From Psychromonas antarctica (GTDB lineage: Bacteria; Pseudomonadota; Gammaproteobacteria; Enterobacterales; Psychromonadaceae), in NCBI RefSeq assembly GCF_022267535.1, contig NZ_JAHNZV010000021.1, forward strand, positions 1-42,555: a stretch of 42,555 bases of DNA. The letters are read 5' to 3'. The position numbers and the translations under genes are program-made. A model generated the notes under the pieces. The model was not told the DNA's origin and did not search any database. It saw only the letters and a list, made by a program, of their open reading frames with translations. The number at the start of each line of letters is the position of its first letter. Within the stretch, counting starts at the first letter, position 1. This document shows positions 1-42,555 of the stretch, one piece after another.

Positions 1-137
1 CCCCCCCCCCAACTCCTGGCAGATGAGAAACAGGCATCTAAAGTGAGTTGGGAATTAAAACCTTTCTGTGACCAAATTATAACTTCCATACAAAACATCT
101 TGTCCTTTCTCTTGTAGTCCCATAATGTAAGTCACGA

Positions 138-149
138 GAAAGCGCTTAC
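138..149. promoter_or_regulatory. LacI-type operator upstream of first GH16
   Basis: GAAAGCGCTTAC, centred on AGCGCT at 141-146, about 70 bp before the GH16 start. It matches the palindrome repeated before the other glucan genes. Site assignment is from repetition in this window; the binding protein (the LacI-family regulator at 22876) is inferred. Confidence 0.75.
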
Positions 150-217
150 ATTTTCGACTTGTGAGCACGCCAAACGACCAATCACAATAAGCAGAGAGCT
201 GAATTAAAGAGGTTACA

Positions 218-1267
218 ATGAAATCAAAGTCCAAAGAATCACAGCCTATACTCCACAAACTAGGCAAATATCGAACCATCCTAGCAGGGGCATCGTTGCT
301 CTGCCTGACAGCTCCGGCTATGGCGGGTTGGGAAGTGCAATGGATTGATAAATTTGACGGTACGGGTGTTAACTGGGATAACTGGACGGCGCAAACACAA
401 GCGAATTATAACAACGAAGTGCAGTGTTATACCGATGATGACAGCTCCGCAGAGAAAAATTATGATGTATCCAACGGCACACTGAAAATAATTGCCCGTA
501 AGCAAAATATCAGCTGTCCCGGCTTAGGTGGGGCTCAAAAAACGTGGACTTCTGGCCGTTTAAACGGCAAGGATAAAAGTGAATTTCTGTATGGCCGCAT
601 CGAATCAAGAATTCGTTTTCAAGAGTTAGCAGGAGGAACTTGGCCAGCATTCTGGATGTTAGAAAATAGAATCCAAGAGCAACCCTATAAAAATGATAAT
701 GATTTCAGCCATTGGCCAAATGCGGGTGCAGGTGAAATTGATATATGGGAATGGTTTTCTAACGAACCAGACACTTATATCACCAACTTTTTTAACACCG
801 AAAGTTGTGCTGGTGAACGTCGTTATAGCTACCCAAACGGTGCTGCTGATGTGCAAAATTGGCATAACTATGCCATGGAGTGGACAAAAGATAAGATCGA
901 TTTTTACATAGATGAAACGCTAGTTGTCTCACAAGATGTCAGCAGCTGTAGCCAATATCAAGAACCGATGTTTGTGCTGCTTAATGTTGCTATGGGTGGA
1001 AACCTTGGCGGAACAATCAATTCCAGCCTTACCACAGCCACCATGGAAGTTGACTATGTTGCACACTGTACTGCAACAAATGCGAATAGCGCAACCTACT
1101 GTAATGAGAGTGGTATCGTTGACAATGTCGTTGACGACACAGTTGATGATGTCGTTGATGATGTCGTAGATAATCAGGTTAGCAGCAGCGGTGGTAGCCT
1201 TGGTGGTAGCCTGCTGTTAGGTTTGTCTATTATCTGCTTATTTAGACGTAAGATAAGTACCCATTAA
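218..1267 (+). CDS. Secreted GH16 endo-beta-1,3-glucanase (laminarinase) with GlyGly-CTERM tail
   Basis: Glycoside hydrolase family 16 enzyme of 349 residues, expected to cut internal beta-1,3 links of laminarin outside the cell. A long signal peptide ends near A36 (APAMA/GW). The catalytic signature GEIDIWEW is seen at 172-179, giving E173 as likely nucleophile and E178 as acid/base, with TWPAFWML just before as usual for laminarinases. The catalytic domain ends near residue 290. It is followed by an acidic low-complexity stretch (repeats of VDDVVDD) and a C-terminal GGSLGGS, hydrophobic helix and FRRK cluster, the layout of the GlyGly-CTERM sorting signal cleaved by rhombosortase after type II secretion. 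An AAAGAGG ribosome site precedes the ATG and a LacI-type operator lies at 138-149. Surface location is inferred; enzyme family is clear. Confidence 0.93.
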   Translation: MKSKSKESQPILHKLGKYRTILAGASLLCLTAPAMAGWEVQWIDKFDGTGVNWDNWTAQTQANYNNEVQCYTDDDSSAEKNYDVSNGTLKIIARKQNISCPGLGGAQKTWTSGRLNGKDKSEFLYGRIESRIRFQELAGGTWPAFWMLENRIQEQPYKNDNDFSHWPNAGAGEIDIWEWFSNEPDTYITNFFNTESCAGERRYSYPNGAADVQNWHNYAMEWTKDKIDFYIDETLVVSQDVSSCSQYQEPMFVLLNVAMGGNLGGTINSSLTTATMEVDYVAHCTATNANSATYCNESGIVDNVVDDTVDDVVDDVVDNQVSSSGGSLGGSLLLGLSIICLFRRKISTH

Positions 1268-1283
1268 CCAACCGATATATAAA

Positions 1284-1319
1284 TACCCAAGCGACCAGCA
1301 TCAACCAATCGCTTGGGTA
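1284..1319. terminator. Stem-loop between convergent GH16 and beta-propeller genes
   Basis: Perfect 11-bp inverted repeat (1284-1294 with 1309-1319) between two convergent genes. The T-rich tail is on the minus-strand side (TTTATAT), so it better fits termination of the minus-strand gene, though it may work for both. Confidence 0.55.
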
Positions 1320-1486
1320 GCATCCTGTAAATAATGCCCCCCACATTGATACCCAATTTTTTATCAGGCCCCAGTACGGAGGGCAGAATAAGACTCTGTA
1401 TGAAAGCCTTTTGAGCGATTAACTGTTCAAATGCTACAACGTAATACTTTTTTGAGCTGCGTCCCCGCAGAGCAGCTAAATTGAAC

Positions 1487-3130
1487 TTACAATTTAGCTA
1501 ATAGCAGTTGTCGATTATCACCTATAACATAAACATTTCCATCGCCAATGAGCGACAAAGTAGCAGTGACTAACCCGTGGGTATTAGGTCGTTTAATGCT
1601 TTCACTGTTAACGACAATTTGTTTTTGATGAGTAGCAAAAGTTAACTCCCCGTAACTGCTATCAACCCAGTGTTTGTCTTTATTGTATGCTCGCACTTCA
1701 TATAACAGTGTCAATGGCTGTGCCGCCACGCCACTGCGGGTGACAATTATATTATCAGCTTGTGCTTGCGCATTAACCTCAACCAATTCAGGCAAAATTC
1801 CCTTTGCTACTTTAATGCGCACGGGGTTAATAGCGACCATGCGTACATTTTCATTATCATTCATGGAAAAAGCGGCAATATAAAAACTGCCGTTGCTATC
1901 CCATGAGTCATAACCGGTAATAAAATCTTCCGATGAAGCACGTTTATCAAGCTCTTCCATATTGGCGAGTTCGAATGAGTCACCGCTGGCAATATCATAC
2001 TCATAAATAGCATTGCGGCTGGCACCCATATCACTCCGACCAATATAAATTTTCTTCTCATCTGCTGATAACTGAAATATCCAAGTTTTGGCTGAGCGGC
2101 TAAAATCAGGACGGCCTAAAAAAGTCCAACTGGCGGTGGCATCAGTAAACAGGTAGATATTGCCCTGATCATCACTGCTATAAAGTTTTTTATGTGTACG
2201 GTCCCATTGGCCCACTTCTATTGCATTCGCACCTTGCAGTGCAAACGCCGGCAATTCACCAAATCCGGACAGCGGATCGTAATACCAGACATGATTAAAA
2301 ACTCTTTCTGGCTCATCTTGATTCCATTGACGGCGCGAAGATCCCCCGGTGATGTACACTCGACCTCGTGAATCAACCCACATAAAACGATTGCTGTAGA
2401 AATAGCCATTCCATGCTGGAGGTCGACCCAAGACGGTAGTTATACCCTGCTCAACATCATATTTGAGCAGTTTGTTTTCGGGCACTGACATGCCGTAGAG
2501 CAGATTATTTTTAGTATCTTTTTGAATAGTCACAATCTGCAGATGCGCTGCGCCAACACCATTTTGTTCACTGGCACTTAAATCAAGTAACTCATTATCA
2601 ACTTTGTCATAGCCGTACCAATGAAATCCGCGTGTAGAAAGATAGCTTGTATTCATACCCGATTTATCAAGTGTGGCCACATAGACACGGCCATTATGGG
2701 CAATCGGGCGAGTATGAAATTTCTCCGCCGACTCACCGACCTGCCAGTTATTTGCAGTTTGTGATGCAGTGCGCGCATCACCCACCCAGCGTAGGGTGTT
2801 ATCACTTTGATGCATACGATATAGCATGGAATTGCTTATATGATCATGGCCCGATATATAAATATCGCCTTCAGCATCAGAGCCAACCGCTAACCAGCAT
2901 TGGTCAGGCCGTTCGCCACCAGGTGCATTCGGCAGCTGCCAAACAGTGACACCATCAATTTTGCCGGCTCTTTCCCTCGCATATGGCACACTTATCACTT
3001 CCGTTAATTGGGGAAGTGGCAAGCCCCCTTCGGGTGGAGTTTTTGATGTGCTGGCACAAGCTATTAAAGTCGCTGTTAAATAAAGTATGGCCAAGCGTCG
3101 CAAGCTTGTTAAATTGAAATAATTTGTCAC
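1487..3130 (-). CDS. Beta-propeller-like lipoprotein of unknown function
   Basis: About 547 residues from a GTG at 3130, chosen because AGGGA lies 8 nt upstream and the product then begins with a compact lipoprotein signal (TLIAC, Cys25). The open frame runs further to 3208 but that extension has no ribosome site and would bury the signal. The mature part shows repeated blade-like strands: GDIYISG, GRVYVAT, GRVYITGG, GNIYLF, KIYIGRSD, GSFYIAAF, followed by a C-terminal beta-rich region. This is the look of a six- or seven-bladed propeller of the SMP-30/NHL/Kelch sort, but no catalytic motif is recognised. It is monocistronic, sits between two glucan genes, and lacks the LacI-type operator. 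A role in sensing or binding polysaccharide at the outer membrane is possible but not shown. Confidence 0.75.
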   Translation of the reverse strand: MTNYFNLTSLRRLAILYLTATLIACASTSKTPPEGGLPLPQLTEVISVPYARERAGKIDGVTVWQLPNAPGGERPDQCWLAVGSDAEGDIYISGHDHISNSMLYRMHQSDNTLRWVGDARTASQTANNWQVGESAEKFHTRPIAHNGRVYVATLDKSGMNTSYLSTRGFHWYGYDKVDNELLDLSASEQNGVGAAHLQIVTIQKDTKNNLLYGMSVPENKLLKYDVEQGITTVLGRPPAWNGYFYSNRFMWVDSRGRVYITGGSSRRQWNQDEPERVFNHVWYYDPLSGFGELPAFALQGANAIEVGQWDRTHKKLYSSDDQGNIYLFTDATASWTFLGRPDFSRSAKTWIFQLSADEKKIYIGRSDMGASRNAIYEYDIASGDSFELANMEELDKRASSEDFITGYDSWDSNGSFYIAAFSMNDNENVRMVAINPVRIKVAKGILPELVEVNAQAQADNIIVTRSGVAAQPLTLLYEVRAYNKDKHWVDSSYGELTFATHQKQIVVNSESIKRPNTHGLVTATLSLIGDGNVYVIGDNRQLLLAKL

Positions 3131-3443
3131 TAACAATTCCCTAAAATAATAGAATGATAAAAATATAACGGCTAGTTTGCATTCTCGATCTTGCTGATTG
3201 ATAAGCAAATTAGCTTTGCCCTACAACTGGACCCAGGCCATTGGGCGTTTGCTTATAGATCGTCCCTGCTGAGAGACTAACCCGCTTTCGCCGCAAACCA
3301 CTTCAAAAATAGGGGGAAACGAGCAAGGCTAATAAGCAATAAAAACGGCCTTAAATCGCACTAGTGGATTTAAAAATCATATTAGTAATCTTCATTATTT
3401 GACAACAGCTTAGCCAGCTAGAAACAAGTATATAGATTAAAAA
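3131..3443. other. Intergenic region, nothing recognised
   Basis: Upstream region of the propeller lipoprotein gene. No gene, RNA or AGCGCT-type operator is seen; it should hold that gene's promoter. Confidence 0.5.
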
Positions 3444-3474
3444 CCGAGCGACTATCAATAGACAATTCGCTCGG
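3444..3474 (-). terminator. Rho-independent terminator of the triple-module lipoprotein gene
   Basis: Stem CCGAGCGA/TCGCTCGG (3444-3451 and 3467-3474) followed on the minus strand by a T5 run, 87 nt beyond the stop at 3561. Confidence 0.8.
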
Positions 3475-3560
3475 CTTTAATTTATTGCTGTAACATACTT
3501 TTTTATAATAAGGTCGATATAAAGCTCAAGCTACCTATGGCTTATTAAAGCTGCGGACAC

Positions 3561-5240
3561 CTATTTTGTAATATTGAAATCAGTGATATAAATATTATCA
3601 CCTGCGGCTCCGCCAATGCCATAAATAGCAATCTGACTAATTTTCGTTAGATTTAAAGGTAAATCAGCCAGATTAAAAGATACATCGGTCCAATTTGAGT
3701 TAACCGTAAGTGGCAGCTTAAGCTCCGCACCAGCCGCTGTAACGAAGTCTATTTCATAACCTGTAAAGTTACCCGCCGCGGCTATTTTAAAATTAACCGT
3801 GTTGTACTTAGTCAAGTCAAGATCGTATGTTAATACGCCACCGTAAATGTCGCCCATCATAGCAAGCACGGCTCCCCATCCAGCGCCTTTGGTTAGTTCC
3901 ATCGCGCTCAAACCGTCATAGACGACATCAGCAGCAAAGCTAGTTCCCGTCGACCAATCATTAATAGTAATATTACCATCATGAACAAAATTATTATCGT
4001 CAACAATGATGTCGACTTGTTCATCAGATGAGCTGATAAATACAAATTTGTCATCAGAGCTGTCTTTAACAACCGTGTTTATAACACCACTATCATAAGC
4101 CACAAAGTCGGTAATATAAATTTTCTGTGAGGCAGGCGTGCCATCTTTATAAACACCAAACAACGCTATTTGACTAACCTTAGAAAGATCCACTCCATAG
4201 CGATCTAAATTAATATCGATTGTATTCCACTCGGCCTGATCTAACAGTGTAAATCCAACTTCTTGAGTTACTTCGTAAGTGCCGGTTTTAGACGCAAGAG
4301 CTAAGGAATATCGTTCAAAATCTCCCTCGGAAGCTATTTTAAATTTGATATTGGTATAGTTAGAAAAATCAACATCATAATTATCTATATTTAAACCATC
4401 CGAAATATCGCCCTGTAGGGCAAGTACAGCGCCCCAACCTGCAACAGCTGATAGCTGCCAGCTTGCCAAATCATGATAAGTTGTAGAAGCAAGCGCCGTT
4501 CCAGTATCCCATTCACCAAAAATAACATTACCAACAGCACTATTGTTATCATCATCGACCACTAAACTGCTGGTGACTTCGGCATCAGATGATTTAAAAA
4601 CAAAGTCGCTTTCTGTATCAGTATCGATAGCAATTGCACTCTCTTTCTCAAGCTGTAAATCCGTAATATATATTTTTGAAACACTAGGCGTACCGCCAAC
4701 ACCCATTACCGCAATATAATCAATTTGTGATAAATTTAATGCGAAATCAGCAAGATTAATGGACTGTTCTTGCCAGGTAGATATTGCATCATTAACTGGC
4801 AATACCACCTCTTTACTCATGCCATTTGCAGAGATGGCAACTTTATATTGACTATAACCTCCTGAAGTCGCAAATTTAAGTTTTATTGTGTTAAATAAAC
4901 TGAAATCACCCACGATACCATCTTGAAATACCAGTACGGTTCCCCAGTTTCCCTGTTCAGCTGTTTTTATAGCAGATGTTACTGTCCAGGCATTCAGCCC
5001 ATCATAAGTAGTTTCACTAATTTGACTCCCCGTATCCCATTCGCCAACAGTGTTACCGGATGAAAAGTCAATATCACTTGTGGCGCCTGAAGATGAGATT
5101 AAAACAAACTCGTCTGCTTTAAATATTGTGTCAGTATTAACCGGATCAGTGTTAACCAGATCGGTATTAGCAGGAACGGTATTAACCGGAGCGGTGTTAA
5201 CCGAATCGCTACCTCCACAACCAGATAAAGCTAACGCCAC
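3561..5240 (-). CDS. Triple-module carbohydrate-binding-type lipoprotein, leader frameshifted
   Basis: The main reading frame codes for 559 residues with no catalytic domain. After a short linker rich in NT(D/A)PV repeats come three homologous beta-sandwich modules of about 150-170 residues, near residues 45-200, 210-385 and 395-559. Each has F(V)(F/L)(I/K)SS at its start, GEWDTG or NDWSTG, GWGAVLA or GNWGTVL, then (N)WT..(I/F)NLADF and a terminal KIYITDF strand. They resemble the galactose-binding-like modules attached to marine beta-glucanases. The only start in frame is a GTG at 5240 that lacks a ribosome site and leaves half a lipoprotein signal (ALALSGCGG). The natural start is the ATG at 5313 with AGAGGA before it, but a 22-bp tandem duplication at 5217-5260 puts it out of frame. 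So the copy as read is broken or switched off. A LacI-type operator lies at 5499-5510. Confidence 0.8.
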   Translation of the reverse strand: MALALSGCGGSDSVNTAPVNTVPANTDLVNTDPVNTDTIFKADEFVLISSSGATSDIDFSSGNTVGEWDTGSQISETTYDGLNAWTVTSAIKTAEQGNWGTVLVFQDGIVGDFSLFNTIKLKFATSGGYSQYKVAISANGMSKEVVLPVNDAISTWQEQSINLADFALNLSQIDYIAVMGVGGTPSVSKIYITDLQLEKESAIAIDTDTESDFVFKSSDAEVTSSLVVDDDNNSAVGNVIFGEWDTGTALASTTYHDLASWQLSAVAGWGAVLALQGDISDGLNIDNYDVDFSNYTNIKFKIASEGDFERYSLALASKTGTYEVTQEVGFTLLDQAEWNTIDINLDRYGVDLSKVSQIALFGVYKDGTPASQKIYITDFVAYDSGVINTVVKDSSDDKFVFISSSDEQVDIIVDDNNFVHDGNITINDWSTGTSFAADVVYDGLSAMELTKGAGWGAVLAMMGDIYGGVLTYDLDLTKYNTVNFKIAAAGNFTGYEIDFVTAAGAELKLPLTVNSNWTDVSFNLADLPLNLTKISQIAIYGIGGAAGDNIYITDFNITK

Positions 5241-5313
5241 AACCAGATAAAGCTAACGCCAAAGCCGTTGCAAGTACGGTATTTGCCAATTTATAACCTT
5301 TAATCACTTTCAT
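5209..5313 (-). pseudogene. Original 5' end (lipoprotein signal) of the triple-module gene, out of frame
   Basis: From the ATG at 5313, preceded by a good AGAGGA ribosome site, translation gives MKVIKGYKLANTV, then a full lipoprotein signal to LSGCG, and after the duplicated 22 bp ends at a TAG at 5209. The same leader, nearly residue for residue, starts the lipoprotein at 10163. Removing one 22-bp copy would join this leader to the 559-residue frame in phase. Confidence 0.85.
5217..5260. repeat. 22-bp perfect tandem duplication causing a frameshift
   Basis: 5217-5238 and 5239-5260 are identical. Because 22 is not a multiple of 3 the second copy shifts the frame directly at the lipobox cysteine. 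The homologous leader at 10163 has a single copy. Confidence 0.95.
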
Positions 5314-5498
5314 TTATTTTCCTCTCTTTTATATCTCAAAAAATTTTCATAACAAACAGGACATATATGTACACAGCAGCATTACGTTCATTTTTTTATC
5401 CATACAGATTTTAATCAGATGATTAACCTGCTTGTTTATTAGCTCATATATGGATTATATAGGTTAAGACTTAAGCAGTAAGTGACCACAACCCAATA

Positions 5499-5512
5499 TG
5501 AAAGCGCTTACA
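5499..5512. promoter_or_regulatory. LacI-type operator upstream of triple-module lipoprotein
   Basis: TGAAAGCGCTTACA with AGCGCT at 5503-5508, about 190 bp before the ATG at 5313. Close match to the other copies. Confidence 0.75.
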
Positions 5513-5655
5513 TGGCTTCGCGAGATCTGTACGTCCGCCTACACTTGGCCTGAAACTGCAATAGAAAGTCATAGATAGGTGGATAGATAAGGAACTGTTT
5601 TGTCATTTGAATTTCAAACTCATTTGATGCAGAAACTGCGGATGTACAAAAAAAA

Positions 5656-5688
5656 GGCCTTGAATCGCTGCATACTGATTCAAAGGCC
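5656..5688 (-). terminator. Terminator of the GH17 lipoprotein gene
   Basis: Inverted repeat GGCCTTGAATC with GATTCAAAGGCC (one bulged base), followed on the minus strand by a T8 run; 40 nt beyond the stop at 5728. Confidence 0.85.
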
Positions 5689-5727
5689 ATTTGGATGCTT
5701 AGATTTAATAAAAGTAACTCACTACTG

Positions 5728-7605
5728 TTATTCTAACCAAGAGATATTTCTCACTTCAATCGTACTTAGTGTAGGAGCACTACCTCCCGACTGATCGTAA
5801 ATATCAGCGATGGTAAAGGGTGAATTAACAACGCTCAAATTTGCACTACTAAAAGCAGAGAAATCACTCAAATTAACAGTATATTTAACAAAGGTGTCAG
5901 TTAGCGTGTAGTCACCAGTATTAAATCTGATCCAGTGGTTTGTGCCGCCGGACGCCGTTGTTTGAAAACCAAGGTAAAATCCAAATGCGGCATTACCTTT
6001 AATTTCAAAGGTCATCTTAGTATAATTGTTTAAATTGCTGGTCTGATCTGCGATACCCACTCCTGCTCCCCAGCCCCAAGATGATGCAATAGCGGGATCG
6101 GTTGCAACAGTTAATACACCTGCGTCATCGACACCAGCCCAAGCATTGGCAGGATTATCCCAACCGTAAGCTGTCGCGCCTTGGTATAATGCGGTGCTTA
6201 AGACAGCAAACTCACCAGTAACAGGCGCTTCAATTACAGGCGCATATTTGGGTGGAAGCACAGTTGCCATTAACGTTTCTAAATCACCCCCGAAACTTTT
6301 AGCAAATACTGAAACGTCACCGCGCGTTAAGCCTAAGTCATTTAATGTTTGAACTTTATCCCATGCAAGATATTTCACGTTACCGGCAATATCAATTAAG
6401 CCAAAATGCTTTTCTGAGTGTGATGCGTTATTAGGATCGCCTTTCCATGGTTCATCAAACGCTTCAAAGAAGAATAAAGAAGCACCAAACTCATTGGTAA
6501 ATGTGCGCATCGCATCATAAAACGCTTTTTGTTTATATTCATCAGCAACCTGAGTACCACCGGCACCAAAATTTTCAGTAGAAACGGTAGACCAGCCAGT
6601 CTCACCAAGATGGATAGGCTTAGCCGCATCTACACTATTAATAAAGTTTTGAGCAACCGTGATTTGCGAAATAGTATGCTTATAAACTCGTACCATAGCC
6701 GCATCAATTTGCTCTTTAACCGTTAACTCTTGTTCTGCAGCCGGTACTTTCCATTCAGCAGAAAAAGCGGGATCATATAACGTATCGTGGTGTGCATAGG
6801 TGTGTAATGAAATATAATCCACAGCATTAATCAATGCTTTCAAATCAACTTGTTCACCGATATTTGCATTTGCGTCATTACCGGCCCAGACAGCATGATT
6901 ATCTGAACTGGTGATCCAAATATTCTGTGTTGCAGGATCCTGCATTTTCCACGTTTGTAAATCATTAACGTGATCAAGAATGATCTTAGGCACAACATGG
7001 TACTCAGCCCAATCCACCATCGCTTCATTACCGACTGCAATCACTTTAACAATCTCAGGATAAGCAAGCGCCAATTCTTTCGCTTTAGCTATTTCACCTG
7101 CATTTTCAGGATTTTCCTGATCATGGACAATAGGAAGGTCAGTCCAAGAATTCAACGCATCGATCCAAACACCTAGCATCACATACATTTCAAAAGAATT
7201 ATCTTCCTCTTCTAGCTGTTTGATAGCTTCAAGTAAATTTTCAGTATTACTCTTACCATCAGCTGGATTTATAAAGCCTTGCGTGTTGTAGGTTCTTAGT
7301 ACCTTAATACCCATAGCAGCTAGAATTTTCATATCTTCTTTTTGCTGTGCAACGGTTGGCACGTTAGCACCTGATTCGCGGGTAGTCGTTCTCCAAGCGC
7401 CATAAGAGATAGCTAAGTAATCAGGATTACCTAGAATCTGTTCGCCTGATTTAGATAGCGGCGCATCTGTGACGATAGCTTGCGGCTGAAGTGTAACGCT
7501 ATCGTCAACGCTATCATCTGTTTTCGTTAAAGGCTCATCACCACATGCAAACATAAATATCGATATGAATGCGACTAAAAATATTTTGTAACTTGTTTTT
7601 TTCAT
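5728..7605 (-). CDS. GH17 beta-1,3-glucanase lipoprotein with C-terminal binding module
   Basis: 625 residues. A lipoprotein signal ends with FMFAC (Cys21). Residues about 55-440 form a family GH17 barrel: VIAVGNEA carries the acid/base E194 and HLGETGWS the nucleophile E335; FEAFDEPWKG, typical of bacterial GH17, follows. Residues about 470-625 form a beta-sandwich (AYGWDNPANAWAGV, TKMTFEIKG, FVKYTVNLSDF, IEVRNISW) of the same general kind as the modules on the neighbouring proteins. The protein should sit in the outer membrane or face the periplasm and act on beta-1,3-glucan or its oligomers; some GH17 bacterial enzymes also transglycosylate. AGGA precedes the ATG. It has its own operator (7745-7758) and terminator, so it is a single-gene unit. 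Confidence 0.92.
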   Translation of the reverse strand: MKKTSYKIFLVAFISIFMFACGDEPLTKTDDSVDDSVTLQPQAIVTDAPLSKSGEQILGNPDYLAISYGAWRTTTRESGANVPTVAQQKEDMKILAAMGIKVLRTYNTQGFINPADGKSNTENLLEAIKQLEEEDNSFEMYVMLGVWIDALNSWTDLPIVHDQENPENAGEIAKAKELALAYPEIVKVIAVGNEAMVDWAEYHVVPKIILDHVNDLQTWKMQDPATQNIWITSSDNHAVWAGNDANANIGEQVDLKALINAVDYISLHTYAHHDTLYDPAFSAEWKVPAAEQELTVKEQIDAAMVRVYKHTISQITVAQNFINSVDAAKPIHLGETGWSTVSTENFGAGGTQVADEYKQKAFYDAMRTFTNEFGASLFFFEAFDEPWKGDPNNASHSEKHFGLIDIAGNVKYLAWDKVQTLNDLGLTRGDVSVFAKSFGGDLETLMATVLPPKYAPVIEAPVTGEFAVLSTALYQGATAYGWDNPANAWAGVDDAGVLTVATDPAIASSWGWGAGVGIADQTSNLNNYTKMTFEIKGNAAFGFYLGFQTTASGGTNHWIRFNTGDYTLTDTFVKYTVNLSDFSAFSSANLSVVNSPFTIADIYDQSGGSAPTLSTIEVRNISWLE

Positions 7606-7744
7606 TGTGATTTTCCTATTTATGACTAGCAGTAAACTTGTCTATTTTGATTCGTTGATTACAAATTCTGGATTGATACTTTTAACTATTTACGCCTGTT
7701 TTAAAACTAGCTTATGAGTACTTATCGATTTTCACAAAAAACAC

Positions 7745-7758
7745 AGAAAGCGCTTTCT
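7745..7758. promoter_or_regulatory. LacI-type operator upstream of GH17 lipoprotein
   Basis: AGAAAGCGCTTTCT, a perfect 14-bp palindrome about 140 bp upstream of the GH17 ATG at 7605. Confidence 0.8.
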
Positions 7759-7771
7759 CTTTTGTTGAAAA

Positions 7772-7791
7772 ACCGGGTCCAGAGACCCGGT
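7772..7791 (-). terminator. Terminator of the multi-module lipoprotein gene
   Basis: Stem ACCGGGTC/GACCCGGT with a 4-nt loop and a T5 tail on the minus strand, 24 nt after the stop at 7815. Confidence 0.9.
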
Positions 7792-7814
7792 GTAATTATC
7801 GTACTATATAGCTT

Positions 7815-10163
7815 CTATTTGAAGTAAACGTTATCAACGTAAATTCTTGAAGCTGCAGTCATGCCTCCTGCATTTGTATTGTAAAAAGTCATACCAATTT
7901 GAAAAACATCTCCATAAATCATCTGACCGGTAGTCATGCTGGTTAAATCAAGATCCATAGACACCCACTGACCTGTTACCGGAGTAATAACTTCTTTCAC
8001 GTTACCGCCATTGGTTCCATCTATAACCTGTACTGCGATTGAAGTCATATCTTGAACATACCAATCCATATGCAGAACTGTTTTTCCTGATAGATCTACA
8101 TTCGGAAATTCAATCCCAGATGCATCGCCATGAGCATTCGGTGTATATCTTTTGACATTATCACCAGCAATAACGATTTCGGAAAAGGTAACACCACCCC
8201 ACCAGTCTTGAGACCAATTTGTGACTACAACATCAGCGGCTTGCGCATCACTGAATAATACAACGGCACCTGTTAAATCAGCAGCTGTGGGTGTTGGCGC
8301 TGCGGTTGCTGGGTCAACAATTGTTGCCATCACATTGATAGTTCTCGTTACTTGTGTTGCTAGGTTGCCATCAAGGTCTGTAACATCGTATGTGACTTGG
8401 AATGTGCCTTCAGCTGTTGTAACGACTGTATCTCCCCCAACAATAACATTTGCCGCAACATCACCATCAAGATTATCGGTTGCCGTAAAGCCTGGTTCGA
8501 CATAAGTATCACCAACATAAATCGTCATTGGGTTATCACCCGTTAACGTTATAGTAGGTGGTATCATCGCTGCAGTTACTGGTGTAATTGAGATATTGTC
8601 AAAAGTAACAAGCGTATCCACACCAGCACCTAGACCAAAGATTAGATCTGCCGTTGTACCCCATGTGTTAGTGGAAGTGAACACTACTTCATGGGTGTCC
8701 ATTGTTGTTGTTAAAGCAACTGTTGTATCAGGCATATATGAATTATACCAAGGAGCTCCACTTAGTAACTGCCCCACTTGAACTACCACATTTCTTGCTT
8801 CAGCGGCTCGTGCATCAAAAGTAACTTTATAGGTAGCACCTTCAGTAAGCACTGTATCAGTAGACTGTACTAATCGTCCCTGATACGCAGCAGCACCAGT
8901 CACCATGTCTACAATAGCTAATTCGCCATTTATAATGGTAGGTGTCCCTGTTCCTTCCCCGAAGGTCCACTCACCAGCTAATGCAGTTGAAAAATCGCCA
9001 TTAGTGATAATAGAAACACTCGGATCAGAGACCACAACCGTTCTTGTGACTTCAATGGCACTGTTTGACACCGCATCAGCGACGTTATATGTCACCACAT
9101 ATGTACCTGCAACTGCTGTGTTAACTGTATCTCCAGCAATCACAACGCTTAAGGCGACATCACCATCGACATTATCTGTCGCTGTAAATCCAGGCTCTAC
9201 GTAAGCGTCACCGACAACAAGTGCCATTGTGTTACCACCAGTCAGGGTGATTACCGGTGCTTCTGTATCAGTCGAACTTACAATAACGGTTCTTGTTAGT
9301 TCCACTGCGGCATTTCCGGCTGCATCCGATACGTTATAAGTTATAACGTAGGTGCCATCTACTGAAGAATCAACTACATCACCACCTAAGGTAGCAACTA
9401 AACCATTGTCAATATTATCTGAGATTGATACCCCTTCATCTACGTAGTCAGTACCATGAAACACGTTAACAGTAGCGTCACCAAGCAAACTCATTACAGG
9501 CGCTTCTGTATCTGCAACCACTCTATCTACGAAACGTACATTATCCATGCGGTAAACCGCACCTGCTGCATTACCCCAGGCTGGAAAAACCATCACTTTA
9601 TCAATGGCAGTCAGATCCAACCCTAACCCCTGAAGATCCGCTAATGTAAAACTAAAATCTTTCCAAACACCAACAAGTGGCATATCTAGTATTATTTGGG
9701 CAAATTCACCAGTTGCCCCTTCTGCATCAGAACCACCGTTACTTTCAATTTTTACTACCCAATCAGTTGTTGCGTTTTCTGGAAATGCAACCACTTTTAG
9801 ACCAAATTCTAACGTGCCCGTTGCCGCGATGGCACTAGCATCATATGCGGTTGTCGTTTGAAAACCCAAGGCATTATCTTGAATATCAGAAACAAACTCC
9901 ATCACCATACTACGTTCTGTCGATTCTAAAACAGAAGTTGGAGTCAGGCCGCCACAGCAATCATATGTAGACCAGTCAGCGCCTAAGATATCACCAAATA
10001 TGACACCGTTAACTTCCGCAGGGAAAGTTGGTGTTGTTGGTGTTGTTGGTGTTGTTGGTGTTGTAGGCTGTGTAATTGGATCATCACCACAACCAGAAAG
10101 AGCTAAGGCCAACGCCGTTGCAAGTACTGTGTTTGCTAATTTAAAACCTTTAATTACTTTCAT
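7815..10163 (-). CDS. Large non-catalytic lipoprotein with CBM-like and Ig-like modules
   Basis: 782 residues, start fixed by AAAGGA 9 nt before the ATG. A lipoprotein signal ends in LSGC (Cys25), followed by a PTT repeat linker (about 31-47). Then: a beta-sandwich module at about 53-215 ending in YRMDNVRFV; Ig-like domains of the DUF5011/HYR type at about 221-296 and 301-379, each with EAPV(M/I) and GTYV(I/V)TYNV; a CBM4/9-like module at about 385-530 beginning ITNGDFS; a third Ig-like domain at about 535-612; and a C-terminal module at about 633-782 ending SRIYVDNVYF. No glycosidase motif is present. It is likely a surface protein that holds laminarin for the GH16/GH17 enzymes, comparable in role to Bacteroidetes surface glycan-binding proteins (inference). 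Two operator-like sites lie upstream. Confidence 0.88.
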   Translation of the reverse strand: MKVIKGFKLANTVLATALALALSGCGDDPITQPTTPTTPTTPTTPTFPAEVNGVIFGDILGADWSTYDCCGGLTPTSVLESTERSMVMEFVSDIQDNALGFQTTTAYDASAIAATGTLEFGLKVVAFPENATTDWVVKIESNGGSDAEGATGEFAQIILDMPLVGVWKDFSFTLADLQGLGLDLTAIDKVMVFPAWGNAAGAVYRMDNVRFVDRVVADTEAPVMSLLGDATVNVFHGTDYVDEGVSISDNIDNGLVATLGGDVVDSSVDGTYVITYNVSDAAGNAAVELTRTVIVSSTDTEAPVITLTGGNTMALVVGDAYVEPGFTATDNVDGDVALSVVIAGDTVNTAVAGTYVVTYNVADAVSNSAIEVTRTVVVSDPSVSIITNGDFSTALAGEWTFGEGTGTPTIINGELAIVDMVTGAAAYQGRLVQSTDTVLTEGATYKVTFDARAAEARNVVVQVGQLLSGAPWYNSYMPDTTVALTTTMDTHEVVFTSTNTWGTTADLIFGLGAGVDTLVTFDNISITPVTAAMIPPTITLTGDNPMTIYVGDTYVEPGFTATDNLDGDVAANVIVGGDTVVTTAEGTFQVTYDVTDLDGNLATQVTRTINVMATIVDPATAAPTPTAADLTGAVVLFSDAQAADVVVTNWSQDWWGGVTFSEIVIAGDNVKRYTPNAHGDASGIEFPNVDLSGKTVLHMDWYVQDMTSIAVQVIDGTNGGNVKEVITPVTGQWVSMDLDLTSMTTGQMIYGDVFQIGMTFYNTNAGGMTAASRIYVDNVYFK
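10029..10068. repeat. Short in-frame repeat coding for the PTT linker
   Basis: Four tandem copies of a 9-bp unit (ggtgttgtt) in the 782-residue lipoprotein gene, coding for PTTPTTPTT. In-frame length change is possible by slippage. Confidence 0.85.
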
Positions 10164-10235
10164 TTACAGATATCCTTTAATTATTATATTTCCGTTTCAA
10201 GAACTAGTTTTAGAAAAATTGCCCCAAACACAAAA

Positions 10236-10247
10236 GTAACCGCTTTC
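10236..10247. promoter_or_regulatory. LacI-type operator (imperfect) upstream of multi-module lipoprotein
   Basis: GTAACCGCTTTC, one base off the window consensus, about 75 bp before the ATG at 10163. Confidence 0.6.
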
Positions 10248-10383
10248 TTTTGCGTTTTAAAAAATCCTCATCGGCATTAGGAGCCATCGAAATTAGCTAT
10301 ATTTCGCTAATAATCAGTTATTCACATCACGCAGAGAGTATAGAGTACTGAACCTGCATAAAAAGCGAGCAGGATCACACAAG

Positions 10384-10395
10384 CAAGCGCTTTCA
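10384..10395. promoter_or_regulatory. LacI-type operator in divergent lipoprotein/GH16 region
   Basis: CAAGCGCTTTCA with AGCGCT core at 10386-10391. It lies between two divergent genes and could serve either. Confidence 0.65.
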
Positions 10396-10606
10396 TGAGG
10401 AGAGGATCACACTTTTGATTGCAGGAATAATATGCAAGCGTATTTATTATTGATAAAAATTGTTACGCAGTCTTTGCTGGTAAACCTAAACTTTGTAAAT
10501 TAAAGGTTACTAAAAGGTTAGTTTATTAATTCAAAGAACGGGTTGTCGATAAATTTAGCATTACATAAAAACAGTTGTGAAGTTGTTCTCAAATTTAGAT
10601 GTTAAT

Positions 10607-10624
10607 AGCGCTTATATGAGCGCT
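10607..10624. promoter_or_regulatory. Paired AGCGCT cores upstream of GH16 lipoprotein
   Basis: AGCGCTTATAT occurs twice in direct repeat, cores at 10607-10612 and 10619-10624, 12 bp apart (about one helical turn). Weaker than the full palindromes but next to a strong one at 10661. Confidence 0.5.
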
Positions 10625-10660
10625 TATATTTTAACTCAGATAGAATAACCCTTAACTAAG

Positions 10661-10672
10661 AAAGCGCTTACT
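10661..10672. promoter_or_regulatory. LacI-type operator upstream of GH16 lipoprotein
   Basis: AAAGCGCTTACT inside AAGAAAGCGCTTAC, 30 bp before the GH16 ATG at 10703, placed where it would block transcription or early elongation. Confidence 0.75.
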
Positions 10673-10702
10673 ATTTTTAATGTATATATAAGGAAGGGAC
10701 AC

Positions 10703-12310
10703 ATGAAAAGTACCGTACGATACTCAACAGCCAAAATAACAGCTATCGCACTGGCGATATCGCTTGCCGGCTGTGCTTCAGACAGCAAAGTTTCCGCTGC
10801 AGATGATGCACTTGAGAAAACCTCTACACCAAAAGCACTTGTGCTGAACGCCGATCCGATAACGCCATCGAATAAATGGCAATTACTTTGGAGTGATGAA
10901 TTTGACGGCACAGAAATTGACAAAAATAAATGGGAACGCATTGAAGACTGTTGGGGTGGCGGCAATAATGAACAGCAATGTTATACCCGGCGCGACAGCA
11001 ATGCTTTTGTCCAAGATGGCCTGTTAAATCTTGTCGCTAAAAAAGGAAACTTTACCGGTCCAGATAATGTTGATGGTAATCCTGGTACTCGAACTTTGCC
11101 TTACACTTCGGGCAAATTACGATCCGTTAAAAAAGGTAATTGGAAGTATGGCCGCTTCGAAGTGCGTGCAAAACTGCCTTTTGGCCAAGGCACTTGGCCT
11201 GCAATATGGATGCTACCCACTGATTTTGTTTACGGTGGCTGGGCAGCCTCCGGTGAAGTCGATATTATGGAAGCGGTTAATCTAAAAACCCCTTCTACTG
11301 AAACAGGCGCTAGCGATGGTGAACTTGAGGGGCGCATATTCGGCAGTCTGCATTACGGTAAGCCTTGGCCTGATAATGTATTTACCGGTCAAGCAACACA
11401 TCTCCCCGGTAATGTAAATCCAGCTGATGATTTCCATACTTATACTATTGAATGGGAAGAAGGTGAAATCCGCTGGTATATCGATAATGTTCATTTTGCG
11501 ACACAAAGAGAAAATGGCTGGTACAGCCAACATATGGAAGATGGCGTTTTTGTCAGTGCAGGTAAGAATGCACCCTTTGATCAGAAATTTCATATGCTAC
11601 TGAATCTTGCCGTCGGTGGTAATTGGGCAGCCAATGCCAATAATGGCGGAATTGATTCATCTGTCTTCCCGCAAACATTAGCCATTGACTATGTACGTGT
11701 TTACCGCTGCTCAGCAGATCGATGGAAAGGCAAAGGCTGTGCAAGCATCTCCGATCAAGCCAAATTGGTTGAAGGAACAGCAGAGCCGGAGATTTTGATC
11801 GGTGATGGTAACTTCGGTAAGGGCCCTGTCTTTGACGTTTACAAAGATTCGTTAAGTCTGGGTATGGCTTTTGATGGCTACAATCCGATCAAAGTTGTAA
11901 CACAGGAAGAAGTTGATGAACCGGGCCATGGTAAAGTATGGCAAATAACTAAAACCGGCAAAGCGGGAAATGTTTATTTACGTGCGCCGAAAACCGATCT
12001 AAGTCATTGGCTTGAGAAGGGGGAATTAGTATTTGACCTGAATGTTGTCAGCAAAGACGCGGGTACAGAACTACTTGTCAAAATGGACAGCGGCTGGCCG
12101 AAAGCAAGTGACATTAGTGTCACGCAACCCGCCGTGGGCACGTGGGGTGAAATTCGCATCAAAGTTGCTGATTTAATTGCCAGTGGAAATAGATTTTCAG
12201 CGGGTAGCAAAGCCGATATTAAAGGAATTTCTAATGTGCTGGTCATTGAACCTCTAGGTGTAATGACCTTAAAAGTTGATAATATTCGTTTTGAATATCC
12301 AGCGCAGTAA
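10703..12310 (+). CDS. GH16 laminarinase lipoprotein with C-terminal binding module
   Basis: 535 residues. A lipoprotein signal ends in LAGC (Cys24). The GH16 domain covers about 55-335, with TWPAIWML before GEVDIMEA (184-191), giving nucleophile E185 and acid/base E190, and ending in LAIDYVRVY. A linker with two cysteines leads to a beta-sandwich at about 365-533 (GELVFDLNV, LVKMDSGWP, GTWGEIRIKVADL, LKVDNIRFEY) resembling the C-terminal module of ExoP-type GH3 enzymes, which the GH3 in this locus also has. Likely an outer-membrane anchored endo-beta-1,3-glucanase that complements the secreted GH16 at 218. AAGGAAGGG precedes the ATG. Three AGCGCT cores lie within 100 bp upstream, so regulation by the LacI-family protein is expected. 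Confidence 0.93.
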   Translation: MKSTVRYSTAKITAIALAISLAGCASDSKVSAADDALEKTSTPKALVLNADPITPSNKWQLLWSDEFDGTEIDKNKWERIEDCWGGGNNEQQCYTRRDSNAFVQDGLLNLVAKKGNFTGPDNVDGNPGTRTLPYTSGKLRSVKKGNWKYGRFEVRAKLPFGQGTWPAIWMLPTDFVYGGWAASGEVDIMEAVNLKTPSTETGASDGELEGRIFGSLHYGKPWPDNVFTGQATHLPGNVNPADDFHTYTIEWEEGEIRWYIDNVHFATQRENGWYSQHMEDGVFVSAGKNAPFDQKFHMLLNLAVGGNWAANANNGGIDSSVFPQTLAIDYVRVYRCSADRWKGKGCASISDQAKLVEGTAEPEILIGDGNFGKGPVFDVYKDSLSLGMAFDGYNPIKVVTQEEVDEPGHGKVWQITKTGKAGNVYLRAPKTDLSHWLEKGELVFDLNVVSKDAGTELLVKMDSGWPKASDISVTQPAVGTWGEIRIKVADLIASGNRFSAGSKADIKGISNVLVIEPLGVMTLKVDNIRFEYPAQ

Positions 12311-12342
12311 GTCGTTAACATGGTAAAGTAAAAAGCAGTTAA

Positions 12343-12377
12343 AATGTGGTTGAATTCAGCAATGAGTCAACCACATT
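12343..12377 (+). terminator. Stem-loop after GH16 lipoprotein gene
   Basis: Perfect 11-bp stem AATGTGGTTGA/TCAACCACATT with a 13-nt loop, 33 nt after the stop; the T tail is short, so terminator strength is uncertain. Confidence 0.65.
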
Positions 12378-12785
12378 ATTAACCCATCATCGAACGAGCA
12401 AGATGCTGTAATTCCCCCCTGCTCTCCTCTCATTCCCATGACTTTGTTGACTCACATTTAGATTTTCTTACTTTTACACCTGTCGTACAATGCGATAAAA
12501 ATAGCAGCACTCAATTCTTTGCCCCAAAAAACTGTTTTGTATTTAAAAATACGCCTTTTGAGTAAAATAGCTCTGTTTTGATGATGGTTTAATCTAAACG
12601 GGGATAAGCAGTGATTTCTGTTTTTAATCATTATCCTTTATTCTTAAGATCTGTTAATCGAAAAGTGAATTGAGCACAAGTGGGGTAAACTCACTCACCA
12701 ATCAGCATAATTTAGCGCCATTTACCCGTGAGCGAGGTAAGGTGATATGAGTATTATCAATGGAAGGGAAGGAACGAGGGGGAAA
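12378..12785. other. Intergenic region without recognisable gene
   Basis: AT-rich spacer between convergent GH16 and GH17 units. No plausible coding frame, RNA or operator copy is seen. Confidence 0.5.
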
Positions 12786-12894
12786 AGCTATCAACCACGA
12801 ACACACGAAGGAAAAGGAAGGGTAAATCTAAAAAAACCTAACCTTCTTTTTTTCTTCGTGTTCTTTGTGTAGCACAGCGGCTTCGTGGTTAGCT
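12786..12894. repeat. MITE-like imperfect inverted repeat
   Basis: Left arm at 12786-12822 (AGCT..AACCACGAA..CACGAAGGAAAA) and right arm at 12841-12894 (TTTTCTTCGTG..TTCGTGGTTAGCT) are inverted copies; the right arm carries about 20 extra bases. ACCACGAA/CACGAAG repeats of this style are dispersed in many bacterial genomes. It lies just beyond the stop of the second GH17 gene and may also act as its terminator. Confidence 0.6.
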
Positions 12895-12911
12895 GTTGTG
12901 TTGCTAGTCGG

Positions 12912-13871
12912 TTATACGCTACATTTTGCTAAACGTTCTTTGTAGAGTCCCTGCATAACCAGTTTAGGGCTACGATCAACATGAAACAATCCCCAGAATT
13001 TTTCCGGCTCTAATGGATCCGAGTCGCCTTTCCAAGGTTCATCAAACGCCTCGAAGACGAACGTCAGTATCTTTTCTGTGCTGGTCCACTCAATTAATTG
13101 CTCGTAATAAGCAGCCTGCAGTTCCTCGGAAGCATTCCAGCTATCAATCCCCCGTCCATTGGAAGCCGTTGTCCAGCCCGCCTCGGTAATGACGACTGGC
13201 TTGTCTGGATAACGATCTGCGACCGAGTAATAATTCTGTTTCGTATACTCAAGCGCGTCATCCATGGTTTTAAATTCCCATGCGGGGTAGGTATGCACCG
13301 AAAGAAAATCTAACTCAGCGGCTAAATCTTGCAGCTTATTTGTCCAGGGAACATAATTTTCACAAAAAGTAACCGGATGTTTAATCACACTTTTAATTTT
13401 GCGTACGTAGCCGATCAGGTTTTCTACTGGCACCAGATGATCCGTCCATTCTACGCTGGCTTCATTGCCTACCGAAACTGAAAAGACAATCTCAGGGTAT
13501 TTTTCCACCAAAGCGATTAAACGATCTATTTCATCACTATTATGCTGGCGGTTTTCATTGAGCTTTTCTTCGCTGAACCATGCTCCCCAAGGACACTGAG
13601 GGTTGCTCATCTCTGCCGCCATATCAACACCTAGCATCACCTTGAGATCCAACCCATCATCACGGATCACCTGTAGCACTGTTTGTGCATGCTGACCGCA
13701 ATCGTACAACCTGATAAATTTCCAGTTCTCCGCTAAAATAAGCAGATCTTCTTTTATTTCCTGGTAACTCGGATAAATTCCTAAGCAAGGATTCTGCCCT
13801 TCACGGTAGCCAGAATAACAAATAGCATTGCCATGCTGCCATTGCATCTTATTATTATGGACTAAATCCAT
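12912..13871 (-). CDS. Cytoplasmic GH17 beta-1,3-glucanase/transglycosidase, second of pair
   Basis: 319 residues from the ATG at 13871, which lies one base after the stop codon of the preceding GH17 gene with GGAG upstream. The frame continues to 14015 inside that gene, but that part reads through the neighbour's coding sequence and is not protein-like. GH17 motifs: VSVGNEAS with acid/base E137, VVITEAGW with nucleophile E230, and FVFEAFDEPWKGD, all close to the GH17 lipoprotein at 5728. No signal peptide or lipobox, so it should act in the cytoplasm on imported beta-1,3-gluco-oligosaccharides. Translationally coupled to the first GH17 and regulated through the operator at 14957. Confidence 0.9.
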   Translation of the reverse strand: MDLVHNNKMQWQHGNAICYSGYREGQNPCLGIYPSYQEIKEDLLILAENWKFIRLYDCGQHAQTVLQVIRDDGLDLKVMLGVDMAAEMSNPQCPWGAWFSEEKLNENRQHNSDEIDRLIALVEKYPEIVFSVSVGNEASVEWTDHLVPVENLIGYVRKIKSVIKHPVTFCENYVPWTNKLQDLAAELDFLSVHTYPAWEFKTMDDALEYTKQNYYSVADRYPDKPVVITEAGWTTASNGRGIDSWNASEELQAAYYEQLIEWTSTEKILTFVFEAFDEPWKGDSDPLEPEKFWGLFHVDRSPKLVMQGLYKERLAKCSV

Positions 13872-13872
13872 T

Positions 13873-14790
13873 TTATACACACTCCTGCAACTGTTGTAAG
13901 TCGTCACTATATTTGAATTTACCCTCTTTATCCCACAGTCCCCAGTAGGCACCAACATCACCTTCAACTTCCACTTTCCAGGTTTCATCAAAAGAGGAAA
14001 AATAAAATACCTCAATCCCCTCTTCTTCTGCCCATAAATAGGTATCGATAAAATATTTCATCGCGTTTTCATTAGAAGGAATCGCCCCCCCTTCCGCTGA
14101 ACCAATACTCGGCCAACCTGTTTCCGTGATAATCACCTTCTTACCGCCACCGGCACGCACTGCTCGGCGATACATATCTTTCATATATAGCAACGCGTAT
14201 TGCGCAGGACAGCCTTCCCAGAACGGATAACAATTAGCTAGAATGACATCACAGACTTGCGCGACACGGGGATGATCTTCAAATTCGTAATAAGCATCCA
14301 CATAACCGACATCAATATCAGGAAGAGCCTGCTTTGCACGCTTGATGTAGTCAATTAGCTGATCTTCAGTCAAATCTCCGCGCAGCAGTACTTCATTGCC
14401 CACGGCGAGAATAGTTGCATGCCCCGCTTTTGCAATTTCGATAGCATTAGCCAGTTCTTTTTCGTTCATTGCCAAGTCATCGCCCAGCCAGACACCGACC
14501 ATCGTATTAAGGCCGTTCTGTTGCGCAACTTTAGGGATTAGTTGATTACCATCGGTACAGGAAAATGAACGTATCCAGTTGACATTTGACTGGATAACTT
14601 TCAATCGTTCACGGATCTGTTCTTCCTTAATTTGCGTACCCGGCCCCTGCCCTTCTATATAAGGGCTAAAGGAGATGCCATGGATCTTATCCGCAATTAT
14701 CTTTGCAGCAATTCCTCCTAGCGCCTCATGAGATAGGTTTAAAAAATTAACTCCCGCTAATGACATATGTTTATTGTATTTACTCGACAC
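13873..14790 (-). CDS. Cytoplasmic GH17 beta-1,3-glucanase/transglycosidase, first of pair
   Basis: 305 residues from a GTG at 14790, chosen because GGAGAG lies just upstream; an internal ATG eight codons later has no such site. The GH17 barrel is complete: GVNFLNLS and ISFSPYIEGQGPGTQ near the start, ILAVGNEV with acid/base E133, VIITETGWPSIG with nucleophile E223, and YFSSFDETWKVE near the end. Fungal-like SFSPY start differs from the second GH17, so the pair is diverged rather than a recent duplicate. There is no export signal. Likely processes long or branched oligomers left by the phosphorylase in the cytoplasm; the exact specificity cannot be read from sequence. Confidence 0.9.
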   Translation of the reverse strand: MSSKYNKHMSLAGVNFLNLSHEALGGIAAKIIADKIHGISFSPYIEGQGPGTQIKEEQIRERLKVIQSNVNWIRSFSCTDGNQLIPKVAQQNGLNTMVGVWLGDDLAMNEKELANAIEIAKAGHATILAVGNEVLLRGDLTEDQLIDYIKRAKQALPDIDVGYVDAYYEFEDHPRVAQVCDVILANCYPFWEGCPAQYALLYMKDMYRRAVRAGGGKKVIITETGWPSIGSAEGGAIPSNENAMKYFIDTYLWAEEEGIEVFYFSSFDETWKVEVEGDVGAYWGLWDKEGKFKYSDDLQQLQECV

Positions 14791-14956
14791 GCTTCTCTCC
14801 GCTTAACTGCATTATTAATTTTATAGGTATACCCAAACTACGTGAAAATGTAGATTATGAGGCTAACTGAAATTCGAATCTTAGGCGCTAAACAAGTGCT
14901 GTAAGCATCCCATTTATAATGGCTTGTAGACAGGAGTACATTGCCACCCACCAAAA

Positions 14957-14968
14957 GAAAGCGCTTTC
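14957..14968. promoter_or_regulatory. LacI-type operator upstream of GH17 pair
   Basis: GAAAGCGCTTTC, a perfect 12-bp palindrome, about 165 bp before the GTG at 14790. Confidence 0.8.
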
Positions 14969-15144
14969 AAGTTGACGTTAAACGCCTCATAAAGAGTAGG
15001 CAAGATGATTTATAAAGAAGCAATACTTGGATCACACGAAGCAATAATTACCCCCATAAAATTAGATATTGAACACGTGATAAGTCTTAACTTTTTTGCA
15101 ATTACAAAAAGCCAGCAATAAATTGCAACACAATATAATCAAAC

Positions 15145-15169
15145 AAGCCCGCGAAGTTACAGCGGGCTT
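15145..15169. terminator. Terminator-like stem-loop
   Basis: Stem AAGCCCGC/GCGGGCTT with a 9-nt loop, T-rich on both sides. It is about 250 nt past the MCP stop and may back up the hairpin at 15345. The remaining DNA between 14969 and 15421 shows no gene. Confidence 0.65.
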
Positions 15170-15344
15170 TATGAGAGCGGATAATGCAGCACAGAACTAC
15201 ATTCTCCAGCAATAAGACGTTGAAAACGAATAATCCCACAGCGAATTAGCAGGTCATTTATTCGCTTATTCATATTTACCACGCAGATATTTCTACATTG
15301 AAAAAGACTTTATTTCCGCTAAATAAAATATCACACAAAAGCGA

Positions 15345-15364
15345 AAGCTCTAGCAATAGAGCTT
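15345..15364 (-). terminator. Stem-loop after MCP gene
   Basis: Stem AAGCTCTA/TAGAGCTT with a GCAA loop, 58 nt beyond the MCP stop, with a T-rich but interrupted tail on the minus strand. Confidence 0.65.
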
Positions 15365-15421
15365 AAATAAATGGTTGAAGTAAGTGAATACTTACCTCGT
15401 CGATTAATATAGACAGTTAAA

Positions 15422-17428
15422 TTACACTTTAAATCGATGCACCAACTCATTCTGCTGATGAGCCAATTCATCTAATTTTCTACTCACTTGCGCAACTTGC
15501 TCCATTGATAAGTTGTTATCATCTGCTATCTGACTAATATCGACTAGACTGCGAGAAATAGAATTGCTTGTTGAACTTTGCTCTTCCGCAGCATGTGCGA
15601 TGTGGTAACTCATTTTACTGATCTCAATAATATTTGCCTGAATTTCCTCCATGGCACTATTCGCATCTGAAGTTTGCGTTAAGCTCTTATCCATTTCACT
15701 AACACAAGCTTGCATTACTGATGATGCTTGCTCTGATTTTTCCTGAAGGTTTTGAATCATATCTTCAATTTCAGCCGTCGATTTGGTCGTACGTTCTGCT
15801 AGTACTCTAACCTCATCAGCAACCACAGCAAAGCCTCGCCCTTGCTCTCCAGCGCGAGCGGCTTCGATAGCCGCATTGAGTGCCAATAAATTAGTTTGCG
15901 CTGCAATATGACGGATAACATCCAAAATAGATCCTATGTTACTGCTCATCTCTTGGACTGTTGAAACCACTTTGACTGATTCATTCAGATTCTCTGATAA
16001 CTGGTGAATAGTAGAAATGTTATCACTCATCACATCACGACCGGTTTGCGCCGCGACTTCGACATCGCGCACTTTTTCCATAGAGGTCTGCGCACTAGTG
16101 GCGACATCTTTAACTGAATGCTCCATCTCGGTCATTGCAGTAGCAACCGATGCGGTTTGATTACGTTGCTCATTTAAACGAGCTCGAGATTCAGTCATCA
16201 CAGATTGATTCTGAGCTGACACCTCCGCCAAATTACCCGAAGTTGAACTTAATTCACGCAAGATATCCTGTAGATTGGATGCCAGCGTATTAATATGCGC
16301 ACTGAGTTGGTTGAACTCGATAAAGGTATTACCATTAACCCTGATGGTCATATCACCAGCAGTTAACGCCTCAAGCGCTTTGAGAATAGAAACCAAAGGT
16401 TTACGTACATTCTGTGCGAGTAACCACCCCAAAAACAGAAGGAAAACAGTCACCACGCCACCTATCACTATCGCCTGTGTATAACCCTTCAAATAGATTT
16501 TATTAGCCGTTTCAATAGCACTACTCGTGAGGTGCTCACCTTCAACACGAAAAGTTGCAAGGATAGCCATCGCTTGATCAACTTCACCGGCAAGGACGGC
16601 GATATTTCTATACAAAAGATCGCGAGATTGTACAAATTTGAAGTGCTGATCGAGTACGCCATCTTTTTTACCCGCATCTTGGATAAACTGTGTATTAGAT
16701 GCGTCAAATTCATCTTTGAACCCAGGCAATTCCGATAGTAGCCCTTCATAAGAATATTTTATACGCATGACACTACGCCGATTTGCTTTCATCGCTTTGC
16801 TGATTTTTTTGCTGTCGTCACTTGCCAGCGCATCCGAAGTAACGGTTTCTATGAGTGTTAATTTATCAAAATAGGTTTTAGCTATAATTTTAACCGTATC
16901 CGTCGCGTATTTATTAACATAATCAATCATGCCTAAGCGCAAATCAGTCTGTAATTTTTGATAGCGACGATTGGTTTTTTTACGCTCTTGTTGTGCATTT
17001 AACTGCGTTTTGTAGTTAGCCATCGCATTATGTGCTTCCGTAAAGTAACGCGACTCAAGCGACTGCAGCTCAGCTAATTGGGTATCCAAAGCGGGGTTAG
17101 TAGCCGAAATTTTAGCTAATTTGACAAGCGCCGCACTAAAGTCTTGATGCGCTAAACTAAACTTGTCTTCATAATCCTGCATGCGTTGTGCGTCTTGCGT
17201 AGTTAAAAAGTCTTTAAATATTTTATCTACCATCAGCAATTTAACACTGGTTTGATTCGCAAAAGTAACCAGCGGTAGCGCTTCTTCATTAACAGATTCA
17301 AGTTGATTATAAATATGACTTGTTCCATTTAACATTAAAGTGACTGTCGCTATAAAGAGTAGCACCATCAGCGCAAACCCAGCGTACATGCGTTTAATAA
17401 CCGAGGTCTGTTTATTTTTTTTAAACAT
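15422..17428 (-). CDS. Methyl-accepting chemotaxis protein
   Basis: Chemoreceptor of about 668 residues from ATG 17428, selected because GGAA lies upstream and the product begins MFKKNKQTS just before the first membrane helix ([19 protein letters not shown]). The frame is open to 17491, so a slightly longer start is possible. A periplasmic ligand region of about 270 residues, largely helical, is followed by a second membrane helix ([19 protein letters not shown]), a HAMP domain and a long coiled-coil signalling domain with the invariant hairpin region ([32 protein letters not shown]). It signals through CheW/CheA to the flagellar motor. No LacI-type operator is seen upstream. Its place within the glucan locus suggests that it senses laminarin oligomers or a bound periplasmic protein, which is inference. 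Confidence 0.93.
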
Positions 17429-17539
17429 CTTATTAATTTCCATTATGAGAAAAACATCATCTATAACCACACTAATTAATACCATTTCCATTCATTAAAT
17501 GTTCTATTTCGGCGTAGGTGAAATGCATACAAGTAAGGT

Positions 17540-17578
17540 GTTGATTTTATAACGAGTAGTTTTAATTATAAAATCAAC
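17540..17578. promoter_or_regulatory. 12-bp inverted repeat upstream of MCP gene
   Basis: GTTGATTTTATA (17540-17551) pairs with TATAAAATCAAC (17567-17578) across 15 bases. It is about 110 bp before the MCP start and could be a regulator site or a stem-loop; no regulator is assigned. Confidence 0.45.
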
Positions 17579-17710
17579 AATAAAACGCAAATCTTATTTA
17601 CGTTTAACTCGCATCCATTTTAATAAGCATAAATGAATATATAATGAGTAGATTTGCTATAAAGTAGCAATCCAGATTAACAAATCGTGTAGCCTATACA
17701 CGGCTACAGC

Positions 17711-17750
17711 TAAGATGATAAGCGGAGTCAGTCCTGCACTTATCATCTTA
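17711..17750 (-). terminator. Stem-loop after GH3 gene
   Basis: Perfect 12-bp stem TAAGATGATAAG/CTTATCATCTTA with a 16-nt loop, 18 nt beyond the GH3 stop. No clear T run follows, so it may protect the mRNA end instead of terminating. Confidence 0.6.
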
Positions 17751-17767
17751 CTTAGCTGAATAAACCT

Positions 17768-20700
17768 TTACTTAACTAAACGGACATTTTTGAAACTAAA
17801 TGCCACTCCCGCTTGCGGGTTCGCCCACGCAGGTAATATGACAAAAGGCTTAGTAATGGTTTTTACTATTTCATCGGTCACTAATTTATTAACTGGCACA
17901 GAAATGGCGGTCCATTCAGCAACAGGAATAATAGGCAGAAAATAATCCGGGCCGCTGTTATTTGGCCCTTCCATTTTAACCACTAGACCATCAACATTGG
18001 CGGCATAATCACTCACCATCAGATCAAACTGCAGGGTCCCCCTCTCTCTATAATGGCTTAAGTTTTGTGTTTCACCACTTAAGATAACCACACCTTTTTG
18101 TGTTTCCAAAGCCGCGCTATTGTAAGTTACATTAACCACGGTCTCCTTATCATTAACGACGGTTTCAGTACGAATAAGATCCGCTGCAGGACTCCAGTCC
18201 GTTATATTCGCACTCCATACTGACACACTCGAATTCCATGGCGCGCTGTAAATATCCGAGAAAGCCTCATCTAGTGCAGGTAATGCGGGATCAGCTAAAT
18301 TGGCACAACTAAGCTCCGCTGCTGCCGTATCGAGACTACGAGGGACAAAACGGATCTCACCTAAATCAAATTCCATTTCACCAGCTGTCGAGATCAATAA
18401 GGCGGTATTCAATATCGAATAATCCATGCCTTGCTTGGCAAAACAGCTTAACGGTATTTTAATAGTCGCCCAATAATCAGACACGGCGGGTAAAAATCGA
18501 TTGATTTTGACTTCGCCTAAGCATGGCCACTGACAATGCATCGCTATTTTAGTGTCTGCAGTTGGCGCTTTATGCATACGAATATCGAACTGTAATGTTG
18601 AATCAGCATTCGCATAACTATTTTTATCCAAGCTTAATGAATCACCTGTTTGCATATAGAACTGCGCAGCATTTTTCCCATCAAAACTAACATTTAATGC
18701 ATCTTGTTGATGCTTGTAGTTAATAGGCCTTGTTGTTAAACCGGCAATGGACGTTTCGCTGCCATTGGAAACATCAACACTCGCCCAACCATTTGCTTCC
18801 CCACCTATCCTTGCCACAAATTCCGCTGACGCGTCGCGACCAAAAACTTCCATCTTGGTTGTCGCAAGACCCCGATCCGGTGCATTTTGGCCACAACCGA
18901 AATCCCGTGGGTCAAGTGCGAGGTTATTTAAATCATGCTCCGATGTAACCGGTGAACCGTAAAATAGACCATAACCATAGGCAAATAACGGTTTATGTTC
19001 GCCGCTGATATCCTGCTCGGTGGGCGGTGTTTTGTAACCTACTATATTGGGTGCAATGCGATTAATCGTTGTGGAACATTTCTTCATCGGCCATGAGTAA
19101 GATAAACGCCCGCTAAAGTGCTTACCTTTTTTATTAAACAACACATCGGTTATACCACCGGCTTCAGTACCGGGAAGCCATGCAGCCACAAAGGCATCCG
19201 AATTATTAATCTCTTCATTGACATACAACGGGCGACCAGAATAGAAAATCGTTACAACCTTCAACCCAGCGGCCTTGAGCGCTTTGATTTTTTCTAAATC
19301 GGCCAGATAGGCTGGTTTAATGGTAGAGAATTCCAATGTTTTATTGGCTTTTATATCACCAAACATTTCCGCATAGGGATCTTCACCGATCACAACAACT
19401 GCGACTGTCTTCTCGTTAGCATCACTCATTTTTGAAATGATATTGTCGCGACCAACGACACCCTGTAGCGCCATTAGCATGGTTGTAGCACCGGGAAAAT
19501 CATCTTTGACATTGTTTTCATTGCCCTGCCAGGTGAGTGACCACCCACCAGTTTGTTTCTGAATATCATTAGCAGCACTACCCGCAATTAAGATCTTTTG
19601 ATCCACAGCTAAAGGTAATATATTGTCTGCATTTTTTAATAATACCAGCGACTCACTGACCGCCTGTCGGGCTAAGGCTCGATGCTCAGCAGAGCCAAGC
19701 AGTTCTTGATGACCTGCAAGAGGTCGCTGTGATGGTTTTACTTTCGCCCATAAATTGGCGCGCATTTTTACGCGTAAAATACGTGTCACCGCATCGTCGA
19801 TACGTGATAATGGGATAGTTCCGTCATTAACTTGCGCGATCACATTGTGATAAAAAGCCTGCCAATCATTACGAGCAGTCACCATAAACACATCATTGCC
19901 TGCATTGACCGCAGCAGGACAGTTTGCAGCGCTACAACCGGAGATCTCACTCTGGCCATTCCAGTCAGTTACAACAATACCGTCAAATCCCATTTTGTTT
20001 TTAAGTACATCGGTAATCAAATATTTACTGCCATGGAGTTTTTTATTGTATTGTCCATCTTTAACTTGTGCGTAATTTGCGTCATTGTGCCAGGAGTTAA
20101 ATGAGGTCATCACCACTTGCGCACCCGCTTCTAATCCGGCGAAATAACCCGTCGCATGTATATTACGTAAATAATCTTCTGAGTAATGATTTTCACCGCG
20201 ATCGACGCCGTTTTGCGTACCACCATCGCCAACCCAATGCTTAACATTGGAAATCACATGACTGTCACCAGCAAGTCCTGCAGCCCCACCTTGAATACCC
20301 TCGACCATAGACTTTGCATATTGATAAACAATTTCAGGATCTTCTGAGTAACCTTCATATACCCGGCCCCAACGGTAATCTCGAGGCGTTGCTACGGTTG
20401 GTGCGAATGTCCAATCAAGCCCTGTCGCGGCTATTTCTAGGGCTGTGGCTTGACCGATTTTGTAAATAAGATCGGGATTATTTGCCGCCCCTAAACCGAT
20501 GTTATGCGGGAAAACGGTCGCTTTAAAAACATTATTGTGGCCATGAACCGCATCGGTTGCCCACATAAACGGAATTTTAAATCCGCGTCCTTGATAAGCT
20601 TCTTGTAAAGCTAACCAATATTTATCTGACGCTTGCGCCCAATCTTTTGCTGTCGCGTATTTATTATTATTAGGCCAACCACCGCCACCATTTAATAATG

Positions 20701-20989
20701 AACCCAACTTATAGCTTTTTGCTTCCTGTGGTGTCACTTCACGCAGTTCTGGCTGGATCATCTGACCCACTTTTTCTTGAAGGGTCATTTGCACCAATAT
20801 TTCAGTGATTCTCTTTTCAATTAACGGATCTTTGCCAATCGCACTTTGTAACGTGGGCCACTGTGCAAAATAAGGTACTTTAGATTCTATCGCAGTGCTT
20901 ACGGAGTCTTGACTGTTGAGCGCAGCGTAAGCGGAAGAGCTTGTGATTAATGCGATGACAAATAACATCAATTTTTTACTGAATAACAT
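17768..20989 (-). CDS. Exported GH3 exo-beta-glucosidase, ExoP-like with two C-terminal modules
   Basis: 1073 residues, long for GH3 (about 840 for ExoP-type enzymes). A signal peptide ends at SSAYA/AL (A22), with no lipobox, so a periplasmic or secreted enzyme. The GH3 N-terminal barrel has DAVHGHNN, DYRWGRVYEGYSEDP, KHWVGDGGT and GIVVTDWNG, with D342 the nucleophile. The alpha/beta sandwich follows with SLVLLKNADNILPL and the GRPLYV and WLPGTEAGG blocks. Residues about 715-885 match the galactose-binding-like C-terminal module of ExoP; residues about 905-1073 are a further module ending FSFKNVRLVK, very like the first module of the 782-residue lipoprotein. It should release glucose or short oligomers from beta-1,3-glucan chains. 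It follows the porin gene with about 107 bp between and likely shares its promoter. Confidence 0.93.
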   Translation of the reverse strand: MLFSKKLMLFVIALITSSSAYAALNSQDSVSTAIESKVPYFAQWPTLQSAIGKDPLIEKRITEILVQMTLQEKVGQMIQPELREVTPQEAKSYKLGSLLNGGGGWPNNNKYATAKDWAQASDKYWLALQEAYQGRGFKIPFMWATDAVHGHNNVFKATVFPHNIGLGAANNPDLIYKIGQATALEIAATGLDWTFAPTVATPRDYRWGRVYEGYSEDPEIVYQYAKSMVEGIQGGAAGLAGDSHVISNVKHWVGDGGTQNGVDRGENHYSEDYLRNIHATGYFAGLEAGAQVVMTSFNSWHNDANYAQVKDGQYNKKLHGSKYLITDVLKNKMGFDGIVVTDWNGQSEISGCSAANCPAAVNAGNDVFMVTARNDWQAFYHNVIAQVNDGTIPLSRIDDAVTRILRVKMRANLWAKVKPSQRPLAGHQELLGSAEHRALARQAVSESLVLLKNADNILPLAVDQKILIAGSAANDIQKQTGGWSLTWQGNENNVKDDFPGATTMLMALQGVVGRDNIISKMSDANEKTVAVVVIGEDPYAEMFGDIKANKTLEFSTIKPAYLADLEKIKALKAAGLKVVTIFYSGRPLYVNEEINNSDAFVAAWLPGTEAGGITDVLFNKKGKHFSGRLSYSWPMKKCSTTINRIAPNIVGYKTPPTEQDISGEHKPLFAYGYGLFYGSPVTSEHDLNNLALDPRDFGCGQNAPDRGLATTKMEVFGRDASAEFVARIGGEANGWASVDVSNGSETSIAGLTTRPINYKHQQDALNVSFDGKNAAQFYMQTGDSLSLDKNSYANADSTLQFDIRMHKAPTADTKIAMHCQWPCLGEVKINRFLPAVSDYWATIKIPLSCFAKQGMDYSILNTALLISTAGEMEFDLGEIRFVPRSLDTAAAELSCANLADPALPALDEAFSDIYSAPWNSSVSVWSANITDWSPAADLIRTETVVNDKETVVNVTYNSAALETQKGVVILSGETQNLSHYRERGTLQFDLMVSDYAANVDGLVVKMEGPNNSGPDYFLPIIPVAEWTAISVPVNKLVTDEIVKTITKPFVILPAWANPQAGVAFSFKNVRLVK

Positions 20990-21013
20990 AAATAAAATTC
21001 ATTCCAACATGAA

Positions 21014-21074
21014 CAAAAAAAGGGCCATCGTTAATAAAAAGAAAAGGGCCATCGCAATAAAGTGATGGCCCTTT
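21014..21074 (-). terminator. Terminator with duplicated 3' arm between porin and GH3
   Basis: On the minus strand, arm AAAGGGCCATC (21064-21074) pairs with GATGGCCCTTT (21043-21053), then TTTTCTTTTT. A second copy of the 3' arm, GATGGCCCTTTTTTT, lies at 21015-21029. Read-through into GH3 is needed for a shared operon, so this is probably a partial terminator that gives more porin than GH3. Confidence 0.75.
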
Positions 21075-21096
21075 AAAATTAACGATTATTTAGTGC

Positions 21097-22377
21097 TTAC
21101 CACCACATATCAGCTTGAATACCAACGATGAAATCATCATCACCATTATTAGTACCTGCATGATTTAAGTAAGTGCCTAATAGACGAATTTCTGGTGCAG
21201 GGCCTTGGCCAGTACCGATAACCCAAGTAGGTGCGATAGTTATTTTCGCGTTATTACCACTTCCTTGATAGCCATCACCTTCATAATGGTTATATTGAGT
21301 ACCGAATTCAGTCGCAACCATGAAGTTATCAGATACTGGGAAAGTAGGACGTATCATTGCCGACATCCAGTAATCACTGCTGCCATCGTCATTGTCATTG
21401 TATTGTGCTTGCAGAGCAGGGAATAGATTAATGCCGTTCTCTAGGAAATAACCGCCCCAAAGTAGGAAACGAGCAGAAACATCACCATCATCAACATAGC
21501 TCATTTGATCAGGACCTGGTCCACCAGCAACCCATCCGTTGTAGACATTCAATGTACCACCGAGCAATTGATGAGAGCCTAGACCGACACCAACTTGACC
21601 GATAATTTTAGAAAAACCATTACCTGGAAGACCAAGGAAACTGTCAAGATGAACGATAGCCGTTAAATCGGCACCAGTTTCTGCATACTCATTGCCAGCA
21701 GAATCCCAGTTATCAGTCATCGCTTTAACCTGACCATGTAGTTCGAAGCTACCAAAGTTAGCGCCAACATGAACAGAATGCATCAAGTTATTGGTATTAT
21801 CGCCCCAACGTCCAGCTGCATTTCCGTTACGGTCAGTAGACATATAAGCGAAATCAAATTTTGTATCGCCAATTTCATAATCGCTTACACCAAGACCTAA
21901 TCCAGACATCTGCGTGTAGAAGAAATCAGTCATAAAGATATAGTTATCTTTACCGTAATCACGTTTACCAGCCCAGAAAGTACCCGTTTCAGTCAAGCCA
22001 GCAAACTCAACATAAGTTTGCCCAAAGCCCATACTATTATCTACACCACCGGCATCTACTGAAGAACCCAGCGCTTTATCATCACCCGTACCCGCTACTG
22101 CTACATGAATGCGGATATTTTTGCCGTCATCAAAGGCCCATTTTTTGACCAACTCAAAACTCATATCGTTATCGGACTCAATACCTAAACGGCCTAGTTG
22201 TTCTTTTGATGCAGGGTACTTAGCACGCTGTAAGTCATCTTCAACGCTTAAGATAACTCCAGAACGAAAGTAGCCGTGAAATTCTAGCCCATCAGTGACT
22301 TCTGCATTAGCACCACTGGTAACAGCGAACCCCGATGTAGCAAGCAGACATGCAAGGGTTAATTTTGATAGTTTCAT
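21097..22377 (-). CDS. LamB-type carbohydrate porin
   Basis: 426 residues with a signal peptide ending SGANA/EV (A25). Family features of maltoporin are visible: GLEFHGYFRSGV as the first strand, LGRLGIESDND, an ETGTFWAGKRDYGKDN block, and the terminal strand GIQADMWW, like the ...WW end of E. coli LamB. It should form an outer-membrane trimer that lets linear oligosaccharides, here probably laminari-oligosaccharides, into the periplasm. GGAG precedes the ATG. Two operator copies (22430 and 22568) lie upstream. The first gene of a likely porin-GH3 unit. Substrate is inferred from neighbours, since maltoporin-like proteins serve several glycans. Confidence 0.9.
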   Translation of the reverse strand: MKLSKLTLACLLATSGFAVTSGANAEVTDGLEFHGYFRSGVILSVEDDLQRAKYPASKEQLGRLGIESDNDMSFELVKKWAFDDGKNIRIHVAVAGTGDDKALGSSVDAGGVDNSMGFGQTYVEFAGLTETGTFWAGKRDYGKDNYIFMTDFFYTQMSGLGLGVSDYEIGDTKFDFAYMSTDRNGNAAGRWGDNTNNLMHSVHVGANFGSFELHGQVKAMTDNWDSAGNEYAETGADLTAIVHLDSFLGLPGNGFSKIIGQVGVGLGSHQLLGGTLNVYNGWVAGGPGPDQMSYVDDGDVSARFLLWGGYFLENGINLFPALQAQYNDNDDGSSDYWMSAMIRPTFPVSDNFMVATEFGTQYNHYEGDGYQGSGNNAKITIAPTWVIGTGQGPAPEIRLLGTYLNHAGTNNGDDDFIVGIQADMWW

Positions 22378-22429
22378 TGTAACTCCATAGTTTTATTGTA
22401 ATTCCGAGTGTTGACCAAGAAAGTCGCAA

Positions 22430-22441
22430 GTAAGCGCTTTC
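22430..22441. promoter_or_regulatory. LacI-type operator proximal to porin gene
   Basis: GTAAGCGCTTTC, about 55 bp before the porin ATG at 22377; 138 bp from the next copy, a spacing that could allow looping. Confidence 0.8.
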
Positions 22442-22567
22442 TTGTATTGTTAAGAAAATACCAAATATGATCAGGTAACATTCAATATGCAGTTAAGACC
22501 CGTTGGCTAATTTCAGAAGCAAGTATAAAGACAAAATGGCAGGTATAAAGTGAGCGCCGTCACTAAA

Positions 22568-22579
22568 GTAAGCGCTTTC
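22568..22579. promoter_or_regulatory. LacI-type operator in divergent porin/LacI region
   Basis: GTAAGCGCTTTC, same sequence as at 22430, between the divergent porin and regulator genes. It may serve porin control and autoregulation. The DNA from 22580 to 22860 shows no gene or other clear signal. Confidence 0.75.
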
Positions 22580-22875
22580 ACGTGATGTGAGTCACGCAAT
22601 TTAGATTCTAAAGTGAACTAATAGAACGTTCTGAAAAATAATATAATCGTTCCTATTGATCTCCAAGCTCAAATAAATGCTGATCGGTGCCTAAACACAC
22701 ACGAACCGACTTCACAGAGTGTGTACGTTATCCGAAGCCATGGAAGAAAGGGCTTGCTCTACGTCAAAGCGAGGTGCAGAATCGAGCAATAAATGCGAAA
22801 CTAATGAGTTGAAAAATTTCAATCATTATAACGGCTTAATTCAAACCACCCCATAAAATAATATAGGAGAGTAAG

Positions 22876-23919
22876 TTGATCACCATCAAGGAAGTATCCG
22901 AACTTGCCCAAGTTTCTCAGGCAACTGTTTCAAGAGCTTTAAATGGCCATCCGACAGTCAAAGAAGCGAATAAAATCAAAGTGTTTGCAGCAATAGAAAA
23001 ACTGGGTTACAAGCCGAACTCCTTTGCTCAAGCACTGGCTTCGAGCCGCTCAAACAGTATCGGCATGCTAGTAGGCTCTCTTGAAGGGCCCTTTTATGGC
23101 CCTTTGATGCATAATGCAGAAGATATTGTTCGTAAAAAAAACATGCATTTAATTGTCACGAGTGGGCAAGAATCAAAAGAAAAAGAAAAAGATTCGATTC
23201 GCTTTCTGCAGTCTAAACAAGTTGACGGCTTAATCATTCACTCAGATATGTTATCTGATAATGAATTAATACAAATAGCCAAAGAAACCACTGCAACAGT
23301 CATTCTAAACCGCTATATACCTGAACTTTCTAAACAATGTATCTGTATTGATAATGAACTTGGTGGTTATCTTGCAACTAAACATTTACTTGAATCTGGC
23401 CATCACAAAGTTGCTTGTATTACCGGGCAGCTTAGTAAAATTGACAGTCGAGATCGCTTACAAGGATATCGAAATGCACTCACTGAATATGGCGTAAAAT
23501 ATGATGCCAGTTTGATTGTAGAAGGTCGATTTGACCATCATGGTAACCATGAAAAGGTCAGACGCTTACTGGATAGGAGTAATCACATTACAGCTATTTT
23601 TTGCCAAAATGACAATATTGCTTTAGCTGTTTATGATGTCTGCAGTGAGAGAGGACTTATTATTGGTGAGGATATTTCTCTTATTGGTTTTGATAATGAT
23701 ACTTACAGCCAACACATAAGACCCAAACTCACTACGGTTAACTTCCCTGTTATCGAAATGGGCATCGAGGCAGCTAACTGCGTACTCTCTCTAGTGAGCA
23801 AAAAAACCTATTCGGTGCAAAATAAATTAGCCCCAGAGCTAGTGATCAGAGATTCAGTTAAAATAATAGACTCGAGTTATAACGAAGAAAGCAAAAAGGT
23901 AAGCAGTGTGACTTATTAA
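22876..23919 (+). CDS. LacI-family transcriptional regulator of the beta-glucan locus
   Basis: 347 residues from a TTG at 22876 with AGGAGA five bases upstream. The N-terminal helix-turn-helix is canonical (TIKEVSELAQVSQATVSRAL, then YKPN.. hinge), followed by a periplasmic-binding-protein-like sensor domain (SIGMLVGSLEGPFYGPL, IDNELGGYLATKHLLESGH, ISLIGFDND). It should bind the AGCGCT-centred palindromes found before most units here and release them on binding a glucan-derived sugar. It is the only LacI-type gene in the window, and one of the copies (22568) lies in its own upstream region. Whether it represses or activates is not visible; several operators lie close to gene starts, which favours repression. 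Confidence 0.93.
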   Translation: MITIKEVSELAQVSQATVSRALNGHPTVKEANKIKVFAAIEKLGYKPNSFAQALASSRSNSIGMLVGSLEGPFYGPLMHNAEDIVRKKNMHLIVTSGQESKEKEKDSIRFLQSKQVDGLIIHSDMLSDNELIQIAKETTATVILNRYIPELSKQCICIDNELGGYLATKHLLESGHHKVACITGQLSKIDSRDRLQGYRNALTEYGVKYDASLIVEGRFDHHGNHEKVRRLLDRSNHITAIFCQNDNIALAVYDVCSERGLIIGEDISLIGFDNDTYSQHIRPKLTTVNFPVIEMGIEAANCVLSLVSKKTYSVQNKLAPELVIRDSVKIIDSSYNEESKKVSSVTY

Positions 23920-24080
23920 AATAGCCCCTAACTGTGTTATGAATTTGATTCAAAACATCACCTTGTTAGCAACTAAAGCAGGCCACAATGGATCCATCGG
24001 ATGCGCTGAAGTAACAACAACTATGTCTTGCAACTCATGCCTTCCTAGCCCCTCTTTTTATGCCCATCATTGCATTAATT

Positions 24081-24117
24081 GGCTATTAAAATAGCCAGCT
24101 AGGCCGGCTATTTTAAT
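24081..24117. terminator. Stem-loop after the LacI-family gene
   Basis: ATTAAAATAGCC (24085-24096) pairs with GGCTATTTTAAT (24106-24117); in addition GGCTATT AA AATAGCC (24081-24096) is itself a palindrome, so two folds compete. It is about 160 nt past the regulator stop and could end transcription from either side. Confidence 0.6.
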
Positions 24118-24158
24118 ACATCCAAAATGCTAATTAGCGATTCAGTTAGCTTTAATTA

Positions 24159-24320
24159 ATACCAATCCTATTAAATATGTGATCTAAATTTTACGCAGGA
24201 AAAATTGTTTAGTTTGAGGCGAAAGTTAATGTAAATGGTTGTTCCCTTTACGAAACTTTCAACAATGAAATAAGCAATTTTAACAAGTAAAATAGATCAG
24301 CTAATTATTACGATTGGTAT
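24159..24320. repeat. MITE-like element with ATACCAATC termini
   Basis: A 162-bp imperfect palindrome. ATACCAATC at the left end is inverted as GATTGGTAT at the right end, and the inner arms also match in blocks (TGATCT, ATTTTAC, AAAATTG, TTGAAAGTT). It has no coding capacity. Similar short hairpin elements are dispersed in marine gammaproteobacterial genomes. Confidence 0.65.
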
Positions 24321-24396
24321 AATAGTGCTCTGATAACATCTATTGTAGTCCGCTAAATAATAGAGGCATGTACCTAGCCTAAAAAAAAACGAAAAA

Positions 24397-24417
24397 AAAG
24401 GCAGAAAAACTGCCTTT
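24397..24417 (-). terminator. Terminator of the ABC/phosphorylase/cupin operon
   Basis: Stem AAAGGCAG/CTGCCTTT with a 5-nt loop, followed on the minus strand by T8 and a further T run; 21 nt beyond the cupin stop. Confidence 0.92.
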
Positions 24418-24437
24418 AATAATACCCGAAGCGATTA

Positions 24438-24860
24438 TCACCAATGTTTAGTGGTTATCGCCTTTAGCTTGTCACGTATGTGCTCATCAATCATAATCTT
24501 TGGCGAATTATTGTCATCTGTATCTCGATTTTCGACGATCAAAACCTTAGCCTCTTTATTAAGGGTGTGCGTATGGTATACGCCACGCTTAATATTGTAG
24601 ATCTTGTTAATTTCCATATCCCAACTGATTATTTCAATAATATTATTTTTCTCATCAAGCTCGGCACAAAATAAAATACATTTGCCTGATAACAATACAA
24701 ATACCTCATCGGTTTCATTATGACACTGAAAGTTATCTATTTTATCAGCGTCTAACTCGTCAATGTAATTGAGCATTGCGACTCGCCAGGTCTGAAAATC
24801 GACGACAGGTGCATAACCTGCCGCGTTATATTCAGACACCTCTAACAGGTGATTATTCAC
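24438..24860 (-). CDS. Small cupin-domain protein
   Basis: About 140 residues with a single cupin fold: ETDEVFVLLSGKCILFCAE, then INKIYNIKRGVYHTHTL and KVLIVENRDTDDNNS. The start chosen is the GTG at 24860, which has GGGAG six bases upstream; another GTG at 24866 is in frame. Either start overlaps the end of the phosphorylase gene, so translation is coupled. A full metal site is not obvious: one HTH near the second motif and the E of ETDEVF could contribute. It is cytoplasmic and the last gene of the operon. Small cupins in sugar operons may bind or epimerise sugars or their phosphates; the function here is unknown, and a link to the phosphorylase product (glucose 1-phosphate) is only a suggestion. 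Confidence 0.85.
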   Translation of the reverse strand: MNNHLLEVSEYNAAGYAPVVDFQTWRVAMLNYIDELDADKIDNFQCHNETDEVFVLLSGKCILFCAELDEKNNIIEIISWDMEINKIYNIKRGVYHTHTLNKEAKVLIVENRDTDDNNSPKIMIDEHIRDKLKAITTKHW

Positions 24861-27800
24861 AGTCACTCCCAGCGAGTTTTAATAACATGCTTGCAGGAAT
24901 GGACACGCTCACCTGTTTAATACCACCGCTACGAGAAAATATTTGACGACTTAGCAATGTACTCAGTGCGAGTCTATTTAACTGTATAGTTTCACCGTTT
25001 TCAAGCAGCACTTCCACTTTTCCTATTTCAGATACCTCATAAATGAAAGGCACTTGGCAGTAAGTAAACCCTAACTGCCCTATCTTAAGATCAATCGATT
25101 GCTGTTTGCTATCAAGGTTAATGAATGTGAATTTATCCGCTACAGTTAAAAATTCAGTCTCTTTTAGTAGAGAAGGTCTAAAGTTAATTTTCCCCTCGTC
25201 GACAATCAAACCTAATTCACCAAAGCGTGTCAAAATCTCTTCTTTTACCTGCCCTGTCATCCCCGGCTGCTGAGCACCCGCTTGTTTAGGCGTATGTGAA
25301 TAAGGGTCGGTCGGGAAGGCACCATAAACAGCAGGGGTTTTATTAAAGCCAATACCGGCGCGTACTTTATAGTAATATTGAGCAAGTTTTTGGGTTGCCG
25401 GTGACGCAGGATCTAATTCCAATGCGGCAAAATAGTTTTCTTGAACAGCAAGTAATAATTTAGAAACCATGTGCCAGTAGATAGATCCCAAACCTTCATA
25501 GCCGAACATAGTGCCTGAACGACCAGTAAATGCCTGATGATTAAATACTTCTTCATAACAAGCGAGTACATCTGCGGTGCTTTCGCTGGCAACATCCTGA
25601 TAGTCAGACGCGACTACTTGCAATGCTTTCGCTAATACTCCCGCATTCTCAAAGTTTGCATTAAAATGATAGGCCCCCTCGGAATCGATCTCGATGACAC
25701 GACGATCACCTTTAACTAACATTGCTTTAAGCAGCGCGTTAGCATTAACACGCGCAGCATCAATGCAGTTTTTGTCAACAAAAAGAGACAAATCACGATC
25801 TGGATAAAGCATAAATGTTTTTTGATCCGCGCGATACATTTCACTCGCATATAAATTATCGAGCAGCGTCACAGCTTGCTCTGGTGAGAGTACACTCGCC
25901 GACAATACTGCGACCTGACCTTCAAGCATAGGGTAAAGCAAGTCAACATTTACGGTTTCTGCTGTGTAATTAATAATATTATAAGCATTGTAAAGACCGT
26001 CTTTACGCAGATTGCTGTGGATGCTTTCGTCGATAACCTCAAGACTCACATCAAGCATTTCAGTAAGCGTAGTAAAATCACACTGTTTTTTACCTGAGAA
26101 ACCACTTTTATAAACAGCTGCACGATAGTCAGCCGATGCACTAGCAAGTTTACCTAGCACCTTACTACGTGCTTCACTACTAATAATGCCAACTGTAAGT
26201 AGACTATTCGCTTCTTGTAAAATTTTTGACGTCGCAACAACCCAATCAGCTAAGTCAGTTGATAGCTGCACTTGACCCATATTACCTTTTAATAACGCTT
26301 GTAAAAACGCAACATAACGGCGCATATAGTACAATGTCACCATAGATAATCCAGTACCAACAATCGCATTATTTGCATCATTCCATTCTGGACGCTGCGT
26401 ATTAAGCCAGATACCACCATCAACAACTAAGTTACCCAGCTTCGCTAACAATGGAACCAATAATTTCTCGGTCAGGTTAACCATATACACATTGTTATTC
26501 TCATCTAATAATAGACGCCCATCACTGCCCAGTTCTTGCACGCGATTATCGATAACCGCCTGTTTGTCGTCATTAAAAATCACCGTATTTTTAGCATCAG
26601 CAAACAATTTATCAACACCTTCAATTTCATAAGGCACATTTGCATAACTGAAAATTTCAGCATTTAATAATTCACTGAGTTCTTGAGGTTGGAATTTTTT
26701 AGATAACTCTAAGAATTTAAGTAAATAGATAATCTGGTGATCACCCCAGTAACCAATATTACTCCAAGCATCATCAGCCTCTAACATCTCCCAATCGACC
26801 CCCGCTTTAGTAATACGATAAGGGTTATAACCATCGATAGTAGAAGCATTAACAAATTTAGAGATAAATGACTTAATAAAATTAGGGTAACTTAGGCCTA
26901 GCGCTTCCCAGTTTTGGAAAATGTCACGCCAGTTCCCTTGATAAGATAATAATCGATCACCATTTTCATCTTTTAATTTGATTTCAAAATGGTTCCATGG
27001 ACGGCTTGGATCACCATGACGACGACCAAAAGTTAACGGTAAATATTCATGGCAAAGACGAATAAGTTGCGCATCATTTTGCTTACTTGCTAACCTGATC
27101 AACTCTTGGTAATCAATACGCTCAGGCAAAGTTGCAAAAAAGTCTCGGCATTTTTCTGCTACCACTTTATTTGAATGGGTCAGGTTTTTTACAAAATCTT
27201 GTTTCTCTACCCAATATTGATCAACAACGACACCACCACGCATATTATTAAATAAAACGTTAGCATAGTGATGAACAGTCGTCTCTTCTTGCGCCGTTTT
27301 TTGGTAAGCATCACTACCTGCCATTAGCATTAACAGATCTTGATGGTTAGCATCAACTGATTGATTAATATTGGCTGTTACAGCTACACCCAATTGTAAA
27401 TTTTTCTGTAATTGAGCAATATCACTGTGTGTTTTATCAATATCTGCAATTATCTGCCAGCTGTTTTCTTGACCGGCAGCAAGCAGACAGCTTTTGTGAA
27501 TAAAATAAGCACCTCTTAAACCACGACGCAGTGTTTCATTGACTATTTTTTCTCCGCGACGGAAGGCGCCGAGCTGTTCACTTGACAGTAAAATAGATTG
27601 GCAATCGTCGGCAACACTAAATACGGTTGTGGCGCGTAATGATTCCGCGGGTTCGGCGCGATCACTTAATTTGGCATATAAGCTATAGGTTGCCAATGCA
27701 GATTTAGGTAATAGTTCATTCCACTTGTAAGCATCCAGTAAGGCGCTAGATGTCTGCATAAGCGTAAGCGGCGCATTAGGCGGCAAAATATTTTGAATAC

Positions 27801-28329
27801 CATCTACAATTTCAAATTCAATGGCTTGTTGCACATCGTTTTTCACTGTAGAAGTTCTGACAAAACCATATTGCTCGCTAGTAGCCCACTGATATTTAAA
27901 AGTAAGCCCGAGATCAAGATTGATTTCTTCAAAAACAATCTTATCACCGGCAATATTTTTATAAAGATTACGCTGGACTTGATAAAGGCTATTATGCTGA
28001 AGATTAAACGGTTCCCATTGTTTGCAACCATTTTCAGTCATTACTTTAACAATGGTTTTACTGCCAGTATTTTCAGCACTCTCATGGATGTAATCCACTG
28101 ATTTATATGGGAACAAAGCATTTTCAGGTCGAATTCTACCCGCCGATAAACAACCGGTTGATGAAATAAATAACCAGTGATCACTGGCCGATACAACACT
28201 GATAAAAAAGGGCTTCATCTGATCAGCATTGGTTATCTGATAGTATTTATCTCCATCAATGGAAATGAATTTTCCCGAGATAGCGGGAGATGAATTATAA
28301 CTATTTTCGTTTTTCATGGTCAAACCCAT
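24853..28329 (-). CDS. GH149/GH94-type beta-glucan phosphorylase (probably beta-1,3)
   Basis: 1158 residues without a signal peptide; cytoplasmic. The C-terminal half has the inverting phosphorylase barrel features: YQGNWRDIFQNWEAL at about 463-477, SNIGYWGDHQ at 523-532 and RPEWNDANN at 646-654, where D651 aligns with the general acid in the WND motif of GH94. Length is well above cellobiose phosphorylase (about 800) and fits GH149 beta-1,3-oligoglucan phosphorylases (about 1100). With the surrounding GH16, GH17 and GH3 genes, it probably splits imported beta-1,3-gluco-oligosaccharides with phosphate to give glucose 1-phosphate, saving ATP. GH94 1,2-beta-oligoglucan phosphorylases of similar length are the alternative. 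A second ATG at 28317 is possible. An operator palindrome abuts the start (28334-28345), unusual inside an operon. Confidence 0.85.
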   Translation of the reverse strand: MGLTMKNENSYNSSPAISGKFISIDGDKYYQITNADQMKPFFISVVSASDHWLFISSTGCLSAGRIRPENALFPYKSVDYIHESAENTGSKTIVKVMTENGCKQWEPFNLQHNSLYQVQRNLYKNIAGDKIVFEEINLDLGLTFKYQWATSEQYGFVRTSTVKNDVQQAIEFEIVDGIQNILPPNAPLTLMQTSSALLDAYKWNELLPKSALATYSLYAKLSDRAEPAESLRATTVFSVADDCQSILLSSEQLGAFRRGEKIVNETLRRGLRGAYFIHKSCLLAAGQENSWQIIADIDKTHSDIAQLQKNLQLGVAVTANINQSVDANHQDLLMLMAGSDAYQKTAQEETTVHHYANVLFNNMRGGVVVDQYWVEKQDFVKNLTHSNKVVAEKCRDFFATLPERIDYQELIRLASKQNDAQLIRLCHEYLPLTFGRRHGDPSRPWNHFEIKLKDENGDRLLSYQGNWRDIFQNWEALGLSYPNFIKSFISKFVNASTIDGYNPYRITKAGVDWEMLEADDAWSNIGYWGDHQIIYLLKFLELSKKFQPQELSELLNAEIFSYANVPYEIEGVDKLFADAKNTVIFNDDKQAVIDNRVQELGSDGRLLLDENNNVYMVNLTEKLLVPLLAKLGNLVVDGGIWLNTQRPEWNDANNAIVGTGLSMVTLYYMRRYVAFLQALLKGNMGQVQLSTDLADWVVATSKILQEANSLLTVGIISSEARSKVLGKLASASADYRAAVYKSGFSGKKQCDFTTLTEMLDVSLEVIDESIHSNLRKDGLYNAYNIINYTAETVNVDLLYPMLEGQVAVLSASVLSPEQAVTLLDNLYASEMYRADQKTFMLYPDRDLSLFVDKNCIDAARVNANALLKAMLVKGDRRVIEIDSEGAYHFNANFENAGVLAKALQVVASDYQDVASESTADVLACYEEVFNHQAFTGRSGTMFGYEGLGSIYWHMVSKLLLAVQENYFAALELDPASPATQKLAQYYYKVRAGIGFNKTPAVYGAFPTDPYSHTPKQAGAQQPGMTGQVKEEILTRFGELGLIVDEGKINFRPSLLKETEFLTVADKFTFINLDSKQQSIDLKIGQLGFTYCQVPFIYEVSEIGKVEVLLENGETIQLNRLALSTLLSRQIFSRSGGIKQVSVSIPASMLLKLAGSDCE

Positions 28330-28333
28330 TAGT

Positions 28334-28345
28334 GTAAGCGCTTAC
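28334..28345. promoter_or_regulatory. LacI-type operator abutting the phosphorylase start
   Basis: GTAAGCGCTTAC, a perfect palindrome 4 bp before the first phosphorylase ATG and in the 94-bp gap after the second ATPase gene. It suggests a separate promoter or a roadblock within the operon. Confidence 0.8.
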
Positions 28346-28423
28346 TTTTTTTGCGCAGGGTAAAAAAAAGTGCTTAGGTAATAAACAATATCCATAAGCA
28401 CGTAAAGCCAAATTATTCAGTGA

Positions 28424-29395
28424 TTAAATATTATGACAACGAATGAAATGCTCCTCTGCGATTTGCGTAACACCAGGGAAACTATCATTACATTTATCTA
28501 ATGCACGAGGGCAACGCGCTGCGAATGGACAACCTTTTGTATCACCTGTCCACATCGGTATTTCACCTTTTTTAGCCCCTAATTCTCGGCGCCCTTTTTG
28601 TCCCGCTTCAGGCACAGCAGAGAGCAATAATTGTGTATAGGGGTGTTGCGGTGTTTGTGTGACTTTATCACTATTGCCCCACTCAACCATATGGCCGACG
28701 TACATAACCGCCGTTTTTTCTGCAAAATATCTTGCGGTTGCAATATCATGAGTAATGTACATAAACGAAATGCCGTGTTTATCTTTGAGATCGGTCATTA
28801 AGTTCAAAATACCCAGACGAACAGATACATCGAGCATCGAAATCGGTTCATCGGCTAAGATTACTTCGGGATCTACAGCTAATGCACGCGCAATAGCCAC
28901 ACGTTGTCTTTGCCCACCACTGAGTTCATGGGGGAACTTCCCTGCCGTTTCAGCAGCAGGAAACAAACCGACGAGTTCAAGAAGCTCATAAACTAACTTC
29001 TCAATGGTTTTTTTATCTGCGCGTTTATGAATAAGTAAAGGTCGAGCAATATGATGAAAAATCGAATGCACCGGATTAAGTGATCCAAAGGGGTCTTGGA
29101 ATATCATCTGTACCTGACGGGCATATTCAAGCGACCCATGTTGCTTAACAAACTCATCTAAAGGTTGCCCTTTAAAAATGATATCACCACCCGTTTTATC
29201 ATAAATACGAGTAAGAACACGAGCGCCAGTACTTTTACCTGAACCAGATTCACCTACTATGGCTAGCGCTTCGCCTTTGCACAAATCGAATGACACTTCG
29301 TTCACTGCGCGCATAGTTTTCTTTTTTCCGATAGAAAAATCTTTAATCAAATTTCTGACTGAGAGCACTACCTCGGGAGTATTTGTCGTTTCCAT
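28424..29395 (-). CDS. Dpp/Opp-type ABC transporter ATPase (second)
   Basis: 323 residues. Walker A GESGSGKST at 48-56, signature LSGGQRQR, Walker B VILADEPISMLD, and a C-terminal oligopeptide/dipeptide-type extension with GCPFAARCPRALDKC and a final C, a cysteine pattern that may hold an iron-sulfur cluster in related ATPases. It pairs with the ATPase encoded just before it to drive the importer. AAGGA precedes the ATG. Although this family is named for peptides, several members import cello-, chito- or laminari-oligosaccharides, which fits this setting. Confidence 0.93.
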   Translation of the reverse strand: METTNTPEVVLSVRNLIKDFSIGKKKTMRAVNEVSFDLCKGEALAIVGESGSGKSTGARVLTRIYDKTGGDIIFKGQPLDEFVKQHGSLEYARQVQMIFQDPFGSLNPVHSIFHHIARPLLIHKRADKKTIEKLVYELLELVGLFPAAETAGKFPHELSGGQRQRVAIARALAVDPEVILADEPISMLDVSVRLGILNLMTDLKDKHGISFMYITHDIATARYFAEKTAVMYVGHMVEWGNSDKVTQTPQHPYTQLLLSAVPEAGQKGRRELGAKKGEIPMWTGDTKGCPFAARCPRALDKCNDSFPGVTQIAEEHFIRCHNI

Positions 29396-29404
29396 TATGA
29401 TTCC

Positions 29405-30361
29405 TTAAAATTTATGACATGCGACTTTGTAATCGACATTAAGCTCAGCCAGTATCGGATCGTCTTTCTTACAGATATCCATACAATCGTTACAACGTTT
29501 CTGAAAATTACAGCCAGTCGGTAGATTTAATAAATTAACCGGATCGCCAGGTATGCCATAGAGGCGTTCTTTTGGCCCGTGAATCGTCGGGAATGAAGCA
29601 AGTAAACCTTTTGTATAAGGATGAGATGGGTTGTTAAATACTGTTTTAGCATCACCAATTTCAATCAAATTTCCCGCATACATAATACCAATACGATCGG
29701 CGATTTCACCCATTAAACTTAAATCATGACTGATAAATAGAATGGAGAATCCAAATTTTTCTTTCAAATCATATAATTCATTTAAAATTTCACGCTCAAC
29801 GACCACATCTAATGCAGTTGTCGGCTCATCCATAATAATCAGCTTCGGCTCAAGCGCTAATGCAATAGCGATAACAACTCGTTGTCTCATGCCGCCACTA
29901 AGCTGATGTGGGAAGCTGCTCAAGCGGTCACCATGGATACCAACCACAGTAAGCAATTCTTTTGCTTTTATAGAGGCTTGCTTAACGCTGATTCTTTTGT
30001 GAGCAACAATAACATCGGTAAGTTGCTCGCCAATAGTAATAACAGGGTTCAATGAGTTCATGGCACTTTGGAAAACAATGGAAACATCATTCCAACGGAA
30101 CTCTCGCAACTCTTTGTTGGTCATTTTTAAGATATCACGACCGTTATAAATAATTTCACCTTCTGATATTAGCGCGGGTGCTTTATGTAAACGTGTAATT
30201 GCAAATGCTAAGGTACTTTTCCCGCAGCCTGACTCTCCTGCTATACCTAATGTTTCACCAGGCGCAATCGACAAACTGACGTTGTTCACCGCTCTTGCTA
30301 CACCATTGGGAGAAACATAATCAACACACAGGTTATTTATTTCTAAGAGTGGTTTTTTCAT
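29405..30361 (-). CDS. Dpp/Opp-type ABC transporter ATPase (first)
   Basis: 318 residues. Walker A GESGCGKST at 42-50, signature LSGGMRQR, Walker B LIIMDEPTTALD, H-loop ISHDLSL, and a C-terminal oligo/dipeptide extension with GCNFQKRCNDCMDIC. Its ATG overlaps the stop of the permease gene upstream by four bases (ATGA), showing tight translational coupling. It works with the second ATPase at the inner membrane in the proposed beta-glucan oligosaccharide importer. Confidence 0.93.
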   Translation of the reverse strand: MKKPLLEINNLCVDYVSPNGVARAVNNVSLSIAPGETLGIAGESGCGKSTLAFAITRLHKAPALISEGEIIYNGRDILKMTNKELREFRWNDVSIVFQSAMNSLNPVITIGEQLTDVIVAHKRISVKQASIKAKELLTVVGIHGDRLSSFPHQLSGGMRQRVVIAIALALEPKLIIMDEPTTALDVVVEREILNELYDLKEKFGFSILFISHDLSLMGEIADRIGIMYAGNLIEIGDAKTVFNNPSHPYTKGLLASFPTIHGPKERLYGIPGDPVNLLNLPTGCNFQKRCNDCMDICKKDDPILAELNVDYKVACHKF

Positions 30362-31323
30362 ACTAGACCTCGACGCTTTTCTGTTTCATGATTCATTTTT
30401 TTCCATAACTTCAGATGCGGACCCGTTTTAAGTTTCGGATTACTGACCTGGTCAATCGACATATTAATTAACGCTAATGCCCCGCCAGTTAGTGCTAAAG
30501 CAATTGCAGGTACAAGCATCTCCCACCATGCGCCAGTATATAAAGAAGACGATACTTGCGCCCAGTACAACATTGATCCCCAACTAACTTCTGTAGCGTC
30601 GCCTAAACCGAGGAAACCAAGCGCTGCTTCTGCACCCATTGCATAGATAACGGTGCCCAGGAAACCACCAAACACAATCGAAATTAGGTTTGGCAAAATT
30701 TCAACAAGAATAATGCGTATTTTTGACTCGCCCATCACTTCTGCTGAAATAATAAACTCTTTATTTCTTATCGCCATTGTTTGCGAGCGAATCACCCTCG
30801 CCCCCCAAGGCCAGGAGGTAAATCCAAGTAATACGGCAATCACCATCGATCCGACTTGCCCCAAAAATGCAGCGAGTACAATCAGTAAAGGAAGCTGAGG
30901 AAAAACCAAGAATACATTCGTCGCAAAGTTCATCCACTCGTCAACTTTGCCACCCATATAACCCGATGTAACGCCGACGGCGATAGCGATGCTCATTGCG
31001 ATAATGCCCGCAAAAAGTGAGACCGCTAAGGTTTTCCTTGCGCCGTAAAGTACCTGACTGAATACATCTCGACCGTTGCGTGTTGAGCCTAAAATATGTT
31101 CCGCATTGGGAGCCACGTGCGGTCTAGCAACACGCTTATCTGGATTATGGCTGGATAATATTGGCGCAAATAACGCACCAAGCAAAATAACCATAATTAA
31201 ACTCACACCAATAATCGCCGGTGGGTTACCACTGAAAAATGCTTTGCATTTCATCCAGACAGTACTACATGTCTGTCTAAACTGACTTTGTTGGTTAGGA
31301 GCAGATGCAATTGAATTGTTCAT
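30358..31323 (-). CDS. Dpp/Opp-type ABC transporter permease (DppC-like)
   Basis: 321 residues with an N-terminal cytoplasmic arm, a first helix (IIGVSLIMVILLGALFAPIL), the DppC block HILGSTRNGRDVFSQVLYGARKTL, and five further helices. The EAA-like cytoplasmic loop (MGESKIRIILVEILPNL) is the ATPase contact. AAGG lies upstream and the ATG follows the preceding permease gene by 9 bases. Membrane half of the oligosaccharide importer. Confidence 0.93.
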   Translation of the reverse strand: MNNSIASAPNQQSQFRQTCSTVWMKCKAFFSGNPPAIIGVSLIMVILLGALFAPILSSHNPDKRVARPHVAPNAEHILGSTRNGRDVFSQVLYGARKTLAVSLFAGIIAMSIAIAVGVTSGYMGGKVDEWMNFATNVFLVFPQLPLLIVLAAFLGQVGSMVIAVLLGFTSWPWGARVIRSQTMAIRNKEFIISAEVMGESKIRIILVEILPNLISIVFGGFLGTVIYAMGAEAALGFLGLGDATEVSWGSMLYWAQVSSSLYTGAWWEMLVPAIALALTGGALALINMSIDQVSNPKLKTGPHLKLWKKMNHETEKRRGLV

Positions 31324-31332
31324 ATCTATACC

Positions 31333-32307
31333 TTATTTAGAAATACGAGGGTCAAGCCATACATATAGTAGATCGGCTATAAAATTGGCGACTAACACAG
31401 CAGTGACCAGAATCAATAGAATGGCTTGGATAAGCGGATAATCTCGCGCCATAATGCCTTTAAGCAGGATATTTCCTAAACCTTGATAGTTAAAGACTAC
31501 CTCGGTCATAATTGATCCCGCGAAGGAGAAACCGATCGCCATCGCGATTGCTGTTGCAACGGGTAAAATTGCGTTTCTACCTGCATAGCGATACATCACC
31601 CGATAACTGCTTAGCCCTTTGGCTTCAGCCATGGTGACGTAATCTTCACCAAGCACATTGATCATCGCATTACGCATATTAAAGACCCAAGTCGCGATGC
31701 CCACTAAAATCATTGAACCCATAGGTAAAATCGCATGTTTTGCCACACTGCCGATAAATTCCAAAGAAAACCCAGGTGCTAATGAAGGATCATAGGTGTA
31801 GGCAAGTGGTAAAAGTTCAAGTTCCAGACCGAAAAAGTAAAAGAGTAATAATGCAGTTACGATATAAGGAAAATTACTCAAAAAAGCTAAAAATGGCGGC
31901 ACAAACTGGCCGAAGAAACCATCTCGTCTATAAGCTGAATAAGTGCCGATTGAAACTCCGATAATTAAAGCAACAATCAATGAACCTAATGCTAAAAACA
32001 TGGTCCATGGCAGAGACATGCCGACAACGGTTGTCACATCAATAGGAAACATTAAGACTGATGGTCCAAGATCCAAGGTAAAGACACTTTGAATATATGC
32101 AATGTACTGCTCAAAAAAAGAGCCGTCCATAAAACCATACATCTCTTTTATTGCATCCATTTGCGCAGGATCCATTTTCCCTTGCGCAGCTGCGAATAAT
32201 GCGTCAATGGGATTACCCGGCATCATTCTTGGCAGTAGAAAGTTAAATGAAATTGCAATCAGAAAAGCAGTAAAATAAAAACTAAGTCGGCGTAATAAAA
32301 AACTCAT
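31333..32307 (-). CDS. Dpp/Opp-type ABC transporter permease (DppB-like)
   Basis: 324 residues from the ATG at 32307, preferred because GGAA is placed well upstream; a TTG at 32319 would add four residues. It shows the DppB pattern: LRRLSFYFTAFLIAISFNFLLPRMMPGNP at the start, six membrane segments, the loop VMYRYAGRNAILPVATAIA and a long GSIMTEVVFNYQGLGNIL block. It forms the inner-membrane channel with the DppC-like partner encoded next. Confidence 0.92.
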   Translation of the reverse strand: MSFLLRRLSFYFTAFLIAISFNFLLPRMMPGNPIDALFAAAQGKMDPAQMDAIKEMYGFMDGSFFEQYIAYIQSVFTLDLGPSVLMFPIDVTTVVGMSLPWTMFLALGSLIVALIIGVSIGTYSAYRRDGFFGQFVPPFLAFLSNFPYIVTALLLFYFFGLELELLPLAYTYDPSLAPGFSLEFIGSVAKHAILPMGSMILVGIATWVFNMRNAMINVLGEDYVTMAEAKGLSSYRVMYRYAGRNAILPVATAIAMAIGFSFAGSIMTEVVFNYQGLGNILLKGIMARDYPLIQAILLILVTAVLVANFIADLLYVWLDPRISK

Positions 32308-32324
32308 AATTTGTTCCAATAATT

Positions 32325-32347
32325 AAAGAGCCACAAAGTGACTCTTT
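32325..32347 (-). other. Intercistronic hairpin after the binding-protein gene
   Basis: AAAGAG C CAC / GTG A CTCTTT with a 3-nt loop in the 53-nt gap between the binding-protein and first permease genes. Such hairpins often stabilise the binding-protein mRNA so that it is made in excess over the membrane parts. Confidence 0.55.
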
Positions 32348-32360
32348 TGATAGTTCTAAG

Positions 32361-34001
32361 TTACTTGAGGTGCAGATTATTAATAATCAAGTTACGGTTA
32401 CCACCGTCATAGAAACTTGGTTGAACGTACGGATTTTCCTCACTTGGCCAGCCAACAAATTTGGCAGTACTGTATTGGAACCAAGTTGCATTTGAAAATA
32501 GCGGAATAAACGGTAGATTTTCAGCGGTAAACTCTTGTAGTTTATCGAGTATAACCTGCTGTTTCTTCGCATCGTTCGTCAGACCGAAGCTATTGATCAG
32601 CGTATCAATTTCAGCTGAATGAACACCATGACCTGCATGCCAGCTTTTACCAATCTGTGACGTTAAGAAGTAGGTCTGGTAAGCTTCAATCGGGTTAGTC
32701 GCAACCTTTGACCAGTTAATAGACATTTTATAAGTACTATCTTTTAAGCCACTGTCATAAACAGACCAATCGACAGTTTTTACGTTCGCTTTAATACCTA
32801 TTTCTTCGAAATACTCAGTCACCATCTGTACGACTTGAATCCAGTCAGTCCAGCCATTAACAACATTGATATCGAAGTCAATGTTCTTGCCATCCATCTC
32901 TCTGAATCCATCACCATCAGTGTCTTTATAACCTGCTTCATCAAGTAACTGTTTAGCTTTTTCTGGGTTATAAGTTGTTATCCATTTATATTTATCAGAG
33001 ATTTTTTTATTGATAAATGGGGCATATAGTTCAGCAATACCACCTGCGTTAAAGTTAGCCGTTGGGTAACCATAAGCCGCTATATCGACAATCTCATCAC
33101 GATTCAACGCCATCGATAATGCTTGACGCACGTTTAAATTATCAAAAGGTTTTTCTTTCGTATTAACATAAAGGTGGATTGCATCGTTTGCTGGGTACCA
33201 GAAATGATTGTTTTTAGGATCTGCAGCAACAAACGTATTTTCAACATCAGCAATAAAGTTAGAACCCCAATCAATTTCACCTTTCATCAATGCAGGTTGA
33301 ATTTGAGAGTTATCATTGTATGAGCGGAAAGTGATGCAATCAATGTAAGGACGGTTTTCAAGGTAATAGTTGTCATTTCGACAAACTTCTATCTGTTGTG
33401 GCTTAACATATTTAATATCAGTCAGAGGGCCGCTGCCTACAGGATTTGGATTGGTAAACGTTGCCAAGTCTTTCGCTGCAACTTTGCTCCAAATATGTTC
33501 TGGCACGATATGGTAGTTAGACAATCCCCAAATAAATGTTGAATCTGCGGTATTTAATTTAAAAACAACAGTTGTTGGGTCAGTCGCTTCCACACTGATT
33601 AAATTACCAGTGGTCCAGATCGCTTTTTGGTCAAATGCAGGAGCTGTCTTGGTCATATTGTAACTAAATGCTACATCTTTTGCCGTCAATGCTTTGCCGT
33701 CAGACCATTTTAGTCCATCACGCAACTTAACAGTGATGGTTTTCAAATCAGTAGAATACTCAGCCGATTTTGCTAAACGGTATTCAACACTATTAGTCTT
33801 AATATTGAACATTATTAATGGCTCGTACAACACGCCATCATATAACCCACCAGAGGTATATGGGTTAAAGTTATCAACAAAACCAGTATTGATAATAGGA
33901 ACAACTAAGTTCCCCCCCTGTTTAATTTGATCAGCCATAACAGCACTTGAAGATGCTAAGAGTCCACATATGATCGATGCTAAAATCTTTTTACTATGCA
34001 T
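32361..34001 (-). CDS. Family-5 extracellular solute-binding protein for beta-glucan oligosaccharides
   Basis: 546 residues with a Sec signal peptide ending SAVMA/DQ (A23), so a soluble periplasmic protein. The SBP family 5 pattern is clear: NPYTSGGLYDGVLYEPL, the VKLRDGLKWSDGKALTAKDVAFS block and DEAGYKDTDGDGFREMDGK. The family was named for di- and oligopeptides but includes cellobiose, chito- and laminari-oligosaccharide binders of Thermotoga and Vibrio. First gene of the importer operon, with AAAAAGGA before the ATG and an operator at 34098. Sugar preference is inferred from context. Confidence 0.93.
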   Translation of the reverse strand: MHSKKILASIICGLLASSSAVMADQIKQGGNLVVPIINTGFVDNFNPYTSGGLYDGVLYEPLIMFNIKTNSVEYRLAKSAEYSTDLKTITVKLRDGLKWSDGKALTAKDVAFSYNMTKTAPAFDQKAIWTTGNLISVEATDPTTVVFKLNTADSTFIWGLSNYHIVPEHIWSKVAAKDLATFTNPNPVGSGPLTDIKYVKPQQIEVCRNDNYYLENRPYIDCITFRSYNDNSQIQPALMKGEIDWGSNFIADVENTFVAADPKNNHFWYPANDAIHLYVNTKEKPFDNLNVRQALSMALNRDEIVDIAAYGYPTANFNAGGIAELYAPFINKKISDKYKWITTYNPEKAKQLLDEAGYKDTDGDGFREMDGKNIDFDINVVNGWTDWIQVVQMVTEYFEEIGIKANVKTVDWSVYDSGLKDSTYKMSINWSKVATNPIEAYQTYFLTSQIGKSWHAGHGVHSAEIDTLINSFGLTNDAKKQQVILDKLQEFTAENLPFIPLFSNATWFQYSTAKFVGWPSEENPYVQPSFYDGGNRNLIINNLHLK

Positions 34002-34095
34002 TAAATAATCCTTTTTAGTTTAAAAAACTGGAAGAAAACGGTCACTATTTGATGTATGAACAAAGACTATTTGCTATCGCACATCCACAACACAC

Positions 34096-34111
34096 AAGAA
34101 AGCGCTTTCTT
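34096..34111. promoter_or_regulatory. LacI-type operator upstream of importer operon
   Basis: AAGAAAGCGCTTTCTT, a perfect 16-bp palindrome, the best copy in the window, about 95 bp before the binding-protein ATG. Confidence 0.85.
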
Positions 34112-34561
34112 TAACGAATAGTATGCTGCCGAAACCACCGGATCAACCTGATTCATTAGAAAGCTGTACTTCGATCACACTTTAGCATGAGAGGCTTCTT
34201 TTATGAACTATTGTGCTCATTACAGCAGCCTCAAATCAATATCATTAACTAAAAAACGAATACATTATAGAGCTCCAAGATTATCGACCATGTGGCCTGT
34301 TGTGGTAACGCCATCGAGGACATTTACCTACCGATAATGTCTTCACTATCTACCACCAAATCTACAAATTATCTATGCCTTTATGGTTGTTTAAATGAAG
34401 GCTAAATTCGTTATTAATTTTGTAATCAGAAACAACGATTGACTGCAAAAAAGGCTTTTGCTTTAATTCATTTTATCTATGCCTCAATAGAGCACTATGA
34501 AAAGGGTATAATTTGATAGTGTTACCTTTTAGATGTTTAAAAATATTTTTCAAAAAACAAA
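34112..34561. other. Intergenic region, nothing recognised
   Basis: AT-rich DNA between the importer promoter region and the GH30 terminator. No gene, RNA or repeat is supported. Confidence 0.5.
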
Positions 34562-34601
34562 ACTTAAAACAGCGAACGTTAGCGATTCAGCTGTTTTAAG
34601 T
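34562..34601 (-). terminator. Terminator of GH30 gene
   Basis: Perfect 12-bp stem ACTTAAAACAGC/GCTGTTTTAAGT with a 16-nt loop and TTTGTTTTTT on the minus-strand side, 11 nt beyond the stop. Confidence 0.85.
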
Positions 34602-34611
34602 ATCAAGACAA

Positions 34612-35967
34612 CTAAATCACTACGGTGTGAATCGATCTTGGCAGCATAGTGATATAACTACCTTTATCTATATGATGTAGTGCATAGGTTAAACTTTGTT
34701 CAGAGTTATTGCATACTACGATGACTTTTTCCCCATTCGGATTAATGAAGCCCGTAGCTTCAATAACATCAGTGGTAGTGCATACTGCGATGCGTTTAGC
34801 ACCTCGCTTTATAAATTTAGAGAAATGAGCAAAATAGTAATATGATGGATTAACTGTAATTTCATCATTAACCGTATCTGCGATGATGGGCGCACTGCAT
34901 AGATTATTCACATGATTTGGCCCACCGTTTTCATCAAGAAAAAGGTTCCAGTCACACCATGCAGATGTATTATGGTTTAAATCATTAATCATCGAGTGCG
35001 CATACCGTTCACCGACATTCCAATCACCTAGATGTGGTCCATTTTCCTGACACCCTTCTGTAAACCATATTTTCTTATCAGGGTAGATATCATTGATTAA
35101 CTTAAGGTTTTGGTAGTTATCTCCCATATACCAATGAATGCCGATACCATAGACATACTTGCTCGCAACTTCATCATCAAACATCTTCTGAGCACGATCA
35201 TAGGCTTCGGCGCGATTATGATCCCAACAGACTAATTTAATATGTCCTAATCCCTGTTTTTCTAAGGTAGGCCCAAGATAATCGCGGACAAAATCACGCT
35301 CCTCTTCCGAGCTATAGACACAAGAATCCCACACTTGTGTCGCAGCTGGTTCATTTTGTATTGTCAGGGCTGATATCGTTATCCCCTCGGTTTGCATCGC
35401 TTTAATATACTTACAATAATAAAGTGCCCATGCCTGACGGTATTGATCTTTTAACTTTCCACCATTATTCATCTGGCCATTGGTTTTCATCCATGCAGGC
35501 GGACTCCACGGCGAAGAGAAAAGGGTAATATCTTGCTCTGAAAGCTCTTTCGCCCATGCAATCATTGGGATAATCTGTTGCTTATCGCGTCGCAGATTAA
35601 AATCAGTCAGCGTTGGATCTTCTGTCTCGCAGCATGCCCAGTTTTCTAAAGAAAAATCACAGCTGTTGATGTGGGTTCTACAAAAGTTATAACCGATCCC
35701 TTTCTGTGGGTGAAAATACGCCTCCATCATTATTTTTTGTTTCTCGGGGCTCATTCTATTAAGCACATCCGCGGCGGACTCTGTAAAAGCGCCACCGAAG
35801 CCCTCCCACTCTTGAAAAGTCTTAGATTCATCCATATAAATCTTATGCAGTTCACCCGCATCGGTATAGGTCGTAGTATCCTCCTGCTCATAATTTTTAT
35901 ATAAATCCGCATGTTCCGTTTCACTTAAACGAAAATCGCTATCTTTAACTGTTTGATAAAGTTTCAT
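34612..35967 (-). CDS. Cytoplasmic GH30 beta-glucosidase/beta-glucanase
   Basis: 451 residues, no signal peptide. GH30 motifs: GFGGAFTESAA near 56-66, YNFCRTHINSCDFS, FSSPWSPPAWMKTNG, TIQNEPAA with acid/base E206 and WFTEGCQ with nucleophile E304; the C-terminal beta domain closes with a GGAG-preceded start at 35967. In laminarin systems GH30 enzymes commonly remove beta-1,6-linked glucose branches or act as beta-glucosidases; here it would act on imported oligomers that the phosphorylase cannot finish. It has its own operator (36036) and terminator, though GH1 lies 200 bp upstream in the same direction. Confidence 0.92.
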   Translation of the reverse strand: MKLYQTVKDSDFRLSETEHADLYKNYEQEDTTTYTDAGELHKIYMDESKTFQEWEGFGGAFTESAADVLNRMSPEKQKIMMEAYFHPQKGIGYNFCRTHINSCDFSLENWACCETEDPTLTDFNLRRDKQQIIPMIAWAKELSEQDITLFSSPWSPPAWMKTNGQMNNGGKLKDQYRQAWALYYCKYIKAMQTEGITISALTIQNEPAATQVWDSCVYSSEEERDFVRDYLGPTLEKQGLGHIKLVCWDHNRAEAYDRAQKMFDDEVASKYVYGIGIHWYMGDNYQNLKLINDIYPDKKIWFTEGCQENGPHLGDWNVGERYAHSMINDLNHNTSAWCDWNLFLDENGGPNHVNNLCSAPIIADTVNDEITVNPSYYYFAHFSKFIKRGAKRIAVCTTTDVIEATGFINPNGEKVIVVCNNSEQSLTYALHHIDKGSYITMLPRSIHTVVI

Positions 35968-36035
35968 AATATCTCCAAAAAATTGCTGCTAAGTTACGCA
36001 CGCAGTATAAATATATGACATACCCAATTACAAAA

Positions 36036-36047
36036 GGAAGCGCTTAC
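36036..36047. promoter_or_regulatory. LacI-type operator upstream of GH30
   Basis: GGAAGCGCTTAC, one base from the window consensus, about 70 bp before the GH30 ATG. Confidence 0.7.
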
Positions 36048-36170
36048 TTGTGATCTTAATCACATTCAATGACATATAGAAGCAGACTCTTCAGCTAGCT
36101 CAATAAGGATAAAATGTCTTATGCTTAATAATTGAATCGTTCTTGTCTTAATTTATAAACGTAGCGCAAT

Positions 36171-37586
36171 CTACTTGATGTTTTTATTAAAATTTTCAGG
36201 TCTTACCCACTCATGAAGAGGTGAATGTTCTCCCAATTTTTTACCCTTTGATTCAATCACTTCCTTGTACCAATAACCAGAATCTTTGACAGTCCGTTTC
36301 TGTGAAGCGTAATCAACATGAACCATACCAAATCGTTGTCCGTATCCTTCTGCCCATTCAAAATTATCAAGAATAGACCACTGAAAATAACCGATGATAT
36401 CGGTACCATTTTCAATTGCTTGTTTAGCACCTAGAAGGTAACGGTTCAAGAAATCAATCCGTTTAGGATCGTGTACCTTACCGTCTAAACTTACCCAGTC
36501 ATTTAGACTTAAACCATTTTCAGTCACAATAATCGGCTTTTGATAACGTTCATACAAAAATTGTGTTCCCCAACGAAGCGACTCAGGACTCACTGGCCAT
36601 TTAAAATAGCTCATAGGGTGATCACTCGGGTACTCCACTACCTCAGGCTTTCCATCAAGGCCAGCCCTAACTAATGCAGACGAGTAAACATTAAAACCGA
36701 CAAAATCTAGCGGCTGGCAGATAATGTCCATATCCCCCTCTTTAATGACAGGCGAGTCATCTGCAAATAATAACAAGCCGTCTTCCGGATATTCTCCTTT
36801 AAAAGCCGGATCCATCCACCAGGTCGCATTAAACATGGAATCATCCAACATACTAAATGTATGCTGACGAGCAGCCTCAATGTCCTCGGCAGAGTGACTA
36901 AAAGGTACAGCCGTACGAAAGCAAGGAGCAGCGCCCACCTTAGCCGGAGATTTTGCCTCCTCTCTAATTATTTTCACTGCTTTCCCGTGCGCTAAAAGTG
37001 CATTATGCCATGCTCTATTGACCTCTTTATTGGCAAGTTGCAAGCCTGGTGCATGCATACCTGTTTGATGCCCATGACCAATAAAGCAGGCTTGTTCATT
37101 TAACGTAAACCAATTGCTGACTCTATCTGATAATTTCTCAACAATGACTCGCGTGTATTCGGCAAACCAATCACTTGAGTCATCATTTAACCACCCACCT
37201 TTGTGAAAAAGCGCTATCGGATAATCCCAATGAAAAAGTGTCACCCAAGGGTCGATTCCTTTGCTTAATAACTCATCAATCAAACGATCGTAATAATCTA
37301 GTCCTTGTGCATTGACCTTTCCAATACCTTGAGGCTTTACCCGTGGCCACATAATACTTAGTCGATAGGCCTGCAATGACATTTCGCTCATAATCGCCAC
37401 GTCTTCTTTATAGCGATTATAATGATCGCACGCTACAAAGCCGTTATTACCGCCTTGGACAAAGCCTTTTTTACGGCTGCACATATCCCAGACAGACTCC
37501 GCACAGCCATCAACAAATTGTGTACTACCTTCAATCTGGTAACTGGCTGCTGCTGCACCCCATATAAAATCATCTTTAAATGCCAT
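36171..37586 (-). CDS. Cytoplasmic GH1 beta-glucosidase
   Basis: About 471 residues from the ATG at 37586, preferred because GAGG lies 7 bases upstream; the frame opens at an ATG 12 bp earlier that itself covers the ribosome site. GH1 pattern: FIWGAAAASYQIEG near the start, FTLNEQ with acid/base E164 (NEP is usual, so the proline is replaced by Gln) and IIVTENG with nucleophile E356 (numbering from 37586). No signal peptide. It should hydrolyse short beta-glucosides such as laminaribiose or gentiobiose to glucose. No LacI-type operator is seen before it, so its control may differ from that of the main locus. Confidence 0.92.
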   Translation of the reverse strand: MAFKDDFIWGAAAASYQIEGSTQFVDGCAESVWDMCSRKKGFVQGGNNGFVACDHYNRYKEDVAIMSEMSLQAYRLSIMWPRVKPQGIGKVNAQGLDYYDRLIDELLSKGIDPWVTLFHWDYPIALFHKGGWLNDDSSDWFAEYTRVIVEKLSDRVSNWFTLNEQACFIGHGHQTGMHAPGLQLANKEVNRAWHNALLAHGKAVKIIREEAKSPAKVGAAPCFRTAVPFSHSAEDIEAARQHTFSMLDDSMFNATWWMDPAFKGEYPEDGLLLFADDSPVIKEGDMDIICQPLDFVGFNVYSSALVRAGLDGKPEVVEYPSDHPMSYFKWPVSPESLRWGTQFLYERYQKPIIVTENGLSLNDWVSLDGKVHDPKRIDFLNRYLLGAKQAIENGTDIIGYFQWSILDNFEWAEGYGQRFGMVHVDYASQKRTVKDSGYWYKEVIESKGKKLGEHSPLHEWVRPENFNKNIK

Positions 37587-37803
37587 GTTGAACCTCATTA
37601 TTAGTAATAAATTCTTTCTGGTTAATGCTATTTTTTGACCCGATTAATGTGTTAAAAATACCATTATCTGCGATCTGCTAGTATGAAAATAATGAGCAAA
37701 AAAGTAATCAAAAGGATCACTAACTCAATCGAAAAACCAACAAAAATGACACCTCGCAATATATTTCTCACTGGTAAACATTTAACCCATAATTACAATG
37801 ACA

Positions 37804-39195
37804 TCAAGATGCCAAACCGGCGACAAGGGTTAAATTATTCATCCAACGGCGTTGCAAATAACGATGAAAACAAAGTGAAAATTTAACAATCTCTTCAACA
37901 ATCATGATCAAGTACACATATCGAAAATCCCATTCAGCAATGAAAGCGCCGTAACCTGCCAGCGGGATCCCGATCATCCACATGGCAATAAAATCCATAC
38001 GCAAACAGAATAGGTTATCACCACCCGCTCTTAGAATACCGTTAATAATAAGCATGTTAAGCATGCGTAACCAAATTGCACAGCTCAGTATCGTGATTGC
38101 CGGAGAGGCTAGAGGGTATAATGCCAGACCAGTTAAACCTAACCAACTCAAGATATATTCGCTCCCTGATAGCAGTAGTGCACCGAGAAACAAACCACAG
38201 ACCAGCACAGTACGAATAAAAAAGTAGGTCATATTTAAGGCTTGGGCATATTCATCTCGACCTAATGCTTGCCCAAGTAATATTGAGCAGGCGACTGAAA
38301 TACCGAAGAAAACAGAGTAGCAAAGTGATTCAAGGGGGCCCAACATACTATAAACAGCAAGTTCACTGGTACCCAGATGACCAAAAATAGTTTGGTAAGC
38401 GAGCGTGCCAGCCGCCCATAAAAGCGCATTTGCAGCAGTAGGAAAAGCAAGCGTTTTATACACTAACCACAGCGAATGCGTTTCTTGTAAACTTTTTTCT
38501 TGTATTAACCAATGTTTTTTACGCTTTAAATAATAGGCAATCAGACATACTTGCAACAGACGAGAAATAGAGGTGGCGAGTGCAGCTCCTGCAACGCCCA
38601 TCATCGGGAGACCTAAACCTCCGTTAATAAACCAAAAATTAAGTACTATATTGACAATAATGGTTAAAGCACCCAACAACAAAGGGGTGAAAGCATCACC
38701 ACTAGCACGCATGCTCGACTCTGCAACGATAACCAGATGGGTCAGTAGCAGCACTGGAAAGCTGTAATAAAGGTAACTTGCTCCAAGTTCGATTACTGTC
38801 AAGTCAGACGTTTGCAGCAATAAAATACTACTGGCAAATAAAGTGATCAGTAAGGTGATCGGGATAAGCAGTTTAATGCCAAACCATAATGCTAATTGAG
38901 TTACCGTTTTAGCCGAACGGCGGTCATTTTTTCCCCAATACTGCGCAACCAACACCCCATTAGCAGATGATAGTCCAGCCATTATCATAATAGCAACAAA
39001 GTGCCATTTTGATGCGATTCCCACAGCTGCCGTTGCTGCCATACCAAAATCACTAACCATTAGCAGATCAGCTAGCGCTAACACGGCAACCAGTGCACTC
39101 TGAATGGCAACGGGAAATGCCAACTTACCAACCTTAAGTAGCATAGGGTTTTGCATTGATTTATAGTATCGATTAGCGTAACTTTTGAATGTCAT
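37804..39195 (-). CDS. MATE-family efflux transporter
   Basis: 463 residues with about twelve hydrophobic helices and the family look of NorM/DinF-type proteins (LAFPVAIQSALVAVLALADLLMVSDFG, VAQYWGKNDRRSA). It would use an ion gradient to export small organic molecules across the inner membrane. AAGGA precedes the ATG. It is divergent from the AraC-family gene with 46 bp between and transcribed toward GH1, 217 bp downstream. A link to glucan use is not evident. Confidence 0.9.
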   Translation of the reverse strand: MTFKSYANRYYKSMQNPMLLKVGKLAFPVAIQSALVAVLALADLLMVSDFGMAATAAVGIASKWHFVAIMIMAGLSSANGVLVAQYWGKNDRRSAKTVTQLALWFGIKLLIPITLLITLFASSILLLQTSDLTVIELGASYLYYSFPVLLLTHLVIVAESSMRASGDAFTPLLLGALTIIVNIVLNFWFINGGLGLPMMGVAGAALATSISRLLQVCLIAYYLKRKKHWLIQEKSLQETHSLWLVYKTLAFPTAANALLWAAGTLAYQTIFGHLGTSELAVYSMLGPLESLCYSVFFGISVACSILLGQALGRDEYAQALNMTYFFIRTVLVCGLFLGALLLSGSEYILSWLGLTGLALYPLASPAITILSCAIWLRMLNMLIINGILRAGGDNLFCLRMDFIAMWMIGIPLAGYGAFIAEWDFRYVYLIMIVEEIVKFSLCFHRYLQRRWMNNLTLVAGLAS

Positions 39196-39241
39196 AAGCA
39201 GTCCTTAATATTGACCCAAACTATAGAGCGACCTTCAACAG

Positions 39242-40168
39242 ATGAACATGTGCAAAAATAGAGAAAACCTGTGCAAATCCGTCATTGAAAAAATGACACC
39301 TAAATCAAAATGGGTTGATAAGGTGTTTTTGTCGGAATCATGCAAAGAGCGCTTTTTAACCCATTCTAATATTCCTGAATTAGCACAAGATGATATCTTT
39401 ATGGCTGGTATGGCAGACTTAAGAGATGGTTATCAAGTTGAAAGAGATGGTATTAATGTACATACCATCTTATTTACTCTCGAAGGAGGAGGCATTCTAA
39501 CTACATGCGCTTGCGTTGAACTGATTGAGCCTTATACTATGGTCATCCTTCCGGCACACTCCCCCTATCGCTTTGAAATAAATCCAGTAGACAACCAATG
39601 GAAAATGGTGTGGTTTTTACCTAACCCGACCCCAAGATGGCAGTTTGTCGAAAATATTGGCCAGAAGATCCTACCGTTTAATCATAGCGAGCAGATTTGG
39701 TCTTTGATGAACTTGATTCACTACGAAATAGGAGGACGGCCAAGCTTTCGACGCTTGTTAGTAAGTGAAGTATGCCGCTTACTAACTGGCTTTGAAACCA
39801 AATCATCCCGCTCTGTGGCTCGGGTACAGGCGTTATTTAATAACGTAGAAAGTCAGCTTCACTTAGCTTGGACAGTAAAAGCAATGGCGCAGAACTGCTA
39901 TATCAGTGAAGAGCAGTTTAATCGCATCAGTAAATCCCTATTTGGGCTCTCGCCGCGCGCGAAACTTATTCAACTACGCATGGATAAAGCCGCCGATCTA
40001 CTCAATTATAATGATTGGACAGTGACGATGATTGCACATCGTTTAGGCTATAAAGATCCGTATAATTTTACCCATCGTTTTGGGAAATATTTCGGTTGCT
40101 CTCCAAGCTGCTTTAGAAAAAACATGAAATTGTTACAAGCGGAAGGCCTAGCGGTACAACAAATCTAA
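39242..40168 (+). CDS. AraC-family transcriptional regulator
   Basis: 308 residues. The N-terminal part (about 45-180) is an AraC-type cupin sensor (EPYTMVILPAHSPYRFEI), the C-terminal 100 residues hold two helix-turn-helix motifs (WTVKAMAQNCYISEEQFNRI and WTVTMIAHRLGYKDPYNFTHRF, then GCSPSCFRKN). No clear ribosome site precedes the chosen ATG; a start at 39293 is possible. It is divergent from the MATE gene and probably controls it, possibly also GH1. The inducer is unknown. Confidence 0.9.
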   Translation: MNMCKNRENLCKSVIEKMTPKSKWVDKVFLSESCKERFLTHSNIPELAQDDIFMAGMADLRDGYQVERDGINVHTILFTLEGGGILTTCACVELIEPYTMVILPAHSPYRFEINPVDNQWKMVWFLPNPTPRWQFVENIGQKILPFNHSEQIWSLMNLIHYEIGGRPSFRRLLVSEVCRLLTGFETKSSRSVARVQALFNNVESQLHLAWTVKAMAQNCYISEEQFNRISKSLFGLSPRAKLIQLRMDKAADLLNYNDWTVTMIAHRLGYKDPYNFTHRFGKYFGCSPSCFRKNMKLLQAEGLAVQQI

Positions 40169-40288
40169 AGAGATTGTTTTCCTGTTGCTATTGCACAGTA
40201 TAGATTTCAGTAAATCGGCAAAAGTTTTTAGTAGATATTGGTGAACAATGTGGGAATTATAGACTTGTGGTTTAATAAGTAATAAAGA

Positions 40289-40364
40289 TGGTGGGCGATA
40301 CTGGGCTTGAACCAGTGACCCCCGCCTTGTAAGGGCGGTGCTCTCCCAACTGAGCTAATCGCCC
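40289..40364 (-). tRNA. tRNA-Val (anticodon UAC)
   Basis: 76 nt with full cloverleaf: acceptor GGGCGAT/ATCGCCC, TTAGCTCAGTTGGGAGAGC D-arm, anticodon loop CTTACAA in a CCGCC/GGCGG stem, GGTTCAAGCC T-arm, and encoded CCA. Located divergent to gltX as the valU group is in E. coli. Confidence 0.97.
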
Positions 40365-40530
40365 ATCTTTAACTTTTTCAACTTCAAAATTATGAAACCT
40401 AAAGACATCAGCGTTGTTCTCCGCAAAACGGCACTAATCGCCCATCTTTAACTTTTTCAACTTCAAAATTATGAAGCCTAAAGACATCAGCGTTGTTCTC
40501 CGCAAAACGGCACTAATCGCCCATCTTTAA
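40355..40530. repeat. 79-bp tandem repeat carrying tRNA-Val 5' ends
   Basis: Units begin at 40355, 40434 and (partial) 40513, a 79-bp period with a single base change between the first two. Each starts with CTAATCGCCC, which is the complement of the first ten bases of the tRNA-Val gene, so two truncated tRNA starts precede the intact one on the minus strand. The rest of the region to 40843 has only the promoter at 40616 and the gltX leader. Confidence 0.93.
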
Positions 40531-40615
40531 AATTCTTAACTTTTTCACTCTAAAAGCATCGAGCTATTATGCTCAACTAAAACAGCACGAATTACCTGCC
40601 CTGTTTGTGCTGCGT

Positions 40616-40643
40616 ATTATAGGGAACGCCCTTTTTCAGTCAA
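40616..40643 (-). promoter_or_regulatory. Sigma-70 promoter for tRNA-Val transcript
   Basis: On the minus strand TTGACT, a 16-bp spacer, TATAAT, then a GC-rich discriminator. It lies about 250 bp before the mature tRNA-Val, so the transcript would contain the 79-bp repeats. Confidence 0.75.
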
Positions 40644-40843
40644 GCCATTTCTATAATAAAGATCGTGTTTTATGGTTAACTGCTCAAAGGGTAAACAATA
40701 TAGGTAACTTTGAGCATCAAGTTTACCTTTTGTATTGCTCAACCAAGCAGACAAGGATAAAAATAAAATAGTTAATGTAATTACAACGGTATTCGTTAAA
40801 ATACGCTATTACTTTCGATCCTATATATAAAGGAAACTTCTAA

Positions 40844-42256
40844 ATGACAGTTAAAACACGTTTTGCCCCTAGCCCAACAGGATTTTTACACGTAGGTGGC
40901 GCTCGAACTGCGCTTTATTCTTGGCTACATGCTAAAAATCAAGGTGGCAAATTTGTATTACGTATAGAAGATACTGATATCGAACGCTCAACTCAAGAAG
41001 CCGTCGATGCTATTTTAGAGGGAATGACATGGATGGGATTGACTTGGGATGAAGGCCCTTATTACCAAACTAAACGTTTTGATCGTTATAAAGAGATTAT
41101 TACCAAGATGCTTGCTGATGGAACAGCCTACAAATGTTACTGCTCAAAAGAGCGTGTAAATGCACTACGTGAAGCACAAGAGAAAGCAGGACAAACCGCT
41201 CGATACGACGGGAAATGTCGTAATTTAGCCCCCCTTGATACCGATGCTGCTTATGTTATTCGTTTCAAAAACCCAAAAGAAGGATCGGTTAAATTTGCCG
41301 ATCACGTACGTGGCCATATCGAATTTTCTAACAGTGAATTAGATGATTTAATTATTCAACGTACCGATGGCACACCCACTTACAATTTCTGCGTAGTTGT
41401 CGATGACTGGGATATGGGTATTACAGATGTCGTTCGTGGTGAAGATCATATCAATAATACACCTCGCCAAATCAATATTCTCAAAGCATTAAATGCTCCT
41501 TTACCTGAATATGCACATGTAGCTATGATTTTAGGTGATGATGGCGCGAAGCTTTCTAAACGTCATGGTGCAGTCTCTGTTATGCAATTTCGTGATGAAG
41601 GCTACCTGCCTGAAGCCCTTAAAAACTACCTAGTTCGTTTAGGCTGGTCACATGGCGATCAAGAAATTTTCTCAGAACAAGAGATGATAGAGCTGTTTTC
41701 ACTCGATGCTGTCAATAAAGCCCCTTCTGCATTTAATACAGACAAATTAATTTGGTTAAATCAACACTATATTAAAACGCTTGATCCCGCTTATATAGCG
41801 ACTCATCTCACATGGCATATGGCGAATCAAAAAATTGATATCGCCAACGGTCCTGCCCTGCCAGAAATCATAACCGCACTTTCAGAGCGCGCCAAAACCT
41901 TGGTTGAATTGGCCGCATCGAGCCGCTACTTCTATGAAGAATTTGAACAGTTTGATGCAGCTGCCGCGAAAAAGCACCTTCGTCCAGTAGCAAAAGAGGC
42001 GCTTATTTTGGTGCAACAAAAACTGCAGTCCACCGATGACTGGACAGATGCAACACTACATCAAGTCATTAATGATACGGCTGAAGAATTAGAAGTGGGT
42101 ATGGGTAAAGTGGGTATGCCATTACGCGTAGCAATTACAGGTGCAGGACAATCCCCCTCTTTAGATGTAACACTACGTCTAATTGGCAAAACACGAAGTA
42201 TTACACGGATCAGTCGTGCGCTTGAATTTATCGCCGCACGTGAACTCGCCCAGTAA
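40844..42256 (+). CDS. gltX: Glutamyl-tRNA synthetase
   Basis: 470 residues, the usual length. Class I synthetase that charges tRNA-Glu with glutamate in the cytoplasm. HIGH-type motif [13 protein letters not shown] at 9-21 and KLSKR at 236-240 are intact. Zinc-site cysteines C98, C100 and C125 match E. coli, but the fourth ligand position (His127 there) is Asn here. AAAGGA precedes the ATG. It lies between tRNA-Val (divergent) and tRNA-Ala (downstream, same strand), the arrangement of E. coli, which marks the return to conserved chromosome. Confidence 0.97.
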
Positions 42257-42291
42257 ATCAAAAAAATAGTAAAATTTGTTAACTCATTGAA

Positions 42292-42320
42292 TTGACAAAA
42301 ATTAACAGGGCGCATATTAT
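42292..42320 (+). promoter_or_regulatory. Sigma-70 promoter for tRNA-Ala
   Basis: TTGACA at 42292-42297, 17-bp spacer, TATTAT at 42315-42320, followed by CGCCC, a GC-rich discriminator typical of stable-RNA promoters. Confidence 0.85.
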
Positions 42321-42333
42321 ACGCCCTGTTAAT
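42301..42333. terminator. Stem-loop after gltX, overlapping the tRNA-Ala promoter
   Basis: Perfect 12-bp stem ATTAACAGGGCG/CGCCCTGTTAAT with a 9-nt loop that holds most of the -10 box of the tRNA-Ala promoter. It probably also ends gltX mRNA, 45 nt past the stop. Confidence 0.7.
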
Positions 42334-42361
42334 TTAACAAAGAAAATCCCAACCCAATTAT

Positions 42362-42437
42362 GGGGCTATAGCTCAGCTGGGAGAGCGCAACGCTGGCAGC
42401 GTTGAGGTCTGCGGTTCGATCCCGCATAGCTCCACCA
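42362..42437 (+). tRNA. tRNA-Ala (anticodon GGC)
   Basis: 76 nt cloverleaf: acceptor GGGGCTA/TAGCTCC, D-arm AGCTCAGCTGGGAGAGC, anticodon loop CTGGCAG, T-arm GGTTCGATCC, encoded CCA. Corresponds to the alaW/alaX type next to gltX in E. coli. Confidence 0.97.
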
Positions 42438-42555
42438 CTTTCTCTTAGTGGTCACACCAATACCCGTGTATTTATCTCGAAAAAGAAAAAGTAGTAATAT
42501 AAAGTTGTTTATTATCATTTGCTTATCCAATGAATAATTTACCTATACGCATATT

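Follow-up and report, generated by a model that had tools for sequence, protein, structure and literature searches.

In the laminarin-type locus described here, a gene on the minus strand encodes what looks like a lipoprotein signal and a long carbohydrate-binding-like body, but the two are read in different frames. The break coincides with an exact tandem repeat, which raises the question of whether the gene carries an evolved on/off switch, an assembly flaw, the first mark of decay or just a recent mutation. The window, i.e. the whole stretch of 42,555 nucleotides that was analysed, comes from a 3.9-Mb genome, and the species is represented by a single assembly of 300 contigs. We favour, with a probability of roughly 75%, the reading that a spontaneous and recent 22-bp tandem duplication has created a loss-of-function allele, possibly revertible, of a carbohydrate-binding-like lipoprotein of the laminarin locus.

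A leader and a body in different frames

The segments 5217-5238 and 5239-5260 are directly adjacent and agree in all 22 bases. The identity run with period 22 comprises 25 bases (5215-5239 against 5237-5261), as a 3-bp microhomology, TGG on the coding strand, extends the repeat at its flanks. The 22-bp array was also detected by Tandem Repeats Finder, and in a simple base-match model only about 1e-8 exact adjacent 22-mers are expected by chance in the window. In coding order, copy 1 (5239-5260, minus strand) lies over the lipobox, and copy 2 (5217-5238, minus strand) throws the body out of frame. The leader ORF (5209-5313, minus strand) starts with the ATG at 5313 and comprises 34 codons before its stop at 5209. 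Past a TAG at 5255-5253, the body frame is open from 5252 on, and the listed body ORF of 559 amino acids (3561-5240, minus strand) begins at a GTG within the repeat. It contains an N/T/V-rich linker, encoded after the lipobox by 5.0 copies of a degenerate 15-bp tandem repeat of triplet length (5134-5208, minus strand, 76% matches), and then three modules of about 170 residues. The preliminary description had attributed the frame difference solely to the repeat and had described the body as free of stops. Both statements hold, since the copies are exact, 22 leaves a remainder of 1 when divided by 3, the repeat alone separates the frames, and all 559 codons are open.

The leader is, as far as can be judged from its letters, a bacterial lipoprotein (type II) signal peptide ending in a lipobox with its cysteine. 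This assignment uses the lipobox consensus, with LSGC complete in the leader's own frame, within the first copy, and a lipobox at the equivalent place in the relatives. After LSGC, the leader ORF adds nine out-of-frame residues. As the lipobox is intact in the leader frame, the export signal is predicted to be undamaged, and thus disconnected from the body rather than destroyed. The earlier wording that the duplication "switches off" the signal is therefore right about the separation from the body, but not about damage to the signal itself. Similarly, the "559-residue body" is correct as an open frame, but its first eight residues, up to the cysteine, represent lipobox-region sequence rather than mature body.

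Translation from the ATG at 5313 would give only the 34-codon preprolipoprotein with its stop at 5209, processing would leave a 10-residue lipopeptide, and the three-module body would no longer be produced as an exported protein. The body appears to have no likely in-frame start of its own. Within the first 141 codons of the body frame, a search for starts, with CTG considered in about the first 20 codons only, gave four candidates, namely CTG 5246, GTG 5240, a GTG at codon 110 and an ATG at codon 141. Inspection by eye revealed no SD-like sequence for CTG 5246 or GTG 5240, and all four were rejected, since, also by eye, none would carry a signal peptide.

If ribosomes changed frame at the end of the leader, the gene could still yield an exported lipoprotein, lengthened by a few residues behind the cysteine. 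The lipobox is kept, the leader ends in AGG-TAG overlapping an SD-like GGAGG, and changing frame at this point would bring signal and body into one protein, so that low-rate frameshifting near AGG-TAG could still supply some lipoprotein. However, no slippery sequence was recognised by eye, re-pairing in the P-site looks poor from the codon letters, and the arrangement is missing in relatives. We regard frameshifting as extremely improbable.

The protein and its locus

The body contains three repeats, each about 170 residues long; as aligned, repeat 2 shares 34% and repeat 3 shares 39% identity with repeat 1. Pfam assigns no family above cut-off to the window protein. The orthologue in genome G018 matches CIA30 (PF08547) with 35.5 bits against a cut-off of 24, and this match is absent in the other three relatives (L011, G279 and G043). 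An AlphaFold model built from five sequences is nearly all beta, at low confidence (pLDDT 65.8, pTM 0.39). The fold search ranks various large, beta-rich proteins first (TMq about 0.2), and further down there are weak matches to a CBM22 tandem, to CBM8 and to a Bacteroides surface glycan-binding protein (SGBP-B). CBM8 has the highest TMt, 0.63, among the best 50 fold matches listed. A PDB sequence search with A1 gave a single match, with E = 1. L011, from Thalassotalea sp. 42_200_T64, encodes a single protein in which a GH16 domain precedes these three modules. The body may thus consist of three CIA30/CBM-like beta-sandwich modules of a carbohydrate-binding-like type, and the intact protein would probably be a surface lipoprotein that binds glucan or sugar.

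The gene is surrounded by genes for GH16 (two), GH17 (two by Pfam), GH3 and GH30 enzymes, a LamB porin, a LacI-family regulator and an ABC transporter of the oligopeptide type, and the counterpart of the neighbour at 5728-7605 in G018 is a GH17 enzyme. The enzyme families point to a locus for laminarin or a related beta-glucan in a Thalassotalea-type bacterium. The GH17 ORFs at 12912-14015 and 13873-14790 were considered as one frameshifted gene, but they are two genes, since both match GH17 separately and correspond to separate genes of G018 (84% and 88% identity). In its lipoprotein leader and tandem beta-sandwich modules, the protein resembles the surface glycan-binding or tandem CBM lipoproteins of beta-glucan loci, and it shares with this SGBP class the GH16, GH17, GH3, GH30 and LamB neighbours. 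It differs from those SGBPs in lacking a Pfam family above cut-off, in that CIA30 is seen in the orthologue only, and in that binding is a prediction. In the literature searched, Thalassotalea, laminarin and polysaccharide utilization were not found together.

The palindromic motif AGCGCTT, chosen after reading this locus, occurs 20 times on the two strands of the window together, against 1.18 expected, the 20 occurrences representing nine palindromic sites and two single matches. The nine operator-like AAGCGCTT sites lie at 139-148, 5501-5510, 7747-7756, 10661-10670, 14958-14967, 22431-22440, 22569-22578, 28335-28344 and 34099-34108. In the strict 14-bp form, 9 of the 15 sites of the 3.9-Mb genome fall in the window, the genome search with the pattern read backwards gave no site, and the homologous stretch of G018 (L012) has seven sites with the same core. 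The LacI-family-type palindrome TGAAAGCGCTTACA at 5499-5512 has no mismatch to the motif and is located 186 bp upstream of the ATG of the broken gene, so that a control site looks intact. The LacI-family protein encoded at 22876-23919 on the plus strand (PF00356, PF13377) is a candidate reader of these sites.

Some further features of the window were noted in passing. At 10603-10628, in the space between divergent genes, a 12-bp repeat (AGCGCTTATATG) forms two degenerate operator-like sites in tandem. At 40355-40530, on the upstream side of a tRNA-Val gene (40289-40364, minus strand), there are 2.2 copies (79 bp, 98%) of the spacer and the first bases of that gene. Finally, a GH81 gene just upstream of the G018 orthologue (L012 14501-17959) is missing at 5314-5727 here, and without it the operator-like site stands directly before the broken gene. 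A PF17652 profile search for GH81 matched G018 and nothing in this genome. The corresponding PF03639 search was uninformative, since it missed even G018, which holds the gene.

Origin and age of the second copy

The search for relatives covered the GTDB 220 contig collection as well as 24 genomes of the genus and 394 of the order; extending it to the family level added no genome to the 24 of the genus. Matches over most of the three-module length were found in G018, a member of the same genus (70% identity), L011 (56%), G279 (42%) and G043 (40%), and G004 and G005 match the body only in part. In all four whole-body relatives the lipoprotein leader is in frame with the body, and none has an exact tandem duplication (unit 8-59 bp) in the leader stretch. 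Leaders could be aligned base by base with G018 and a paralogue only, the other relatives having leaders of a different sequence family. The paralogue, a lipoprotein of 782 amino acids, has an in-frame, single-copy leader (10087-10163, minus strand) that is 88% identical in DNA over 77 bp, and the protein sequence from 10163 is 96% identical to the leader ORF over 26 amino acids. Its sole repeats are triplet-length units in the linker. It also carries a TGG pair 22 bp apart, yet it has one copy. A repeat tract of variable copy number is thus seen neither in the paralogue, which is single-copy at this site, nor in the four relatives. Since these leaders are unduplicated and in frame, the two-copy state is, by this comparison, the derived one.

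The duplication most likely arose when replication slipped from one TGG triplet to another 22 bp away, and it would have struck the lipobox codons in the recent past of the strain. Bacterial precedent for microhomology-mediated tandem duplication was not found in the literature searched. Mixing with the paralogue was considered as a source of the second copy and ruled out, as the two copies match each other and each differs from the paralogue at 3 of 22 bases.

The leader type itself (MKxIKGFKLAN...LALALSGC) is shared by lipoproteins with differing mature parts. It is present at 5236-5313 and 10077-10163 in the window, at 8947-9033 in L012, in L004 from 1174 on and in L065-L068. The DNA identity to the window's leader is 87-88% in two compared cases and 77% in a third, and some of these genes, by eye, adjoin GH16-like genes. 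A weakly similar leader (E 0.41) with an open frame of 41 amino acids lies near a contig end of the same genome (L056 1501-1581; G000:C66).

The body shows purifying selection. Over 555 codons compared with G018, dN is 0.20 and dS 1.17, which corresponds to a ratio of about 0.17. For neighbours, the ratios against G018 are 0.13 (1487-3208), 0.24 (5728-7605), and 0.09 and 0.08 (the two GH17 genes); a comparison of 782 with 943, which are partly homologous only, gave 0.46. In relative-rate tests, the changes unique to the window and to G018 number 38 and 48 with L011 as outgroup, 40 and 27 with G279, and 39 and 27 with G043. The window branch has the larger number with the latter two, but none of the chi-square values (1.16, 2.52 and 2.18, respectively) is significant. 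The 559 stop-free codons limit any unconstrained period to 0.046-0.057 substitutions per site at the 95% level, about a tenth of the branch if the pairwise dS, which is near saturation, is split evenly. In view of the low dN/dS ratio, the lack of a significant rate excess and the absence of stops, the frame break appears to be young. The preliminary description had called the change recent or reversible, and the unduplicated relatives and paralogue agree with the first of these as well.

These data also bear on the possibility that the gene is a fixed pseudogene, decaying together with other losses at the locus. The GH81 gene that adjoins the G018 orthologue was not found in this genome, as would fit such a course, but its absence may instead reflect a gain in G018. 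The stop-free body with its dN/dS of about 0.17 and unremarkable rate, and the intact operator-like site, argue against decay, which we therefore consider very unlikely.

Assembly error, switch or revertible allele

With one assembly in 300 contigs, the true genome might be single-copy and the second copy an error of sequencing or assembly. To place the repeat in context, 39 stretches of this genome (639,334 bases, window included) were scanned for exact repeats with a unit length of 8-300 bp, leaving out units that themselves had a period of 1-7; the 79-bp array at 40355 (98%) is thus outside this tally. In the 639,334 bases there was no other exact non-triplet tandem duplication with a unit of at least 12 bp, which gives no indication of a class of such sites. 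At 11 bp, also a non-triplet length, the sample contained three exact duplications (L019, L036 and L044), so that duplications of shorter units do occur elsewhere in this genome. The lack of a second such repeat in this sample speaks against an assembly error, and a false exact duplication of 22 bp is an unusual kind of assembly error. Moreover, a scan of homologous coding sequence, blind to short leaders such as the window's, detected no frameshift-like breaks in 88,714 bases of this genome. It detected 1 in 48,191 bases of G004 and 8 in 78,530 bases of G022, one of the eight being in L072, a stretch picked for the G022 leader described below. This argues that the assembly of the window is good. 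As the 3 of 22 differences also exclude mixing with the paralogue, an assembly error is unlikely, though of the alternatives it is the one that we take most seriously.

The preliminary description had raised the possibility of a reversible slippage switch. As an evolved trait, this would mean that gain and loss of 22 bp toggle a laminarin-binding surface lipoprotein, for example for escape from phages or grazers or as a bet on substrates. A surface-protein gene that carries a perfect non-triplet tandem repeat at its start and keeps its body and operator-like site intact is what such a switch might look like. However, there are just two copies with an identity run of 25 bp, and not a repeat tract. 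A frame-changing leader duplication is present in none of the four whole-body relatives, and the paralogue with the same TGG pair likewise has none. Among the 24 genus genomes, ten leader matches were found in seven genomes, and eight of them sit in open frames of at least 284 amino acids, the 284-residue frame being the first part of a broken G022 gene. The two in short frames are this gene and another one in G022.

In the latter, the leader is out of frame at the lipobox, with a frame of 29 codons ahead of an open body of 947 amino acids. It is one of two broken lipoprotein or binding genes (L072 8324-11164 and 11629-14798) in a laminarin-type locus. The case was dropped as support for recurrence and is probably an assembly indel, since G022 looks indel-prone (about one frameshift-like break per 10 kb) and a further broken gene lies in the same 20-kb stretch. 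It is even less probable than decay that the lipobox of the shared leader is a hot spot at which Thalassotalea laminarin-locus lipoproteins are switched, by 22 bp here and by one base in G022, so that clonal cells differ in glucan-binding display. The evolved switch is without comparative support, and we did not retain it as the explanation; it is improbable, somewhat less so than decay.

Reversibility does not require an evolved switch. In the preferred reading of a recent duplication allele, which accounts for the exact repeat, the microhomology at its junction and the constrained body, the repeat geometry would let reverse slippage remove the extra copy. Reversion through copy loss, perhaps at a low rate, is thus plausible and would undo the allele. 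Waite et al. (2001, 2003) reportedly described tandem sequence duplications that arise spontaneously in capsule genes of the pneumococcus (type 3 locus, cap8E and tts). The available part of PMC4243769 describes duplications in such genes as reversible, and this and PMC4022640 have been the precedent for a switch. According to PMC4022640, insertions no longer than 9 bp revert at a rate not exceeding about 1e-5, whereas the unit is 22 bp here. According to the portion available of PMC6686034, an agrC duplication plus inversion was revertible, and an agrA duplication was found without a revertant. The pneumococcal duplications, as far as these sources describe them, are alike in that a short in-gene tandem duplication breaks the frame and can be lost. 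They differ in that reversion and phase variation were reported there, whereas here there is a single sequence, of a binding-like lipoprotein in a marine bacterium. In phase variation by simple sequence repeats and slipped-strand mispairing, as outlined in the available part of a review (PMC11868660), copy number likewise shifts the frame near the start of surface-protein genes. In contrast, the present gene has two copies of a 22-bp unit, no tract and no counterpart in relatives.

The gene thus appears to add one more case of a short tandem duplication that silences a gene and may perhaps be undone. Where relatives have a constrained and probably glucan-binding lipoprotein, a gene caller would see a peptide of 34 amino acids and a body without a leader. 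If both states were present in one population, they would provide a simple case in which marine laminarin degraders turn the display of polysaccharide-binding proteins on and off.
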